The notes below the pieces were generated by a model. The model ran no database searches, was not told the DNA's origin, and saw only the letters and a list, made by a program, of their open reading frames with translations. From NCBI RefSeq assembly GCF_900167955.1, contig NZ_FUYK01000007.1, forward strand, positions 208,173-272,172: a DNA stretch of 64,000 nt, read 5' to 3'. Made by a program: the position numbers and the translations under genes. Source of the stretch: Candidatus Nitrosotalea bavarica (GTDB lineage: Archaea; Thermoproteota; Nitrososphaeria; Nitrososphaerales; Nitrosopumilaceae). Below are positions 1 to 64,000 of the stretch, one piece after another; within the stretch, counting starts at the first letter, position 1; each line of letters opens with the position of its first letter.

Positions 1-51
1 GAATACTGGAAAGTTATGGACAGAACTATTATAGTTAGAATTAAGAATTAA
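1..51 (+). CDS. possible 3' end of a gene entering from the left
   Basis: An open frame runs from the window edge to a TAA at 49-51 and encodes about 16 residues ending in VRIKN. It could be the tail of a gene starting outside the window or a chance open frame. Nothing identifies a family. Confidence 0.2.
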   Translation, partial: EYWKVMDRTIIVRIKN

Positions 52-160
52 AATTCGGATGCTGATGATGACTAGAAAAGCCAATTGATGGTATGATGAA
101 GATTATGAGTATTGAAGCATCCAGGCTTTTCAAATATTAGAACTAGTTATACAGTACAAC

Positions 161-289
161 TTGTATGGGTACAATGTGAAAGGACTATGTCATGTTTGTC
201 TGGCGTCTAATGTAGAGACTATGCTAAGGGGCCATCTTTCACTATGTGCCAATTGCTTGAAGCAAGTAAATGTACTGGAAAAAAAATAA
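161..289 (+). CDS. zinc-ribbon microprotein (42 aa)
   Basis: A short frame with a TTG start encodes about 42 residues with two CxxC pairs (LCHVCL and LCANCL) 15 residues apart, a minimal zinc-ribbon layout. An AT-rich TATA-like stretch (about 131-139) lies near -26 of the TTG, fitting a leaderless mRNA. A GTG at 176 is an alternative start giving 37 residues. It ends 25 bp before the diphthamide gene on the same strand. The function is unknown; such proteins may bind nucleic acid or partner proteins. Support comes from the cysteine spacing and the promoter-like box, not from recognised homology. Confidence 0.5.
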   Translation: MYGYNVKGLCHVCLASNVETMLRGHLSLCANCLKQVNVLEKK

Positions 290-314
290 TTAACTTTAAA
301 GGTATGACAATAAA

Positions 315-1004
315 TTGAAATTAGCGTCTCTTTTTTCAGGTGGAAAGGATAGCACATATGCAATATACAAAGCCAAACAAGAGGGTCATAGCGTAGAATG
401 TCTTGTTTCCATATTTCCACAATCTGAAGAAAGCTATCTTTTACACTATCCAAACATTTCAGTTACATCGCTACAATCCCTGGCAATGAAAATACCTCAA
501 ATTCTAAGTAGCGTAAAATCAACTGATCCTAAAATTGAACTTGAGGGATTACAAAATCTATTAGAAAAAGCAAAGAAGGATTTTGGAATAGAGGGGATAG
601 TACATGGAGGATTGTTTAGTAATTATCAAAGAATTCGCTTTGAAACAATTGGAACTAATCTAAATCTAAAAGTGCTATCGCCCTTGTGGCATGTTGATCA
701 AAAAAACTATTTGAACGAACTGTTAGATTCTAAATTCAAGTTTATCATAACAAGTGTAACTTCAGCAGGACTTGATGAAACATGGTTAGGACACGAAATA
801 ATTAGAGATGATGTAGAACAACTTATCTTATTGTCTGCAAAACATGGTTTTAATTTAACATTTGAAGGGGGAGAGGCTGAGACATTTGTTATAGATTGTC
901 CCCTTTTTTACTCTCCGATTAAAATAATCAACGCAAACAAGATCTGGGATGGCTATAGAGGAAGATTTGAAATAACCGAAGCGGTCTTAGCAAAGCAATG
1001 TTAG
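315..1004 (+). CDS. dph6: diphthine--ammonia ligase (DPH6-type ATP pyrophosphatase)
   Basis: This 229-residue protein has the N-type ATP-pyrophosphatase loop SGGKDS at residues 8-13, which binds ATP. Near the C-terminus it has the GGEAETFVIDCPLF block typical of the DPH6/MJ0570 family. The enzyme performs the last amidation of diphthamide on elongation factor 2 in the cytoplasm. Length fits the family. The start is TTG at 315, which places the P-loop at the expected distance. Its 3' end overlaps the start of srp54 by 7 bases (ATGTTAG), so the two genes are probably cotranscribed and translationally coupled. Confidence 0.85.
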   Translation: MKLASLFSGGKDSTYAIYKAKQEGHSVECLVSIFPQSEESYLLHYPNISVTSLQSLAMKIPQILSSVKSTDPKIELEGLQNLLEKAKKDFGIEGIVHGGLFSNYQRIRFETIGTNLNLKVLSPLWHVDQKNYLNELLDSKFKFIITSVTSAGLDETWLGHEIIRDDVEQLILLSAKHGFNLTFEGGEAETFVIDCPLFYSPIKIINANKIWDGYRGRFEITEAVLAKQC

Positions 1005-2323
1005 ACGGTCTAAAAACAGGCCTTAGGGCGGCATTAAAGAAAATAGTAAACTCTTCAGGAATTGATGAGGCCCTCATCAAGGAACTTTCAAAAGATATCC
1101 AAAGGGCGTTACTACAATCTGATGTAAATGTAAAACTAGTTTTTCAAATTACTAAAAACTTGGAAGAGAGATCCATCAAAGAGACTCCTCCTCCTGGACT
1201 TTCTAGAAAAGATCACATTGTCAAAATTCTATATGATGAACTTGCTAAATTATTAGGCACGGAAGAACAATTCGTATTCCAGCCTGGTAAAGTAAACAAG
1301 GTTTTGATGCTAGGAATTCAGGGAAGTGGAAAAACTACTGTAACTTCAAAACTTGCCAAGCTCTTGACAAGACAAGGTTACAGAGTTGCAGTTATTGGTG
1401 CTGATACTTACAGACCTGGAGCACTTACGCAACTTAAGACAATGTGCGAAAAGGCAAATGTGGAAGTGTATGGTGATGAAGGAAACAAAGATTCTCCAGA
1501 AGTTGTAAAAAATGGTCTTAAGCATTTTGAGGGACAAAATTTTGATATCATTTTAATAGACACAGCTGGAAGACACAAGGAAGAAAAAGATCTTCTTGAC
1601 GAAATGACAAGAATTAGTAAAATTGCAAACCCTGATCTTGCATTATTGATAATTGATGGAACTATTGGACAACAATGTTACAATCAAGCTGAAGCATTTC
1701 ATAAAACAGTTCCAGTGGGAGGAATTATAATCACAAAATTGGATAGTAGTGCAAAGGGTGGTGGTGCACTTGCAGCAGCAGCTGCAACAGGTGCACAAAT
1801 AATGTACATTGGAACAGGTGAGAGAATAGATGATCTTGAAAAATTCTCGCCAACAAGATTTGTTGGAAGAATGCTTGGAATGGGTGACATTCAAGCATTG
1901 CTTGACATGGCAAAAAGACTTGAGACTGAAGGCAATGAAGATAGACTAAAGAGAATATCGCATGGAAAAATGAATATGGAAGATTTCTACTTTCAAATTG
2001 AAGAGGCAACAAAGGCGGGAGGATTGCGTAACATTCTGGAAAACATGCCTGGTTTTTCTGGGATGGTAAAGGAAGACCAAGTAGAACAGCAAGAACAACG
2101 AATGGAAAAATGGCGTTTTATTATCCAGTCTATGACAAAGGATGAAAAATCAGATCCTGATTTGATAAATGCCTCTAGGGTGAAAAGAATTGCGCGAGGT
2201 TCTGGGTGGCCAGAGCATGAGGTTAAAGAACTTCTCAAAGCATACAAAAATTCAAAGACCATGATGAAGGCTTCTAAAGGAAGACAGATGCAGGGAATGC
2301 TGCGAAAAATGGGATTAGGTTAG
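998..2323 (+). CDS. srp54: signal recognition particle 54 kDa protein
   Basis: SRP54 is the GTPase of the signal recognition particle; it binds 7S RNA and signal sequences at the ribosome. Residues 1-90 form the helical N domain. The G domain carries the P-loop GIQGSGKTT at 107-115, DTAGR at 188-192 and TKLD at 246-249. From about 300 onward is the methionine-rich M domain, ending in a GMLRKMGLG tail. The 441-residue length is normal for archaea. The ATG at 998 overlaps the end of the diphthamide gene. Confidence 0.97.
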   Translation: MLDGLKTGLRAALKKIVNSSGIDEALIKELSKDIQRALLQSDVNVKLVFQITKNLEERSIKETPPPGLSRKDHIVKILYDELAKLLGTEEQFVFQPGKVNKVLMLGIQGSGKTTVTSKLAKLLTRQGYRVAVIGADTYRPGALTQLKTMCEKANVEVYGDEGNKDSPEVVKNGLKHFEGQNFDIILIDTAGRHKEEKDLLDEMTRISKIANPDLALLIIDGTIGQQCYNQAEAFHKTVPVGGIIITKLDSSAKGGGALAAAAATGAQIMYIGTGERIDDLEKFSPTRFVGRMLGMGDIQALLDMAKRLETEGNEDRLKRISHGKMNMEDFYFQIEEATKAGGLRNILENMPGFSGMVKEDQVEQQEQRMEKWRFIIQSMTKDEKSDPDLINASRVKRIARGSGWPEHEVKELLKAYKNSKTMMKASKGRQMQGMLRKMGLG

Positions 2324-2378
2324 AACCTTTTCAAATTGAGATGTATCTAAATATCATATATGATATAATCTAAACATC

Positions 2379-3056
2379 TTGTTGAATAACTATCAGTGTT
2401 ATCAAGCACTGGGTCTCCAAGAAGGGGTTTCCATTAAGGAAGTAAAATCTGCTTATAGGAAACTAGCTCTACAATTTCATCCAGACAAAAATATGATGGA
2501 TCAAGAAAGTACAAAATTCAAGATGGTTGTTGAAGCATATCAGACACTTCGTACTGAATACAAAAATAAGATAGGGACAAAATCCTCTGAAAAATATCAT
2601 GATGAAGATTCCAAGGAAAAATCTAATTTTAACACGACTTATTCATGGGGTGCAAAAAAATCAGATAGAAATCCTGAAGAGGATTGGACTAGATATACAA
2701 GATATGCGGAAGATGAATATCAAAATTTTTGGGCGCATTATGAAAAGACTTTTTGGGATTATTATGAAAAAGTACGATCCGAAACAAGATCTGAAACTGA
2801 GCCGATACAAGTAGAACAAGAGGTCTCAATATCTGTAAAAGTTGATCCTGGGAGATGTATAGCATGCTGTAGCTGTGAAACAATTGCACCTTCCGTGTTT
2901 AGAGTAGAGAAGAATGTCAAAGTAAATCCAAAATCTAAAGTAATTAATGAACAGGGTGCAAAGTCAGAAAAAATACTTGATGCCGCACAGACATGTCCTA
3001 CAAAAGCCATAAGTGTCTCAGAAAAAGAATCTTGTAGACGGCTATATCCGTGGTAA
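2379..3056 (+). CDS. DnaJ-ferredoxin fusion protein (DnaJ-Fer)
   Basis: The N-terminus (residues about 5-65) is a J domain with the HPD motif at 34-36, which stimulates DnaK ATPase activity. A charged, aromatic-rich linker (about 66-150) follows. The C-terminus is a ferredoxin-like domain with Cys160, Cys163 and Cys166 in CxxCxxC and a CP at Cys206, the ligand pattern of one 4Fe-4S cluster. This architecture is known from plant chloroplasts and Thaumarchaeota, where gene transfer from the green lineage has been proposed. The start is TTG at 2379 or 2382. No dnaK is in the window. The client and the role of the cluster are not evident. Confidence 0.88.
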   Translation: MLNNYQCYQALGLQEGVSIKEVKSAYRKLALQFHPDKNMMDQESTKFKMVVEAYQTLRTEYKNKIGTKSSEKYHDEDSKEKSNFNTTYSWGAKKSDRNPEEDWTRYTRYAEDEYQNFWAHYEKTFWDYYEKVRSETRSETEPIQVEQEVSISVKVDPGRCIACCSCETIAPSVFRVEKNVKVNPKSKVINEQGAKSEKILDAAQTCPTKAISVSEKESCRRLYPW

Positions 3057-3096
3057 ATTGTATAATTACGATTAAAACACCTCTCATTTGCTTTGT

Positions 3097-4266
3097 ATGT
3101 TGTTGAAAAAAACTAAGATGGATGTAGTAATTGAGGAAACCAAACAAATTCTGCGCGAGTATCATTTATGTGATTACTGTCTTGGAAGAATGTTTGCAAC
3201 TAGACTAGGGTTAGTTTCTCACAAAAATCTTGGTAAAAAAATTAGGAAAATTATAAAACAAAATAATCCAAAATCATGTTATTTATGCAAAAATCTGATG
3301 CCAGAACTTGATGTTTTCTTAAACAAAATGCTTGACATTTCAAAAGAATATGAATTTTCAACATTTCTTATAGGTGCTATTCTTAAGCCTTCAATTTTAG
3401 ATAGGGATGATATTGTCCGTTCCAAGTTCAAGCTTCGTGGAATTACTGGAATAAAAAGTGACATTACAAGAGAGATGGGAAAACAATTTGGGAAAAAAAC
3501 TAGAACTAAAGTTGATTATCAAAATCCTGATATTGTCTTTACGATTGATTTCAAAAAAGATCAATGCGACGTAAAGCCCAAAGCATTGATACTGCAAGGA
3601 AGATATACAAAAGATATACGAGGAATTCCACAAAAACAAGAATCTTGCAATAGATGTGATGGGAAAGGATGTTTTGTTTGCGACTTTCATGGGATAATTG
3701 GATTTGATAGTATAGAAGGTAAGATTGCCAAGTTTTTGTTTGAAAAATTTGGTGCTCAACAAGCCAAAATGACCTGGATTGGAGGTGAGGATGAATCTAG
3801 TCTTGTTCTTGGTAATGGGAGACCTTTCTTTACCAAATTGATAAATCCACATAAAAGAAAAATCACTTTACCAGAAAATATTGTACTTGACGGTGTCTCT
3901 ATTTTACATCTAAGAACAGTTTCAAAGGTACCGACTGATCAAATCAAATTCAAGACAGATGTTCTGTTGGATATATCCACAGAAAAAGATCTTGCCCCTG
4001 GGGCATTGAATGTATTAGAAGGTCTAAAAGACATGCCAATTTCAATAAGCGAAAACACTTCTTGGAAGAACCAAAAAAGAATCTATAATGTAAAGATCAA
4101 GAAAATGGATGCTAGATCATTTACCATTCTTGTAGAATTAGATGGTGGAATTCCACTCAAGAGATTAGTGACTGGTAATAATGTAGAACCAAACATAAGC
4201 ATGCTTCTTGAAAATTCATGCAAGTGTACAACATTTGATTTTCATAAAATAGTACTTAACAATTGA
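3097..4266 (+). CDS. pus10: tRNA pseudouridine synthase Pus10
   Basis: Pus10 makes pseudouridine 54 and 55 in the T loop of archaeal tRNAs. The N-terminal region has two CxxC pairs (CDYC at about 25-28 and CYLC at 61-64), the zinc-binding part of the accessory THUMP-containing domain. A further cysteine cluster (CNRCDGKGCFVC) occurs mid-protein. The catalytic half follows, with the GNGRPFFTKLINP segment typical of the family. The ATG at 3097 was chosen because a TATA-like box (gattaaaac, about 3069-3077) lies about 25 bp upstream; TTG 3088 and ATG 3118 are alternatives. Confidence 0.88.
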   Translation: MLLKKTKMDVVIEETKQILREYHLCDYCLGRMFATRLGLVSHKNLGKKIRKIIKQNNPKSCYLCKNLMPELDVFLNKMLDISKEYEFSTFLIGAILKPSILDRDDIVRSKFKLRGITGIKSDITREMGKQFGKKTRTKVDYQNPDIVFTIDFKKDQCDVKPKALILQGRYTKDIRGIPQKQESCNRCDGKGCFVCDFHGIIGFDSIEGKIAKFLFEKFGAQQAKMTWIGGEDESSLVLGNGRPFFTKLINPHKRKITLPENIVLDGVSILHLRTVSKVPTDQIKFKTDVLLDISTEKDLAPGALNVLEGLKDMPISISENTSWKNQKRIYNVKIKKMDARSFTILVELDGGIPLKRLVTGNNVEPNISMLLENSCKCTTFDFHKIVLNN

Positions 4267-4372
4267 ATTTACGATGTGATTAAAACAGGACAATCTCATA
4301 ACTGACCTTGAATGAATGAAATTTGTCATTTTATGTCAAGCTTTTATTATAGTCTAATTCAATCTTGTTCGA

Positions 4373-5080
4373 TTGGATCCTTTACTTAGAGTGCATGAAT
4401 CTTACAAAAATGGGCTAATTCCTGAGAAAATTCACTCGTTAATAATTAAGAGGTTTGAGGTGACACTGTCTGGAATACAGAGGATAGAAAAGGCATCAGG
4501 AATTAATTTTCCACTTGCATATGTAGAACCGTCAGTAGTAGTATCGCACCCACCATCTGGCTCTTTTGATTATGGCATATTGTTTGCAAGGACAATTCCA
4601 GTTGTCTCTAATGATAAATTAAATGTCATAATACAGATCACTGCCCCGCTTGTAGCATATGGCCTCAAAGGTACAATTCACGCTATCTTGGCACATGAAT
4701 TTCTACACTATTTAGAATTGATTCGAAGAATATCCAAGATGGATATTGTGTCTGATGAGCTAAGCGGAAATCTTTTTGAGAGTAGTTATTCTGATTCTAC
4801 CAGACTTTTTGAACCAAGGGCCGTATTTGATGATAAAACACTTCTATCTCATATAACTAAAAAATTTCCAGAAGGATTTAGAGACTATAAACTTGAGGAT
4901 AAAGTTCTAAAATTATGGATAGAAAAGAAACTTCCTATCATAAATATTACAATGGATACCAACATAGCCAAGATTCCAGCAACAGTGATTGCAAATACTG
5001 TGATTGAACCACATCTTTTACAGAAATTAGATCAAATAGAACAAAAAGTTTCTCGTCTTAGAAGGAAAAAACTATATTAA
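4373..5080 (+). CDS. putative HExxH zinc metalloprotein (235 aa)
   Basis: No known family was recognised. The notable feature is AHEFLHYLE, giving a HExxH zinc-protease motif at residues 108-112 in a predicted helix, with Glu147 in LFEPRA as a possible third ligand. The region before the motif is hydrophobic and no signal peptide is seen, so the protein is probably cytoplasmic. The C-terminus is lysine/arginine-rich and helical. It starts with TTG at 4373 and ends 3 bases from the convergent S27ae gene. It may be a minimal zincin-like peptidase; that rests on the motif alone. Confidence 0.6.
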   Translation: MDPLLRVHESYKNGLIPEKIHSLIIKRFEVTLSGIQRIEKASGINFPLAYVEPSVVVSHPPSGSFDYGILFARTIPVVSNDKLNVIIQITAPLVAYGLKGTIHAILAHEFLHYLELIRRISKMDIVSDELSGNLFESSYSDSTRLFEPRAVFDDKTLLSHITKKFPEGFRDYKLEDKVLKLWIEKKLPIINITMDTNIAKIPATVIANTVIEPHLLQKLDQIEQKVSRLRRKKLY

Positions 5081-5083
5081 TTA

Positions 5084-5254
5084 TTAAACGAATTCGGTAA
5101 ATCCACACTTGCCGCAGCTACGCCTGTTTTTATGGTTAGACATGAATACACCCTTACCACATCTTGAACACTCTTTTTTTGTTCTCTCTACTTTATCACC
5201 AGACACCTTGTAATACTTGTATACTAATGGGCTTGAGCCTTTTTTACCTGCCAT
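5084..5254 (-). CDS. rps27ae: 30S ribosomal protein S27ae (56 aa)
   Basis: Translation gives a 56-residue basic protein with four cysteines in two pairs (CSRC and CGKC), the C4 zinc ribbon of ribosomal protein S27ae. It also has the N-terminal VYKYYKV segment of the family. Unlike the eukaryotic form there is no ubiquitin fusion. Its ATG shares one base with the stop of the upstream S24e gene (TAATG), indicating translational coupling. Confidence 0.95.
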   Translation of the reverse strand: MAGKKGSSPLVYKYYKVSGDKVERTKKECSRCGKGVFMSNHKNRRSCGKCGFTEFV

Positions 5255-5610
5255 TATTTACTCTCTTCCTTTGGTGCTTCTACTTGCGCGGCTGAGGATT
5301 CAGCACCCTCTGGTTTTGCAACTGCACCTTTTGCCTTTTCTATTCTTGCAAAAATCGCAGCCTTGAGATGCTCTTTAGCAAGTTTTTCATCTTCATATAC
5401 GTAGAAACTTCCTGATACTACTGGTCTTCCAGTTTCATTTTTCAAAAGTATTGGTATTACAATTTTTCCTTCTAGATTAAATTTTTTTGAGATCATGTCT
5501 ACTGCTTCTAGTTTCTTGAGTCTACCAGAAAGCCCTTTGAAATTACAAGTAATCTCTCTTCTTGACAGTAAGGGATTCTTTACATCTCGTGTAATTTCGA
5601 TCATGGACAT
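5254..5610 (-). CDS. rps24e: 30S ribosomal protein S24e
   Basis: The ribosomal small-subunit protein S24e is recognised by the N-terminal block IEITRDVKNPLLSRREI and the GSFYVYEDEKLAKE segment. A low-complexity acidic tail rich in Ala, Glu and Pro extends beyond the usual domain. The ATG at 5610 is preferred because a TATA-like box (tatatg on the minus strand, about 5634-5644) lies about 27 bp upstream. TTG 5619 and ATG 5604 are alternatives. It forms a two-gene operon with rps27ae. Confidence 0.94.
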   Translation of the reverse strand: MSMIEITRDVKNPLLSRREITCNFKGLSGRLKKLEAVDMISKKFNLEGKIVIPILLKNETGRPVVSGSFYVYEDEKLAKEHLKAAIFARIEKAKGAVAKPEGAESSAAQVEAPKEESK

Positions 5611-5693
5611 GTAATCCAAGTCCTTTTAATAGTTCATATAAATCTTAACGGCTACTAGACAACAAATTTATGAAATCATGATATCCCAAGCCT

Positions 5694-6254
5694 GTGGACA
5701 GATTTATGGTACACCTGAAAAACTCGGGTTATGTTCCAACAGATGCAAAAGCACTACTTGCAAAAGCTGATCAATTAACTTCTGGGATGAATGTAATTGT
5801 AAGAGATATGAGAGTCTCAACTAAATATTTAGAATTTGATGTATCTGTTAAAAAAGACGAACTGGATCAAGTTGTAAAAAAATTCCAGTCCATTGGATCT
5901 CTTAATGATGCAAGACATGTTATAGAAGAAAAAATTGAAAAAGAAGATGCATTAAAAAGAGCAAAGCAATACTTTGACGATGAAAAATATTGGGAATGTC
6001 ATGAAGTCCTTGAAGGTGTTTGGAAAAAAACACATGAAGGTGAAAAAGATCTTGTTCAAGGAATTATTCTTGTTGCAGCAGCACTAGTTCATTATCAAAA
6101 AAATGAAAATGACATATGCCTTTCAATAATGAAGAGGGCAATGGAAAAACTCTCTAGTGCTTCTGGCGTATATTATGATATGGACATGGATAGGTTTAGA
6201 AAAACTACTGAGAAAATGATCTCTTCTAAAAATATAGCGCCATTTATGATTTGA
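5694..6254 (+). CDS. DUF309-domain protein
   Basis: The C-terminal half carries the DUF309 signature YWECHEVLEGVWK followed by KDLVQGIILVAAALVHYQ, an all-helical domain of unknown function common in archaea and cyanobacteria. The N-terminal 85 residues are a separate alpha/beta segment without a recognised family. It starts with GTG at 5694 and ends inside the convergent phosphoglycerate mutase gene, with an 11-base tail overlap. Neighbours give no clear functional clue. Confidence 0.75.
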   Translation: MDRFMVHLKNSGYVPTDAKALLAKADQLTSGMNVIVRDMRVSTKYLEFDVSVKKDELDQVVKKFQSIGSLNDARHVIEEKIEKEDALKRAKQYFDDEKYWECHEVLEGVWKKTHEGEKDLVQGIILVAAALVHYQKNENDICLSIMKRAMEKLSSASGVYYDMDMDRFRKTTEKMISSKNIAPFMI

Positions 6255-7566
6255 TGGTCTTTATTGCAGTATTGATGACATCAGCTCCCATGATTAGTCC
6301 AATTCTACCTTTCTTTGCCTGTTCTTCGGTGAATCGCATGGTTCCATCTTTTTTGACAAAATCTCCTGAAATCAAAACAGGTACTGGATCATCACTGTGG
6401 CTTTTGTTTATACATGGTGTGGAGTGATCTCCTGATATGATAACTGCAACTTTTGATGTGTCTATGTTATCAAGTAAAGTCCCAAAGAATCTTTTGTCTA
6501 TTTCTTCTATGTTTTGCATCTTGCCTACTGCATCTCCATCATGACCAAATTCGTCTGGTCCCTTGATATGAACATAAATTGCATTTTCTGTCTGCATTGC
6601 TTTGGCTGCAACACGTGCCTTTTCTTCATAATCTGTAAGACCGCCTGCACTAAATGATTTCATCTTCAAAACATTTGCAATGCCTATCTCTACTGGCATA
6701 TCTACTATGCATGAAAACTGCATCTCATGTAACTTGTTTATTGGAGTAACATCCGGAAATTTATTTCCTGCATCACGTAATAGGATTGCATTTACCATCT
6801 TCTTACCTTGTTCTTTTCTGTTTTTATTTACTATACTGTCTTTCATAATTTGAAGCGATTTGTCTGTAAATTCATTTACAAGTAATGCTGAAAGCTTGGC
6901 ACCATCAGACTCGTTTAAGGGCAACGACCTTTCTACCTCCATGTAATCCCCAACTGCCTTGGCAACTCCCATGCCATCTATTCTTGCATAAGCTGGATCG
7001 GTATTACTAATATCAGGTGTAAGAAATATGCCCTCACATCTTATTCTGACAATTAATCTATGTCCAATTGTAGGGGCTACAACAACTGATGCTTTTGGAT
7101 TTGAAAACTTGAGTTTTTCTTCTATCTCGCGAGCAATTGCATTGGCATCTTCTTTCTCTATGTTTCTTCCAGCTCTTCGATCTGTGATAATCCTCTCGTC
7201 GTTTACAGTAGCAAAGTTTCCACGAAGTGCAAGGTCGCCATTTTTAAAATCAATTCCTACCCCAATTGCCTCAATTACTCCCCTTCCAACATATTGTGTA
7301 TTCTCAAATCTATACCCGAGCATATTGAAAACTGCGATATCTGATTGAGGAGCTATTCCCTTACCTACCGAAATAACTTCTCCTATGGCTCCATTTCTTG
7401 CAAGTCTATCAAGATTGGGAGTTTTTGCATAACTTAATGGAGTTAAACCCTTCAAATCTGGATGAGGTAAGTCACCTATGCCATCAAGAAGAACGTAAAT
7501 CATGTGAACATCTGAGTTGTCCATTTTTCTAAATCTCCCAAGCTTCAGTTTTTTCATATCACACAT
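6244..7566 (-). CDS. apgM: archaeal cofactor-independent phosphoglycerate mutase
   Basis: The enzyme interconverts 3- and 2-phosphoglycerate in glycolysis/gluconeogenesis. It belongs to the alkaline-phosphatase superfamily type: YVLLDGIGDLPHP is the first metal site, GIAPQSDIAVFNMLGY contains the phosphorylated serine, and GPDEFGHDGD and ISGDHSTPC are later metal sites. At 440 residues it is slightly longer than usual because of the N-terminus. A TATA-like box (taaaaaat, about 7575-7583) suggests initiation near 7566 or at the in-frame ATG 7557. Its 3' end overlaps the DUF309 gene by 11 bases. Confidence 0.93.
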   Translation of the reverse strand: MCDMKKLKLGRFRKMDNSDVHMIYVLLDGIGDLPHPDLKGLTPLSYAKTPNLDRLARNGAIGEVISVGKGIAPQSDIAVFNMLGYRFENTQYVGRGVIEAIGVGIDFKNGDLALRGNFATVNDERIITDRRAGRNIEKEDANAIAREIEEKLKFSNPKASVVVAPTIGHRLIVRIRCEGIFLTPDISNTDPAYARIDGMGVAKAVGDYMEVERSLPLNESDGAKLSALLVNEFTDKSLQIMKDSIVNKNRKEQGKKMVNAILLRDAGNKFPDVTPINKLHEMQFSCIVDMPVEIGIANVLKMKSFSAGGLTDYEEKARVAAKAMQTENAIYVHIKGPDEFGHDGDAVGKMQNIEEIDKRFFGTLLDNIDTSKVAVIISGDHSTPCINKSHSDDPVPVLISGDFVKKDGTMRFTEEQAKKGRIGLIMGADVINTAIKTIKS

Positions 7567-7682
7567 AAACCTTGATTTTTTAAGCGATCTAAATTCTGAA
7601 ACAAATTTCTACTTGTTGGTAATATTTCTAACATTAATTTCCTATAATGACGAAAATGAATTCTTGATAACTGGAAAGAAAA

Positions 7683-8132
7683 TTAAGATGATGTGACAGA
7701 GGATAATTTTATCTTAAAGTTTAATCTCTTTCCTGCAAGAGGATGATTCAAATCCACTGAGACTATTTTTTCTTCTATTACAGTTATGATTGCAGGTACC
7801 TTTTCTCCTGTGGGAAGTCCTGCTTCAAACAATAATCCAGGAGTAAGTTCAGCATCTGATGGAAAAATCTCTCTTGGTACCTTTTGAATTAGGGTTGGGT
7901 CGTGCTCTCCATATGCCTCTGCTGGAGAAATACTGAATTGTTTTTCTTCTCCTTCTTTCATTCCTAATATGGCATCATCAAATCCCTTTATTACTTGACC
8001 TCCTCCAATTTCAAATTCTAATAGGTTTCCATCCTCCACATTACTATCAAAGACTGTTCCGTCATCAAGAGTTCCAGTGTACTCTATCTTGACCTTGTCT
8101 CCCATCTTTGCAGTCAAGGTTTTACTATCCAT
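7683..8132 (-). CDS. FKBP-type peptidyl-prolyl isomerase (SlyD-like)
   Basis: This 149-residue cytoplasmic prolyl isomerase/chaperone has the FKBP opening GDKVKIEYTGTLDDGTVFDSN and IGGGQVIKGFDDAILGMKEGE. An insert-in-flap region around PAEAYGEHDPTLIQKVPREIF gives the SlyD-type chaperone architecture. Late in the protein, VDLNHPLAGKRLNFKI matches the second half of the FKBP barrel. No signal peptide or histidine-rich tail is present. Confidence 0.93.
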   Translation of the reverse strand: MDSKTLTAKMGDKVKIEYTGTLDDGTVFDSNVEDGNLLEFEIGGGQVIKGFDDAILGMKEGEEKQFSISPAEAYGEHDPTLIQKVPREIFPSDAELTPGLLFEAGLPTGEKVPAIITVIEEKIVSVDLNHPLAGKRLNFKIKLSSVTSS

Positions 8133-8223
8133 GCTTGCATGTGAAAATATTGTTTTACTATTTTCATATTTTTCTCACAAATGTGTACTAGAAAAGTCCT
8201 TTGGTATTGTAGTAAACCCTGAA

Positions 8224-8778
8224 CTAGTCATTTGATGGAAATTGCTTTGCAAGTTCATCTGCAAATTTCTCATAATCTTCTCTTGTCTTACCTATTTCCT
8301 TGAGTTTTGTATTCTCTACCTCTAGCAAACTCTTATTCACGTGTTCTGCGTCATTTCTTAGAGCCATCTCGGCCATTTCAAATAATCTATTGTTTTCTTT
8401 CCATACGTGCTGTACCACGTGATTGATGTATTCTTGCATATCTGTAATTAATTGGGCTGCATCACCACTTTTCAGGTATGTTTTTGATGAGGCTTCCATT
8501 CTTGCTCCTAGTTTGCGTGTAACCTCATGTTCCATGAGCATAACAGCTATTGGACCTGAACTTCGTGACATTCCTTTTTTTTCAAGTTCTGGAAAGAGAG
8601 AGTTTTCTTCTTTTCCATGATGGCACACATCTGTGAAGTTCATTGAAAAATCAATCACTTGGTTTAGAATTGGTTCGGGTATGGTCTTACCAGATTGTAG
8701 TAAGGGAATTGTAGACCACATTGACTTTAGTACTTTCTCTATCAAGTCGTGATCTCGTCTTAATGATACTGTTGACAT
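8224..8778 (-). CDS. hemerythrin-like domain protein
   Basis: The 184-residue helical protein carries the HHE pattern of diiron hemerythrin-like domains: RDHDLIEK (first helix), CHHGKEENSLFPEL (second), LMEHEVTRK (third) and HVVQHVWKENNRLFEMA (fourth). Such domains bind O2 or sense oxygen, NO or iron. The protein has no signal peptide and no fused output domain. It is divergent from the GalT-like gene across 150 bp. Confidence 0.88.
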   Translation of the reverse strand: MSTVSLRRDHDLIEKVLKSMWSTIPLLQSGKTIPEPILNQVIDFSMNFTDVCHHGKEENSLFPELEKKGMSRSSGPIAVMLMEHEVTRKLGARMEASSKTYLKSGDAAQLITDMQEYINHVVQHVWKENNRLFEMAEMALRNDAEHVNKSLLEVENTKLKEIGKTREDYEKFADELAKQFPSND

Positions 8779-8928
8779 GTAACAATTTTAGAGATCTGAT
8801 CTTCCAATTTAAGTTTAATTTTTTAGTAAAATGATTGTTTTGGACTATTGGAGTCAAAATTATGCTGTATTGGCGGTTATTTCCGATCTTTGCAAAGGTT
8901 TTAAATTGCTAGCTCAAAATCTAGCAGT

Positions 8929-9945
8929 ATGGGGGATTTAAGGAAGGATTATTCAATTGATAGATTTGTGATCGTCTCCCCTGAAAATAACTCAGTAAAC
9001 GATTCCAAGAAATGTCCTTATTGTCCTGGAAACGAATCTATGACCAATCCATCGACACTTTCTCTGGTTGCAAAGGATGGGATGTTACAAAGACTTCAAG
9101 ATACTGAAGATAACTATGTACAGAATTGGTCAGTAAGAGTATTTGAAAGTAAAAACCCTGTTGTTACAACTACTTCTGAAAACTCTTATAGCGATAGACC
9201 ACTTTACAGCGAACCTGCTTACGGATATCATTATGTTGTTGTTGCTTCAGAAAAACACAAGGATTCTCTTGCAAGTATATCTACTGAACAATGGTCTAAC
9301 GTACTTGTTGTAATCCAAGATAGGCTTAGATGGCTATACACCCAACGCGGTGTTACATATGTTTCAATATATGTAAATCATGGAAAAGAAGCTGGTGGCT
9401 CTACTAATCATGCGCACCTAAACGTTGTAACTTTTTCCACAATTCCTCCTGTTATAGAACAAGAGGCTGAAGCCGCACATAGAATTCTAAATGAAAAAGG
9501 AATATGCCCAATGTGTCAGACCGTGGGTACTGAAACTGGAGGACCTAGGCAAATACTTCAGACAGAAGGTTTTGTTGCATTCTGCCCATGGGCTCCATCA
9601 CATCCATACGAATTTTGGATTTATCCAAAAAAACACATCACGAGTTTTTCTAAAATAACTCAAAAAGAGATAAATGATTTGTCACTAATTTTACGTGCTA
9701 CTTTAGGCGGACTTGCAAATACGATGAAAAGCCTGTCATATAACATGGTCTTTCATCTTTCTCCTGAAAAGAAAAACAATAGGCAAATTCATTGGCATAT
9801 TGAAGTGTATCCGCAAGCTGATCCTTGGTCTGGACTTGAAAGAGGGTATGGAGTATTTCTTAACAAGATACCTCCTGAAAAAGCTGCAGAAGAGCTTGGC
9901 TCTGCATGTAGAAAAGAACTTGCCGGTCTTGTCGGAATAGTTTAG
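8929..9945 (+). CDS. GalT-like nucleotidyltransferase (HIT superfamily)
   Basis: The overall layout matches galactose-1-phosphate uridylyltransferase: LRKDY at the N-terminus, a zinc pair CPYC at 29-32, a second CPMC at 193-196, and the C-terminal HWHIEVYP at 288-294. The catalytic motif, normally HPHxQ, reads HAHLN (His161, His163, Asn165), so the terminal Gln is replaced and the substrate may differ. ADP-sulfurylase or Ap4A phosphorylase activity is an alternative. A TATA-like box (gttttaaatt, 8898-8907) about 27 bp before the ATG suggests a leaderless mRNA. Confidence 0.78.
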   Translation: MGDLRKDYSIDRFVIVSPENNSVNDSKKCPYCPGNESMTNPSTLSLVAKDGMLQRLQDTEDNYVQNWSVRVFESKNPVVTTTSENSYSDRPLYSEPAYGYHYVVVASEKHKDSLASISTEQWSNVLVVIQDRLRWLYTQRGVTYVSIYVNHGKEAGGSTNHAHLNVVTFSTIPPVIEQEAEAAHRILNEKGICPMCQTVGTETGGPRQILQTEGFVAFCPWAPSHPYEFWIYPKKHITSFSKITQKEINDLSLILRATLGGLANTMKSLSYNMVFHLSPEKKNNRQIHWHIEVYPQADPWSGLERGYGVFLNKIPPEKAAEELGSACRKELAGLVGIV

Positions 9946-9987
9946 ACAATCATTTGGTTTATTTATTGAAGTAAGAGATGGGTTGTA

Positions 9988-10416
9988 ATGGCAATTGAAA
10001 GATGGATATCTGTTGCAAGTCTTGGCTTGTATATTATGTTTGTAGCTCAGATGATATCAATTTCTGTATATCTTGCTCATCCATCACAAGATATTGATCC
10101 TTCATCTGAGATCAAAGAATTCATATCTATTGGCATTGCACCTGCGATAATTTTATCTGGTACAGCTTACATGCTGGGACGAAGATACGGTTCACGATTT
10201 ATTGGTTCAGTTATCATAACTGGCGGAATAATTACAATCATTGGAATGTATTATGTTACTATTCTGATAAAACAAATTCAGGATATCTATCTTGTACCGG
10301 AACTTACAATAGGTCCTTTTGTATTCATCGCAACTTCAATTCCTGTAATCATTATAGGTTCGTTATTGTTTAGATTGAAACCTAAACCTAAACGAGATTA
10401 TTTCTTTGACCGATGA
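9988..10416 (+). CDS. four-helix integral membrane protein
   Basis: The 142-residue protein shows about four hydrophobic membrane segments (roughly 10-30, 45-63, 72-92 and 107-126) with a basic C-terminal tail (RLKPKPKRD). No cofactor or transport motif is visible and no family is recognised. It follows the GalT-like gene by 42 bases on the same strand. Its last 19 bases overlap the convergent acetyltransferase gene. Confidence 0.7.
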   Translation: MAIERWISVASLGLYIMFVAQMISISVYLAHPSQDIDPSSEIKEFISIGIAPAIILSGTAYMLGRRYGSRFIGSVIITGGIITIIGMYYVTILIKQIQDIYLVPELTIGPFVFIATSIPVIIIGSLLFRLKPKPKRDYFFDR

Positions 10417-10844
10417 TCAAATCTCAATGAATTTGAATGTCGCTTAAACCCTAGACTCTCATAGAATGGAATAAGATCATCTGAACAATCAAGAATCGTT
10501 TTGTAGCAGCCTTTTTTTTCGGCATATTTTAAAAGTGCATTGACTATTTTTTTCCCCACTCCTTTACCTTGGTATTCCTTTCTTACTACTACATCTTCTA
10601 TGTGGCCTACTTTACCTCCGTCATGGATGAATTTTTGTTCGATCAAAAGGGTTGTTGAACCTATGACTTCTCCATCGTATATTGCAACATAAATTACATG
10701 ATCTGGATTCTTTGAGATCTTGTTGAAAATAATGCTTGCTTTTTTTGGTTTGATGTGGCTTGATTTCCTAAGTGAGTCAAGTGAAAGTAAAAACCCATTG
10801 TAAAAGTCTCTTCTTTGTAATTTACGTATCTTGATAGTTGACAT
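10398..10844 (-). CDS. GNAT family N-acetyltransferase
   Basis: This single GNAT domain has the acetyl-CoA binding motif A at VVRKEYQGKGVGKKIVNALL (Q/RxxGxG/A) and the C-terminal ILDCSDDLIPFYESLGF typical of amine acetyltransferases. At 148 residues it resembles glucosamine-6-phosphate N-acetyltransferase in length and in the Y-E-x-LGF ending. With the sugar nucleotidyltransferase directly upstream (8-base gap), a role in nucleotide-sugar synthesis is plausible but inferred. Confidence 0.82.
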   Translation of the reverse strand: MSTIKIRKLQRRDFYNGFLLSLDSLRKSSHIKPKKASIIFNKISKNPDHVIYVAIYDGEVIGSTTLLIEQKFIHDGGKVGHIEDVVVRKEYQGKGVGKKIVNALLKYAEKKGCYKTILDCSDDLIPFYESLGFKRHSNSLRFDHRSKK

Positions 10845-10852
10845 ACTTTGGT

Positions 10853-11554
10853 CTAAATCTGACCTAATCGTGCAATGTACTGCTGGTATGCACGTCTGTA
10901 AGAAGTCTTGTCTCCTATATCCAGAAATCCTTTCTTTATGAGAAAGCCACTTATCTTATTCTTCTTTGCAATGGCATTGCGTATTACGTCATCCATACCA
11001 TATGGTTTGTTTGGTGGTATGAACTTGAATATTCCTGGCTCCATTACATAACATCCTATGTTGATATTTCCTTTAACTTCTGGTTTTTCACGCCATGCTT
11101 TTACTTTGTTGACTTTATCCATCTCTATGAATCCATATTGTAATTTAGTTTTATATTCAAATAATCCCATGGTGACAAACGATTTTTTCCTACGATGGTC
11201 TGCTATCATACTTTTCAAATTAAAATCAAATATCGAATCTCCATATATGCAAACAAATGTGTCATCTATGAGATCTTCTGCAGTTTTTAGTTGACCAGCT
11301 GTGGCAAGAGGCCTGTTTGCAACAGCATATTCTATCTTTACGCCAAACCTGCTTCCATCTTCAAAATAATCCTCAATTGTCTTTCTCAGATAGCTGACAC
11401 AAAGTACAAACGAATCTATACCGCCTAGTTTTATCCATTCTATTAGATGCTCTAATAGTGGTTTTTCCCCCAGTGGAAGCATTGCTTTTGGAAGAAATGT
11501 GGTATATGGCTGAAGTCTTGTACCAAGGCCACCAGCTAAAATGACAGCTTTCAT
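10853..11554 (-). CDS. sugar-phosphate nucleotidyltransferase
   Basis: The Rossmann-like NTP-transferase fold is shown by the N-terminal AVILAGGLGTRLQPYT motif, PKAMLPLGEKPLLEHLI and the metal-binding YGDSIFD. It makes an NDP-sugar from NTP and a sugar 1-phosphate. The 233-residue length is that of the single-domain type without the left-handed helix. GTP-mannose, dTTP-glucose or UTP-sugar specificity cannot be decided from sequence. It lies in a minus-strand group after thiDN and before the GNAT gene. Confidence 0.88.
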   Translation of the reverse strand: MKAVILAGGLGTRLQPYTTFLPKAMLPLGEKPLLEHLIEWIKLGGIDSFVLCVSYLRKTIEDYFEDGSRFGVKIEYAVANRPLATAGQLKTAEDLIDDTFVCIYGDSIFDFNLKSMIADHRRKKSFVTMGLFEYKTKLQYGFIEMDKVNKVKAWREKPEVKGNINIGCYVMEPGIFKFIPPNKPYGMDDVIRNAIAKKNKISGFLIKKGFLDIGDKTSYRRAYQQYIARLGQI

Positions 11555-11602
11555 GTATTTTATTCTAAATTTCTGGTATTTATGTTGAAGGATGAAAGAA
11601 TG

Positions 11603-12910
11603 CTATCTTGATATCTTCGAAAATTTTCTTAATACGTCGGCTGGATTTTTTCCAAAAATTAGGACCATGGCTTCTTTTCCAAAACCACCTTTGTGAAATA
11701 TGATATCTGGAGGAGTTTTCAAATTTGTTATAGATGCCTTGATTCCCCATGACACGGTACTACCCTCCTTTTCTCTAATCTCAAGCGGTTCTTCTCTTCT
11801 ATCATAAGATGAAACTTTCAATCCTTTGGATACTGCTTTTTTGATTATCTTTTCATCATACTTTATGTTCAAACTAGATCTCATGGAAGGAAACTTTCTT
11901 GTCATTTCTAATACTGCGGATGCAACATGCTTTGATCCTCCATACTTGAGATGACCTGCTATTGTTACTAATCTTCCAGTTCTTACAATCCTACCTTCTA
12001 ACCCTATTACATCTTTTAGGGTTGATGGATTTGATGTTGAATATACAAAATTTGTTTGGCATTCGGGAATGTATTCATTTATGGATTCTATTGAGCAAAA
12101 CTCTGAAATGGCTTTGGATAGCTGATTTTCAATCGCGTCGCCTTTTGATGTTTTGATAATCGCTAAACCTCTTCCTGTTTTTGTAGCGTTTCTAATGGAC
12201 TCTACCGTAAAAAGACGTGCGGAATCAACTGCATCTGATAATTTTTTTCCTCTTGCAATGTTTGCACATAACGCAGCTGAAAAAGTACAGCCGCCACCAT
12301 GACTTTCAAATTTCAGTCTAGCATGAGAAAAAATACTAAATTTTTTATCCTCTAAGAGCATGTCTGTAACCTTGTCTCCTTTAAAAAAATGTCCGCCTTT
12401 TATTATCACATTTTTTGCTCCCATTTTCTGAATTTTCATTGCTGCATTTTTCATATCCTTTAGCGATTTTATCTTAATGTCTGAGATTTTTTCAGCTTCT
12501 ATAATGTTTGGAGTGATTATGTAACAAAGGGGAACTAGTAACTTTTTGAAATCTGAAAAAGCACTAGCCGTTTGCAGAATTCCGCCAGTTGTAGATTTGA
12601 ATATGGGATCAAGGATTATGGGAATTTTAATTTTTTCAAGTTCTGAATGTATTACTCTAACAGTTTGCTTGTCGTATACCATTCCTATCTTGATTGCGTC
12701 TATGTGAAAATCTTCCAGAATTGATCTTATCTGACTTTTTACAAGTAATACTGAAACTGGTTCTACGCCAAAAAATCTTGATGTATTCTGACTCGTAATT
12801 GCGGTAACTACACTTAGGCCATTTGCTCCAAATGAATTGAATGTCTTCATATCGCCCTGAATGCCTGCCCCTGAGGAAGGATCGGATCCTGCAATTGATA
12901 GCACATGCAT
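11603..12910 (-). CDS. thiDN: bifunctional HMP(-P) kinase / thiamine-phosphate synthase (ThiD-ThiN)
   Basis: Residues 1-250 are ThiD: SIAGSDPSSGAGIQGD at the start, IKIGMV, and a GGGCTFSAALCANIARG phosphate/anion-hole segment. Residues about 265-435 match ThiN, the archaeal thiamine-phosphate synthase domain, including GRLVTIAGHLKYGGSKHVA and PPDIIFHKGGFGKEA. The fused enzyme phosphorylates hydroxymethylpyrimidine and joins it to the thiazole. It is divergent from thiC, whose product feeds it, with both promoters in 55 bp. Confidence 0.93.
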   Translation of the reverse strand: MHVLSIAGSDPSSGAGIQGDMKTFNSFGANGLSVVTAITSQNTSRFFGVEPVSVLLVKSQIRSILEDFHIDAIKIGMVYDKQTVRVIHSELEKIKIPIILDPIFKSTTGGILQTASAFSDFKKLLVPLCYIITPNIIEAEKISDIKIKSLKDMKNAAMKIQKMGAKNVIIKGGHFFKGDKVTDMLLEDKKFSIFSHARLKFESHGGGCTFSAALCANIARGKKLSDAVDSARLFTVESIRNATKTGRGLAIIKTSKGDAIENQLSKAISEFCSIESINEYIPECQTNFVYSTSNPSTLKDVIGLEGRIVRTGRLVTIAGHLKYGGSKHVASAVLEMTRKFPSMRSSLNIKYDEKIIKKAVSKGLKVSSYDRREEPLEIREKEGSTVSWGIKASITNLKTPPDIIFHKGGFGKEAMVLIFGKNPADVLRKFSKISR

Positions 12911-12933
12911 GATCTTAGGTTTGGAAACTCACG

Positions 12934-12939
12934 TTTAAA
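12934..12939. promoter_or_regulatory. symmetric TATA-like box shared by thiDN and thiC
   Basis: The palindromic TTTAAA, within gTTTAAAt, is centred about 26.5 bp from the thiDN ATG and 29.5 bp from the thiC TTG. It is the only TATA-like element correctly spaced for both divergent starts in the 55-bp intergenic region. One element could serve both directions, with both transcripts leaderless or nearly so. Confidence 0.5.
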
Positions 12940-12965
12940 TCCAATTACTCGCTAAAAATAGTAAA

Positions 12966-14294
12966 TTGAGTACACAGATGAATGCAGCACGAAGAGGTGT
13001 TGCCACAGATGAGATGAAAGCCGTTGCACGTGATGAAGATGTGACATTGGATTGGCTTATTCCTAAAATTGCAAATGGTTCTATTATAATTCCTCACAAT
13101 AATGCTCGCCCCCAAAAGATCAGAGTAGTTGGAATAGGGAAGGGTATGAAGACTAAGGTAAATGTAAACATTGGAAATTCTACATTAAATCAGAATCTTG
13201 AGGAAGAGATCAAGAAAGCTCAGGTCGCAATAAAATATCATGCTGATACCATCATGGATCTTAGCGATGGAGGAGATGTAGGATTGTATAGAAGAAAACT
13301 ACTTGAAGTTGCACCGATTGCTTTTGGAACAGTTCCTGTTTATGAGGCATATAATTATGGCGTAGAAAAACACAAAAATCCACTTGATATTACAGAGGAT
13401 GATTTTCTAAATGCTTTTGAACATAATGTAAAAGATGGAGTCGATTATACCACAATTCATTCGGGTATAACTAAGGATATAGCAAAACGCATTCTTGCAG
13501 TAAAAAGACATGGGGGAATTGTAAGCAAAGGAGGTACCATCACAGCTGCATGGATGTTAAAGTATGACAAGGAGAATCCATATTTTGAGCATTTTGATTA
13601 TTTGATAGAGATTGCAAGAAAGTATGATGTTACTTTCAGTCTGGGAGATGCATTACGACCAGGTTCTATTCTTGATTCTCATGATGAGCTCCAAGTACAA
13701 GAAATGATCAATATTTCACGACTTACTAAAATTGCACATGAAAAAGATGTCCAAGTGATGGTTGAAGGGCCAGGACATGTACCACTCAATGAAGTTGCAG
13801 CCAATGTTAGATTGGCAAAATCACTAATTGGTGAGGTTCCGTATTATGTTCTTGGGCCGCTCGTAACGGATGTTGCTTCAGGACATGATCATATTGCAAG
13901 TGCGATAGGTGCCGCAATCTCTGCAAGTGAAGGAGTTGATTTGCTATGTTATCTAACACCTGCAGAACATCTTGCATTACCTAATGCCGAAGAGGTAAAG
14001 GCAGGATTAATTGCATATAGAATTGCAGCTCATGCCGGAGATCTTGTCAAATTAAGAGACAAGGCAATCAAATGGGATATGGAGATGACTGAAGCAAGAA
14101 GAACATTGAACTGGGAAAAACAGATTGCGCTCTCAATTGATCCAGAAGAGGCAGCACGCATTCATGCAAGAACTGGTCAACTCAAAGGAAACACAGTTCC
14201 ATGTACAATGTGCGGTGGTGCATGTGTCTACATTATGCTTCCACAACAGAGATTCACTACAACTGAAGTAGAAAAATTACAACAGACTAGCTAG
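12966..14294 (+). CDS. thiC: phosphomethylpyrimidine synthase (ThiC)
   Basis: ThiC is the radical SAM enzyme that rearranges aminoimidazole ribotide into hydroxymethylpyrimidine phosphate for thiamine. Family blocks seen are STLNQNLEEEIKKAQVA, DLSDGGD, SLGDALRPGSI, EGPGHVP and YVLGPLVTDVA. The C-terminal cluster motif is PCTMCGGAC, i.e. CxxCxxxC, one residue shorter than the CxxCxxxxC of the bacterial enzyme. The TTG at 12966 lies about 29 bp from the shared TATA-like box. The tail overlaps the NUDIX gene by 18 bases. Confidence 0.95.
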   Translation: MSTQMNAARRGVATDEMKAVARDEDVTLDWLIPKIANGSIIIPHNNARPQKIRVVGIGKGMKTKVNVNIGNSTLNQNLEEEIKKAQVAIKYHADTIMDLSDGGDVGLYRRKLLEVAPIAFGTVPVYEAYNYGVEKHKNPLDITEDDFLNAFEHNVKDGVDYTTIHSGITKDIAKRILAVKRHGGIVSKGGTITAAWMLKYDKENPYFEHFDYLIEIARKYDVTFSLGDALRPGSILDSHDELQVQEMINISRLTKIAHEKDVQVMVEGPGHVPLNEVAANVRLAKSLIGEVPYYVLGPLVTDVASGHDHIASAIGAAISASEGVDLLCYLTPAEHLALPNAEEVKAGLIAYRIAAHAGDLVKLRDKAIKWDMEMTEARRTLNWEKQIALSIDPEEAARIHARTGQLKGNTVPCTMCGGACVYIMLPQQRFTTTEVEKLQQTS

Positions 14295-14681
14295 TACTTT
14301 CTCAAGACTTGGAACCGTTTCAAATTTTTTCATATCTGATGGAGATATCCACTGATATTCTGAATTTTCCCAATTCAATCTAATTTGAGGTTTTTTTACA
14401 GAAAATAAGAATGGAAAGATCAACCATTCATGGTTTGCATATTGAGGTGAATCTATTCTCATTTGTGATGCTGCTCTGACTAGAGTAATTTGATTTTCTG
14501 TAATGCCTGTCTCTTCAAGTATCTCTTTTTTTGCCCTGTATAATGGGTCCTCATTACCTTCTATGATTCCACTTATGCCTGCCCACAGATCTTTCATTGT
14601 CCTGACTTTGTCACTTCGTTTTAAAATTAGATACTGATCGTCCTGAATCAAAAAAGAGGTTACAATTTTAGTAGATTTCAA
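14277..14681 (-). CDS. NUDIX hydrolase
   Basis: The NUDIX box is visible around GIIEGNEDPLYRAKKEILEETGI (Gx5Ex7REUxEExGU with K-E in place of R-E), binding the metal that hydrolyses nucleoside diphosphate-X substrates. The 134-residue length is that of a minimal NUDIX domain. It directly abuts tyrA (no intergenic base) at the end of the aromatic operon, so it is probably cotranscribed. Its substrate and link to aromatic metabolism are unknown. Confidence 0.88.
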   Translation of the reverse strand: MKSTKIVTSFLIQDDQYLILKRSDKVRTMKDLWAGISGIIEGNEDPLYRAKKEILEETGITENQITLVRAASQMRIDSPQYANHEWLIFPFLFSVKKPQIRLNWENSEYQWISPSDMKKFETVPSLEKVLASLL

Positions 14682-15545
14682 TTATTTTTCTACAGCGTTT
14701 ACCATTGTAACAAGCTTCTTGTATGATTCATCAAAATCTACATTCTTGGCTAATCTTTCTTTGGCACTTGAGATGTATTTTATCATCTCTTCTGTCTTAT
14801 TCTCTTGAATTAAAATGAGCATCCTACCTATGTCTTTCCAAAATTCTTCTGCGTATCTTCTAATCTCAGGATTTGAAATTATTGTTTCAATGAGTTCTTG
14901 AGGTTCTGTCATTATGCCTGTAGTGAGATACTTTTGAGCCTTGAAAGTAGTTCCAGCCATTTTTTCAACTAGGGAGAAATTTTCTTCCTTTGCAAATATA
15001 TTGGCAAGTGCCAAATTTACCAAGTGAGGCATTCCAAGTACAATTGCAATTTTCTTGTCATGCTCTGCTGCATCTATCTGAACAAAGTTTGCTTCTTCAA
15101 ACAATGATTTTGTTACGGCCATCTCTTTTTTTGCGTCTCGAATTGGAATAGAGATTATGTTTTGTCCTTTTAGTTTCTTAGTTCCAGGACCAAACATGGG
15201 ATGAATACAAATGGGGTTTACCTTGTCTGGTATCTTAGAAAGTGCGGCGGCAGTTTTTGTTTTAAGGGAAGAAATGTCTATCAAATAAGAGTCACGTTTC
15301 ATCTCTTTTGCAATGAGTCTTATCGTCTCAGGTGTACGTTTTACAGGGATGCATAAAATAACATAGTCGGCTGTTAGGATGGCACCTACCAGTGACTGTG
15401 CCTTTGTAACTAATTTATTCAAAATTTCTTTTTCAGAATCATATCCGATTATGTCATAATCTTTCTCAAGAAAATACTTTGAGAACCATTTTCCCATTTG
15501 ACCTTCTGCCCCAATTATGGCAATTTTTTTCTTCATTGTTTGCAC
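14682..15545 (-). CDS. tyrA: prephenate dehydrogenase
   Basis: TyrA oxidatively decarboxylates prephenate on the way to tyrosine. The N-terminal Rossmann motif is IIGAEGQMGKWF, followed by VILCIPVKRTPE and DISSLKTKTAAAL, and then PICIHPMFGPGTKKLKGQ, the active-site His-Pro segment. The helical dimerisation domain follows. At 287 residues it is the monofunctional form. Its start lies 13 bases inside the chorismate mutase-aminotransferase gene. The electron acceptor (NAD or NADP) cannot be read from this. Confidence 0.92.
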   Translation of the reverse strand: MQTMKKKIAIIGAEGQMGKWFSKYFLEKDYDIIGYDSEKEILNKLVTKAQSLVGAILTADYVILCIPVKRTPETIRLIAKEMKRDSYLIDISSLKTKTAAALSKIPDKVNPICIHPMFGPGTKKLKGQNIISIPIRDAKKEMAVTKSLFEEANFVQIDAAEHDKKIAIVLGMPHLVNLALANIFAKEENFSLVEKMAGTTFKAQKYLTTGIMTEPQELIETIISNPEIRRYAEEFWKDIGRMLILIQENKTEEMIKYISSAKERLAKNVDFDESYKKLVTMVNAVEK

Positions 15546-16903
15546 TTTAACCTGTCCTCTATTATTTGCATTCCCTGATTAAGTGTATCTTCTGGCTGGC
15601 AGGCTGATATTCTGACAAATCCCTGATAGTTGCCAAACCCCTCTCCTGGTGCTATTGCCACCCCTGCATCCAAAAGTTTGTTTGTAAAATCTACTGAATC
15701 AAAATTATCTTGTCTTACCTTGACAAACAAGTACATGGCACCATCTGGCTCTACAAAGTCCAATTGCATTGTTTTTGCTTTTTTTGATATGGATTCTACT
15801 CTATTTTTGATAGTTATAGCATTGTTAGTTGTATCGGCCTCTAATGCTTTCATGGCAACATATTGGATTGGTTCTGATACATTTGTTAATGCAAGAGCCT
15901 GAAGCTTTGACATTTTTTCTATGATCTCAGGGCTGGATATTGCATACCCAATTCTAAAGCCTGTCATAGCATGTGATTTTGAAAATGATTGTGTTATTAT
16001 GGATTTGTTGTACCCATAAGTGAGTATACTCTTCCATGGTTTGTATGCATATGTGGAGTAAATCTCATCACTTAACACATACAAATCATTCTTGACTGCT
16101 AAATCCATTATTTGATCTTGTAATTCTACTGGGAGAATCTTACCAGTCGGATTGTTTGGATAGTTGAGAACTATCATCTTTGTATTTTGATTTATTGCAC
16201 TCTCAATGTCTTTGATATTTGGTTCCCATTTGCCTTCAAGTGTGGTATGAATAGTTCTGATCTTTATGCCAGAATTGAGGGCATTATCACGATATGCAGG
16301 CCAAGCTGGTTCTATTACTATGATCTCATTGCCTGGATTCAATAGACTAGAAATTGCAAGAAATATGGAAAATCGTGCTCCGGGGGAAACAAGAATATTT
16401 TGTGATGGTGTTTTGACTTGGAATTTTTCTGTGACATACTTTCCAAGTGCATCTCTAAACTCTGGCATTCCCTTTGAATCTCCATATTTTGTATATCCCA
16501 TATCATACACTTCAAAGAGTGCATCTTTGACAATCTTTGGTGGCAAGAAATCTGGTTCACCCACTTCCATGTGAATTATTTTTTTTCCATCTTGCTCCAT
16601 TTTCTTTGCTTTCAAAAATATCGACAAATGTGTCTGCTTGTTTGAAGATTGAATTTTGACTGATTCGTTTAATAGAAAATTTAACATTATCATGGCAGTC
16701 TTTTCATCAAGTCCTATCTCTTTACATAACGTCAATACTCTTACACGCAGTTGATTTTCTCTTTCTTCATCTGTAACCCCCATGCCTAGATTATTCTTTA
16801 AATTACCAATTTCCTTTGCAACATCATTTCTTTCCTTAAGTAATTTTAGAATGTCAAATGTTATTTTGTCTATTTTATCACGTAAGTTGTTGATGTCTGT
16901 CAT
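15533..16903 (-). CDS. chorismate mutase-aminotransferase fusion
   Basis: Residues 1 to about 88 are an AroQ-type chorismate mutase (NLRDKIDKITFDILKLLKERN...KNNLG...DEERE). Residues about 90-456 are a class I PLP aminotransferase with MEVGEPDF, LNYPNNPTGKI, SDEIYSTYAY and the PLP lysine in SFSKSHAMTGFRIGY. One chain could turn chorismate into prephenate and transaminate prephenate (to arogenate) or the later keto acids. It lies 3 bases after aroC and overlaps tyrA by 13 bases, which fits. Which keto acid is the real substrate is inference. Confidence 0.93.
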   Translation of the reverse strand: MTDINNLRDKIDKITFDILKLLKERNDVAKEIGNLKNNLGMGVTDEERENQLRVRVLTLCKEIGLDEKTAMIMLNFLLNESVKIQSSNKQTHLSIFLKAKKMEQDGKKIIHMEVGEPDFLPPKIVKDALFEVYDMGYTKYGDSKGMPEFRDALGKYVTEKFQVKTPSQNILVSPGARFSIFLAISSLLNPGNEIIVIEPAWPAYRDNALNSGIKIRTIHTTLEGKWEPNIKDIESAINQNTKMIVLNYPNNPTGKILPVELQDQIMDLAVKNDLYVLSDEIYSTYAYKPWKSILTYGYNKSIITQSFSKSHAMTGFRIGYAISSPEIIEKMSKLQALALTNVSEPIQYVAMKALEADTTNNAITIKNRVESISKKAKTMQLDFVEPDGAMYLFVKVRQDNFDSVDFTNKLLDAGVAIAPGEGFGNYQGFVRISACQPEDTLNQGMQIIEDRLKCKQ

Positions 16904-16906
16904 TTC

Positions 16907-18004
16907 TTATCTAATGACCATGGGAATGAAACCTGCCCTGATTGCATGATCAGCAAGTACCACTGATACTAACGAGTCTACTACCGGGGGTGCACGAGGA
17001 ACTACACATGGATCATGCCTTCCTTGAACTATCAAAGAAGCTGGTTTCTTTGTTTTAAGATCAACAGTGTGCTGTTTTTTTGATATTGATGATGCTGGCT
17101 TGAATGCAACTCGCAAGACAATTGGCATTCCTGTGGAAATTCCACCTAGGATTCCTCCCGCATTGTTAGTTTTGGTTTGGATTTTTCCATTTTTAATTAG
17201 AAATTCATCATTATTCTCTGAACCATGTAATGTGGAACCATGAAAACCAGATCCAAATTCTACCCCTTTTACAGCGGGGATTGAAAAAAGCGCTTTACTC
17301 AAATCTGATTCTAAGGAGCCAAAAATGGGCTCACCTAGTCCTACTGGTAAATTCACTGTTAATGATTCGATAACACCGCCTACTGAATCTCCACTACGTC
17401 TTGCTGCAAGAATTGTTTGACGCATCTTTTCTGCAATCTTTGGGTCTGGACATCTTACTTCATTACTGTATACCGAATTTTTCATTTTTAACGATGCGTG
17501 CTCTTTCATTTGTATATTTCCGACTTGACATGTATATGAAAAAGTCTCAATTCCTAAAGTTTTCAAAAGAAGTTTTCTTGCAATGGCTCCTGCCATGACA
17601 AATGTAGCTGTTAACCTTCCTGAAAATCTGCCTCCTCCTCTAACATCGTTAAATCCTTTGTACTTGATATATGCTGGATAATCAGAATGACCAGGTCTTG
17701 GTTTTAGAGTTAGATTGTCATAATCTCTTGAATGCTGGTCTTTATTCCAAATGATCATTGTAATTGGTGCGCCCGTAGTATATCCTTTGTATACTCCTGA
17801 AAGAATCTCTACTTTGTCATCCTCTTTTCTTTGGGTTGTAATAATTGACTGACCAGGTTTACGTAAATCAAGCATAGTCTGGATATCTTTTTCTTCAATC
17901 TCTAATCCTGCTGGACATCCATCAACTGTTGCACCTATACATCTTCCATGACTTTCCCCAAAACTTGTGAAAACAAAACGCTGTCCTATGGAGCTTGACG
18001 ACAT
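16907..18004 (-). CDS. aroC: chorismate synthase
   Basis: AroC converts EPSP to chorismate using reduced FMN. Signatures seen are FGESHGRCIGATVDGCPAG near the N-terminus, RPGHSDYPAYIKY, DVRGGGRFSGRLTA and the C-terminal RHDPCVVPRAPPVVDS. The 365-residue length is normal. It is in the middle of the minus-strand aromatic operon, 81 bases after aroA and 3 bases before the mutase-aminotransferase fusion. Confidence 0.97.
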   Translation of the reverse strand: MSSSSIGQRFVFTSFGESHGRCIGATVDGCPAGLEIEEKDIQTMLDLRKPGQSIITTQRKEDDKVEILSGVYKGYTTGAPITMIIWNKDQHSRDYDNLTLKPRPGHSDYPAYIKYKGFNDVRGGGRFSGRLTATFVMAGAIARKLLLKTLGIETFSYTCQVGNIQMKEHASLKMKNSVYSNEVRCPDPKIAEKMRQTILAARRSGDSVGGVIESLTVNLPVGLGEPIFGSLESDLSKALFSIPAVKGVEFGSGFHGSTLHGSENNDEFLIKNGKIQTKTNNAGGILGGISTGMPIVLRVAFKPASSISKKQHTVDLKTKKPASLIVQGRHDPCVVPRAPPVVDSLVSVVLADHAIRAGFIPMVIR

Positions 18005-18085
18005 GATGAAATTTTCTTTTACGCGTTTATAATCTTTCTAGGAAAGGCTCTTTAGGATGAAATTATTGAAAAAATCTATCTTTTC

Positions 18086-19348
18086 TTAAACTATTATTTT
18101 TGCGCCAATTTTCTTCATATCTTCTACAAATGTCGGATATGAGACATCTACTGAATCAGGATCAGTAACAGTGCAATTTCCAACAAACATGCCTGCAATA
18201 GCAAGTGCCATGAAGAGTCTGTGATCCTCAGAAGAATCTAATTCTGCACTCTTTAGAATTTTTGGGGCTTCTAGAATTAATCCGTCTTCTTTTTCTGTTA
18301 CTGTGATTCCAATCTTTGCAAGTTCTTTTGCCAAAATTGCAATTCTATCTGTTTCTTTAAATCGTGCATGTTTTACATTGTAAATCTCAATTGGTTTTGA
18401 TGTCTTAAGAGCTAGGATTGCCATTGGTGGAAGAAGATCTGGATTGTTTGAAAGATCAAATCTTCCTCCATTGAGAAGTTTTGGAGATTTTACGGTTATT
18501 TTTTCTCCTATGTTTATTTTGACACCCAATTTTTCTAAATATGATATTATTTCTTGATCTCCTTGGGGTAAATCTCCAATTGATGCTTCGATTGACATGT
18601 CTTCTCCTAGTAATACTGCTGCAGAAAGTAAGAGTGCCATACTTGAGAAATCTGAAGGAACTACAAAATCCGTGGATTTGTATTCTTGATTTGGAACATT
18701 GTATTTTTTGTATGGAGAAATTACATTAACTGTAACACTAAATTTTTTCATTGTAGCAATGGTGGAATCCAGATATGGCTTGGATACTAGATCTCCATCG
18801 ATTTCTAATGCAAGTCCATTCTTCATCTTTGGACCTGCAATCAAAAGTGCAGAAATAAATTGGCTTGAGATTGAACCAGAAATATGAGTGGTTCCACCAA
18901 CTGCCTTTCCTTTCACAGTGACTGGTGGTTTACCATCAGTTGATGTACATCGTACTCCGAGTTGCTCTAATGCATCAAGAAGTGGTTGCATTGGTCTCTT
19001 TTTTAGACTTGAATCTCCCGTAAGCATTATTGTATTATCTGAAAGAGATGAAATTGCAGTTGAAATTCTAATTGTAGTGCCTGAATTTGATGCGTCTATT
19101 TCACGAGTCTGTGGGACTATTTCTCCTTTATTTTCGACTATTACGGTTGAATTGTTAATTTCTATTTTGGCCCCAAAAACCTTGCATGCGTTAATTGTTG
19201 CCAGAGTGTCTCTAGAAAGTAAAACGTTTCTTAAAGTACTTTTTCCATTGGCAAGTGTAGCCAGAAAAATGGCACGATGAGAATAACTCTTGTTTGGAGG
19301 GCATCTTATGACGCCAGAAAGACGTGACTTGTCAACACTACATTTCAT
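18086..19348 (-). CDS. aroA: 3-phosphoshikimate 1-carboxyvinyltransferase (EPSP synthase)
   Basis: This enzyme adds enolpyruvyl from PEP to shikimate 3-phosphate. Visible blocks are CPPNKSYSHRAIFLA (PEP/S3P binding), ASNSGTTIRI, LTGDSSLKKRPMQPLLDAL and ARFKETDRI near the C-terminus. The 420-residue two-domain length is normal. The start overlaps the shikimate kinase gene by 11 bases, showing tight operon organisation. Confidence 0.97.
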   Translation of the reverse strand: MKCSVDKSRLSGVIRCPPNKSYSHRAIFLATLANGKSTLRNVLLSRDTLATINACKVFGAKIEINNSTVIVENKGEIVPQTREIDASNSGTTIRISTAISSLSDNTIMLTGDSSLKKRPMQPLLDALEQLGVRCTSTDGKPPVTVKGKAVGGTTHISGSISSQFISALLIAGPKMKNGLALEIDGDLVSKPYLDSTIATMKKFSVTVNVISPYKKYNVPNQEYKSTDFVVPSDFSSMALLLSAAVLLGEDMSIEASIGDLPQGDQEIISYLEKLGVKINIGEKITVKSPKLLNGGRFDLSNNPDLLPPMAILALKTSKPIEIYNVKHARFKETDRIAILAKELAKIGITVTEKEDGLILEAPKILKSAELDSSEDHRLFMALAIAGMFVGNCTVTDPDSVDVSYPTFVEDMKKIGAKIIV

Positions 19349-20192
19349 AAACTTCTGCCTTCCTATTGTTTATTGGAGAAACTATAGTCTCTCCTTCTAA
19401 AGACGAGAATACTTTTTTTACACTTGATATTTTGTCATTTTTTACCACTGCAGCTATCGAAGGTCCATTTCCAGATACTGATGCACCAAGTGCTCCGCCA
19501 TCTATGAGATCAGTTATGATTTTTGGATCAGATCCTAGTATTGCAGATGTGGCAAGACCATTGAGTATCATGGCATTCCAATAGTCTGACTTGTTAGCAA
19601 GATCCCATGCTTGTGAAAAAACCCCCTCTAGAGTTTTTAATTTTTTCACATTGCCTCTTCTTCTAGATTTTGGAATGAATATTATTGCAGACAGATCTTC
19701 TGGTGCTTTTTCTGATTTTATTATTTTTATGTTCAAATTATCCGTTACAACAAATCCACCAAAATAACATGCACATGCGTCATCAAAAGCTCCTGTTATG
19801 CTTACTTTAGATTCTATGGATGCATGTACTCCATCTTTTAAAATTTCAAGATCTGTTGCTTTTGGCTTGAATAATTTTGCACATGCAAGTGATATTATAG
19901 ATGAAATGGCACTTGAGCTTTTGAGTCCATATCCTGAAGGGATTTCTGATTTTACAGAAATTATTATTTTATTTTTTTCAAGTTCAGATTTTGGAACTGA
20001 TGTTTCAACGACATTTCGTATGAGTCGAGAACTAAGATTTGATTCTCTATTTTCAAATATTATTCCCTTGCCAGGCTCTGTTTCTACGACTGCCTCAATG
20101 CCCAATGCTATGCCAAGGGTGGAACCCTTTCCTGTGGCAATTGCGTTTACTATTGACACTGCACCATGCATGCTTGCTTTTGCCTTGCGCAT
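19338..20192 (-). CDS. aroK: archaeal shikimate kinase (GHMP family)
   Basis: This is the archaeal, non-homologous shikimate kinase of the GHMP superfamily, not the P-loop bacterial enzyme. It has the N-terminal AVSIVNAIATGKGSTLGIAL, the ATP-binding PSGYGLKSSSAISSII and the late GALGASVSGNGPSIAAVV motif. It phosphorylates shikimate before aroA. It sits 2 bases after aroE and overlaps aroA by 11 bases. Confidence 0.95.
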   Translation of the reverse strand: MRKAKASMHGAVSIVNAIATGKGSTLGIALGIEAVVETEPGKGIIFENRESNLSSRLIRNVVETSVPKSELEKNKIIISVKSEIPSGYGLKSSSAISSIISLACAKLFKPKATDLEILKDGVHASIESKVSITGAFDDACACYFGGFVVTDNLNIKIIKSEKAPEDLSAIIFIPKSRRRGNVKKLKTLEGVFSQAWDLANKSDYWNAMILNGLATSAILGSDPKIITDLIDGGALGASVSGNGPSIAAVVKNDKISSVKKVFSSLEGETIVSPINNRKAEVYEM

Positions 20193-20194
20193 CT

Positions 20195-21019
20195 CTAAAA
20201 CCTCCCAAGTAAGGTTAATTTCATGGCTTCGTATGGTGCCTGTCTATTAGTCCAAATCTCAAATGACTTCATTGCTTGAGCAAGAAGCATTTCCCACCCA
20301 TATATGATCGTCGCACCTTGATTTTTTGACTGTTCAATTAAAGGAGTTTCAACTGGCACATAGACAATGTCATAGATTATCGAGTCTCGGTTAATGTTTT
20401 TTGTAGATATGGGACAACCCATTCCTTTTAGTCCTACTGATGTTGCATTTACTACAAATTTGTATTTGTTGGCAGTCTCGCCAGCTGATTGGAGATCCAA
20501 ATAATCTGATTCTAAACCTAGATTTTGGGCAAATTTAATTAATTCATCTGCTCTTTCACGAGTCCTATTTGTAATAGTGATTTTACGAACTTTTTCCTTA
20601 CTGAATCCAGCTATTATAGCTCTTGCAGCTCCGCCTGCACCAATAAGTAAAACATCCGAATCCTTAGAATCAATTTTTCTCTTTTTTATAGGATCTAAGA
20701 ACCCTTCTACATCTGTATTGTACCCCTTGAGATATCCTGCATTATTGGTTACTGTATTTGTAGCTCCTACTAATTTACATTCGTTATCCATCTCATCAAG
20801 AAATTTCATCATGTCAACCTTGTGGGGTATTGTAACATTGAATCCTGCAATGTCTATCTTCTTTAAGGCTTCAATTCCAAATTCTAATTCTCCTTTTGGA
20901 ATTCTATATGCGATATATGTGCAATCAAGGCCCGTGAATAAAAAAGCGGCATTGTGAAGTGCAGGAGAAAATGAATGATCAATCGGATCTCCTATAACTG
21001 CATAGGTTTTTGTCATCAT
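20195..21019 (-). CDS. aroE: shikimate dehydrogenase
   Basis: AroE reduces 3-dehydroshikimate. The substrate site is seen in VIGDPIDHSFSPALHN and FNVTIPHKVD (catalytic Lys), with NTDVEGF downstream. The dinucleotide motif is LLIGAGGAARAII, followed by ITNRTRERA, suggesting NADP preference. At 274 residues it has normal length. Two ATG codons open the frame (21019 and 21016). It is the first gene of the compact aroE-aroK-aroA-aroC-CM/AAT-tyrA-nudix run. Confidence 0.96.
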   Translation of the reverse strand: MMTKTYAVIGDPIDHSFSPALHNAAFLFTGLDCTYIAYRIPKGELEFGIEALKKIDIAGFNVTIPHKVDMMKFLDEMDNECKLVGATNTVTNNAGYLKGYNTDVEGFLDPIKKRKIDSKDSDVLLIGAGGAARAIIAGFSKEKVRKITITNRTRERADELIKFAQNLGLESDYLDLQSAGETANKYKFVVNATSVGLKGMGCPISTKNINRDSIIYDIVYVPVETPLIEQSKNQGATIIYGWEMLLAQAMKSFEIWTNRQAPYEAMKLTLLGRF

Positions 21020-21078
21020 ATTTTACTCGACGAATCGTGATTTAAGCGATTATGGACGTTTGTAGTTACTGCAGCAGG

Positions 21079-21366
21079 TCAAATTCCATACTTGTTATCT
21101 TTAGAATATATTTTCTTAAGTTTTGATCCGCATTTTGGACAGGCTAAATCTTGATGGATTGTAGCACAATCTAAACAAACAAAATTACCTGCATTTGATT
21201 TAGATGCTCTGTATTGATAAATTATGATGAATACCAATGCAGCTATCCATACAAGTACCAAAAATAATACTAATCTGAATATTCCTAATAGGATTGTTAC
21301 AATTGTAGCTAAAATTATTGTATTTCGTGGTGTGTTATTCTGAGACGACTTGAGTTTCATTGGCAT
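21079..21366 (-). CDS. membrane-anchored zinc-ribbon protein
   Basis: The 95-residue protein has a polar N-terminus, a hydrophobic stretch at about 17-50 (one long or two short membrane helices), and a C-terminal zinc ribbon with FVCLDCATIH and LACPKCGSKL. Small proteins of this layout are common in archaea and mostly uncharacterised. It is upstream of aroE on the same strand with a 59-base gap, but no functional tie to the aromatic pathway is apparent. Confidence 0.7.
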   Translation of the reverse strand: MPMKLKSSQNNTPRNTIILATIVTILLGIFRLVLFLVLVWIAALVFIIIYQYRASKSNAGNFVCLDCATIHQDLACPKCGSKLKKIYSKDNKYGI

Positions 21367-21459
21367 GTTTTTCTTGTTTCTTTTATAATAATGGTGGCAT
21401 TGACTTTGGTGCCTACCGTGACAGATTAATTAATTAATGTAATATGTTTTGATACAGTA

Positions 21460-21699
21460 TTGGAAGATATGGATGATTTTATCAATATGATTGATGAATG
21501 TGTTAAACTACTAGATGAAAATGCGAATATTTTAAACGACATAGATTATTCTCTTCAATCTGAAAAAGAAGATGTTGTGGTAACTGATTTGACCAAAAAT
21601 GATCTTGTAGATATGGCTCATGAGGTTTCTGATTCTACGAGAATTAAAAAAGCGGAATATGATTTTGTTAGAAGATTGTTGGAAAAAAACTCTGATTGA
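21460..21699 (+). CDS. small acidic helical protein (79 aa)
   Basis: It starts with TTG at 21460. The protein is acidic, leucine- and aspartate-rich and predicted to be helical, with no cysteines or membrane segment. Regular codon use and its isolated position between minus-strand genes argue that it is real. No family is recognised. ATG 21469 is an alternative start. Confidence 0.55.
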   Translation: MEDMDDFINMIDECVKLLDENANILNDIDYSLQSEKEDVVVTDLTKNDLVDMAHEVSDSTRIKKAEYDFVRRLLEKNSD

Positions 21700-21746
21700 T
21701 TATATAATTAATCAGTAAAATATAGCTGTTATAATTGAGGATCTTT

Positions 21747-22427
21747 CTAATTTTTATCTTCCAACGCCAATATGCTTTTCATTTCCTTGAGGCTGAATTG
21801 ACCTGGAGCTATTGGTTTACCTAGCGAAACATAAGTGTAAGGACTCCCTAGCTTTGTACACAATATTCTTGACATTCTACCGTAATCTCCCATGGCAAAG
21901 GAAACTAGGTTGATTTTCTTTGTATGATTCTTGTATAGTGAAAGAACTCTGATGGTGTCACTTATCGTCTTTGCAGTAGTAACAATTTTGATATTGTTGG
22001 AAAACTTGGACATTCTTTGAAGCATTAATCTGAGAGTTTGCTCATTTGGAGTTTTTACAAAGTCATGCCATGATACAAGTATGTTAGTTCCTGTACTTTT
22101 GAGATATTTTTGTAATCCTTGATTTTTCCTTAGTGTGTTGTATTCTACGTCTAAAAGGTGTGGTTCAAATTCAGAAATTAACTTTAATATGGAAATTCTT
22201 TCTTTTTCAGTACCTTGAAATTTTCCGCCCTCTGTTGTTGGCCTTACTGTGCATATGCAACGATTGAGATGTTTTTTTGAAAGAGTTAAACAAAAAGGAA
22301 TTTGACTTGGTTTTAAAAAATCTAATCTGATCTCTACATAGTTCGAGTCTGTGAGAGCGCTCTCTATATCTCTGACAATTTTTCTAGGGTTGGATTCTGC
22401 AATTGTTACACAGACCTTGGTCGACAT
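21747..22427 (-). CDS. aroD: 3-dehydroquinate dehydratase, type I
   Basis: The type I, Schiff-base-forming enzyme dehydrates 3-dehydroquinate. It shows VEIRLDFL near the N-terminus, CTVRPTTEGGKF, the catalytic His in VSWHDF, and the lysine in NIKIVTTAKT. The C-terminal GKPIAPGQF segment closes the barrel. At 226 residues it has normal length. It is separated from aroE by two small unrelated genes and follows the exported 4-Cys protein by 15 bases. Confidence 0.94.
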   Translation of the reverse strand: MSTKVCVTIAESNPRKIVRDIESALTDSNYVEIRLDFLKPSQIPFCLTLSKKHLNRCICTVRPTTEGGKFQGTEKERISILKLISEFEPHLLDVEYNTLRKNQGLQKYLKSTGTNILVSWHDFVKTPNEQTLRLMLQRMSKFSNNIKIVTTAKTISDTIRVLSLYKNHTKKINLVSFAMGDYGRMSRILCTKLGSPYTYVSLGKPIAPGQFSLKEMKSILALEDKN

Positions 22428-22442
22428 TGGGTTTGAGATTTT

Positions 22443-22754
22443 TTAATTTGTAGAAGTCTTTGGTGCGACAATTTGTTGGCCACAGTATTTCCATCCTTTC
22501 AACTCACTACACACATTCGGATTTTTTTGTGCTACATGAAGTGATTGTTTCATCTTTGCCCACACATCTGGAGAACATAGCGTTTCTCCACAAATGTTTT
22601 GTCCACCTGGAATTCTATCTGTTTTCTGGGAATGTTTCCAATATACCGTGCTTGGTGTTAATGCATTTACAGCTGGTAATGCGGCTGATGCAAAAACCAA
22701 TACTACTGTTAATACTATTGCAACCAATCCTACCTTAATTTGTTGGTTAGACAT
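22443..22754 (-). CDS. exported four-cysteine protein
   Basis: The 103-residue protein begins with a signal peptide or anchor (basic NQQIK, hydrophobic 8-28, likely cleavage after VNA near residue 31). The mature part of about 72 residues has Cys55, Cys60, Cys82 and Cys91, suited to two disulfides or metal binding outside the cell, around GGQNICGETLC and GWKYCG. No family is recognised. It lies 15 bases upstream of aroD on the same strand. Confidence 0.72.
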   Translation of the reverse strand: MSNQQIKVGLVAIVLTVVLVFASAALPAVNALTPSTVYWKHSQKTDRIPGGQNICGETLCSPDVWAKMKQSLHVAQKNPNVCSELKGWKYCGQQIVAPKTSTN

Positions 22755-22905
22755 TAGTTGAACTACATTTCACTACTATATTTAGATTAGCATCAAATTC
22801 TTCGTAAATTTAATAAAGAATTTTCATTATCTTATCTAAAAATTCATCCAATTCTGCCTGCTTTATTTTGAAAAGTTGATACGAGTATTGATGTTATTTG
22901 TGATT

Positions 22906-22952
22906 GAGATCTGCCTCATGGCTGATGATCTATCATGTGTCTAATAGATCTC
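22906..22952. repeat. interrupted inverted repeat upstream of alba
   Basis: A 7-bp perfect inverted repeat (GAGATCT at 22906-22912 and AGATCTC at 22946-22952) encloses a smaller hairpin (ATGAT-CT-ATCAT, 22925-22936). It lies in the 245-bp gap between the exported protein gene and alba. It could be an operator or a structured RNA; no gene is seen in this gap. Confidence 0.3.
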
Positions 22953-22967
22953 TGCTAACGGAAGAAA

Positions 22968-22977
22968 CTTTTATGAA
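22968..22977 (+). promoter_or_regulatory. TATA-like box of alba
   Basis: The sequence cttttatgaa is centred about 27 bp upstream of the alba ATG at 23000, the spacing expected of a TATA box giving a leaderless or near-leaderless mRNA. Confidence 0.45.
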
Positions 22978-22999
22978 ACGATCATTCTAGAAGATATCC

Positions 23000-23299
23000 A
23001 TGAGTACAGGCGAACGACACGAATCAAAAGACACCGTCTTTATCGGAAAAAAGCCCATTATGGCATATGTAACATCTGCACTCATCCAGCTAGCTAACAA
23101 CCCACAAGTCTCAATAAAAGCAAGAGGGCTTAGCATTGGTAGAGCGGTAGACGTTGCACAAATAATTGCGAGAAGGACTGATAATTCCGGAGGATATTCT
23201 ATAGGACAAATCAAAATAGGATCAGAACAGCTTCAATCATTAGATGGAAGAGCAAGAAATGTGTCCACCATAGAAATAGAGGTAAAGAAAACAGCATGA
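23000..23299 (+). CDS. alba: DNA/RNA-binding protein Alba
   Basis: Alba is an abundant archaeal chromatin and RNA-binding protein. The 99-residue sequence has the conserved FIGKKPIMAYVTSAL block with the paired lysines at 17-18 (the site acetylated in Sulfolobus), KARGLSIGRAVDVA and the beta-hairpin around GYSIGQIKIG that inserts into the minor groove. It is a single-gene unit between a TATA-like box and a hairpin. Confidence 0.96.
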   Translation: MSTGERHESKDTVFIGKKPIMAYVTSALIQLANNPQVSIKARGLSIGRAVDVAQIIARRTDNSGGYSIGQIKIGSEQLQSLDGRARNVSTIEIEVKKTA

Positions 23300-23303
23300 T
23301 TGT

Positions 23304-23329
23304 CTAAAACATGTAATGACATGTTTTAG
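23304..23329 (+). terminator. hairpin after alba
   Basis: An 11-bp perfect inverted repeat (CTAAAACATGT and ACATGTTTTAG) with a 4-base AATG loop begins 4 bases after the alba stop, and T-rich sequence follows. It may mark the transcript end or stabilise the 3' end; archaeal termination usually depends on the T-runs. Confidence 0.5.
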
Positions 23330-23400
23330 CTGATTTTCTTTGTTTTAATTTCACATGAAAATGTTTTTTCTATTTTTACAACTGTTAAATATTAAAACGA

Positions 23401-24252
23401 TTGAGGAAAGTAATGTGGAAACCAAATTCTATAATGATTGGCAATTCAAAAGATCTTTCTCAGTTACAAGATAATACGGTTGCATTAACTGTAACATCTC
23501 CACCATATCATAATGCGATAAACTACCAAGAACACCAGGATACGGAAAAGTGGTATCGTGGAACTGTTGCGATATCTATTGAAGATTGGATTGCAGAGAT
23601 GAAAAGTGTTTTTTCTGAAGTTTATCGTGTAACCAAACCTGGAGGATTTTGCTGTATTGTAATAGGAAATGAAATCATTGAAGGAAAAAGTAAACTTCCT
23701 CTTCCTGCATTACTTCTTGTAGAGTTGACCAAGAAAGAAATTGGCTGGAGTTTCTTTGAAGAAATAATATGGAACAAAGTCACTGGTGGAAAAAAAAGAT
23801 TTCGAGTTACAGTTCAGCATCCTTATCCTACATATTATTATCCAAATATCATGCATGAACAAATTATAATTCTGCGAAAAATGCCATTTCATAACTTCAA
23901 AGACAAAAAAAGTAAACTGGTCCTTAACGATTTGATGAAAAAAGAAATTGCAAATTCAATCTGGCATATAGCTCCAATGCCTCCAAGCTATAGGAGATTT
24001 CATCCAGCGGCATTTCCAGAAGAGATACCTTATCGTCTAATTCAGCTTTATAGTAATATGGGTGACCTTGTACTTGATCCATTTGTTGGGAGCGGTCAAA
24101 CTACCAAGATGGCTAGATTCCTTCACAGAAAATACATTGGAGTAGATAAATCATCAAAATACGTTAAAATTGCTAAGAAAAGAACCCTGGAACCTCACTC
24201 TCTTCGTAAGATGCAACTGGTTCCTAACTGGAAAAAGCCAGAACCATTGTAA
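23401..24252 (+). CDS. DNA methyltransferase, probable N4-cytosine, beta class
   Basis: The catalytic motif TSPPYHN (SPPY at 33-36) precedes the SAM-binding LDPFVGSGQTT near the C-terminus. This order defines beta-class amino-methyltransferases, and SPPY favours N4-cytosine. No restriction endonuclease lies beside it, so it looks like an orphan methyltransferase for regulation or strand marking. It starts with TTG at 23401, with ATG 23413 as an alternative. The target sequence cannot be read from the gene. Confidence 0.87.
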   Translation: MRKVMWKPNSIMIGNSKDLSQLQDNTVALTVTSPPYHNAINYQEHQDTEKWYRGTVAISIEDWIAEMKSVFSEVYRVTKPGGFCCIVIGNEIIEGKSKLPLPALLLVELTKKEIGWSFFEEIIWNKVTGGKKRFRVTVQHPYPTYYYPNIMHEQIIILRKMPFHNFKDKKSKLVLNDLMKKEIANSIWHIAPMPPSYRRFHPAAFPEEIPYRLIQLYSNMGDLVLDPFVGSGQTTKMARFLHRKYIGVDKSSKYVKIAKKRTLEPHSLRKMQLVPNWKKPEPL

Positions 24253-24294
24253 ATTTTTACGCGAATAATTTTACTAAATAGGAAAGGTTATCTA

Positions 24295-24519
24295 TTGAGA
24301 ATCGAAAATTCATCTATGGTAACTTCTAACAGCAAATCGTATTTTCGAATTGTTGAAAAAAGTCACAGAAAATATACTGCGGCATTAAAACATGCCCAAT
24401 CCAGACAATCTATCATGAATTTGTACTGGCGACATAAAAGGGAACATGAATCTCTTTTGAAAAAACATCTTAAAGAAGAGATGGCTGAAATAATTCAGCT
24501 TAAAAAGAAATTCGAGTGA
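24295..24519 (+). CDS. small basic helical protein (74 aa)
   Basis: This lysine-, arginine- and histidine-rich helical protein begins with TTG at 24295, with an ATG at 24316 as an alternative. It includes a stretch of heptad-like leucines near the C-terminus (SLLKKHLKEEMAEIIQLKKKFE). It follows the methyltransferase by 42 bases on the same strand. A nucleic-acid-binding role is conceivable from charge alone. No family is recognised. Confidence 0.5.
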   Translation: MRIENSSMVTSNSKSYFRIVEKSHRKYTAALKHAQSRQSIMNLYWRHKREHESLLKKHLKEEMAEIIQLKKKFE

Positions 24520-24555
24520 CACATTTTTTTTATTTTTATAAAATATGATATTTTA

Positions 24556-24717
24556 CTAGCCTAATGATTTATACCACATGTCTGTAACACTCTTGTCTAA
24601 ACCTTTTCCGTTTGTAGAAATTTTTGACTTGTTCTCTAAATGCTGAGGCGTACCTATATGGGAATCTACTTCTTTTTCATCAATCTCTATAGAACATACA
24701 TTACAACGAAGATTCAA
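24556..24717 (-). CDS. C2H2 (U1-type-like) zinc-finger microprotein (53 aa)
   Basis: A TTG-started frame encodes 53 residues with Cys5, Cys8, His20 and His26 (RCNVCS...SHIGTPQHLENKSK), i.e. C-x2-C-x11-H-x5-H. This closely resembles the U1/matrin-type C2H2 finger (C-x2-C-x12-H-x5-H), including the H-x5-H helix followed by basic residues. An in-frame stop lies just upstream and a TATA-like TTATAC is about 25 bp before the TTG. It converges on the 74-residue gene with a 36-base gap. RNA or DNA binding is inferred from the finger type. Confidence 0.62.
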   Translation of the reverse strand: MNLRCNVCSIEIDEKEVDSHIGTPQHLENKSKISTNGKGLDKSVTDMWYKSLG

Positions 24718-24786
24718 TAGATTATTTTATTATGTCTTAGTATAAGAATTTTACAACTTTTTTAAATTGGTATTGTGTATGAAAAA

Positions 24787-25857
24787 TTATTTTTCTATGA
24801 TGTATTCGTCATCTACTTCCATGCCAAAATGCCTTCCTGTTGCAGGTTTTGAATATGCGAGAACTGAATCTCCTTTCTTTAGATGTGTGACTGAGATAAG
24901 ATGGCCATCTGGACGTACAAAACGAATGGTCTCAGCATTTTGTGCAATGATGCCGCCAATTTCATTTCCAATTTGTGCTTTAATCATTAGCATGGGTCTG
25001 CTCTCTATTTTAGAACGCCCCACTGTAGCTCTTCTAGCTTTACCATGTGAATCTATGACAAGAACTTCTGAACCAGTTTCTAATTCTGATAGGTAATTTG
25101 TTGTTCCATCTGGGGATAAAGTGTAACAATGTACTGCTCCCGCATTTACTCTAAAAGGCCTTGGTGAAGTAAATGATGAACCAACTGACTCATTATGTAC
25201 AAGAAAGAGGAAATTTGATCTACTGCCAATCAGCATTCCTTCACCTCGTTGTAACATTGAGGCTGTATCAACACAGACACGTTCACCATTTCCTACCTCC
25301 TTTATCTCCAAAATTTTGGCAGACTTGAGATCAAAACTCTTTGTTCCAAGATAGACAAGTGTCTCTTTTACCTCGTTTAACGAATTGGTTGAAAATATGA
25401 CTCCATCCACTCCTATCTCTAAGATAGAAAACATTTTACGGACTTCGTCTGGGGTATTGGCTACTGCAAATACCTTTGTGTGAATCTTGTGTAATTTTGC
25501 TATGATGTTCTCAAGGGGGATAATTTTCCAGTCTTTTACCTCTATTATAACAAAATCTAATCCTGCCTTTGCAAGTTGTAGTATTTTTTCTATATCTGCA
25601 TTTGAAAGAACTTTGAATTTCATTCCAGTCTTTTTACCTCTAAGTTTGGTGATTTTGTCAACTATGACATAATCTGCATTTGTGGACGTATGTATTGTAG
25701 AAAGTTTTGTCTTGATTCCTTTAAGGCTGCTAGGATCCATGTTGACAATCTTGATTCCTTCTTTTTCTATCTCTGATACAAATTTAGCAATCTGACCCCT
25801 TGAAATTTTTGGGGCTATAATTAATTCTCTGTTCTTACTCAAGATACTTCGCTGCAT
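24787..25857 (-). CDS. aroB': 3-dehydroquinate synthase II
   Basis: This archaeal enzyme (MJ1249 type) oxidatively deaminates and cyclises ADH to 3-dehydroquinate, replacing bacterial AroB. The 356-residue sequence shows NRELIIAPKISRG at the start, the GEGMLIGSRSNFLFLVHNES block, PRPFRVNAGAVHCY and the C-terminal ATGRHFGMEVDDEYIIEK. The start overlaps the ADH synthase gene by 23 bases; TTG 25842 is an alternative start nearer to NRELII. Together the two genes supply the shikimate cluster downstream. Confidence 0.94.
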   Translation of the reverse strand: MQRSILSKNRELIIAPKISRGQIAKFVSEIEKEGIKIVNMDPSSLKGIKTKLSTIHTSTNADYVIVDKITKLRGKKTGMKFKVLSNADIEKILQLAKAGLDFVIIEVKDWKIIPLENIIAKLHKIHTKVFAVANTPDEVRKMFSILEIGVDGVIFSTNSLNEVKETLVYLGTKSFDLKSAKILEIKEVGNGERVCVDTASMLQRGEGMLIGSRSNFLFLVHNESVGSSFTSPRPFRVNAGAVHCYTLSPDGTTNYLSELETGSEVLVIDSHGKARRATVGRSKIESRPMLMIKAQIGNEIGGIIAQNAETIRFVRPDGHLISVTHLKKGDSVLAYSKPATGRHFGMEVDDEYIIEK

Positions 25858-26617
25858 CCTTTGCTGATTCTTTTCTAAATATTATTGCAGAAAGAGCATG
25901 AGTCATCTTACCTGGATCTTTGTGTTCGAAAATATTTCTACCATATGTTACTCCCTTGGCTCCAGCTTCCATAGCTTCTTCAGTCATTTGTAATACATCC
26001 TTGTCTGTCTTTGCCTTGGGACCTCCAGCTATTACAATAGGTACTGGAGTGCTCTTGACAATTTTTTTGAATGAATCTACATCTCCTGTATACAATGTCT
26101 TTACTATGTCAGCACCACACTCTGCCCCAATTCTTGCAACATGTCCAACTATCTCTGGGTCATGTGGATTCTTGACATTCTCACCTCGTGGATACATCAT
26201 TGCTAAAAGAGGCATACTCCACTTATGACAGTCGTCTGCAATTCTACCAAGCTGCTCTATCATTTCTGGTTCTTCTTTTCCTCCTATGTTGATGTGAAGT
26301 GAAACTCCATCTGCACCTAATCGTAACGCCTCTTCAACAGAGCCTGTCAACATCTTTCTGTTTGGTGACATGGAAAGAGAAGTACTACCTGAAAAATGTA
26401 CAATGAGTCCAATCTTGGTGGGTTTTGGTAAATTCTTAAAAATTCCTTTATTGATTATAACTGAAGTAAGACCAAAGTGTTGGCAATTGTAAATTAAAGC
26501 ATAAGGATCCTCAATTCCTTTTAGTGGACCACTTGAAATTCCATGATCCATTGGTATGCAAAGCATTTTGCCATTACGTAGAATGCGATTCATTCGAATC
26601 TGGTGGCCAGTTACCAT
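25835..26617 (-). CDS. aroA': 2-amino-3,7-dideoxy-D-threo-hept-6-ulosonate (ADH) synthase
   Basis: This class I aldolase-like enzyme (MJ0400 type) makes ADH, the first intermediate of the archaeal route to dehydroquinate. It shows MLCIPMDHGIS, the Schiff-base lysine in ADIVKTLYTGD, VIAGGPKAKTD and a late GAKGVTYGRNIFEH phosphate site. The frame is open farther upstream, but ATG 26617 gives the standard 260-residue length and lies about 28 bp from a TATA-like box, so the longer version is rejected. Confidence 0.93.
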   Translation of the reverse strand: MVTGHQIRMNRILRNGKMLCIPMDHGISSGPLKGIEDPYALIYNCQHFGLTSVIINKGIFKNLPKPTKIGLIVHFSGSTSLSMSPNRKMLTGSVEEALRLGADGVSLHINIGGKEEPEMIEQLGRIADDCHKWSMPLLAMMYPRGENVKNPHDPEIVGHVARIGAECGADIVKTLYTGDVDSFKKIVKSTPVPIVIAGGPKAKTDKDVLQMTEEAMEAGAKGVTYGRNIFEHKDPGKMTHALSAIIFRKESAKDAAKYLE

Positions 26618-26642
26618 TGGAGTTAATCGTTGATGTGCCCTA

Positions 26643-26652
26643 CTTAAAAATA
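26643..26652 (-). promoter_or_regulatory. TATA-like box of the ADH synthase-DHQ synthase II pair
   Basis: On the minus strand this reads TATTTTTAAG and lies about 28 bp upstream of the ATG at 26617. The position supports that start and a short or absent leader. Confidence 0.45.
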
Positions 26653-26849
26653 GCGGGAAAATGTAATGGCTTTCAATTTTGACAACTATAAAAACCGTGA
26701 TCAAAATAAGAATTCTCCGAATATTTTGAAATTGAACTTTACTGTCAAAAATTTAATATGCTTAAGAGAAGATGAAATACGTCTATTTTTGAATCAAAAT
26801 CTTTTTTATTTTCAAAGGATTAAATACAATAAAAGGAAAACACAGTCAA

Positions 26850-27968
26850 TTGAGTCAGCTGACAGAACAACTTCATCATTCTGAAATTGGTGATATATTA
26901 GAAAATTCTCTTGGTGGTAAAAGACCTGGCATTGAAGAATGTAGGAGACTATTGGATTCTAATGATGTGCATCTTATGGGACTTGTTGCAGGTTACTTGA
27001 CAAGAAAGAAGTTTGGACGACGATCTTCTTTTGTAAATAATATGATTTTAAATTATACAAATGTGTGTATAACTGATTGTAAGTTTTGCGCATTTTACAG
27101 ACCTCCAGGTCATGAGGAATCTTATACTGTTACACTTGATCAAATAGAATCAAGAGTAAAAGCCGCTTGGGAAATGTTTGGTATAACTCAAGTGATGTTT
27201 CAAGGAGGACACAACCCGTCTCTTAAGATTGAATATTTTGAAGATGCGTTCAAACTGATAAGAAAAAAATTCCCCAAAGTTGGAGTTCACGGCCTGTCTG
27301 CATCTGAGATTGATATGATTTCAAAAGTTGAGCACACAAGTACAAAAGAGGTTTTATCCAGACTAAAAGAATCTGGAATGCAATCCATTCCAGGTGCAGG
27401 TGCTGAAATTCTAGTTGACGAAGTAAAACAAATTATCAGTCCAAAAAAGATCTCAAGTAATACCTGGCTTAGAATCATGGAAGAAGCTCATGGCCTTGGG
27501 ATTCCAGCATCTGCTACCATGATGTATGGACATGTTGAAACTAAGGATAACATAGCAGAACACTTTCTAAAAATTGCAAGATTACAGGAAAAGACAAATG
27601 GATTCATGGCATTTATTCCATGGAGTTTTGAGCCAAACAACACTTTGATGCAAAAACAAGAAACTGTACAATATCCTGCAGGTGGAACTCAACTTTTGAA
27701 GATGATTGCCATATCTAGGATAGTGTATAACGAACTGATTCCTCATATCCAATCTTCTTGGCTTACAAATGGCGTTGCGATGGCACAAATGGCCTTACAA
27801 TATGGTGCTGATGACTTTGGTGGGACGCTTCTTGGTGAAGAAGTTGTATCCTGTACGGGGGCTCGTTCTACTGAACTTACTGGTGCAAAAATAATTCAAG
27901 CTGTAAAACAAATCGGCTATGACGTTGATGAACGCGATAATTTCTATAATGTTGTTAGAACGTATTAA
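26850..27968 (+). CDS. mqnC: radical SAM cyclic dehypoxanthinyl futalosine synthase-like (MqnC)
   Basis: The radical SAM cluster motif is Cys73-x3-Cys77-x2-Cys80 in CITDCKFCAFYRPPGH, the AFYR block typical of MqnC. MQGGHNP-like VMFQGGHNPSLKI and PGAGAEIL follow. MqnC forms the spiro ring of dehypoxanthine futalosine in the alternative menaquinone route; Thaumarchaeota contain menaquinones. A TATA-like gattaaatac (about 26818-26827) lies 27 bp before the TTG start. The convergent UbiD-family gene overlaps by 4 bases. CofH-like paralogues are an alternative, but the AFYR motif favours MqnC. Confidence 0.83.
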   Translation: MSQLTEQLHHSEIGDILENSLGGKRPGIEECRRLLDSNDVHLMGLVAGYLTRKKFGRRSSFVNNMILNYTNVCITDCKFCAFYRPPGHEESYTVTLDQIESRVKAAWEMFGITQVMFQGGHNPSLKIEYFEDAFKLIRKKFPKVGVHGLSASEIDMISKVEHTSTKEVLSRLKESGMQSIPGAGAEILVDEVKQIISPKKISSNTWLRIMEEAHGLGIPASATMMYGHVETKDNIAEHFLKIARLQEKTNGFMAFIPWSFEPNNTLMQKQETVQYPAGGTQLLKMIAISRIVYNELIPHIQSSWLTNGVAMAQMALQYGADDFGGTLLGEEVVSCTGARSTELTGAKIIQAVKQIGYDVDERDNFYNVVRTY

Positions 27969-29407
27969 ATTCCATAGCTGGCCCATTTGGAATCAACTAT
28001 CTTCTTTGTAACCTCATCTGATTTTACAAGTTCTTGTATGTCTCTCTGATATCCTTCTTCTTTTGTTTTCTGGGTTGCATCAATTCCAAGTTTTGAGCCC
28101 AAGTTTACTAGGGGAGATGCAGGATCAAGTGTATCTGTTGGAGTATTGTTAATTATTGTAGTATCCCTTGCAGCATCGAACCTTGTAGTAATTGCCCAAA
28201 TTACATCATTCAAGTCATGCACGTTTACATCTTCATCAACTACTACAAAGATCTTGGTTAGCGCAAGCTGACCCATTCCCCAAAGGCCCATCATGACTTT
28301 TTTTGCCTGTCCTGGATATCTTTTCTTGATTGAAATTATTGCCATGCCTTGGAACCATCCTGAAGCTGGCATTGAAAAATCTACAACCTCTGGATGGAAC
28401 ATTTTGATGAGTGGTAAAAATGAACGCTCGATTACCTTTCCAATGAACGCATCTTCTAGTATTGGTTTTCCAACTATTGTTGTTAGGTAAATCGGTTTTT
28501 GTCTTCGCATGATTCCAGTTAATGTGAATACTGGATATGGTTCAGGTGGTGTATAGTATCCAGTATGATCTCCAAAAGGTCCCTCCATTCTAATATTTGA
28601 TGGATCAACATATCCTTCCAATACTATCTCTGCATTGGCAGGAACTTCTAGATCAACTGTTTTACATTTTACTGTCTTGATTCCTGTTTTTCTTGTAATC
28701 CCAGCAAAGACATACTTGTCAAGTCCTTCTGGCACAGGAGCTACTGCAGAAAATACCGTTGCAGGATCTCCACCAATTATTATTGCAACCTCAATTTTAC
28801 TTCCCAAATCTTTCTTGATATCATAATGATGTGCACCGCGTTTGTGTTTTTGCCAATGCATAAGTGCATGAGTACCATCGAGAATTTGCATTCTATACAC
28901 TCCGAGATTTCTCACACCAGTCTCAGGATGACGTGTGGCAATTAACCCAAATGTGATAAACTTACCTGCATCCTTTGGCCATGTTTTAAGAATTGGAATT
29001 CTATCAAATGATGGTGCGTCCTCTATGACTTCTGTGACGGGACCATTTTTTTGTAACTTTGGTGCAATGTCTGCCATCTTTGAAAGTTCTGGAAGTTTTC
29101 TTAACTTGTCAAAAATTCCAGTCGGCATCTCCATCTTTGTTATGTCCACTATTCTTTGACCTATTTCTGTAAAGTCCGAAGTCTCTAATCCTATCTCAAG
29201 TCGCTTCAGAGAACCAAATGCGTTTGCAAGAACTGGCATATCGTGATTTTTGACATTTTCAAAAAGTATAGCTGGACCATTAGAATACATCACTCTGCTT
29301 AGAATTTCAGAAATCTCCAGATCTGCATCAACTTGTGTTTTTACTCTTCTAAGTTCTCCTGCTTTTTCTAATTTTTCCACAAACTCCGAAAGATCTTCAA
29401 TAGGCAC
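27965..29407 (-). CDS. ubiD: UbiD-family decarboxylase
   Basis: This 480-residue prenylated-FMN-dependent decarboxylase has the family start LSEFVEKLEKAGELRRV, HYDIKKDLG-type metal/prFMN region, and the signature MEGPFGDHTGYYTP containing the catalytic acid/base network. In the menaquinone futalosine pathway a UbiD homologue removes a carboxylate from the naphthoate. Its position tail-to-tail with mqnC supports a quinone role, but other aromatic acids are possible. No UbiX partner is in the window. Confidence 0.88.
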   Translation of the reverse strand: MPIEDLSEFVEKLEKAGELRRVKTQVDADLEISEILSRVMYSNGPAILFENVKNHDMPVLANAFGSLKRLEIGLETSDFTEIGQRIVDITKMEMPTGIFDKLRKLPELSKMADIAPKLQKNGPVTEVIEDAPSFDRIPILKTWPKDAGKFITFGLIATRHPETGVRNLGVYRMQILDGTHALMHWQKHKRGAHHYDIKKDLGSKIEVAIIIGGDPATVFSAVAPVPEGLDKYVFAGITRKTGIKTVKCKTVDLEVPANAEIVLEGYVDPSNIRMEGPFGDHTGYYTPPEPYPVFTLTGIMRRQKPIYLTTIVGKPILEDAFIGKVIERSFLPLIKMFHPEVVDFSMPASGWFQGMAIISIKKRYPGQAKKVMMGLWGMGQLALTKIFVVVDEDVNVHDLNDVIWAITTRFDAARDTTIINNTPTDTLDPASPLVNLGSKLGIDATQKTKEEGYQRDIQELVKSDEVTKKIVDSKWASYGI

Positions 29408-29466
29408 GTCTTTACTGGATTTGTATATTGTATAAGCTTAACTAGATTTTTACTCGATGCCCAAAA

Positions 29467-29488
29467 AAAGTTCTAACAAAAGAACTTT
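29467..29488. repeat. hairpin in the ubiD / zinc-protein intergenic region
   Basis: An 8-bp perfect inverted repeat (AAAGTTCT and AGAACTTT) with a 6-base spacer lies in the 110-bp divergent region. It overlaps the expected TATA position of the plus-strand zinc gene. It may be an operator. Confidence 0.35.
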
Positions 29489-29517
29489 AATTATCCTCTG
29501 AAGGGAATGCCATCAAG

Positions 29518-29748
29518 TTGACCGAACAAAAATGTGCAGTTTGTGGAGGTCAGGGAAAAATTCTCCTTCTTGATACTCAATGCTCATTTTGTAATGGAAC
29601 TGGCGAATTTTCTAAAACTGCTGACAGCTATATGAAATCTCATATCTGTCAATGTATCTTTCTTGATAGAATAACATGCCCACTTTGTGGAAAAAAATGT
29701 CATCATGACACGCCAAATAAACCCAAAGTCTTGATTAGTCCAATTTAG
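29518..29748 (+). CDS. DnaJ-type cysteine-rich zinc protein (76 aa)
   Basis: The 76-residue protein begins with CAVCGGQGK and CSFCNGTGE, two CxxCxGxG repeats as in the zinc domain of DnaJ. Further pairs follow (HICQC and CPLCGKKCHH), with no J domain. It may be a stand-alone disulfide or zinc chaperone-like protein, perhaps bringing DnaJ-type function in trans; that is inference. It starts with TTG at 29518. Its stop overlaps the convergent neighbour by 4 bases. Confidence 0.7.
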   Translation: MTEQKCAVCGGQGKILLLDTQCSFCNGTGEFSKTADSYMKSHICQCIFLDRITCPLCGKKCHHDTPNKPKVLISPI

Positions 29749-30122
29749 AAGATAGGGGGAAGCTCATTCTTCTTATCGTGTCCTCCAGATCCAAATCTAC
29801 AGTAAAAACATTGGTCTGATTGCATGTACTTGAGTTGCTCTATCTTGATTGCACCTATTTTGAGTGCAATTTTTGTCAAAATTCTGTATTTTAGTGGCAT
29901 GGATGGAATGACTTCCTTAAGGTATACGTTGTAATGATCGGGGCAAAACTTGAGTGTGATATTGCTTGGCTCTTTTGATGTCTGACTTACCGTCTTTGCC
30001 ACGCCTATTTGTTCTCGAATGTACTCATGCTTTGGACATGGACAATTTCTTCCTCCTGGGTGCTTGTATGCTGGAATATTTTTCCAGTCAAAGCCTGGAT
30101 ATTCCTTCTCAAAGTCGTCCAA
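29745..30122 (-). CDS. cysteine/histidine-rich protein of unknown function (125 aa)
   Basis: No family is recognised. Cysteines occur as NCPCPKH near residue 27, KFCPDHYN near 80 and QCFYCRFGSGGHDKK near 105-115, suggesting a bound zinc or iron-sulfur cluster. The N-terminus is acidic (DDFEKEYPGFDWKNIP). No membrane segment is seen. It ends tail-to-tail with the CxxCxGxG protein (4-base overlap). Confidence 0.65.
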   Translation of the reverse strand: MDDFEKEYPGFDWKNIPAYKHPGGRNCPCPKHEYIREQIGVAKTVSQTSKEPSNITLKFCPDHYNVYLKEVIPSMPLKYRILTKIALKIGAIKIEQLKYMQSDQCFYCRFGSGGHDKKNELPPIF

Positions 30123-30225
30123 CGCCTAAAATACGGTCCTGCTTCATATAAAACTTCTATGACTAGCCTATCAGATCTGAACTTGATCAAAATGTAAATA
30201 AACTGCTATATCTCACAACTACTAT

Positions 30226-30804
30226 ATGTCTAAAGAATCGCAACCAAAAAAACCACGTTCTATTAAAAAAGTTACAGAAGGATCTAACACCGCGGAACTA
30301 GAAGCAAAAATAGCAGAGCTTGAAGCAAAGCTTTCTAATTTATCATCGCAGGTAAAGTCATCTGAAGCTCCAAAACCAGAGCCAAAACCACAACCAAGAC
30401 CTGCAGCATCAGGTCCAACTCATGGTACTTTACCAGCAGGATTCAAATCATCTGAAGCTCCAAAACCAGAGCCAAAACCACAACCAAGACCTGCAGCATC
30501 AGGTCCAACTCATGGTACACTTCCAGCAGGATTCAAACCAGTAGAAGCACCAAAACCAGAACCAGCGCATGAAGTGTCTAGTGATACAGGATCAGGAGAA
30601 GTTGCACCTGCATATGCTAAGCTTAGCTCAACAGGATATACTGGTAACAAGTATTTTGCAACAAGAAAGAGATTATCATATCATCCAATGGACAAACAGT
30701 TCACTGGTAGTTCAACTACTACAACAACAGCTCCTCCAGCTCCAGAACCACCAAAACCAAAATCTACAATCCGTACTACACTTCCAGCAGGATTCAAGCC
30801 TTAA
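30226..30804 (+). CDS. proline-rich repeat protein with N-terminal coiled coil
   Basis: The 192-residue basic protein starts with a lysine-rich tail and a short coiled coil (ELEAKIAELEAKLSNL). Two 30-residue tandem repeats rich in KPEP/QPRP follow, each ending TLPAGFK. A partial third copy, a conserved-looking middle (TGNKYFATRKRLSYHPMDKQF) and a final TLPAGFKP complete it. It looks like a disordered scaffold or linker protein. No signal peptide is seen. The stop overlaps the peroxiredoxin gene by 4 bases. Confidence 0.72.
   Translation: MSKESQPKKPRSIKKVTEGSNTAELEAKIAELEAKLSNLSSQVKSSEAPKPEPKPQPRPAASGPTHGTLPAGFKSSEAPKPEPKPQPRPAASGPTHGTLPAGFKPVEAPKPEPAHEVSSDTGSGEVAPAYAKLSSTGYTGNKYFATRKRLSYHPMDKQFTGSSTTTTTAPPAPEPPKPKSTIRTTLPAGFKP
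30358..30537 (+). repeat. two 90-bp in-frame tandem repeats
   Basis: Copies at 30358-30447 and 30448-30537 are identical except for three bases near the end (acttta versus acactt), and all three changes are synonymous (Thr-Leu). The first 71 bases are identical, indicating a recent duplication inside the gene. Confidence 0.9.
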
Positions 30805-31259
30805 TTCTTAAAGGCATCTAGCACTTCTTGTGCATGACCTGCCGGTTTTACCTTTTCAAAAACCTTCAAGATTTTTCCTTTTTCATCAATTAAAAAAGTT
30901 GATCTATTTACTCCCATGTATTCGCGACCCATGAACTGTTTCTTTCCCCAAACGCCAAATTTCTTTGCTACTTCTTTTTCAGTATCTGCAAGCAATATGA
31001 AAGGCACTTTCATTTTTTCTCCAAATTTTTTGTGAGATTCTTCGTCATCCGGGCTAATCCCAATTATCTCAATTCCTGCAGTCTTGAATTTCTTGTAATC
31101 TTGAGCAAACTCGGCAGCTTCTGTTGTACATCCGGGAGTGAAATCCTTTGGATAAAAGTACACAACATATTTTTTTCCTTTGAGATCTGATTTTTTTACA
31201 GTCTTGCCTTCTACATCTTTTAATGCAAAATCTGGAACTGTCTCTCCTTCCGATATCAT
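30801..31259 (-). CDS. bcp: thioredoxin-dependent peroxiredoxin, Bcp type
   Basis: The peroxidatic Cys44 sits in YPKDFTPGCTTEAAEF, the PrxQ/Bcp signature. The resolving cysteine five residues later is absent (Ala49), so it is a 1-Cys form needing an external thiol. It reduces hydrogen and organic peroxides in the cytoplasm. The 152-residue length is normal. It converges with the repeat protein with a 4-base stop overlap. Confidence 0.93.
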   Translation of the reverse strand: MISEGETVPDFALKDVEGKTVKKSDLKGKKYVVYFYPKDFTPGCTTEAAEFAQDYKKFKTAGIEIIGISPDDEESHKKFGEKMKVPFILLADTEKEVAKKFGVWGKKQFMGREYMGVNRSTFLIDEKGKILKVFEKVKPAGHAQEVLDAFKN

Positions 31260-31347
31260 CTAACAAAAGGATCAAATGATCCCTACTTATTTTTTGCCTG
31301 ACTGATTCGAATCTTTTATATTGTATATTTAGAGGTCAAAGTGATCA

Positions 31348-32055
31348 ATGGTTAATCCGCGTGCTTGGCTTGCAGAAGCAATAGCCACATACTGTCTTGT
31401 CTTCTTTGGACCTGTATCAATTGGACTTGCAGTTGTTGCATTTGGTTCTGGACTCTCAATTCCTGCAATCGTTATGATAGCACTTGCACATGGTGCAGCG
31501 ATAGGGCTTATGGTTTACACGTTTGGACATATTTCAGGTGCACACATCAATCCTGCTGTTACTATATCGATGTTAGTAACAAAACGAATCAATGTCAAAG
31601 ATGGCATTGCTTACATAATATTTCAGTTAATTGGAGCAATTGCAGCAGCTGCCTCATACAAGGCAATTCTGCCAGATATTGGAGCAAAGGTTAACTTTGG
31701 TACACAGGGTGGACCAAGTGCTCTATTGCATTATAATGCAATATCTGGATTTACAGTTGAAGCTATTCTTACATTCTTTTTGGTAACTGTTATTTTCATG
31801 ACTGCGGTACACAAAAAAGCAGCAGCAGGAATGTATGGTCTTGCAATTGGTGGGATGATCTTTTTGATACACTTGATAGGTGTTCCATTGACTGGAGCGA
31901 GTGTTAATCCTGCAAGAACTTTTGGACCTGCACTCATATCCGGATACTGGGATTATCACTGGATTTACTGGGCAGGACCAATAGTAGGCGCTGTAATTGC
32001 AGGACTGGTGATGAATTACATCTTTGTAAAAAAGGCTGAAAAAGAAGTTTCCTAG
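31348..32055 (+). CDS. aquaporin (MIP family)
   Basis: This six-helix water or small-solute channel has NPA boxes at 68-70 (HINPAVT) and 187-189 (SVNPARTFGPA). The pore residues His (LIHLIG) and Arg190 after the second NPA resemble the narrow water-selective filter of AqpZ rather than glycerol facilitators. The 235-residue length is normal. It stands alone between the peroxiredoxin and tRNA-Arg. Confidence 0.92.
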   Translation: MVNPRAWLAEAIATYCLVFFGPVSIGLAVVAFGSGLSIPAIVMIALAHGAAIGLMVYTFGHISGAHINPAVTISMLVTKRINVKDGIAYIIFQLIGAIAAAASYKAILPDIGAKVNFGTQGGPSALLHYNAISGFTVEAILTFFLVTVIFMTAVHKKAAAGMYGLAIGGMIFLIHLIGVPLTGASVNPARTFGPALISGYWDYHWIYWAGPIVGAVIAGLVMNYIFVKKAEKEVS

Positions 32056-32111
32056 ATTTTTTTATAACTTTTGAAATGTATTATAACAGGCATTTGCTGA
32101 ATTTTATTTGT

Positions 32112-32189
32112 GGACCCGTAGCATAGCTTGGATAGTGCGGACGCTTGCGGAGCGTCAGGTCGTGGGTTCGAATCCCCCCGGGCCCGCCA
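32112..32189 (+). tRNA. tRNA-Arg (anticodon GCG)
   Basis: The cloverleaf can be drawn with D stem GCAT/GTGC, anticodon stem GACGC/GCGTC around loop TTGCGGA (anticodon GCG), T loop TTCGAAT, discriminator G and an encoded CCA. It has no intron. Two stem pairs do not match: A3 with C70 in the acceptor stem and T50 with C64 in the T stem. The gene is otherwise intact. Confidence 0.9.
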
Positions 32190-32284
32190 TAACTATTTTG
32201 TTGAGTCTTACAGGATTCATTACAACTTCTTGTGAAAACTTTGAAAATGGAAAAAGTATAAATTTATTCAAACAAAATTCATAC

Positions 32285-32863
32285 GTGGTAAAACCAAAAA
32301 TTCTTGCATTTGCAGGAAGTACCCGTATTGATTCATTTAATAAAAAATTAGTCAAAATCGCATCTGCTGGAGCAAGAGATGCAGGTGTAGATGTTACCGT
32401 GATTGATCTTCGAGATTTTGCCATGCCGCTTTATGACGGTGATCTAGAACAAAGAGATGGACTTCCTCAAAATACGCATAATCTTAAGGATCTAATGAAG
32501 TCACATCAAGGTTTTCTTATTTCATCGCCAGAGTATAACAGCTCTATTACAGGCGTTCTTAAAAATACGATTGATTGGACATCTCGTCAATCTGAAGGCG
32601 AGGAATCTTTGGCTTGTTTTAAGGGAAAGGTAGCAGGCATCATGAGTACATCTCCTGGTGGACTGGGAGGTCTTCGTGGATTGGTTCATGTCCGTTCCAT
32701 TCTTGAAAATATTGGTGTTCTTGTCATTCCTGAGCAGATTGCAATAGCAAAAGCTCATGAAGTTTTTGATACTGATGGTGCATTGAAAGATAAAAAACAA
32801 GAAGAGCAAGTGAAAAAGATTGGTGCTAATGTTTCTAAATTGTTGATAAAATTAACTAGTTGA
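32285..32863 (+). CDS. NADPH-dependent FMN reductase / azoreductase-like
   Basis: The flavodoxin-like fold is shown by the FMN-binding start KILAFAGSTRIDSFNKKL and the SPEYNSSITGVLKNTIDW block. It reduces FMN or quinones with NAD(P)H. The open frame extends upstream through the tRNA gene, which cannot be right; GTG at 32285 gives a 192-residue protein of normal length starting just before the first beta strand. It is followed 16 bases later by an HxlR-type regulator, which may control it. Confidence 0.87.
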   Translation: MVKPKILAFAGSTRIDSFNKKLVKIASAGARDAGVDVTVIDLRDFAMPLYDGDLEQRDGLPQNTHNLKDLMKSHQGFLISSPEYNSSITGVLKNTIDWTSRQSEGEESLACFKGKVAGIMSTSPGGLGGLRGLVHVRSILENIGVLVIPEQIAIAKAHEVFDTDGALKDKKQEEQVKKIGANVSKLLIKLTS

Positions 32864-32879
32864 TTTGATATAATACTGC

Positions 32880-33227
32880 ATGAACTCTCCAAAAATAAAT
32901 CCGAACATGATAAAATGCGATGTATCTGATATCTGGAAAGTTCTTGGTAAGGCATGGTCACTTTTGATCTTAAAAAATCTAAGTACAAAAGAAGCTATAC
33001 GGTTTAATGAGTTGAAAAAGATACTTCCTGAAATAAGTAATACTGTTTTAGCAGATAGGTTACGGGAATTAGAACATGAAAAATTAATTATAAAAAAGAT
33101 CTATGCTCAAGTGCCATTGAAAGTAGAATATAGTTTGACCAAGGATGCAAAGGATCTGGAAATAGTACTAGAAGAGTTAGAACGATGGATTAAAAAAAGA
33201 GAATCTATCACAAAGAACAAAAAATAG
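32880..33227 (+). CDS. HxlR-family transcriptional regulator
   Basis: The winged-helix protein of 115 residues has DIWKVLGKAWSLLILKNL, RFNELKKILPEISNTVLADRLRELEHEKLI and the wing VEYSLTKDAK, all typical of HxlR (DUF24). The usual N-terminal redox cysteine is present as KCDVSD. It may sense oxidants or electrophiles and regulate the adjacent flavin reductase; this is inferred from gene order. Confidence 0.88.
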   Translation: MNSPKINPNMIKCDVSDIWKVLGKAWSLLILKNLSTKEAIRFNELKKILPEISNTVLADRLRELEHEKLIIKKIYAQVPLKVEYSLTKDAKDLEIVLEELERWIKKRESITKNKK

Positions 33228-33246
33228 TCTGGTTTTTGATGGATTT

Positions 33247-33963
33247 TTATTGATTGTATTTTTCTGGAAGATCAATCAGTATTAGTTCGGTTGTTTTTTC
33301 AGCCTCTATGGAAACTGTGTTGGCATTTTCAATTTTAGCTGCATCTTGCGTTTCCATAATCTTACCATTCATGGATATTTTACCATCAATTACAAACAAG
33401 TATGCTTTTCTTCCTGATTCTAAGATATGTTCTACTTTTTTTCCAGAATCTAAACTTGAGAGATAAAACAAGGCATTTTGATGTATTGAAAGTTCAGAAC
33501 CAGAATTATTTATTGGTCCTATGACTTGAAGTAGCTTGTTTTTTCTGTCTTCTTGAGTGTATTTCTTTTGTTGCCATGATGGGCGGAGTCCTTTCTTATC
33601 TGGAAAAACCCACATCTGTAACAATCGTAATGGGTTTGTTTTGGAAGCATTATATTCTGAATGAAAGACTCCAGTTCCTGCTGTCATTCTCTGCATTTCT
33701 CCTGCTTCGATTATTCCATCATTTCCTAGATTGTCTCTATGACGTAGTGCGCCATCAATAACATAAGTTACAATTTCCATGTCTCTATGTTGATGAAATT
33801 CAAATCCTGTACCTGCTTTTATCGTATCGTCATTGAATACCCTCAATGGACCATAATCGTGCTTTTCTGGATTATAGTATTCTCCAAATGAGAAATGGTG
33901 ATATGTTGTGAGCCAATCCATCTCATTTTTGTAATGTTCATTTGCTTTGATTAATTCTTGCAT
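33247..33963 (-). CDS. pirin family protein
   Basis: The cupin-fold pirin has HHFSFGEYYNPEKHDYGPLRVFNDD and the metal-binding GFEFHQHRDMEIVTYVIDG, followed by MTAGTGVFHSEYN. Some pirins act as quercetin dioxygenases, others as redox-sensitive regulators. The 238-residue length is standard. It converges with the HxlR gene 19 bases away. Confidence 0.92.
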   Translation of the reverse strand: MQELIKANEHYKNEMDWLTTYHHFSFGEYYNPEKHDYGPLRVFNDDTIKAGTGFEFHQHRDMEIVTYVIDGALRHRDNLGNDGIIEAGEMQRMTAGTGVFHSEYNASKTNPLRLLQMWVFPDKKGLRPSWQQKKYTQEDRKNKLLQVIGPINNSGSELSIHQNALFYLSSLDSGKKVEHILESGRKAYLFVIDGKISMNGKIMETQDAAKIENANTVSIEAEKTTELILIDLPEKYNQ

Positions 33964-34288
33964 GTTATTGTATACGTGAATATTATATTTAAATCTGGTA
34001 GTAATTTATTACTTAGTTGTTATTGATGACCTAACTAGGTAAGTGTAAACTAACCTGATATCCATGATTTGTCTTAGATGGGTTTATGAAAATTAGTTCA
34101 ATACCACAAATGAATGAAACCTTTTCCAAACTATATTTTAGAGTAAATTTCATCTAATTATTTAGGATCTTTGGTGGAAATTAATTAAACTTACTACAAC
34201 CCCATACCATACTGGCAAAATTGTTATCAAAAATAAGTATGGCTCGAACTGAAGATAGTTCTAGTCTTACAGGATTTGCACTTGCACT
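33964..34288. other. AT-rich intergenic region, no gene seen
   Basis: About 325 bases upstream of the pirin gene contain its promoter area but no convincing frame on either strand. A short plus-strand frame near 34239 (17 residues) has no supporting features. Confidence 0.5.
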
Positions 34289-34474
34289 TTAATGAGTGAA
34301 ATAATAACAATTCCATTTCATATGTGGAATTGATTCCATTTCGTGTTGTAGACAATGTAATTGAATGTGTTCTTGTGGTATGTGTGGGATTACGAATAAA
34401 TGTACAATAGAAATTAAAATTCCTATTCCAACTATTGTTGAAATTATCAGTATTGTAATAACTGATTTTTCCAC
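34289..34474 (-). CDS. small single-span membrane protein (61 aa)
   Basis: A GTG-started frame encodes a basic/acidic start, one strongly hydrophobic helix (about residues 5-30) and a histidine-rich, 30-residue tail with two cysteines. The clean N-terminal helix suggests a real small membrane protein. An overlapping 83-codon frame is less protein-like. A perfect 16-bp palindrome lies just upstream. Function unknown. Confidence 0.42.
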   Translation of the reverse strand: MEKSVITILIISTIVGIGILISIVHLFVIPHIPQEHIQLHCLQHEMESIPHMKWNCYYFTH

Positions 34475-34486
34475 ACAATTATAACG

Positions 34487-34502
34487 TTAACATTAATGTT
34501 AA
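34487..34502. promoter_or_regulatory. perfect 16-bp palindrome, candidate operator
   Basis: TTAACATTAATGTTAA is fully self-complementary and lies 12 bases upstream of the small membrane protein start, between its expected TATA position and the start codon. It resembles a homodimeric regulator site, though AT-rich palindromes can arise by chance. Confidence 0.4.
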
Positions 34503-34560
34503 AGATTCTTTAAATCGTAACCTACATAATTGAATAATTTCTAAAAACTCTAATTGTAGT

Positions 34561-34767
34561 TTATTGAAGTATCAATTCACGGAGGGCATTTTCTGACTGG
34601 GAATTTGAATACCTGGATTTTAGATATGAAACCTTGTCATCTCCTTCCGGAATTGGGTCTGTACATTTTCCACACTTTGGAAGTATCACAACTGCGTCAA
34701 ACTCAATTTCTCCTATGAACTTGCCACACTTTGAACAATGGATACTCTTGGTATCGTATATGTTCAT
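34561..34767 (-). CDS. zinc-ribbon protein (68 aa)
   Basis: Two CxxC pairs (HCSKCGKF and PKCGKCTDP) about 19 residues apart form a zinc ribbon, followed by a charged helical tail. No membrane segment is seen. Its start overlaps the stop of the upstream 130-residue gene by 4 bases, so the pair is an operon and the products may act together. Family unknown. Confidence 0.68.
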   Translation of the reverse strand: MNIYDTKSIHCSKCGKFIGEIEFDAVVILPKCGKCTDPIPEGDDKVSYLKSRYSNSQSENALRELILQ

Positions 34768-35156
34768 GTCATATCATACCTTTTTGGACCTTGTTTCAGG
34801 GATCTTGCATGTCTTATGGCATCCAAGACTCTTTTTACACATGATAAAAATTCGCCACCATTATCCATTACAAAAATTAACGTGTCTGATTCTTGCGGAA
34901 CTATAATTATTCTGGTATTCTCCCTCTCTGTTACTGAATATCTGACCTGACCAAGATCATCATCGTAATCTTGGTTCATCTTTTGTTGCAAAGAACACGA
35001 CATGAAAAACATCTCCTTTTGTTCTTTGGATAAATTAAGGCTGTTTTTGTTGTTACAGTCTACAAGACGACCGTTTTTAGTAATCAAACCGACAAAATCA
35101 ATTCCATCCCCTAACATACGTTCATCGAAGTGCATGGCTTCGATATTTTGAGACAT
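34764..35156 (-). CDS. conserved-looking alpha/beta protein (130 aa)
   Basis: The pattern GIDFVGLITKNGRLVDC...VRYSVTERENTRIIIVPQESDTLIFVMDNGG suggests a small alpha/beta sensor fold like roadblock/LC7 or PAS, but this is a guess from strand pattern. It has three cysteines and no membrane segment. It is translationally coupled to the downstream zinc-ribbon gene. I do not recognise a named family with confidence. Confidence 0.65.
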   Translation of the reverse strand: MSQNIEAMHFDERMLGDGIDFVGLITKNGRLVDCNNKNSLNLSKEQKEMFFMSCSLQQKMNQDYDDDLGQVRYSVTERENTRIIIVPQESDTLIFVMDNGGEFLSCVKRVLDAIRHARSLKQGPKRYDMT

Positions 35157-35252
35157 ACTATTTCAACTGGGAGTAATACGTGTCATTTCTTAATAAGGCT
35201 GATCATAATTTTCCTACGGTGTAAAATCTGATTGCACAAAAAGTGAGAGAAC

Positions 35253-35423
35253 CTATGTTGCCGGCATAGATTCTGATTCAAGTTCATACAATCTCTTTTG
35301 CAACATCTTTTTGTAATCTTGTGCAGTAATTGATTTCTTTTCAGAATTGTCGCTATCAACAATTCTGGGTATCGAGTCTGCCTCGGCCTTGTCGTACATC
35401 CTGCGTTGAGATTTTGGTACCAT
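35253..35423 (-). CDS. small charged helical protein (56 aa)
   Basis: An ATG-started frame encodes 56 charged, mostly helical residues (VPKSQRRMYDKAEAD at the start, a late QDYKKMLQKRLYELESES helix). Codon use is more protein-like than the 84-codon frame overlapping it. A TATA-like AAAATATTTC lies about 30 bp upstream of the ATG. Function unknown. Confidence 0.55.
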   Translation of the reverse strand: MVPKSQRRMYDKAEADSIPRIVDSDNSEKKSITAQDYKKMLQKRLYELESESMPAT

Positions 35424-35508
35424 GTAATATAATACACTTTGAAATATTTTAACTTGATCAGAATTTTTCTCTGATAATATTTTTATCTTTGAAACACGTA
35501 GTTATATC

Positions 35509-35640
35509 ATGACAAAAGAATTTTGCCATTTTTGCAAAGAAGGTGGCAAACAATGTGTTGCGGTTGACACAAAACAGCAAGTGTACATGGAAATGTTTCA
35601 CGTTGTCTGCTCGAAATGTGGAAGACCGTTAGTATCATAA
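35509..35640 (+). CDS. zinc-ribbon microprotein (43 aa)
   Basis: An ATG-started frame encodes 43 residues with CHFC near the start (6-9), Cys16 and CSKCG near the end (34-37), a compact zinc ribbon. A TATA-like atttttatc (about 35479-35487) lies about 26 bp before the ATG, as for leaderless genes. No homologue is recognised; binding of nucleic acid or protein is possible. Confidence 0.65.
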   Translation: MTKEFCHFCKEGGKQCVAVDTKQQVYMEMFHVVCSKCGRPLVS

Positions 35641-35749
35641 ATTATTTTTTTTATTAAACACATAAAATCATTCCAACACATTCTGATTTAGTAATTTAAA
35701 ATTGCATGGTATAATCTGACATACATACGTACAGTTTTTGAAAGTTATT

Positions 35750-35977
35750 CTAGACTGCTCGGAAGACTAGAGCGATGTATCCTATTAGGACGCCAGCCCA
35801 GATCAATCCTGCACCCTCCCAGAATGCAAGCTGATTTGTGCCTCCTCCATATCCTCCACTTTGGGGATTGATGACAAATATCGTCACCAAGCAGGTAGCA
35901 ATCATTATTGCCACTGCTATTGGGAGATATTCGCTATGTTGTTTTCTTGTTTCATACGAATCAGTGTATGATGACAT
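35750..35977 (-). CDS. two-helix membrane protein (75 aa)
   Basis: The polar, tyrosine-rich N-terminus is followed by a membrane helix (about 19-37), a glycine-rich loop (PQSGGYGGGTNQ) and a second helix (about 53-72). Small proteins of this kind accompany respiratory complexes in Thaumarchaeota, but no such genes are nearby. Function unknown. Confidence 0.65.
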   Translation of the reverse strand: MSSYTDSYETRKQHSEYLPIAVAIMIATCLVTIFVINPQSGGYGGGTNQLAFWEGAGLIWAGVLIGYIALVFRAV

Positions 35978-36075
35978 GGGGTATAGTACGTGATTCTAAG
36001 ATATACGGGTATCTGTTGAATACTGGAACATTTATCAAACCTAGGTACCTGATAGATAAAGTCAAGAGATTTTCC

Positions 36076-36354
36076 ATGTGGGAACAAACTAAAAAATCAC
36101 CTCAAGTTAAAACATTGATTCTAATTGTAATAGTAGCATCATTTGTCCCATTTTCGTACTTGTGGTATGACCAACTGACTAATTTCAAGTGCGCAGGAGC
36201 AAATACGTCAACAAATATTCATGAGACAAGCCTAAATGGTAATCAAAATTGTACACAAAAGACTGACATGCATTGGGTATTGTTTTACGGAATTAACAGC
36301 ATGATGTATGGAGTACCATTAATGACAGTTGTTTTAAAATCAAAAAGAAAGTAG
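36076..36354 (+). CDS. small membrane protein with paired extracellular cysteines (92 aa)
   Basis: ATG 36076 is preferred to an upstream start that would overlap the divergent gene. The protein has a membrane helix (about 10-27), a polar loop with two cysteines and several N-x-S/T sites, a second helix (about 67-83) and a basic C-terminus. The loop is probably outside the cell, with a possible disulfide and glycans. Unknown family. Confidence 0.58.
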   Translation: MWEQTKKSPQVKTLILIVIVASFVPFSYLWYDQLTNFKCAGANTSTNIHETSLNGNQNCTQKTDMHWVLFYGINSMMYGVPLMTVVLKSKRK

Positions 36355-36553
36355 ACTTGGTTTTTTAATTGATAAAACTAAATTGGAAAAATTAAGGAAA
36401 GGAGTTTTGTAGCAAGTCTTACTGGTTCCAATCTATGAGAGACTGGACAAGGATGGAAATATTGCTCTTATGTCGTATGTTTAGAATGATCATGCCAAAA
36501 ATACACCAATTTTTTTAAACTGTTCTAGAATATTCATTAATTAGATGTAGAAC

Positions 36554-36916
36554 ATGCGATCAAAAAGGGGTTCTATTTATTTTAAAATAGTACCGGACAA
36601 GTTTAAAAACATAAGTATGTTGTATACCTTGATGAGTCTATACTTGGAACAGCATGAGTTAGCTTTGATCTCTTGTATGGAAGTAGTCTTGATGAGAAGA
36701 GGTAATGTAAATTACAACCTAGTGCTGGCCAAACTCAAGTCTCATTATGATTGCACGATTAGGGATTGCTATGACCACCCAGAATATTTGAAGACTATAC
36801 TTCGGGAAGTGTATAAAGAAGATTACAAATCTATCATAAATGAAATCAGGTTGGAATTGGGCGATTTAGCTACGGAAGAAATAGGCGATTTTATAAACAT
36901 TTTGTTAAAATCATAA
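36554..36916 (+). CDS. helical protein, possible signalling output domain (120 aa)
   Basis: An all-helical soluble protein with pattern YNLVLAKLKSHYDCTIRDCYDHPEYLKTIL and YKSIINEIRLEL, resembling small output domains described with thaumarchaeal signalling proteins (NitrOD5-like); I hold this match weakly. It converges with a response regulator (6-base overlap), consistent with a signalling role. A TATA-like tttttaaac lies about 35 bp upstream of the ATG. Confidence 0.6.
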   Translation: MRSKRGSIYFKIVPDKFKNISMLYTLMSLYLEQHELALISCMEVVLMRRGNVNYNLVLAKLKSHYDCTIRDCYDHPEYLKTILREVYKEDYKSIINEIRLELGDLATEEIGDFINILLKS

Positions 36917-37288
36917 AACTTTACCTAACATCATTTTATCAACCAGTGACACTACTTGGTCTATGTCAATTGGCTTTTCTATCACTGCCGTAATGTTGTT
37001 TTTATCAAATTTTAATTCCTTTTCGGTAGCTGCAGTAACCAAAACTATCTTTGCATGCGGATCATATTTCCTAATTTTTTCCAATCCATAAAACCCATCA
37101 AATTCAGGCATAAATTCATCCAAAAAGACTATGTTTGGTTGGCATTTTTGATACAGTTCAAATGCCTCGAGGCCATTATTGCCAGTACCTAAGACGTCAA
37201 TGTTGTGCATCTCAAGTAACTCTACAAAAACATCCCGTAAATCAATATCATCATCTATTACTATGGAGGTGACTCTTTCTACTTTCAT
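36911..37288 (-). CDS. single-domain response regulator (CheY-like)
   Basis: The receiver domain has the acidic pocket Asp12-14, the phosphorylated Asp57 in IVFLDEFMP, Thr85 in LVTA and Lys105 in IEKP. There is no output domain. At 125 residues it must act by protein contact. No histidine kinase is in the window. It closely resembles the regulator at 44076-44486 in the VDDD/FVELLE and GTGxNG segments. Confidence 0.93.
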   Translation of the reverse strand: MKVERVTSIVIDDDIDLRDVFVELLEMHNIDVLGTGNNGLEAFELYQKCQPNIVFLDEFMPEFDGFYGLEKIRKYDPHAKIVLVTAATEKELKFDKNNITAVIEKPIDIDQVVSLVDKMMLGKVL

Positions 37289-37438
37289 TGGAGTCTAATA
37301 TGCAGTTTGAACTAATCAAACTTGCTCATTTTTAATTAAAATCTGTCATGTATACAGAGTCTTGTTGTGTAATAAAGAAAATTATGATTTGTTGGAGATT
37401 ATTAAAATAACAACGAAAATTAGTATTTGTGTTAAATT

Positions 37439-39952
37439 ATGATAAATCTAATAAGTGATTTCTGGCAAATTCCTCTATCAGAACTGCTTCAAAAACTCAA
37501 TACTTCTTCTGATGGTATATCAAGCAAGGAGGCAGATGATAGGCTTGAACATTATGGTCCTAATTCATTAAAAAAACAGAAAAGATCTGGAGGAATCTTT
37601 CTCTTTCTTTCACAATTTAAAAGTCCGATAATTCTCCTTCTTCTTTTTGCTGCAGCGTTGTCTTTGTTTCTACAGGACTCGACAGATGCGATAATCATAT
37701 TTGTTATAATTTTGGTAAGTAGCATGCTTGGTTTCTTTCAAGAGTATCGTGCAACAAATGCAGTAAAAAAATTACTTGAAATGGTTAGAATAACATCTGT
37801 TGTTATTCGAGATGGCGTACAAAAGGAAATTCCATCTGAAGAAATCGTACCTGGGGATATTGTTTTGCTTTCGGCTGGAAGCAAGATACCTGCGGATTGT
37901 ATCATTATTGAATCAAGAGATCTTTTTGTAAATGAAGCTGTTCTGACAGGAGAAACATTCCCTGTTGAAAAGAATTCAGATCCAGTCTACAGTGAACTTG
38001 CAACTGCCAAAAAAACCAATACGCTATTTATGGGCACTAATGTGATCAGCGGCAATTCAAAAGCAGTCGTTGTAAAAACTGGGCTTCAGACAGAGTTTGG
38101 CAAAGTGGCTGATCGTCTAAGATTTAGAGCCCCTGAAACAGAATTTGAACAAGGCGTAAAAAAATTTGGTTATTTCTTGACACAAGTGACGCTAATTCTT
38201 GTAATTGCAATATTTGCAATCAATGTCTATCTATCCAAGCCATTTTTTGATTCAATTCTATTTTCATTGGCTTTGGCAGTTGGTTTGACTCCTCAGCTTC
38301 TACCAGCAATAATTAGCATAAATTTATCTCATGGAGCAAGACAAATGGCAAACCGCAAAGTCATAGTAAAGCGTCTATCTTCCATTGAAAACTTGGGTAG
38401 CATGAATGTACTATGCTCTGATAAAACCGGAACACTAACAGAGGGAATTGTTCGTATAAAATCAAACCTAGATGTAAGCGGAAATGAAAGTGACGAAGTA
38501 TTTTTTTATGCCTATCTGAATGCCGTTTACGAAACTGGTTTTCTCAATCCCATTGACCAAGCAATTCGTTCCTATAAAGTCCTAGATGTGTCTAGTTACA
38601 AAAAACTAGATGAGATTCCATATGATTTTTCTAGAAAAAAACTCACAATATTGGTATCAAAAGACAATGAGCAAATCATGATAACAAAGGGTGCATTATC
38701 AAATGTATTATCAGCATGTTCACACGCAAAATCTCAAGCAGAGATTGTTAAGATGGAGAATGTACGAGAGCAGATTTTACAAAAGTTTTTGGAACTTAGC
38801 CAACAAGGATTTCGCGTATTGGGTGTATCATACAAGAGTGTAATGACTACAATCATAAAAAACGAAGATGATTCTGACATGATATTTCTAGGGTTTCTAG
38901 TTCTTTATGATCCGCCAAAGGCTGGTATAATTGATACAATAAATCAACTCAAAGATCTTGGCATATCTTTGAAAATAATTACAGGAGACAACAAGCTTGT
39001 AGCAGAAAATGTTGCCAAACAGATCGGGCTGATCAATCCAAAAATCTTGACCGGTCAAGAGATGAGACAGATGACAAGTGAAGCATTTTTTCATAATGTA
39101 AACGAGGTTGATATTTTTTCAGAGGTGGAACCAAATCAAAAAGAGAGAATAATTGTTGCGTTGAAAAAGACTGGAAATGTTGTAGGTTTTATAGGCGATG
39201 GAATAAACGATGCAACCGCACTTCACGCATCTGATGTTGGAATCTCTGTTGATACTGCAGTAGATGTTGCAAAAGAAGCCTCAGATATTGTACTTTTGGA
39301 AAAGAATTTTGAAGTATTAATTCATGGAGTGATAGAAGGAAGGAGAACTTTTGCCAATACTATCAAGTATGTGTTTATGGCAACCAGTGCAAATTTTGGC
39401 AATATGTTTAGCATGGCTGGAGCATCAACATTTCTTTCTTTTCTTCCAGCATTACCAAAACAAATTCTTCTTACTAATTTACTTACAGATATGCCTGAGA
39501 TGACCCTTGCAACTGACAATGTAGATAAAGAATTGATAGCAAAACCTCACAAATTCAACATGAAATTCATAAGAAAATTCATGATAGTATTTGGACTCTT
39601 AAATTCGGTAGCAGACTATGCTACTTTTGGTGTTTTACTTTATTTTGGTAGTAATCCGGATCAATTTAGAACTGGCTGGTTTATTGAAAATGTATTTTCA
39701 GCAGCACTTGTTGTTCTTGCCATTCGTACCACCAAACCTTTGATAAAATCAAAACCAGGGAAATATCTAGTTCTTGCCATATTTGTAATAATATGTATGA
39801 TCTTTGTTATACCATATACCATTCTAGGTAAAGAATTTGGATTTACTCCCATTTCTATTTCTATTCTTGTACTGATAACGATTATTGTTGCTATTTACAT
39901 CACCTTTGTTGAAATAGCAAAGAGACTCTTCTACAGAAAAATTACAATGTAA
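37439..39952 (+). CDS. mgtA: P-type ATPase, magnesium-transporting type (MgtA/MgtB)
   Basis: The 837-residue P-type ATPase has LTGETFPVEK in the actuator domain, the phosphorylated aspartate in SDKTGTLTEG (Asp328), a K-G-A nucleotide-site segment (ITKGALSNV) and GDGINDATALHASDVGISV. The N-terminal DFWQIPLSELL and the six C-terminal helices fit the type III Mg2+ importers. It sits alone after a 150-bp promoter region. Calcium-type (IIA) ATPases are the main alternative. Confidence 0.88.
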   Translation: MINLISDFWQIPLSELLQKLNTSSDGISSKEADDRLEHYGPNSLKKQKRSGGIFLFLSQFKSPIILLLLFAAALSLFLQDSTDAIIIFVIILVSSMLGFFQEYRATNAVKKLLEMVRITSVVIRDGVQKEIPSEEIVPGDIVLLSAGSKIPADCIIIESRDLFVNEAVLTGETFPVEKNSDPVYSELATAKKTNTLFMGTNVISGNSKAVVVKTGLQTEFGKVADRLRFRAPETEFEQGVKKFGYFLTQVTLILVIAIFAINVYLSKPFFDSILFSLALAVGLTPQLLPAIISINLSHGARQMANRKVIVKRLSSIENLGSMNVLCSDKTGTLTEGIVRIKSNLDVSGNESDEVFFYAYLNAVYETGFLNPIDQAIRSYKVLDVSSYKKLDEIPYDFSRKKLTILVSKDNEQIMITKGALSNVLSACSHAKSQAEIVKMENVREQILQKFLELSQQGFRVLGVSYKSVMTTIIKNEDDSDMIFLGFLVLYDPPKAGIIDTINQLKDLGISLKIITGDNKLVAENVAKQIGLINPKILTGQEMRQMTSEAFFHNVNEVDIFSEVEPNQKERIIVALKKTGNVVGFIGDGINDATALHASDVGISVDTAVDVAKEASDIVLLEKNFEVLIHGVIEGRRTFANTIKYVFMATSANFGNMFSMAGASTFLSFLPALPKQILLTNLLTDMPEMTLATDNVDKELIAKPHKFNMKFIRKFMIVFGLLNSVADYATFGVLLYFGSNPDQFRTGWFIENVFSAALVVLAIRTTKPLIKSKPGKYLVLAIFVIICMIFVIPYTILGKEFGFTPISISILVLITIIVAIYITFVEIAKRLFYRKITM

Positions 39953-40078
39953 AATAATCTCATATCCACTACTGCCTATTTAAAAAAGGAATAATGCGTA
40001 GTACTGAATTCTTCAAATCTGTGACCTTTCTTGACTGTGTATGGTTTTTGAACAGACACATGGTTATATTATTGCAAT

Positions 40079-40210
40079 ATGGATTACACGTTTATGACAC
40101 ACCCAATTATCCTGTCAAAACCAATCTGCTCAAAATGTCATGCACAAATGAGATTTGAAGAAGGCGACATCATATTTGGAGAACAATGGTTCCACAAGGG
40201 ATGCAAGTAG
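40079..40210 (+). CDS. zinc microprotein with CxxC...WxHxxC pattern (43 aa)
   Basis: The frame encodes up to 43 residues with Cys17, Cys20, His39 and Cys42 in CSKC...WFHKGC, a half-LIM/PARP-finger-like zinc site. A TATA-like gttatatta (40062-40070) is 28 bp before the in-frame ATG 40094, so the true protein may be 38 residues starting MTHPII. Its stop is 2 bases from the end of the convergent S-layer-like gene. The second family member is at 46903-47034. Confidence 0.65.
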   Translation: MDYTFMTHPIILSKPICSKCHAQMRFEEGDIIFGEQWFHKGCK

Positions 40211-40212
40211 TC

Positions 40213-41691
40213 TCAATAAAGAAACAGATTTTTTAAAATATATTCTGTCACAAACGAAATAAAACTAGGCTGTCCTTTTGGCTGATTTGTATATTCTGTA
40301 TTTGTACTAGTCTGAGTGCTTGGCCAACCCATTGTTAATTGTGCAGTGTGGAACTTTACTACCACGCTATATGATATGTCGTTATATTTTGCCAAGATTG
40401 ATGTGTCTCTCTGTGCGTTATCTAGTATCTTGATATCTGCTATACCGGAATTGTCATAATCAGCAAAGATTCCTGTATTAGGTTGAACTTCTTGTAATGT
40501 TAGTGGAATGGAAGCCCCGCTAATTGATGAGGTCCTAAGCAGTCCATTGCTACCTTGAAACAATGTTTGTATTCCATTGCTTTGCGACTTTCCTACTTTG
40601 AGACCTTGAGGGCTTGGATTCAAAGTTAATTTGCCATTATGATTAAACATTAAGGTTGTAAGATTTCCGATGACATTTTGCATTCCAAGAGTTCCATCTG
40701 CATCTGGTTTTCCATTTCTGTCAAACGCTTGATAAAATAATGTATTGTTTGTACGTGATGTGCCCCATGTCCAAGAATCTTCTGATGTCGGATCAATGTT
40801 AAGTTGCGGATCGATTAAATCAACTTGAACCTGTGCCCCCTGAGGATAATCCGCCCTGATGGCCACCGGCGTTATAATATTTCCAGGGATCCTATCAAAA
40901 ATAAGATCAACTGATTGTACTCCTCCTGCTTTCTGATATTGTACTGTGACTACCTGTGGAAATCCAGAAAAATCATATAGTTGTATTACTGGCCAAGCAT
41001 TGGAAAATGCCACATTATTGCTCGCAATTTGTCCTAGTCTGCTTCCAGGTGCAATATTATTCAAAGTTTGATTTTGTCTGACAACATGATTTAGTAGCGT
41101 ACCGCCTGCAAGATTTGTCACACCTCCTATATTTACTGGTAAACAAGTTCCAAGTGTTTGTGTGCCATTTGATGCTCCACTAAAGTGTCTTGCCACCGCA
41201 ATTCCTTTTGTTTCAGAAAAAGAGACTCCTGTTGCTATAGAAGAATCGGCTGAACAGAATTGTCCAAAGTCTAGACCTTTTCCTGAATTGTTTAACTGTG
41301 TAGCATCTGCATACTGTGCTTGACTCAGATCTGCAAAATATGCATGCCAGCTGCCATCCGTGGTTTGTGCCATCCTTAATCTTTTACTATTGACAGTTAC
41401 AACTGGTTCGCCATATGCTTGGTCTAACCTGTTCATGTCAGGATCTATCACTATGACTTCGATTACTTGAGGTCCTGCAAAATAATTTTTAAATAAAGAA
41501 TTTTCTGCAGATACATACAGATTGGGATTGGATGAGATGTGCTCCACTGGCTCTATTTTGGGATTAAGTGGATCCATTGCATTTGCAGGTGGCATGCTGG
41601 AGAAAAATAATAGGCTGTTTATTGCAAGTATTGTGAAAAGTGAAATGCCGATTATTTTTTGAGAATATTTGTTAATCGGATTGAAGATCAA
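40213..41691 (-). CDS. exported S-layer-like protein, short form (492 aa)
   Basis: A signal peptide (hydrophobic about 13-31, cleavage likely after PANA at 38) leads a beta-rich Ser/Thr/Asn-rich chain. Segments such as YVSAENSLFKNYFAGPQVIEV, SWHAYFADLSQAQ and KGLDFGQFC recall the N-terminal part of thaumarchaeal S-layer proteins, from memory rather than alignment. Those proteins are much longer (over 1000 residues). It lacks a C-terminal anchor. A TATA-like TTTTTAAAAC lies about 20-25 bp upstream of the TTG start. Probable cell-surface protein. Confidence 0.72.
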   Translation of the reverse strand: MIFNPINKYSQKIIGISLFTILAINSLLFFSSMPPANAMDPLNPKIEPVEHISSNPNLYVSAENSLFKNYFAGPQVIEVIVIDPDMNRLDQAYGEPVVTVNSKRLRMAQTTDGSWHAYFADLSQAQYADATQLNNSGKGLDFGQFCSADSSIATGVSFSETKGIAVARHFSGASNGTQTLGTCLPVNIGGVTNLAGGTLLNHVVRQNQTLNNIAPGSRLGQIASNNVAFSNAWPVIQLYDFSGFPQVVTVQYQKAGGVQSVDLIFDRIPGNIITPVAIRADYPQGAQVQVDLIDPQLNIDPTSEDSWTWGTSRTNNTLFYQAFDRNGKPDADGTLGMQNVIGNLTTLMFNHNGKLTLNPSPQGLKVGKSQSNGIQTLFQGSNGLLRTSSISGASIPLTLQEVQPNTGIFADYDNSGIADIKILDNAQRDTSILAKYNDISYSVVVKFHTAQLTMGWPSTQTSTNTEYTNQPKGQPSFISFVTEYILKNLFLY

Positions 41692-41995
41692 TTAAACAAA
41701 AATCGTTTTAAAAAGAATTTGAGTCTTTTGTGGGCCTCAAAATTTGTACGAATTTTGTTAGCTAAAATCACGTTTTCTGTCTACTGCAATGCTATTGTTT
41801 ACTTACATTTTTTATAATGATGTAATTTTAAAAATATTACAAATTTTCACAAAAAATGAATATAATGATATATTAATTTCACTTTTTAAGCCATAATATC
41901 TAAAAAGTTATAATATGGTAGTATAATTACCCATATGTGGAGAATTATAATAGTTATTTTACTCAAAAATGTGAATCAAATATAGGCACAATTAC
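41692..41995. other. AT-rich divergent promoter region
   Basis: The 304 bases between the S-layer-like gene and the UbiA gene hold a TATA-like box for the former (41704-41715) and several AT-rich stretches near the latter (caaatatagg at 41977-41986). A short inverted repeat, AAAATT-tgtacg-AATTTT, lies near 41739. No gene is seen. Confidence 0.5.
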
Positions 41996-42922
41996 ATGGC
42001 ACTAGTTCCTACCTTGCATGGATCCAATGTAGGGGCCAAAATCGTTCAGTCTTTTTCAATATTTATTTTAATTATAAGATCAAGAATTCTGGTCTATGCT
42101 TTTGCATTAGCTGCAACGGGTACATTCCTTATTTCTTCTGATGTGAAAATTCCGGATTTCTTAGTGCTAGTACGGCTGATCCCATCTGTGTTTTTTCTTG
42201 CTCTTGCAACATACCTCTATAATGATCTTACTGATTATGACGTGGACAAAGTAAATAGTCGTGACACTAACTATAGTTCAAAAAAGACAAACTATAATCA
42301 AATATTGTACTTGACAATTGGTTTTTTCGTAGTATCGATATTACTTGCGTTTTCAATTAACATGCAGACAGGCATAGGCTCACTTGCCTTTTTAGGACTT
42401 GCCATTGTGTATTCTCACCCCAAGATACATCTAAAGAAAATATTTCTTGTAAAGACAATAGTTACTGCGGCTGGTGGATTTATTGCTTCATTGATGGGGG
42501 CTCTTGCAGTGCAAAATGTTTCATATGTTGGAATATCGGCATCACTCATATTCTTTTTAATGTATTTCATAAATGGGCCTCTTGGTGATATAGGTGATAT
42601 ATCTGGAGATAGAAAAGGTGGAAGACGAACAATACCTATTGTTTTGGGTGTAAAAAAGACATTTGGGGTAATTTTTGGTGCGATAACTTCAATGGCGATA
42701 ATACTTGTTGCAAATTATTACTTTTTTGGACTACATCTAGTGGGATTGGCATTGGGATTGATAATCTGTATATTTCTTGCCTTTAGAATAAAAAAATTAT
42801 TTTTACAATGGGACAATAAAAAGAAACTCAGTCAAACCCGAACAGCTGTGAGATTTGGAATCTTTGCAATTCAGATATCTATACTCGTCGGTATGATATT
42901 GCATAAAGTTTCTCCATCGTAA
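41996..42922 (+). CDS. UbiA-family prenyltransferase
   Basis: This integral membrane enzyme of about nine helices has both aspartate-rich motifs: YNDLTDYDVDKVN (76-84) and GDIGDISGDRKGGRRTIP (about 197-214), which bind the prenyl diphosphate through Mg2+. The 308-residue length is usual. Archaeal members make digeranylgeranylglyceryl phosphate or attach prenyl chains to quinones or heme. The substrate cannot be decided; window-wide quinone genes make menaquinone possible. Confidence 0.88.
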   Translation: MALVPTLHGSNVGAKIVQSFSIFILIIRSRILVYAFALAATGTFLISSDVKIPDFLVLVRLIPSVFFLALATYLYNDLTDYDVDKVNSRDTNYSSKKTNYNQILYLTIGFFVVSILLAFSINMQTGIGSLAFLGLAIVYSHPKIHLKKIFLVKTIVTAAGGFIASLMGALAVQNVSYVGISASLIFFLMYFINGPLGDIGDISGDRKGGRRTIPIVLGVKKTFGVIFGAITSMAIILVANYYFFGLHLVGLALGLIICIFLAFRIKKLFLQWDNKKKLSQTRTAVRFGIFAIQISILVGMILHKVSPS

Positions 42923-42931
42923 ATTGTATTT

Positions 42932-43909
42932 TTAGATAGTTTTTGTGACTATTCTGGGAGGATTTGCATCTGATTTTTGCCACAAATTGTTAAAAAGGGT
43001 AACCATGGATGATGAGAGACTCTGATCCTCTGCAAAAATTGCCATTTTGAACTTTCCTGGTTCGATTGCATCTGTGATTTCTAATCCCACATGTTTGTTG
43101 TCTACTACAAGAAGACAGAAAGGAACTTGCGTGTATCTTCTATCTGCTTTTGAAGGATAAAATGGATTTGAAACCACTTTAACACGTTCTGTCTTATTCT
43201 TATCTAATTTTATTTCAGTCTCCTTCTCAAAATATTCTTTTACCATTCCCATGTCTGCAAGAATTTTAACAGTTACTCCTGAGCTGGCTTTTTTCAAAAT
43301 TGAATTTATGATAAGATCATTTTGGAATCTAGTTATGAGCAGTATTTCATTTTGAGCAAATTCTGTCATTTCCAAAATTTTTCTAACCATGTCTTCATAC
43401 GATGACACAACTGTAGATTTTTTCTTTGAGGATTCTTGTAAGTCAAGATTAATTTGTGGTTCGACTTTAGAAATAAACTCCATAATGTCTTTATCATTAA
43501 ACTTTGGATTATCTTTTAGAGCATCGACCATTTGCAAGTATTTTGAATTTTTGATATTGTTTGTTAGTCCTAAAATGTGTTTTTGATATACAACTTTTCC
43601 AAACGCAGTTTGGGTGTAGGATTCATCACGCTTTACTACTAATCCAAAATCTACTAACTGTTTTAATCTGGTATAGTATTGTTTTTTTGTGAGACCAATT
43701 TTTATTGGTGTATCCAATTCTGATCTCATTCCTTCTTCTGCCATGAGGAAAATTGTCAAAGCGTCATTTTTTGATAAAACTGATAATACATCAGTTAGTT
43801 GTGATAAAAGTTTAGAATCGTCTTTTAAAGCAAGTCCGACTGTTTCATCTACTTTTGTTGTACCTGAATCAATGCTATTTTTTACAGTGGTTGTCTTCAC
43901 GACTTTCAA
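42932..43909 (-). CDS. winged-helix regulator with PLD/TrmB-like sensor domain
   Basis: Residues about 35-115 form a winged helix (VLSVLSKNDALTIFLMAEEGM...TKKQYYTRLKQLVDFGLV). The C-terminal half (about 170-320) resembles the TrmB/phospholipase-D-like fold (EILLITRFQNDLIINSILKKASSGVTVKILADMG...FCLLVVDNKHVGLEI) without an HKD catalytic motif. It is therefore probably a ligand-binding transcriptional regulator. It is divergent from a response-regulator gene and converges on ubiA. Confidence 0.75.
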   Translation of the reverse strand: MKVVKTTTVKNSIDSGTTKVDETVGLALKDDSKLLSQLTDVLSVLSKNDALTIFLMAEEGMRSELDTPIKIGLTKKQYYTRLKQLVDFGLVVKRDESYTQTAFGKVVYQKHILGLTNNIKNSKYLQMVDALKDNPKFNDKDIMEFISKVEPQINLDLQESSKKKSTVVSSYEDMVRKILEMTEFAQNEILLITRFQNDLIINSILKKASSGVTVKILADMGMVKEYFEKETEIKLDKNKTERVKVVSNPFYPSKADRRYTQVPFCLLVVDNKHVGLEITDAIEPGKFKMAIFAEDQSLSSSMVTLFNNLWQKSDANPPRIVTKTI

Positions 43910-44075
43910 TTTAAGAATAATAATACTGAATATATCATTTTTGGTAAATACTACTCATATTTTTCCAATTAGCGAGTTTTTTATGGTTGGCCATTCTCTA
44001 TCATGAGTAGTTCTCTTATATTTGCAAATATAATCATAAAAACACCTTAAATAGGGAATACATTAAAAATTATTA

Positions 44076-44486
44076 ATGGAAAAGAAACGACGTCTAAAAA
44101 CTGCTATTGTAGTTGATGACAATCCTGATGTTCTATCCCTTTTTGTCGAACTCTTGGAGTTAAAAGATTTCAAAGTGATTGGAACCGGTCGTAATGGTAT
44201 GGATGCGGTTGAATTGTTTCAAAAGCTAAAGCCAGATATTACATTTTTAGATGTTGTCATGCCTAATGCTGATGGGTTGTATGCACTCAGGCAAATTAGA
44301 GAAATTAACCCAGACTCTATCGTGATAATGATTACTACTGATCTTTCTGAGGATACTGCAAAGCGACTAGAGGATCTCAAAGCAACTGCCGTAGTCTACA
44401 AACCATTTGAAATCAACGACCTTGTAAAAATTGTAAATGATCTTGAATCTGATGAAAATATTGGTCAAATTAGATTCTTCAACTGA
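44076..44486 (+). CDS. single-domain response regulator (CheY-like)
   Basis: The receiver domain has Asp14-Asp15 in VVDDNP, phosphoacceptor Asp59 in ITFLDVVMP, Thr87/88 in MITTD and Lys109 in VYKPFE. No output domain is present. It is a near relative of the receiver at 36911-37288 and lies 166 bp from the divergent winged-helix regulator. No kinase is near, so the partner is unknown. Confidence 0.94.
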   Translation: MEKKRRLKTAIVVDDNPDVLSLFVELLELKDFKVIGTGRNGMDAVELFQKLKPDITFLDVVMPNADGLYALRQIREINPDSIVIMITTDLSEDTAKRLEDLKATAVVYKPFEINDLVKIVNDLESDENIGQIRFFN

Positions 44487-44697
44487 TTTTGTGTTATTTT
44501 AATTAGAAAAAGTATCATAAAATCTAAAATTGATATGAAGATCAAATCTTGTAATTATAGATTTGCTGTTTTTTAATAAATAATTTTCCGTATTTTGGAA
44601 ACTAATAGTTTTCCTATTTATCTTATTGATTCTATATGTCTATTCTATTTATAGAAAGTTTTAAAAAATACGGATTAGCTAACTTGATGGGGAGTAT

Positions 44698-44877
44698 TTG
44701 AATTCTGAATTATCGCTTGATGAAATGTGGGACAAAATAGAAGAATATGGCATAGACCGTAAGCTATTGGAAGCGACACACCCAAGTAATGAATTACTAT
44801 TTCAATTATACACCGCAATTACCAAAGTTAATGAAAAAGTCCATGACCTAAACAACAGAGATCCACAAACATCCTAA
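44698..44877 (+). CDS. small helical protein (59 aa)
   Basis: A TTG-started frame encodes 59 acidic, helical residues (LSLDEMWDKIEEYGIDRKLLEA...YTAITKVNEKVHDLNN). An AT-rich TATA-like ttttaaaaaat lies about 33 bp upstream. Amino-acid composition is protein-like, but no family is recognised. It lies between the response regulator and the CBS protein on the same strand. Confidence 0.52.
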   Translation: MNSELSLDEMWDKIEEYGIDRKLLEATHPSNELLFQLYTAITKVNEKVHDLNNRDPQTS

Positions 44878-44946
44878 ACTTCTATTCACATTCAAATCTG
44901 ATAACTTCCATGATGCTTTTATTCACATGTTATATCATTATGATTA

Positions 44947-45792
44947 ATGAAACTAGCAAAGGATTTGATGAATACTCCAATAACAATTGAAAAAGATGAG
45001 AAAATCATCGACGTTATAAAAAAACTACTAGACTATAAAATTAGCAGAATAATCGTCTCTCATAAGGGAAAACCGCTTGGAATAATCTCTGAAAAAGATT
45101 TGGCTTTATTCCTTCTAGAAGACAAGACAAAACGAACTATGGATGAAATCCCAGTAGCAGAAATTATGAAGGGTCTTGTTATGGCAAGTCCAAATAGTAC
45201 AATCAAACAATGTGCTACTACGATGCTTGATGAAAAAATAAGTTCTCTTGCAATCAGTATTGGTGATAAAGTTCAAGGGATTATCACAAAGACAGATTTG
45301 ACAAAGTTTTATGCAGAAAATTATGTCGGTAAAAGAACAGTAGGAGAATTTATGACCTCGGTGTATTCCTGGGCGTATGCCGATGATCCTCTGTACAAAG
45401 TATTATCAAAAATGATTCTAAAGAAAATTTCGCGCATAATTCTTAGAGACGAAAATGAAGAACCGATAGGAGTATTATCATTTAAAGATCTTTTCAAAAC
45501 AACACTTGAATCTGGAAATAAAAAAATCATAAAAGAACAAAAACCTAATCTTTCTGTAACTGTTTTTAGGAAAGGGTTTGCTTCTGAATCAGGTTTTGGA
45601 AAGATTACCAAGGCCCAAGATGTTATGACTGGTAAGATAATTTCAGTAAACTATGACGATGATCTGGCAAAAGTTTGTAAGATTATGTTAGATAAAAAAA
45701 TCCACGGTGTTGGAGTGCTATCTGCAAGAAATGCGCTTGTTGGCATAATTAGCAAAACTGATGTTGTCCAAGCTATCGCGACTATGGACTGA
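44947..45792 (+). CDS. four-CBS-domain protein
   Basis: The 281-residue protein consists of two CBS pairs (about 1-125 and 128-281), with repeated motifs such as ISRIIVSHKGKPLGIISEKDL and GVGVLSARNALVGIISKTDV. CBS pairs bind adenine nucleotides and sense energy charge. No catalytic or membrane domain is fused, so it probably regulates a partner protein. The target is unknown. Confidence 0.9.
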   Translation: MKLAKDLMNTPITIEKDEKIIDVIKKLLDYKISRIIVSHKGKPLGIISEKDLALFLLEDKTKRTMDEIPVAEIMKGLVMASPNSTIKQCATTMLDEKISSLAISIGDKVQGIITKTDLTKFYAENYVGKRTVGEFMTSVYSWAYADDPLYKVLSKMILKKISRIILRDENEEPIGVLSFKDLFKTTLESGNKKIIKEQKPNLSVTVFRKGFASESGFGKITKAQDVMTGKIISVNYDDDLAKVCKIMLDKKIHGVGVLSARNALVGIISKTDVVQAIATMD

Positions 45793-45816
45793 CCTACTCT
45801 TTAGTTTCACAAGTGA

Positions 45817-46077
45817 TTATTCTTCATCTAATTTTTCTAACTCGGAACAGAGTTTCTTATAATCATTAATTATTTCGTTGAATGATGAAAAAACTTTGGT
45901 GATGTTTTCATGTACCATCTCAAATCTCATTGTCTTTTCAACGAGATATGTTGGGTCCTTTGGTTCAAGACCAGTATCTTCCCAAATTCTTTCTACCTCT
46001 GTTATAGATTTTCTTAGTTTGTGTTCATCTTTGTCTATTTTATCTTTGATTTTTTTAATTGTTGAATGATCAATCAT
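45817..46077 (-). CDS. coiled-coil protein (86 aa)
   Basis: This charged helical protein (IKKIKDKIDKDEHKLRKSITEVERIWEDTG at the N-terminus) has two long helices separated by a GLEPKDPTY turn, without cysteines or membrane segments. It converges on the CBS gene at 24 bases. No family is recognised. Confidence 0.6.
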   Translation of the reverse strand: MIDHSTIKKIKDKIDKDEHKLRKSITEVERIWEDTGLEPKDPTYLVEKTMRFEMVHENITKVFSSFNEIINDYKKLCSELEKLDEE

Positions 46078-46200
46078 TTTTCTCAGGAGATTTGTAGGAA
46101 ATGCTCAGTTAAAAATCAGTTATTTTGATGTTAGCTGCATCTTATGATTTCTACGCTTATTGTGAAAAATTTGACCAAGTCTAGCAAAATTTGTGAATCT

Positions 46201-46210
46201 TTTATTTAAA
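46201..46210 (+). promoter_or_regulatory. TATA-like box of a 29-residue gene
   Basis: The sequence tttatttaaa is centred about 30 bp upstream of the ATG at 46236, the usual spacing for a leaderless archaeal transcript. Confidence 0.4.
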
Positions 46211-46235
46211 TAGAAATTTAGCAAAACTTGCTGAA

Positions 46236-46325
46236 ATGCCATACGAAGAGGTCTATTTCCAAAGACTAAAAGAGGAAAACCCTGAGGAATACCAAAAGGT
46301 TACCATACACAAAACCAAATCCTAG
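46236..46325 (+). CDS. possible microprotein (29 aa)
   Basis: An ATG-started frame encodes 29 charged residues (PYEEVYFQRLKEENPEEYQK). The TATA-like box 30 bp upstream and the amphipathic composition support it. It is very short, so it could be chance. No function is suggested. Confidence 0.4.
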   Translation: MPYEEVYFQRLKEENPEEYQKVTIHKTKS

Positions 46326-46454
46326 CGTACGTATAACGCTGAATATTTTGGCATGCCTTTAGCATCGTCTCCTCAAACGCAATTCTTTTTGATGGTGAAC
46401 ATGATTTAAGAAATGAAATAAATTTTTGATTTTTTAGATGTAATTCTAATTATA

Positions 46455-46805
46455 TTACATTGAATCTGAGATGGGTTTCATTACAGTGATGTTTGGATTG
46501 GCAGTTACTGTAACCATCTTTGTACCTGCTGGCGGTGAAAACATTTGCTTTTCACCTGGGTTTAAAATCGGTAATACTGGTTCAGAAGTAGTTCCATAGT
46601 TTACCGTGACATTAGTTAGTGGTGACGAACCTGTGTTTTGTACATATATGCGTACCACGTTTCCTACGCCCATGACCATCTCGGTTCTTGGATCGACTGA
46701 TAATGCATATTGTTGAGTTGGGGACTGAAATACTACCAGAACAATAACTGCAATGGCCACTGCAACTCCTCCTCCAATTACACCATAAACTATTGGTTTT
46801 ACCAT
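46455..46805 (-). CDS. membrane-anchored extracytoplasmic protein (116 aa)
   Basis: An N-terminal hydrophobic helix (about 6-26) anchors a beta-rich domain with PRTEMVMGVGNVVRIYVQNTGSSPLTNVTVNYG, resembling the CARDB/Ig-like adhesion modules of archaeal surface proteins. Several N-x-S/T sites suggest glycosylation. It is probably a small cell-envelope protein; the role is unknown. Confidence 0.68.
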   Translation of the reverse strand: MVKPIVYGVIGGGVAVAIAVIVLVVFQSPTQQYALSVDPRTEMVMGVGNVVRIYVQNTGSSPLTNVTVNYGTTSEPVLPILNPGEKQMFSPPAGTKMVTVTANPNITVMKPISDSM

Positions 46806-46902
46806 ATATTGTAGTCTGATTAAAAACCAAATTGAGGTAATTTAAGGTTGACTGCTATTTACATTTTTGATAGTTTATCTATCTGTCTTATGTGGTAATT
46901 GT

Positions 46903-47034
46903 ATGAAAGCAAAATTTAAGACTACTTGTTCTGAATGCAATGCCCCCATTAAATCTGGCGCAGAGATTGCAAAAAACCCAGCTGGCAAATGGGTTCATAA
47001 ACACTGTGCACCAAATTCTGAAGACTTGCCATAG
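46903..47034 (+). CDS. zinc microprotein with CxxC...WxHxxC pattern (43 aa)
   Basis: The frame encodes 43 residues with Cys9, Cys12, His32 and Cys35 in CSEC...WVHKHC, the same half-LIM/PARP-finger-like layout as the gene at 40079-40210. A TATA-like gtttatcta (46872-46880) lies about 27 bp before the ATG. It ends 8 bases from a convergent kinase gene. A nucleic-acid or protein-binding role is inferred from the finger. Confidence 0.68.
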   Translation: MKAKFKTTCSECNAPIKSGAEIAKNPAGKWVHKHCAPNSEDLP

Positions 47035-47042
47035 ATTGGCAC

Positions 47043-47540
47043 TCATTGTTTTCTCTTGATCTCTTCTATGATACTATGAGAATTTTCTTGTGGATCAAGT
47101 GTTGTGTCTACACTGATATGTTCAACTTTTACCAACTCATAGATCTTTTTCATTTTTTGATATACTTCTATAGTTGCATCTGAATAGTCATCTTTCCGAG
47201 ATTTTAGGCGTGAGATGACAACTTCTTCTGGGCAAAAACACTCTATGATTTGAAATTCTCTGTCATTGAGTTGTAGTTTTTCTTTTATTTCTACTCTAGA
47301 ATCTTCTCTGTTAAAAGTGGCATCAAGTATGCAATTACATCTTACTTCATTAAGATATTTTGCTAAGATGATCATTGCATCATAAACTAACTTTCGCTCA
47401 AATGGAGAGTAAGTGGGATTTGGAAATAATTCCTTTCGAATTTTATCTGAAGATAATACGGTAGCATTAATCATTGGAGCTAGATTTTTTGCAAGAGTAC
47501 TTTTTCCAACTCCAGGTAAACCGCAAATTATCACTATCAA
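47043..47540 (-). CDS. P-loop kinase (AAA_33 type)
   Basis: The Walker A motif GLPGVGKST is at residues 7-15. The fold is that of small kinases such as adenylylsulfate or nucleoside kinases (DATFNRED, CPEEVVISRL...R). The 165-residue length fits ATP-dependent phosphorylation of a small molecule or RNA end. The substrate is unknown. It ends tail-to-tail with the zinc microprotein. Confidence 0.8.
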   Translation of the reverse strand: MIVIICGLPGVGKSTLAKNLAPMINATVLSSDKIRKELFPNPTYSPFERKLVYDAMIILAKYLNEVRCNCILDATFNREDSRVEIKEKLQLNDREFQIIECFCPEEVVISRLKSRKDDYSDATIEVYQKMKKIYELVKVEHISVDTTLDPQENSHSIIEEIKRKQ

Positions 47541-47640
47541 TTATGATTATCATGTCTTTAATTTGTTCATAGATATTTATCTGATCCTTTCATGAAAACC
47601 TGAACAATAATATGATATACTCAAAAATTAAAAAAATTGT

Positions 47641-48216
47641 TTAACCCAAAGCTCTTGAATGCTTATGGGTGTAAGGTCTCTCTCCGGGGAATTTTCTTCT
47701 CATGTGACCAGATGGTCTTGAATAAAGTAATTCCAAAAACCATGCTTCGTGTTCTATTTCTTCTCTTAGAACGTCTTTTGCAACATCGTATGTAGCTGGA
47801 TCTTTTCCATGTGTCATGAGACACACTTTATTCCAATTGACAATGGCTCCTTGTTCTGCCTTTAAGCATTTTTCTAAAATTGCCTTTGTATCTATTGGAT
47901 TTGTAGGAAGTTGTAGAAATTCACAGCCTGACATCTTTATGAAATCTTGAGCGTTTATTGGTAATTTTCCTCCAAGCTCATAAATTCTAGCCAGACAGGA
48001 CTCGAAATGACTTAGGTCTTCCATTCTTGCATCCTCAATTACTCCTTTGAGTGCCTCTCCTTCCATTCCAACACAATGTGCTCTTAGATTTGTAAAGTAA
48101 TAGTAAGCTGTAAACTCTACTGATGCATTGTAGACTAGAGCTTTTATCAGCTCTTTTACATTGACACCATTTTGTTCCAGAACTTTTACTCCTATTACAT
48201 TAGGTTCTTTAGTCAT
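47641..48216 (-). CDS. ferritin-like (DPS-like) protein
   Basis: The 191-residue four-helix protein has E-x6-Y and E-x2-H-type di-iron positions in ASVEFTAYYYF, EDARMEDLSHFESCL, KAEQGAIVNWNKVC and REEIEHEAWFLELL. Two or more cysteines (CEFLQ, NKVCLMTHG) suit the DPS-like group with a thiol pair. It probably stores iron or detoxifies peroxide. It is divergent from a MarR regulator, with TATA-like ttatatc inside an inverted repeat. Confidence 0.83.
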   Translation of the reverse strand: MTKEPNVIGVKVLEQNGVNVKELIKALVYNASVEFTAYYYFTNLRAHCVGMEGEALKGVIEDARMEDLSHFESCLARIYELGGKLPINAQDFIKMSGCEFLQLPTNPIDTKAILEKCLKAEQGAIVNWNKVCLMTHGKDPATYDVAKDVLREEIEHEAWFLELLYSRPSGHMRRKFPGERPYTHKHSRALG

Positions 48217-48228
48217 AATGCGTACAAG

Positions 48229-48249
48229 TTTGCTAAAGATATAAGCAAA
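48229..48249. promoter_or_regulatory. inverted repeat around the ferritin TATA box
   Basis: A 6-bp perfect inverted repeat (TTTGCT and AGCAAA) with a 9-base AT-rich spacer lies about 13-33 bp upstream of the ferritin-like start, and the spacer holds the TATA-like ttatatc. A bound dimer would block the promoter; it is a candidate operator. Confidence 0.4.
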
Positions 48250-48280
48250 TCGCTAGTTTTTCAATGAAGGTTTATAATGA

Positions 48281-48307
48281 TTAGTATGCTAATAATTAGT
48301 ACTCTAA
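48281..48307 (+). promoter_or_regulatory. direct repeats, candidate MarR operator
   Basis: Two 12-base copies, TTAGTATGCTAA (48281-48292) and TTAGTACTCTAA (48296-48307), share their first six and last three bases with 15-bp spacing. They lie between a TATA-like box (48271-48280) and the ATG at 48310, where a bound regulator would repress. Confidence 0.5.
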
Positions 48308-48309
48308 GT

Positions 48310-48798
48310 ATGACAAAATATGATTTTGAAAATAGTGTGGGGTTTGTTGTTAATACCACCGCAAAATCTTTTCAGAGATCCCTTGATATTGAGCTAAGGC
48401 GAAATGTTGGGGTTACTCTTAGCCAATGGCGCGTAGTTGGAGCTCTTGTATTACAACCAGGACTGACACAAAAAGAGATAGCTGACAAGATGGGGATTGA
48501 AGGTGCAACTTTAGTTCCAGTTATTGATAAAATGGAAAAAGAAGGACTGCTAAAAAGAAAACCAGATTTAACTGATAGGCGAGCAAATAGGATCTATCTT
48601 ACATCAAAAGCTGATTCTCTATGGGAGTCCATGATTGAATGTGCTCTAAAAATAAGAAAATCTTCAACTAAAAATATTTTAGAAAGTGATATCCAGATAA
48701 CTCTTGACACACTTCGCAAAATATCAAAAAATCTAGCGACTTCATTTGAGTTAGAAAAAACATTTTCATCTGTTAAAGGAAACAAAAGGATCGTCTAA
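48310..48798 (+). CDS. MarR-family transcriptional regulator
   Basis: The winged helix is seen in GVTLSQWRVVGALVLQPGLTQKEIADKMGIEGATLVPVIDKMEKEGLLKRKPDLTDRRANRIYLT. The ATG at 48310 is chosen, giving 162 residues, because the upstream ATG at 48277 falls inside the TATA-like box. It is followed 6 bases later by an MFS exporter, the classic MarR-efflux arrangement, so it probably represses that gene and itself. Confidence 0.91.
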   Translation: MTKYDFENSVGFVVNTTAKSFQRSLDIELRRNVGVTLSQWRVVGALVLQPGLTQKEIADKMGIEGATLVPVIDKMEKEGLLKRKPDLTDRRANRIYLTSKADSLWESMIECALKIRKSSTKNILESDIQITLDTLRKISKNLATSFELEKTFSSVKGNKRIV

Positions 48799-48804
48799 AT
48801 TTTT

Positions 48805-50283
48805 ATGACAATGTCAGAATCAAATAATAACCCTCAAGAAAAAATTTCAGCCTCTGCCTGGAAGACTCTTGCAATTCTAAGTTTGATTGCCACCATGGTA
48901 ATGTATGCTGAAACCATGCTGATTCCAGCAATTCCTGATTTGATCAAAGATTTTCATATATCATACGGTATGTCATCCTGGATTCTTACAACTTATCTGA
49001 TAGCTGGGGCAATCATGACTCCTATTACTGGTAAACTCTCTGATATCTATGGAAGAAAAAAAGTTCTATTGATAATAATGGCAATTTATGTAATTGGAGT
49101 GTCATTAGGAGGATTTGTCACAAATATCTATGAAATGCTCCTAGTCCGTATCATTCAGGGAATAGGCATGTCTATGTTCCCAATTGCATTTGGTATAATT
49201 AGAGAATTATTTCCACGAAACAAACTGGCAATTGGTCAGGGTATAATCTCATCAATGTTTGCAACCGGAGCCGTGATTGGTCTTGTTTCTGGTGGCCATC
49301 TGATACAAAATTTTGGCTGGCAAGCAACTTTTTACTCTATAATTCCTGTATCGATTGCATTACTTGTAATTATTGCACGCTTCATACATGTGGAAGAACC
49401 TCATTTACTTACTAATGGAAAAATCGATGAGAGCGGAAATAATTCTAGAAATAAAATAGATATTCAGGGTGCAATTACTTTGACTATTTCTGTTAGTGCA
49501 TTTTTGATGGCATTGACCATGGTGGAAAACGGTGATGATTCAAATTCATTTTCTATGATGGGTCTTGTTGTTATTGGAATTGTTTACCTGATATTATTTG
49601 CAATCATTGAAAAAAGATCTATCTCTCCACTTGTTAGTATGAAAATACTGGCAAACAAAACTATTCTGCCTGCAAACATAATGATAATGATTGTAGGCAT
49701 GTCCATGTTCATGGTGTTTCAGACAATACCAGTACTTGTTAGAAGCCCTTCACCTCTGGGCTTTGGCGAAGATCCTCTGATGACTAGTAATGTGCAACTT
49801 CCATTTGCAATTGTTTTGTTGATCTTTGGACCTACATCTGGTTTTATTGTGTCAAAACTTGGATCAACAAAACCCATCATATTGGGAAGTATAATAAGTG
49901 CAATTGGATTTGTGAGTCTTTACACTAATCATTCTACAGAATTTCTAGTTTCAGCAAATCTTGCAATCTTGTCTACAGGTCTTTCATTGACAAATGTTGG
50001 TGCAATGAATGTGATCATGCTGACCACTCCGAGAAAAGATATTGGAGTATCCCTTGGAATGAGTACACTTATTCGAATTATTGGCGCATCTGTTGGTCCT
50101 GCCATGGCTGGAATGTATATGCAAACACACAAGACCACGATAACTGGAATTATTGGCTCCTTTCCTACGGCCGATTCATATAATCTAATATTTTTTACTG
50201 CGGCTCTCATTTCATGTGTTTCAATAGGTCTTGCATTTGCTCTTAGAAGGCAACTTGTTAAATTTCCTATCCGGGAAAATTAA
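48805..50283 (+). CDS. MFS drug-efflux transporter (DHA2/EmrB type)
   Basis: The 492-residue protein has about 14 membrane helices. Family motifs include the motif-A-like GKLSDIYGRKKVLL in the second-third loop and a GRIIQGIGMSMF-like RIIQGIGMSMFPIAFG. It is likely a proton antiporter exporting hydrophobic compounds. The preceding MarR gene suggests induction by the substrate. The substrate is unknown. Confidence 0.9.
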   Translation: MTMSESNNNPQEKISASAWKTLAILSLIATMVMYAETMLIPAIPDLIKDFHISYGMSSWILTTYLIAGAIMTPITGKLSDIYGRKKVLLIIMAIYVIGVSLGGFVTNIYEMLLVRIIQGIGMSMFPIAFGIIRELFPRNKLAIGQGIISSMFATGAVIGLVSGGHLIQNFGWQATFYSIIPVSIALLVIIARFIHVEEPHLLTNGKIDESGNNSRNKIDIQGAITLTISVSAFLMALTMVENGDDSNSFSMMGLVVIGIVYLILFAIIEKRSISPLVSMKILANKTILPANIMIMIVGMSMFMVFQTIPVLVRSPSPLGFGEDPLMTSNVQLPFAIVLLIFGPTSGFIVSKLGSTKPIILGSIISAIGFVSLYTNHSTEFLVSANLAILSTGLSLTNVGAMNVIMLTTPRKDIGVSLGMSTLIRIIGASVGPAMAGMYMQTHKTTITGIIGSFPTADSYNLIFFTAALISCVSIGLAFALRRQLVKFPIREN

Positions 50284-50314
50284 TCTAAAATTAGTTGCAT
50301 GCGTGATATGGTCA

Positions 50315-51289
50315 CTAGTAATGAAATACTGTGTCCCCTATAGTCTTCTTCCAGTCTGCACGTATTCCTGGCCTTCCCTTGAGTTTTTCAATGTAATTAA
50401 AGGCGGATAATCCTGCATTGGCACCACCAGAACAGGCTGCTATGATTTGCTTGTAGGGAATACTTGATGCGTCACCTGCTGCAAATATTGCTGGATGGGA
50501 TGTCTTTCCGTCACTTGTAACCTCGATTTCACTTTTGGTATTAATTTTTACTAGGTGTTTTATAAAATCAAGATTTATCTTTGAACCCATCTCGATAAAA
50601 AGTCCGTCTATGTTAACCACCCTCTCAGCTCCAGAATTGTCTACGATTGTAATTGACTGAAGATTATTTCCCCCCGATATAGCTTTGACAGAAGACTGGG
50701 GAACAAGCTCTATGTTTTCTTTCTTTTCAATTGACGCAATCATTTCTTTGTCTCCGCCCAGCGCACCTCCTTTGTAAATCATGTATATTTTTGATGCCAT
50801 CCTTGAAAGTAAAATGCCTGATTCTAGAAGATAAGCTCCTACTCCAATTACTGCAGTTGTTTTACCTTGGTAAAATGGAGCATCACATTTTGTACAATAA
50901 TGTATTCCCTTATTCACAAATGTAGATTCATTTTCAACACCTAGATTATTTGGAACTTTTCCTGGTGCAACAACAATTGCTTTTGCTGTGTATTCAGAAC
51001 GAGTTGTTTTAACTTTAATTCCATTTTCTATCTCATCTACTTTCTCAACTGTATCATAAATCATCTCACCGCCAAACATTAAGAATTGATTTTCAAGGGT
51101 TTTTGCAAGTAATGGTCCACTTGACATTATAGTTCCAGGATAATTCTCAAGTTTTGGTATCAGATTTAACTGCCCGCCCAAATCTTTTGAAATTAAAAGA
51201 CAAGAGACCTTTTGTCTTGCTATGAATATCCCTGCAGATAATCCGGCAGGTCCACCTCCCACTATTATAATTTCATATTCTTGAGACAA
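50315..51289 (-). CDS. thioredoxin reductase-like flavoprotein
   Basis: FAD binding is shown by VGGGPAGLSAG (10-20) and the late AAGDASSIPYKQIIAA. The redox pair is Cys132-x-x-Cys135 (YCTKCD). The second nucleotide domain has VIGVGAYLLESG and lacks the HRRxxxR NADPH-specificity motif (IYKGGALGGD instead). NADPH may not be the donor, as reported for some archaeal thioredoxin reductases. It starts with TTG, 1 base after the RAM protein gene, so the pair is an operon. Confidence 0.88.
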   Translation of the reverse strand: MSQEYEIIIVGGGPAGLSAGIFIARQKVSCLLISKDLGGQLNLIPKLENYPGTIMSSGPLLAKTLENQFLMFGGEMIYDTVEKVDEIENGIKVKTTRSEYTAKAIVVAPGKVPNNLGVENESTFVNKGIHYCTKCDAPFYQGKTTAVIGVGAYLLESGILLSRMASKIYMIYKGGALGGDKEMIASIEKKENIELVPQSSVKAISGGNNLQSITIVDNSGAERVVNIDGLFIEMGSKINLDFIKHLVKINTKSEIEVTSDGKTSHPAIFAAGDASSIPYKQIIAACSGGANAGLSAFNYIEKLKGRPGIRADWKKTIGDTVFHY

Positions 51290-51290
51290 T

Positions 51291-51521
51291 TTAGTTTACG
51301 GAAATAAGTGATGTGATGTTATTTATTCCGTCAATTTTGTGCAAATCTATGTCAATTGCAGTCTTGATATCTTGCATATTGTCTGATTGTATGATTATCA
51401 AAACATCATAAATTCCATAAACTGTCTTTACTTCTTTTACTATCGGAATTTTTTTTGCGGTTTCGATTATGTTTTTTTGTTGTTTATAATCGACATTTAA
51501 TAAGACAAAAGCCTCATTCAC
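51291..51521 (-). CDS. stand-alone Lrp/AsnC ligand-binding (RAM) domain protein
   Basis: The 76-residue protein is a single RAM/AsnC effector domain (AFVLLNVDYKQQKNIIETAKKIPIVKEVKTVYGIYDVLIIIQSD) without a DNA-binding helix-turn-helix. Such proteins oligomerise and bind amino acids or small effectors. It is directly upstream of the thioredoxin reductase-like gene with one base between. A second copy is at 57430-57663. Confidence 0.9.
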   Translation of the reverse strand: MNEAFVLLNVDYKQQKNIIETAKKIPIVKEVKTVYGIYDVLIIIQSDNMQDIKTAIDIDLHKIDGINNITSLISVN

Positions 51522-51574
51522 AAGTCAGTATAGAGATCATATCTTAAAAGGCTGTCTAATTGTTTACTTTAAAA

Positions 51575-52399
51575 CTATGTTTCACTTGTAATGTTATTTG
51601 CACTAATTTTGTTTTTTAGTATCTCTATTTCCTTTTTTGCTGTTTCGTATTCTTCCTTTGTTCTTGCAAGAGCCATTTTAATTATCTCAAGTTCTTTTTT
51701 GGCATCCTCGTATTTGGCATTGATTGCTGCAGCAACGGCTCCTGCAGCCTCTACAATTCTCTTTGTACTATCATTTTTTCCTACTGTGGCAAGCTCTGTT
51801 TCTATAAACTCTAACTCTTTCTTGGATAATATGATCTCCTTTTTCTTCATTTCATGTTGATCTTTTAATAATATGATTGCTTTTTCTTCCACTTCTTTGG
51901 ATGATAATATTTTCTCATGTTCTTCTTTTGTAGAAGATACCTTGGATCTCATTTCTTCTAATTCCAAAGCAACATGTTCTTTTTCAGAATTTATTTTTGA
52001 TAATTCATATTGCACTTCACTGATTTGCCGCTTTATCCGTTCTACGTCATTCTGCACGTATTGTGATTTTGTTAACTCCAATTCTTCCTTTGAAATTTTT
52101 ATCTGTTTTGATATGGAATCTCGTTCAGACCTTATGGATTGAATTTCATTTCTTATATCTTCTAATTCTTCTCGTGCGGTTTTAACTTCTAGCGTAACAG
52201 CGTCAAGTTCAGTCTTTGCTTTTTCCAATTCTTGAGAATAGGTTCCAAGCATTATTGCTGTATCTTGAATCTCTTTTTTTAGGTCGATAATTTCTTCTTG
52301 GGCAGCATCGTTTTCCGCTGATCTACGAGTTTTCTTATCTGATTTATCATCTGAAATAGTTTTCTCCGAATCCTTTTTTGTACGCCCAAAAAGTCCCAT
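51575..52399 (-). CDS. long coiled-coil protein (274 aa)
   Basis: Almost the whole protein beyond residue 35 is a coiled coil of repeated E/K/L heptads (ELEKAKTELDAVTLEVKTAREELEDIRNEI...). The N-terminus is basic and disordered. It resembles structural or SMC-like coiled coils without head domains. It has no membrane segment. Possible roles are cytoskeletal or scaffolding; no family is recognised. Confidence 0.72.
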   Translation of the reverse strand: MGLFGRTKKDSEKTISDDKSDKKTRRSAENDAAQEEIIDLKKEIQDTAIMLGTYSQELEKAKTELDAVTLEVKTAREELEDIRNEIQSIRSERDSISKQIKISKEELELTKSQYVQNDVERIKRQISEVQYELSKINSEKEHVALELEEMRSKVSSTKEEHEKILSSKEVEEKAIILLKDQHEMKKKEIILSKKELEFIETELATVGKNDSTKRIVEAAGAVAAAINAKYEDAKKELEIIKMALARTKEEYETAKKEIEILKNKISANNITSET

Positions 52400-52454
52400 T
52401 AGAAGAACTCTGGTTTAAGGTAAGAAAAGTATTGCTTTTGGGGTATGCTTGAAA

Positions 52455-52643
52455 TTATGTTCTTTTTTTTAAAAACGAAATGTAAAAGCCTATCCCACCA
52501 AGCACAAAGCCCAGAACGATGATTATCACACGTTCTATGAGGCCCTGTTTGTAGTAACTTGGAGCAAAGAAAAAAATCAAAATTCCTATTGCGATTAGTA
52601 TTATGCCTGTTCCCTTGGGTCTGTTGTGTTCACTATGAGCCAT
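52455..52643 (-). CDS. two-helix membrane protein (62 aa)
   Basis: A polar His-rich start (AHSEHNRPKGTG) precedes two membrane helices (about 12-28 and 36-56) and a basic end (LKKRT). It begins 2 bases after lysS and is probably translated from the same mRNA. Function unknown. Confidence 0.65.
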   Translation of the reverse strand: MAHSEHNRPKGTGIILIAIGILIFFFAPSYYKQGLIERVIIIVLGFVLGGIGFYISFLKKRT

Positions 52644-52645
52644 GT

Positions 52646-54235
52646 CTATATGTATTCAGAAATCGATGTAGCAATTTTCTTTCTTCCAATATCTATGATC
52701 AAAGGTCCGATTTTTGGACCTCTATCTGATGCTAATATTATTTGATATAGTACTCGAAACAAGTCTTTTGGTTGCATACCATTATCTTTTGCAATTTGAT
52801 ATATAGTATTTTGAAGATCTACTGGTTCTTCTTCTGATGATAATGTACTCACTAGTTGAGTTAAGACTTTTTTTGAAATATCATCTAGTTGAATCTCAAT
52901 TTTTGTTGGATTATCATAATCATCTGCATAATTTCCTGCAAGTGTGATGAGTTCATCTATTTCTTGACTTGATTCTTTTATTGTTCCGTATTCCATTAGT
53001 TTTTTTGTAACAAGAGGTATTCTGTTTTCTCTAAATATTCTGCAGAGTTGAATTAATAATCTATAATTGACATATGGCTTTTGAGTCTTTGGAGGATTTA
53101 GTAGATTCACATATTCGTACAAGCCTTTGGATCTTACCACTCTGGTTTCGTTGTCCAATTTTATTTTTCCAAAGTAAATATTTTCAAGTTCATTGTATTC
53201 ATCCATCAGTGCTGGTATGTCATCAATACCAACTTCACGTGCTCCTGTGATTCTTTTGTAAAGTAACAATAGGATTGTTTTTGCTGTTCCGTATCTAAGC
53301 CAAGCCTGTGAGGTAAGTACATTTCCAAGTGATTTTGATATCTTTTTTCCTCCTTTGTCCAGAAACATTTCATATTTTACATGAGTTGGAGGTGGGAAAT
53401 TTAGAATCTCTTCTGCTACCCAGTCGTTTACCTTTACTGAATCCATGATATCTTTACCATATGCCTCGAATCTGATATCAAAGGCCTGCCACCTTGCGGC
53501 AAATTCTACCTTCCAAGGAAGTTTCCCTAGATCTTTTGTAATATCTGCAATTCCATCATGACCACATCCTTGTAATGGTCTTGAACCAATTGTTGTATCT
53601 GCACATTTGTATTTGATCTTCTTTTCATCAGGCAAATACTCGTATGCCATCGCAGTATACAGCCTGCCGCAATTTGCACATACTGGAAAGTATGGTAATG
53701 TTTCTTGGTATTTTTCTTGACCTACCATCTCTGCAATCTTTTCACCAATTTTTTTACTGTTTGTCAATATTGTATGAATCTGATCTTTGAGTAGTCCATT
53801 ACGGTATGTATCGACTCCTCGTTGAAACTTGTACTCTATTCCAAGTTTGTCAAGACCGTCCAAAAGGAGGCTACTCATATGGAGACCGTAAGAATCATGA
53901 CATCCAAATGGATCTGGAATAAAGGAGACAGGTTTTCCAATGTGTTCTTTTAGAGATTCTGGTAACCCCTCGGGAATTTTTCGTAATCCGTCTAAATCAT
54001 CAGAATATGCAATTAATTCTGATTTATATCCAAAATTTTCAAGAGCGAGTTTTACTCCATATGCTCTAACTGCATCACCTAAACTTCCAAGGTGAGGAAT
54101 TCCTGATGCCCCTAGACCACTTTCTACTCTGATTAGGTCAGTCTTTCTTCCAAGTGTTTTTTCTCTTTGTAAAAGGTCATCTGCAAGTTTGTCTATCCAT
54201 GTTCCTCTGCCGATTATTTGTTGCTCTTCTTCCAT
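52646..54235 (-). CDS. lysS: lysyl-tRNA synthetase, class I
   Basis: The class I (archaeal LysRS-I) enzyme has the HIGH-type motif IPHLGSLGD at about 46-54 and the KMSKS-type KISKSLGN. A zinc cluster (CANCGRLY...CADTTIGSRPLQGC) lies in the insertion. The 529-residue length is normal. Its ATG shares one base with the elp3 stop (TAATG), indicating coupling with the tRNA-modification gene. Confidence 0.96.
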   Translation of the reverse strand: MEEEQQIIGRGTWIDKLADDLLQREKTLGRKTDLIRVESGLGASGIPHLGSLGDAVRAYGVKLALENFGYKSELIAYSDDLDGLRKIPEGLPESLKEHIGKPVSFIPDPFGCHDSYGLHMSSLLLDGLDKLGIEYKFQRGVDTYRNGLLKDQIHTILTNSKKIGEKIAEMVGQEKYQETLPYFPVCANCGRLYTAMAYEYLPDEKKIKYKCADTTIGSRPLQGCGHDGIADITKDLGKLPWKVEFAARWQAFDIRFEAYGKDIMDSVKVNDWVAEEILNFPPPTHVKYEMFLDKGGKKISKSLGNVLTSQAWLRYGTAKTILLLLYKRITGAREVGIDDIPALMDEYNELENIYFGKIKLDNETRVVRSKGLYEYVNLLNPPKTQKPYVNYRLLIQLCRIFRENRIPLVTKKLMEYGTIKESSQEIDELITLAGNYADDYDNPTKIEIQLDDISKKVLTQLVSTLSSEEEPVDLQNTIYQIAKDNGMQPKDLFRVLYQIILASDRGPKIGPLIIDIGRKKIATSISEYI

Positions 54236-55821
54236 TATTTCAAATCCTTTGACATGTATGGTCCAAGAGGAACATAACCTAGTTTTCGATAATACTCTCT
54301 TGTTCCCACCGCACTTATTACTAACAATCTCTTTGAGTCCAATTCTTCTTTTGAGATTTTCTCTGCTTCACTGACCAAGTTTTTTCCTAATCCTAAATGC
54401 TGTATTCCGTCCTGATCCCTTTCTCCCAATTTTAATGACTTACCATATACGTGAATTTCCCTTACTATGCATGTATTTCCAGCAACTTCGCTTCTATGCG
54501 CCATGGCACTTGGTTTTCTTAATCTTAAAAATCCGAATATTCTGTCCTTGGAATCATCATATGACAAGAAAACTTCTCGTCCCTGTGAGGAATCATAGTT
54601 TTCTCTGTGTAGTTTTATGTCATCAATGTTCATTGTGTTTTCAGATAATCCTGCTTCTCTACATCTAATGCATTTGCAAGAAATGTTTTGTTTTTTTAGA
54701 TTTTGCTGGACAATTTGACGCAAGTTTCCAAGTTTTGGTCCTGCAACTATTTGATCTGATGATATCTCTCTTTGGACTCTCATTATTCTTGCCCATCTTG
54801 GAATGATTTTTTTAATCTCTGTTAGGACTCTTACCATCTCATCATCTGAATATGGTATGAATTTTCCTTCCTTATACATATCATAGAGAGGAGTATTCTC
54901 AAGAACCAAGGTAGGATATATTTTTAGCATGTCTGGTCTCAATTCTGGATCGGAAAATAACTGCTTAAAATCCGAAATATCATCTTCTGGGGTCATTGAA
55001 GGAAGGCCTGGCATCATATGAGCCACAATTTTGTAACCTGCATCTTTTGATATTTGGAATGATTCTATTACATCTTTGTAGGTATGTCCTCTGTTTACAA
55101 TTTTGTATACTTTTTCATGAAGACTCTGTACCCCTATCTCAACTCTTGTTACTCCGTATTCTAGCATCCAGTCTACATGTTCTTTCTTACAATAATCTGG
55201 CTTGGTCTCTATGGTAAATCCCACATTCCTAAAATTTGCTTTCTCGTTATTTTTCTTGGCTGATTCTAAATCTGGTGAATCAAATCCGTTTAAAGCATCA
55301 AAACATGATTTGATGAAATTTGTCTGATAACTATGCGGCATGAAAAGAAATGTTCCACCTACTATCACTAGTTCTAGTTTTGTACTATCATGACCACATG
55401 CAATAAGATGTTCAAGTTTGTCTAAAATTTGCTTTTTTGGATCATAACTGTTTGCTATGGCATTCTGTGTAGAAGGTTCTCGTCCTGTGTAACTATTTGG
55501 AGTATTAAACTCGATACCTCCAGGACAATAACTACATCTTCCATGTGGACACGCATATGGTTTTGGCATCAATGCAATCACGGCAACACCTGATGCTGTC
55601 TTGACAGGTTTTCTTACTAGAGCTTTTTGAAGCCTAATGTAGTCTGTACCTGTTACATGTGCAAGTATCTCATAATTTCTTGGAATTCTCTCTAGCGCGT
55701 ATTTTATACAAATTCTTTTGACTTCTCTTTTTGTATCCTTGTCTGTAGGATTTAAAATGGAAAGAAGATTATTAGATATCTCTTTACATGCATCCTCAAA
55801 CGTCACATCTGCTTTTTGCAC
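54235..55821 (-). CDS. elp3: Elp3 tRNA uridine(34) acetyltransferase
   Basis: Archaeal Elp3 forms the cm5U-type precursor at the wobble uridine of tRNA. The radical SAM domain has Cys91-x4-Cys96-x2-Cys99 (CPHGRCSYCPGG). A GNAT domain closes the C-terminus (EIHVYGKSLKLGE...GLGKNLVSEAEKISKEE). A cysteine pair (CKCIRCRE) also occurs. The 528-residue length is normal. It forms an operon with lysS. Confidence 0.95.
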   Translation of the reverse strand: MQKADVTFEDACKEISNNLLSILNPTDKDTKREVKRICIKYALERIPRNYEILAHVTGTDYIRLQKALVRKPVKTASGVAVIALMPKPYACPHGRCSYCPGGIEFNTPNSYTGREPSTQNAIANSYDPKKQILDKLEHLIACGHDSTKLELVIVGGTFLFMPHSYQTNFIKSCFDALNGFDSPDLESAKKNNEKANFRNVGFTIETKPDYCKKEHVDWMLEYGVTRVEIGVQSLHEKVYKIVNRGHTYKDVIESFQISKDAGYKIVAHMMPGLPSMTPEDDISDFKQLFSDPELRPDMLKIYPTLVLENTPLYDMYKEGKFIPYSDDEMVRVLTEIKKIIPRWARIMRVQREISSDQIVAGPKLGNLRQIVQQNLKKQNISCKCIRCREAGLSENTMNIDDIKLHRENYDSSQGREVFLSYDDSKDRIFGFLRLRKPSAMAHRSEVAGNTCIVREIHVYGKSLKLGERDQDGIQHLGLGKNLVSEAEKISKEELDSKRLLVISAVGTREYYRKLGYVPLGPYMSKDLK

Positions 55822-55896
55822 GACTTGTTAGAATGAATTTGGGTATTAAATCCTAATCTAGAATCCTTGGGTAAATTTTCTGATTTTCACATGTAG

Positions 55897-56916
55897 TTAT
55901 GCTATTCTTAGTTTGTCTATGTAGACGCCATTTTTCTCAATTATTTTGCCAATTTGCCTATTGTGGAATCCATGTTTTTTGAAGATTTGACCTATTCGCA
56001 CTTCTTCTTCTTTTGGTGTAATTAGGCAAAATCCAATTCCCATGTTAAATGTCTTGTACATCTCTTTTCTTGCAACGCCTTGATTCTCAATTATTTGAAA
56101 TATTGGAGGGGACTCGGGCAGGTTATCTAGCATAAATCCTGTCTTTTTTAGTCTCAAAAGCTTGGTAAATGAACCACCTGTTATATGTGCCAGTCCGTGG
56201 ATGTTGCATTCTCTGATTGCTTGCAAAACTGGTTTAACATAGATCTCAGTAGGTTCAAGAAGTACATCACCAAGAACGCCGATACCTTTTATCTTTTCTC
56301 GCATAGAGTATTTTGAAAGAACCTTTCTTGCAAGTGAATATCCGTTTGAGTGTAATCCACTACTGTTTACTCCTATGATGATATCACCTTTTTTTATTTT
56401 GTTGCCCAGAATCATGTCTTGCTTGTTAAGAATTCCTACCACCATTCCTGCTAAATCAAAAGAAAAATTCTTTCCTGATATCAAATCAGGCAATATTGCA
56501 GTCTCACCTCCCACTATGGGAACTTGAGCAACTTTTGCACCTTTTACAAGCCCTCGAACTATTTGCTTGAATATTTCTTGATCATTTCTATTAGCTGCTA
56601 TATAATCAACAAAAGATATGGGAACTGCACCAGTACATATTATGTCATTTACATTCATTGCAACACAGTCTATTCCAACAGTATCGTATTTTTTCATAGA
56701 TTGTGCAATCATGACTTTGGTTCCAACACCATCTGTATGAGTTGCCAATAACGTACCTCCTGGTATCTCTACAATTCCTGCATAGTGTCCAAATCCAGAT
56801 ATTGTCTTGGCTTTTTTTTGCAACTTGTGAGTGGATGCAATGAGTTTTCCGATACTTGTCTGACTCTGTTTTATCTTACTGATATCGATACCTGTGTCTT
56901 TGTAAGTAATTCCCAA
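55897..56916 (-). CDS. purM: phosphoribosylformylglycinamidine cyclo-ligase
   Basis: PurM makes aminoimidazole ribotide in purine synthesis, the compound also used by ThiC. Seen are GFGHYAGIVEIPGGTLLATHTDGVGTK, the VAMNVNDIICTGAVP motif, GGETAILPDL and GLAHITGGSFTKLLRL. The 339-residue length is normal. It stands alone, downstream of a winged-helix gene on the same strand. Confidence 0.95.
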   Translation of the reverse strand: MGITYKDTGIDISKIKQSQTSIGKLIASTHKLQKKAKTISGFGHYAGIVEIPGGTLLATHTDGVGTKVMIAQSMKKYDTVGIDCVAMNVNDIICTGAVPISFVDYIAANRNDQEIFKQIVRGLVKGAKVAQVPIVGGETAILPDLISGKNFSFDLAGMVVGILNKQDMILGNKIKKGDIIIGVNSSGLHSNGYSLARKVLSKYSMREKIKGIGVLGDVLLEPTEIYVKPVLQAIRECNIHGLAHITGGSFTKLLRLKKTGFMLDNLPESPPIFQIIENQGVARKEMYKTFNMGIGFCLITPKEEEVRIGQIFKKHGFHNRQIGKIIEKNGVYIDKLRIA

Positions 56917-56963
56917 TGAATCTGCTCTATGTGATTGGAATAAAAGAATTATGTAATTGCATC

Positions 56964-57308
56964 CTAGTTGCTTTTTTGCATGAATAGATCCAACATTGTT
57001 CTTCCCTTGTCAGTTATGGAATATACCATATTTGATCCACTGGGTTCCTTGCTTATGAAATTGTATGATACACACAGATGAAGGTAATTAAGAAACGATC
57101 TCTTCATTCTGATATTTGATTTTACATATAGATCAGAGAAAGTCATGGGATTGCATCTTAGTTGATACAATAATTTTAGGATGGAAATGGTACTAAAATC
57201 TCTAGTTCTTGCTTTTACTGCATCTAATACCTGTTCATCTCTTTTTATGATGAAATCTGAGAAGTGATCTGCTACTTCCACTGATATGTACGTCATTCTA
57301 GTTTTCAT
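56964..57308 (-). CDS. winged-helix regulator (114 aa)
   Basis: A small winged-helix protein with FSTISILKLLYQLRCNPMTFSDLYVKSNIRMKRSFLNYLHLCVSYNFISKEPSGSNMVYSITDKGRTML, matching the archaeal wHTH fold. No ligand domain is fused. A perfect inverted repeat lies between its expected TATA box and ATG, suggesting autoregulation. The neighbouring RAM gene is divergent. Confidence 0.78.
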   Translation of the reverse strand: MKTRMTYISVEVADHFSDFIIKRDEQVLDAVKARTRDFSTISILKLLYQLRCNPMTFSDLYVKSNIRMKRSFLNYLHLCVSYNFISKEPSGSNMVYSITDKGRTMLDLFMQKSN

Positions 57309-57310
57309 GT

Positions 57311-57328
57311 TACGGTATTGGTACCGTA
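57311..57328. promoter_or_regulatory. candidate operator of the winged-helix gene
   Basis: TACGGTA-ttgg-TACCGTA is a perfect 7-bp inverted repeat starting 3 bases upstream of the ATG at 57308, and a TATA-like stretch (AATAAGGTATAG on the minus strand) lies just beyond. A dimeric regulator bound here would block transcription of its own gene. Confidence 0.5.
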
Positions 57329-57429
57329 CTATACCTTATTAATTCTAGCTAGGTGAATTTTTTGAGCTTAGTAATAGCTTTTTTGGACAAATTCAATCTG
57401 TTTTTATTCTAGACATACTGACTTTTTAC

Positions 57430-57663
57430 ATGCATAGCGCCTTTGTTTTGATGAATGCAGAACTTGGGAAAGAACTTCAAATTGTAAACGAAATAAAAAA
57501 AATACCCCATGTAAAAGAAGTCTATCCAGTTTATGGTGTCTATGACGTATTGATGATTATTGAATCTGATTCAATGGAATCCTTGAGGGAAACTATAACT
57601 GATCAGATAAGAAAATTAGATGGAATAAAATCTACGCTTACTATGATTATAGTTAAAGATTAA
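57430..57663 (+). CDS. stand-alone Lrp/AsnC ligand-binding (RAM) domain protein
   Basis: The 77-residue RAM domain (AFVLMNAELGKELQIVNEIKKIPHVKEVYPVYGVYDVLMIIESD) is close to the protein at 51291-51521 and likewise lacks DNA-binding helices. It may bind amino acids and modulate a full-length Lrp protein or enzyme. It is divergent from a winged-helix gene. Confidence 0.9.
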   Translation: MHSAFVLMNAELGKELQIVNEIKKIPHVKEVYPVYGVYDVLMIIESDSMESLRETITDQIRKLDGIKSTLTMIIVKD

Positions 57664-57783
57664 TAAATTAAAAAATAAATCACTTTTTATTATTGCGATT
57701 TTTTATTGATATTTCTGATTCTACTTGTCTGAAATTTAATTTGTAGTCACAAATAATAATACTTGATTTGATATAAATATTCA

Positions 57784-58800
57784 GTGACCGCTAATGTGCT
57801 TTTATTACTTGGTTGGTTGGGAGAACTAATTTTTGCTAGTTGGTTACTATCTGATGGAGCCGAACACCTGGCAGAAAGGTGGGGTGGAAGATTTGTCGGT
57901 AGGACATTACTTAGTGTGGCGACAACATTACCAGAAATAGGGATAGTTGTTGCTGCCTCTAAAGATGGATCATACGGCACAGCGCTAGGTTCTGCACTTG
58001 GAAGTAATTTATTCATGATGACTTTTGGATTGGCAATCATGTTGATTATAGCAACTACACGTCTTTCAAAAGCACCACAAAAATTCATTGATGTTAAAGA
58101 ATTTGGATTGGATAAAATTTTTCTGATAATAACCGCCGTTGCTGGTGCGGTCATGTTCATCGACGGTTATAATTTTATGGATGGACTAGTGTTTGTAGGA
58201 CTGTTTGCCATCTATATGGGATTTGCTTTTAGCGAGATGAGGAAAGAAAAGAAGGCAATGAAGGTGGTACCATTTAAGGTACATCTTCATGAAAATCCAT
58301 CACAGATAAAATCAAAAAAACACTTTACACGTGCAATGTTTCTCTTCATTGCGGGTACTGTGGGAATATTTATTGGAGCAGAACCATTTGTACACTCCCT
58401 AGAAGGCGTATCTGTAGACATGGGTATTTCAGTGGTTATACTTGCTGTAATAGTAAGTCCCATCGCAGGTGAAATGCCTGAAAAAATATCCATGATCTTA
58501 CTTGCAAGAAAAAGTGCAAATGGAGCATCTATAGCAGTCGCAAATGTTCTTGGATCTAAAATATTGAACAATACGCTACTACTTGCTATTGCCATTTTTG
58601 CTACCATGAGTTACAAAGGATTTACTGCAAAAATACCAAACACCGCAATGTTGGAAAATCAAATGATACTTGTTACCATAATTACAATTATTGCATTAAT
58701 TCCAATGTTTAGGAACAAAATGGGCCTAAAATCTGGAATAATGCTCCTTATTTTGTATGTGGTAGGAATTGGCATGCAATTTGTTCTACCATCTCTCTAG
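57784..58800 (+). CDS. Na+/Ca2+ exchanger-type cation antiporter (CaCA)
   Basis: The 338-residue membrane protein has the two inverted alpha repeats of CaCA exchangers: GRTLLSVATTLPEIGIV near residue 40, and VILAVIVSPIAGEMPEKIS plus ANVLGSKILNNTLL in the second half. About ten helices are predicted. The alpha-repeat acid in each half is kept (LPE and MPE). The transported ions (Ca2+, Na+, H+) are not decided. The stop overlaps the convergent gene by 4 bases. Confidence 0.88.
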   Translation: MTANVLLLLGWLGELIFASWLLSDGAEHLAERWGGRFVGRTLLSVATTLPEIGIVVAASKDGSYGTALGSALGSNLFMMTFGLAIMLIIATTRLSKAPQKFIDVKEFGLDKIFLIITAVAGAVMFIDGYNFMDGLVFVGLFAIYMGFAFSEMRKEKKAMKVVPFKVHLHENPSQIKSKKHFTRAMFLFIAGTVGIFIGAEPFVHSLEGVSVDMGISVVILAVIVSPIAGEMPEKISMILLARKSANGASIAVANVLGSKILNNTLLLAIAIFATMSYKGFTAKIPNTAMLENQMILVTIITIIALIPMFRNKMGLKSGIMLLILYVVGIGMQFVLPSL

Positions 58801-60149
58801 ATTGGAGTTGCTTTTACTGAACCAACCTTAACAGTAGGTGTTATGGATGGCAAAGAACTCCACTGGAGAATATTTTTTGAATCATTTCCAACTGATAAAA
58901 TATTTCTAAGCATTGTCTTTAGATTGTGAACTATTCTAACAGACCTGCCAGGGTGAACTATTTTGCCATTTTCTATTATTCTTATTCCACTTCGCGCAGT
59001 ACATGAAAAATCGCCCTGTTCTGGATTTACAGGATATGTATACCATAATCTTCCAATCAGTAATCCTTTTTTTGTTTCTTGAATGATTTCATTTTTGGTA
59101 TCATTGCCATTTGGAACTTTCAAGTTATGTGGCATGGGAATTGGAATGGATTGCGTAGATCTTCCCACTGGCGAACCTGGCCTTCCCGCATTTCCACTTG
59201 ACCCAGTTCCATTCTTAAATGCCTCAAAAGAATCTGAAAACAAACCAGTCAAGACTCCTGATTTTATTAAAAATTGAGGTGATGTTGCAGTTCCCTCATC
59301 ATCAAATGGTTTGCTGCCAATACTATCTGGACTATGTGGATCGTCCATTAGACTAAAATTCTCATTTGAAATGATATTACCCAATTTGTCTGAAAAGCAA
59401 CTTCGTTTCTCAGAATATGTCTTTAAATTAAAGTTTGAAGAAAAAACAAATGCTAACAGCTCCCCAAATGCATAAGGCTCAAAAATTATATCATAGGAAT
59501 CTTGTTCAATTCTCTTTGGACTGATTGAATTTATGCACATCTCTAAAGCATCACTGCCGACATTTTGTGGTGAAAAACTCTCAAGAGTTCTTGAACAATT
59601 CGTGCCTATGCCGCTGACTGGCAAGTCTGATTCAGAGTCAGCATTTATTGTTCCTGTGATGAATGTAGAATCATCTGAATAATCCATGCCGTTTGTATTC
59701 ATTATCTGAAAATGCTCTGAAACGATATTAAGAGAACCAGAAATTCTTGTTATGTTGCCGTGACTGGCAGAATTTATCATTTCATTTGCAATATCTATTG
59801 CTCTGGTACCTGTTATGTTGGCAAGATGTGGATCATAGGTTTTTGCTATTTTCATTATATTTGAAGGAAATGGGAGTGATTTCCAAAAATTCTTTGGTCG
59901 CACAAATGATTTTGTCTTTAAAATTTTCTCTAGAAAATTTTCTTCATTGCTTAAAAATGATCTAGATGACATTATTTTCTTTTCATGAATAATGCGTACT
60001 GCAACAGAATCTTCTTGATTGTGCTTTATCTCTGCTATTTCAGAGTCAGTTATTCTTACCGTTGTAATATTTTTCTGTATTGAGATCGCTTCACATTCAT
60101 CCAAATGCAGAGCCTTTGATTTTTTGAGTATGTCATCACAGTATGACAA
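58797..60149 (-). CDS. tldE: TldD/PmbA-family protein (TldE type)
   Basis: This 450-residue protein belongs to the modulator-of-gyrase family: N-terminal AISIQKNITTVRITDSEIAEI, and C-terminal domain with DDEGTATSPQFLIKSGVLTGLFSDSF and GDFSCTARSGIRIIENGKI. The TldD partner carrying the HExxxH zinc site is absent; no such motif is seen here, so this is the TldE/PmbA half. It starts with TTG, immediately after cofH with no gap, so it is probably cotranscribed. Confidence 0.86.
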   Translation of the reverse strand: MSYCDDILKKSKALHLDECEAISIQKNITTVRITDSEIAEIKHNQEDSVAVRIIHEKKIMSSRSFLSNEENFLEKILKTKSFVRPKNFWKSLPFPSNIMKIAKTYDPHLANITGTRAIDIANEMINSASHGNITRISGSLNIVSEHFQIMNTNGMDYSDDSTFITGTINADSESDLPVSGIGTNCSRTLESFSPQNVGSDALEMCINSISPKRIEQDSYDIIFEPYAFGELLAFVFSSNFNLKTYSEKRSCFSDKLGNIISNENFSLMDDPHSPDSIGSKPFDDEGTATSPQFLIKSGVLTGLFSDSFEAFKNGTGSSGNAGRPGSPVGRSTQSIPIPMPHNLKVPNGNDTKNEIIQETKKGLLIGRLWYTYPVNPEQGDFSCTARSGIRIIENGKIVHPGRSVRIVHNLKTMLRNILSVGNDSKNILQWSSLPSITPTVKVGSVKATPI

Positions 60150-61418
60150 CTAGTTTCGCCTATTGTTTTTGTACCTATATCTGTCCAGTTTTATTAATTC
60201 GTGATACGACCCAAACTGAGAAGTATTTTGAATTTCATCCAGTGGGTCTTTGCCTTCTTCTGAAGCATAATTCTTGATTATCTTGTAAGATGTTGTCCTC
60301 TGGGCAGGAATTCTTCCTATTTGTCTTATTACTTGTCTGATGTCTTTTGGTTTTAATAATTGTCCATGTGCAGATCCTGCTGATGTGGAAATGCTTTCGT
60401 TGATAAGGGTACCGCCAAAGTCGTTTGCTCCCCAACATAATGATAATTGTGCCATTCCTGCTCCCTCTTTTACCCACGACGTCTGAATGTTGTTTATGTA
60501 GTTGTTTAACATGATTCGTGATACTGCATGCATCAACAAGACATCTTTGCCATCTGCTCCGTTTCTAATGTTCAAATGTAAATTCTCTTTATACATTGGA
60601 GCTTCGGAATGAATGAAATTTAATGGAACAAACTCTGTAAATCCTCTTGTCTCTTTTTGTATATCTCTTATCAGTGCTATGTGTTTTGCTCTATCCTCAG
60701 GTGATTCAAGATGACCAAACATGATTGTTGAAGTTGATGGTATTCCTATTTTATGTGCAGTCTTGATAACTTCTATCCACTTGCTGACGCTAATTCTACC
60801 AGGAGAAATTTTATCTCGCATATCCTGATCTAAAATTTCAGCTGCAGTTCCTGGTAGAGAATTTACTCCGGCATTTTTCAATCTAATTAAATATTCTTTT
60901 ATTGAGATGCCTGATCTTGTAGCTCCGTATAGGACTTCTTCAGGTGAAAAACCATGAATATGAATATCACCAACTTCTGATTTGATAGCTCTACAAATGT
61001 TCTCATATGTATCTCCATCCATGTCTGGAGGCAGTCCTGCTTGGACACAAACTTCTGTAGCGCCTAATGCATGTGCCTCTTTTGCGCGCCGTACTATCTC
61101 ATCCATTGGTAAAAAGTATCCTTCTTCTTCACGAAAGTCTCTACTAAACGCACAAAAACCGCATTGCTTTATGCAGACATTGGTAAAATTGATGTTTCGA
61201 TTTACAACATATGTGACAATATCTCCCACTCTTCTTTTTCTTAGCTCATCTGCAACTATTCCAATTAGATGAAAATCAAGTCCTTTTGCATAAAATAATC
61301 TTGTTGCTTCGCTGATTGAAATTTCTTTTTCATCCAGGGCGCGATTCAAAGTATCCGATATTAATGGGTCTGAACTTCTTAGAAGTGCATCAAATGAAGA
61401 TGTGTGTATTGTACTCAT
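60150..61418 (-). CDS. cofH: FO synthase subunit 2 (CofH)
   Basis: CofH is a radical SAM enzyme that joins 5-amino-6-ribitylaminouracil to tyrosine in FO synthesis for coenzyme F420. The cluster motif is Cys82-x3-Cys86-x2-Cys89 (VCIKQCGFCAFSRD). CVQAGLPPDMDGDTYE and HIHGFSPEEV follow, typical of CofH. It overlaps cofG by 4 bases. Confidence 0.94.
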   Translation of the reverse strand: MSTIHTSSFDALLRSSDPLISDTLNRALDEKEISISEATRLFYAKGLDFHLIGIVADELRKRRVGDIVTYVVNRNINFTNVCIKQCGFCAFSRDFREEEGYFLPMDEIVRRAKEAHALGATEVCVQAGLPPDMDGDTYENICRAIKSEVGDIHIHGFSPEEVLYGATRSGISIKEYLIRLKNAGVNSLPGTAAEILDQDMRDKISPGRISVSKWIEVIKTAHKIGIPSTSTIMFGHLESPEDRAKHIALIRDIQKETRGFTEFVPLNFIHSEAPMYKENLHLNIRNGADGKDVLLMHAVSRIMLNNYINNIQTSWVKEGAGMAQLSLCWGANDFGGTLINESISTSAGSAHGQLLKPKDIRQVIRQIGRIPAQRTTSYKIIKNYASEEGKDPLDEIQNTSQFGSYHELIKLDRYRYKNNRRN

Positions 61419-62584
61419 TTGATATACTCCTTACTTACTAAATTTTCAGAATCTGAAATCTCATTCATCCTTGATCGTAAATCAGAGTTGACATACGAGA
61501 AAAATTCTGGGTAAACTGGGAATCTTGCTCTAAGTTGAAATCCTGCACTGGAACAATCTTTCTTGACTTCTTCAATTTGAGGCCATGGAAATTCTGGATT
61601 TACGTAATCACGGGTTATGGGTGATATTCCGCCCCAATCATTAATCCCAGCTGACAGAAATGATGAGTATGATTTGGGGGATAGATTTGGCGGTATCTGG
61701 ATATTCATTTTAGGGAGAATTATTCTAGTCATTGCAACCATTATCTTGAAATATTTTTCTTGTGGAGAAGGACTATCTCTCATAGGCGTATCATATTTTG
61801 GCTGAAAGTTTTGTAAAATTACTTCTTGGATGTGTTGATGTTTGTCGTGAATTTCTTTTATGGAATAAATTGAATCAATTAGTTCAAACGGATTTTCTCC
61901 AATTCCTAAAAGTAATCCTGTAGTCATTGGAATTTTCAACTCTCCGGCATTTTGGAGTATCTTCATTCTTGCTTTAGGGTTTTTACTTGGGGCAAATTGA
62001 TGGACCATATTTTTTTCTGAAAGCCTTTCACTTGCATTCTCTAGCATTAGACCAAGACTTACATTTGTTTTCTTTAATTCACGCATCTCATCTTTTGTTA
62101 GATTTCCAGCGTTGGTATGTGGAAAAAGTCCTCCCTCTAGTGCAATTTCTGATGCATACACTAGATATTCTGCGGTACTTGAAAATCCATTTTCTTTAAG
62201 CCATGTTTTTGCCTCTTGATATTTTTGTTCAGGTCGTTCACCTGTAACAAATAATGCTTCAGTACAATTGTATTTTTTTCCAATGCTGATAAGTTCTGTG
62301 ATATTTTTCTTTGACAACATTGAAATTTTTGACTGACCTGGCTCTGATTTGTATGTGCAATATGAACAAGTATCACGACAAAGGTTTATCAAATTAAAAA
62401 AGGCTTTTCTTGAATAGGTTACCATTGAACCCTTGTGATTATTTCTTAAAAATTGTGATACCTTGTAAAGTTCTGAAGGATCCCTTTCTGCATCTTGATA
62501 GATCTGATAAGATTCACTTTTTGATGGTGTCCTGCCATCGACCAATCTATTTAACAACTCAGAACTGAGGATAAGCTCACTCAA
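61415..62584 (-). CDS. cofG: FO synthase subunit 1 (CofG)
   Basis: CofG completes FO synthesis from the CofH product. It has the radical SAM motif Cys69-x3-Cys73-x2-Cys76 (LCRDTCSYCTYK), ALFVTGERPEQ, GLMLENASERL and FQPKYDTPMRDSPSP. Thaumarchaeota make F420, and adjacent cofG and cofH in separate chains is the archaeal arrangement. It is first in the cofG-cofH-tldE run. Confidence 0.94.
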   Translation of the reverse strand: MSELILSSELLNRLVDGRTPSKSESYQIYQDAERDPSELYKVSQFLRNNHKGSMVTYSRKAFFNLINLCRDTCSYCTYKSEPGQSKISMLSKKNITELISIGKKYNCTEALFVTGERPEQKYQEAKTWLKENGFSSTAEYLVYASEIALEGGLFPHTNAGNLTKDEMRELKKTNVSLGLMLENASERLSEKNMVHQFAPSKNPKARMKILQNAGELKIPMTTGLLLGIGENPFELIDSIYSIKEIHDKHQHIQEVILQNFQPKYDTPMRDSPSPQEKYFKIMVAMTRIILPKMNIQIPPNLSPKSYSSFLSAGINDWGGISPITRDYVNPEFPWPQIEEVKKDCSSAGFQLRARFPVYPEFFSYVNSDLRSRMNEISDSENLVSKEYIK

Positions 62585-62795
62585 CTAGTCATGTTAGCTT
62601 TGACAGTTGTATTTATCCTTAGATAGTGGTATATTTAACGAACCTAACTGCACTTCGGACAAATACTGCCAAAGGTGGTATTTTGATTTTTTTTACTCAT
62701 TTCCCTGATCTCAATCAAAATCTGACCATTTACAGTGATTTTGTATTAGGGTGTAACCCGACAGTTAAACCAATTTCTAATTTGACTTTGATGGT

Positions 62796-63083
62796 TTAGC
62801 ATCTTATTTTTAGTGCGTGTGCTTCCTCTGTAAATTTTTGCAACTCTGATAAAAACTGCATTCCTTTATCGGTAATACCAAAAATATGTCCTCTCTTGTA
62901 TATTCTTGATTCCATTAACCCAAAGTCTATCAATTTTTGACATTTGTCCATTGCCGTATAATGTGAGAGGTTTGCATTTCTTGCTATGGTTGTAATTATT
63001 GTGCCTTGTCTACCATGATCCATTGCCACCTTTAGTATGTCTGATATCATTCCAATTTCTGTTCGATATGGTTGTTTTGACAT
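62796..63083 (-). CDS. winged-helix DNA-binding protein (95 aa)
   Basis: A short winged helix with DILKVAMDHGRQGTIITTIARNANLSHYTAMDKCQKLIDFGLMESRIYKRGHIFGITDKG, the archaeal wHTH type (HTH_45-like). No fused domain is seen. It precedes nothing on its strand within 200 bases. Target unknown. Confidence 0.82.
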   Translation of the reverse strand: MSKQPYRTEIGMISDILKVAMDHGRQGTIITTIARNANLSHYTAMDKCQKLIDFGLMESRIYKRGHIFGITDKGMQFLSELQKFTEEAHALKIRC

Positions 63084-63182
63084 GATGTTATATGGAATTT
63101 TAGTTAATAAAAAATTGCGCTACTTTGTTCACTAACATAGTTACTGATGTTATAGTTGCCTTTGATTACACATTACCAATTT

Positions 63183-64000
63183 TTATGGGCTGCTTGGTCT
63201 TTCCTGTAGAGTTAGAGTCACTTCAATGGTTTTGTCATTACGAATTATCTTCAAGACCATTTTGTCACCTGCTGACTTGTTATCTTGTAAATAATTTAGA
63301 AGGTCTTCTAGTTTTTTAACGGGAGTGTTATCTACTCCAATTATTATGTCTCCACCGATTTTGTATTTGATCCCCTCTGCCATCTTTGTTTGATTCGACG
63401 CATGCAAGCCTGCGTTAGCAGCTGGACTGTCTGGTACGATGTTTTCAATTAGAAATCCCGATTGTATGGAAAGCCCGAGACTGTCTGACAAGTCAGGATC
63501 AATTGTTATTCCCGATACTCCTAGCCAAGGATGTTTGTAATGTCCATCCTGTATGAGATATGGCACGATTCTTTTCATGGTGTTTGATGGGATTGCAAAT
63601 CCTACACCAGAAAATTCTCCAGTCTGGGTTTGAATTGCTGTATTGATTCCAATTACTTCACCTTGGTCATTTAGAAGTGGACCACCTGAATTTCCAGGAT
63701 TTATTGCGGTATCTGTCTGAATTACATTTGGAATGGAAAATGATCCGATATCGGGAGGATTTAATATTCTTCCTAATTGACTTACTATTCCACTGGTCAT
63801 AGAGCCCGTTAAACCAAAGGGACTTCCTATTGCTATTACCTCATCTCCTATTCTAAGTTTTGAAGAATTTCCTAACGGTAATGTATGGAGTGTTTGGGGA
63901 TCTGCATTTACTTTGATTACAGCAAGGTCTGCAAATGGATCAGTACCAGTGACCTGAGCTGTGTAAGAGTCTCCATTGTGAAATACAACTCTGATCTTCT
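63183..64000 (-). CDS. htrA: HtrA/DegP-type serine protease with PDZ domain (5' end beyond window)
   Basis: The frame is open to the right edge, so only the 3' part is present. The trypsin-like core shows TDPFADLAVIKV (catalytic Asp) and NPGNSGGPLLNDQGE (catalytic Ser). The catalytic His is beyond the edge. A PDZ domain follows with GFLIENIVPDSPAANAGL and GGDIIIGVDNTPVKKLEDLL. It is probably an extracytoplasmic quality-control protease; the N-terminal anchor or signal cannot be seen. Confidence 0.92.
   Translation of the reverse strand, partial: KIRVVFHNGDSYTAQVTGTDPFADLAVIKVNADPQTLHTLPLGNSSKLRIGDEVIAIGSPFGLTGSMTSGIVSQLGRILNPPDIGSFSIPNVIQTDTAINPGNSGGPLLNDQGEVIGINTAIQTQTGEFSGVGFAIPSNTMKRIVPYLIQDGHYKHPWLGVSGITIDPDLSDSLGLSIQSGFLIENIVPDSPAANAGLHASNQTKMAEGIKYKIGGDIIIGVDNTPVKKLEDLLNYLQDNKSAGDKMVLKIIRNDKTIEVTLTLQERPSSP

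Follow-up and report, generated by a model that had tools for sequence, protein, structure and literature searches.

U1-type zinc fingers have a first spacing of x12-14. Together with the matrin-type and JAZ fingers (Pfam zf-U1 PF06220, zf-met, and zf-C2H2_jaz PF12171), they are C2H2 fingers with H-x5-H between the last two ligands. In archaea, AFV1p06 is a 59-aa single-finger protein; by its published description it is viral and crenarchaeal, has a classical finger with an extension of its own, and binds DNA, and the survey of its family found no thaumarchaeal homologue (PMC3541406). The haloarchaeal C(P)XCG micro-proteins are further published archaeal single-finger proteins (PMC6562870, PMC10716476, PMC11241148).

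The window analyzed here, which is the whole 64,000-nucleotide stretch of DNA, carries a minus-strand gene for a C2H2 single-finger protein of 53 residues, MNLRCNVCSIEIDEKEVDSHIGTPQHLENKSKISTNGKGLDKSVTDMWYKSLG (Table 1). Like C(P)XCG proteins, Brz, and HVO_0758, it is archaeal, under ~70 aa, and has one predicted zinc site; those proteins differ in using two C(P)XCG motifs with Cys ligands instead of C2H2 (PMC6562870, PMC10716476, PMC2253796). With U1-type, matrin-type, and JAZ fingers, the archaeal finger shares H-x5-H; its predicted model has a beta-hairpin and broken helix, and its best structural neighbours were mostly fingers of these types, with weak scores. It differs from them in its x11 spacing, its acidity, and the lack of a reliable Pfam match, and the protein differs in being a stand-alone chain of 53–80 aa with a C-terminal Trp helix.

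Table 1. Coordinates of the zinc-finger gene, its elements, and its neighbours in the window.
Feature	Position	Strand	Evidence or remark
Single zinc-finger microprotein gene, 53 aa	24556..24717	-	TTG start 24717, stop 24556-24558
Zinc finger C5-x2-C8-x11-H20-x5-H26	24640..24705	-	Ligands invariant in alignments A1 and A2
C-terminal S-V-x-x-x-W motif, residues 43-48	24574..24591	-	Conservation in A1
TATA box TTCTTATA	24741-24748	-	31 to 24 nt upstream of start codon
3-Dehydroquinate synthase II, upstream neighbour	24787..25857	-	Pfam DHQS 3.5e-104; synteny
74-aa conserved basic protein, convergent neighbour	24295..24519	+	No Pfam match

Reading Frame and Conservation of the Gene

A sequence-only reading of this DNA had proposed an easily missed zinc-finger microgene, with C-x2-C-x11-H-x5-H in a 53-residue frame. 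The frame and motif were present as claimed, and so was the position; the strand, which the reading had left out, was minus. The gene was searched for in the window's genome and 60 relatives, and it was single-copy in 34 of the 37 same-genus (Nitrosotalea-like) genomes, each time with the same four ligands at the same spacing. Two of the three same-genus genomes without it also lacked the adjoining 74-aa gene, so an assembly gap is likely there. In the third (G025), the 74-aa neighbour was present with no finger gene beside it. Start codons in the genus were TTG or ATG only; one member (L027) was listed with ATC, and its actual start was the ATG one codon later. Over 171 pairs in the genus, mean pS was 0.55 and mean pN was 0.17. 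The dN/dS against the window copy was 0.06–0.22 where dS was estimable.

A chance reading frame without a product would agree with the short length, the TTG start, and the frequency of the exact motif, which two of the 40 windows simulated with equal dinucleotide make-up contained (about one in twenty). The motif by itself is only moderately rare. However, ligands, frame, start position, and TATA box are all conserved and dN/dS is low, and the idea of a chance frame, of negligible probability, is already refuted by these conservation data. The comparison of relatives showed that the frame is a genuine conserved gene under purifying selection, and the proposed archaeal microgene can be taken as real. 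The gene is certain because of its conservation in relatives, not because of the motif alone.

Promoter

Transcription in archaea starts about 25–30 nt past the TATA box. An ungapped stack of the 75 nt preceding the start codon was built for 34 genomes. An eight-base element with the genus consensus TTATTATA was found at about −31 to −24, and its position was nearly constant in the 34 genomes. Five core positions of the element carried 1.2–1.4 bits, whereas most other columns of the 75 nt had 0.1–0.5 bits. The comparison is internal to this stretch, and its columns are not independent because the genomes are related. The TATA-like box suspected from the single sequence was thus confirmed by position-specific conservation. 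Its distance from the start codon would place the mRNA start at or near that codon. The finger gene starts 69 nt after the 3-dehydroquinate synthase II gene; despite this upstream gene, the conserved TATA box argues for a promoter of its own. Leaderless transcription from this promoter is strongly suggested by the aligned upstream regions.

Distribution of the Family

With the genus profile, 400 genomes of the class were searched and 83 of them had relatives, although the weakest few of these matches (e.g., G075) are not finger proteins. A broader profile was run on 398 genomes of the phylum and found members of the order only, plus one doubtful match. This single match outside the order (G482) was rejected; it was without the H-x5-H spacing and lay within a larger frame. 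Proteins of the genus group had 53–57 aa. Those of family f2 had 53 aa and the tail DKVYDEDSxRLGIDA, and those of family f8 had about 60–80 aa, often with two paralogues. The remaining group consisted of a few further genera of family f1, some with an acidic tail.

The finger protein had no reliable match in the Pfam, NCBIfam, or PHROGs models, and no meaningful match came from a search of phage proteins (best E 3). The literature searched made no reference to a C2H2 family of either Nitrosotalea or Nitrososphaera. The protein represents a previously unmodelled family of single-finger microproteins of ammonia-oxidising archaea, which thereby gain a conserved microprotein family.

Zinc Finger, Architecture, and Predicted Fold

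Members were compared in alignment A1, of 26 sequences, and alignment A2, of 36. The four ligands were invariant in both, and this conservation of the Cys/His positions in relatives supports the predicted one-zinc site. In A1, where the first residue was set as Met for both TTG and ATG starts, invariance was confined to the start Met and the four ligand columns; N6, I7, N29, S43, V44, and W48 were conserved at 90% or above. The exact spacing C-x2-C-x11-H-x5-H was found in 65 of 67 family sequences. The C-terminal segment of the genus can be written as S-V-[VA]-x-x-W or S-V-[VAT]-x-x-W. A wider form, S-[VIL]-[VILA]-x-x-W, was conserved in the genus and most f8 members after a variable linker, and the Trp motif was absent from two lineages. 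The alignments showed a two-module microprotein in which a finger of fixed spacing is joined to an S-V-[VAT]-x-x-W segment by a variable linker. With its conserved promoter, such a small protein has a two-module design that can be put to the test.

The AlphaFold2 model had a beta-hairpin (residues 2-5/10-13), a helix (14-20), and a second helix (24-33), with the break between the helices falling between the histidines. Block-mean pLDDT was 84–92 over residues 1-30. A C-terminal helix (44-51) appeared in both models with low confidence (Trp helix pLDDT near 60). In this prediction the helix that follows the beta-hairpin is interrupted between the two histidines, an arrangement known from U1/JAZ-type fingers. 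The top Foldseek rows were mostly U1C, SNU23, JAZ, SF3A2, and TUT fingers (spliceosomal chains were named from the entry titles), with E of at least 0.17 and Z below 5. These structural scores are too weak to prove kinship with U1-type fingers.

The sequence-only reading had called the finger U1/matrin-like on the strength of its nearly matching spacing. The spacing failed as a sign of membership, being x11 in 65 of 67 sequences and not x12-14. A search with zf-U1 left the finger locus unmatched in its own genome, and in the alignments zf-U1 and zf-C2H2_jaz reached E 0.12–0.2 at best, on 2–3 members of each. Structure prediction was kinder to the name, since the nearest solved neighbours were mostly of the U1/matrin/JAZ type, although with weak scores. 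"U1-like" is a fair description of the predicted fold and of H-x5-H, and an unfair one of family membership. At the level of predicted fold, the finding suggests that U1-like finger geometry is not confined to eukaryotes.

The best PDB sequence-profile matches were RAD18 UBZ, OTU1, ZFa, and tRNA isopentenyltransferase, none of which was significant. A reader of ubiquitin-like proteins similar to UBZ fingers (C-x2-C-x11-H-x3-C/H) would explain why the first three ligands are spaced as in RAD18 UBZ, which was also the best PDB match (E 0.14–0.27), and it would suit the acidic character. It is nevertheless improbable, as the E-values are not significant and the fourth ligand follows at x5, not x3. 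Moreover, the Asp after the third ligand of RAD18 (H-L-D) is unconserved here, the position holding G, N, D, S, T, V, and others.

Charge and Possible RNA Binding

The mean net charge of the finger core was −3.3 in the genus, −1.6 in f8, −5.3 in f2, and −5.8 in a further lineage. The window protein had a net charge of −1 and f8 members were near neutral overall. The aligned first finger of the dsRNA-binding ZFa carried about +6, with charges counted from the alignment. The ten residues after the last His had a mean of about +1.6 in the genus, f8, and f2, and of −0.4 in that further lineage. The basic stretch noted earlier after the last His does exist in the window protein, but it is slight, consisting of NKSK only with net +1 over ten residues. 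The charge values speak for protein contact, with the near-neutral f8 members as a reservation. The mildly basic segment after the histidine in most lineages would make a local nucleic-acid contact possible.

RNA binding, which the sequence-only reading had implied, became doubtful with a finger that is acidic across the family and a basic stretch that is slight. The corresponding explanation is that of an archaeal U1/matrin-like finger that contacts RNA, double-stranded or structured, through its broken helix and the Lys following the last His. It is consistent with fold matches dominated by U1/JAZ/SF3A2/TUT fingers, with H-x5-H and the helix break as in U1-type fingers, and with weak hits in the profile search to the dsRNA binder ZFa, to tRNA isopentenyltransferase, and to ZNF593. 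The x11 spacing, the zf-U1 and zf-C2H2_jaz results given above, and the acidity throughout the family stand against it, and it is regarded as possible but rather doubtful. Somewhat more tentative is the proposal that these are order-specific, stand-alone U1-fold fingers with RNA or ribonucleoprotein complexes as their targets, the equivalent in prokaryotes of the U1/matrin finger of eukaryotes. If true, it would bear on the origin of eukaryotic U1-type fingers.

Genomic Neighbourhood and Possible DNA Binding

3-Dehydroquinate synthase II was a conserved neighbour of the finger gene in the genus only. In f2, the finger gene lay by genes identified from sequence as methionyl-tRNA synthetase and a nucleotidyltransferase. 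In f8, its surroundings held a beta-CASP nuclease, taken to be FttA/aCPSF1, or the gene for initiation factor 2 beta (Pfam eIF-5_eIF-2B). In other genera, it lay 18–45 nt after an ArsR-type regulator. No neighbour association recurred between the genus, f2, f8, and the other genera. Several neighbours act in information processing, but none recurs, so they give a hint only.

A DNA-binding transcription regulator, comparable to the viral AFV1p06 or the haloarchaeal zinc-finger micro-proteins, would be in keeping with the small single-finger size, with the place 18–45 bp behind an ArsR-type HTH gene in one lineage, and with the archaeal precedents AFV1p06 (PMC3541406) and Brz (PMC2253796). It is considered unlikely. 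The finger is acidic, the gene neighbourhood is not conserved, the AFV1p06 study found no thaumarchaeal homologue, and separate classical two-finger C2H2 microproteins of the same genomes would be the more natural DNA binders.

An acidic finger variant directly after the ArsR-type HTH gene was seen in an operon-like arrangement in a few further genera of the family (L085, L086, L087, L089, and L100). At high score, no more than 4 of the family's 151 genomes had the ArsR-linked variant.

Proposed Role

The reading preferred here, with a probability of about one half, is that the single-finger microprotein with a U1-like fold is a protein-docking adaptor; RNA binding is possible and less favoured. 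Zinc would stabilise a small acidic scaffold, and docking on protein partners would fall to the finger face and the Trp helix. The microprotein would thus serve a larger complex, probably one of information processing, as a small adaptor or modulator; by itself it would not recognise nucleic acid. The adaptor is favoured over a nucleic-acid binder because the finger is acidic, against about +6 in ZFa, and because the Trp motif is common to two families with a varying linker. The low pLDDT of the Trp helix, the weak structural scores, the mildly basic segment after the last His, and the two lineages without the Trp motif are points against it. Since the neighbourhood differs in every lineage, context supports no one specific complex. 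The weights given to the adaptor, RNA, DNA, and ubiquitin-like readings are our inference.

Other Small Proteins and Neighbours

The matches above the zf-C2H2_jaz cut-off in the relatives' whole genomes were rejected as members of the family, as they fell at other loci and not at the finger gene. Two of the seven inspected (L126 and L127) encode classical two-finger C2H2 microproteins. With L125 (G000:C17:35800-36700), these belong to a set of proteins of about 65–85 aa in the same genus, which exceeds the zf-C2H2_jaz cut-off in several genomes and forms a second, distinct archaeal C2H2 set. They differ from the single-finger family of the same ammonia oxidisers in spacing and charge. Another conserved small protein of the genus (L124, G000:C7:71500-72300; L130; L132) has one classical finger (CPVCKKKFTSLLEYTNHIGIDH and similar).

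Within the window, the 74-aa protein stood beside the finger gene across the genus with 63–97% identity. An N6/N4 DNA methylase gene (23401-24252, plus strand; Pfam N6_N4_Mtase) had an Alba gene (23000-23299) next to it, the two lying in a conserved block of the chromosome. A 103-aa protein without a Pfam match (22443-22754, minus strand) had Cys pairs and an N-terminal hydrophobic segment and is probably exported; it was a conserved neighbour of 3-dehydroquinate dehydratase, with 43–73% identity.
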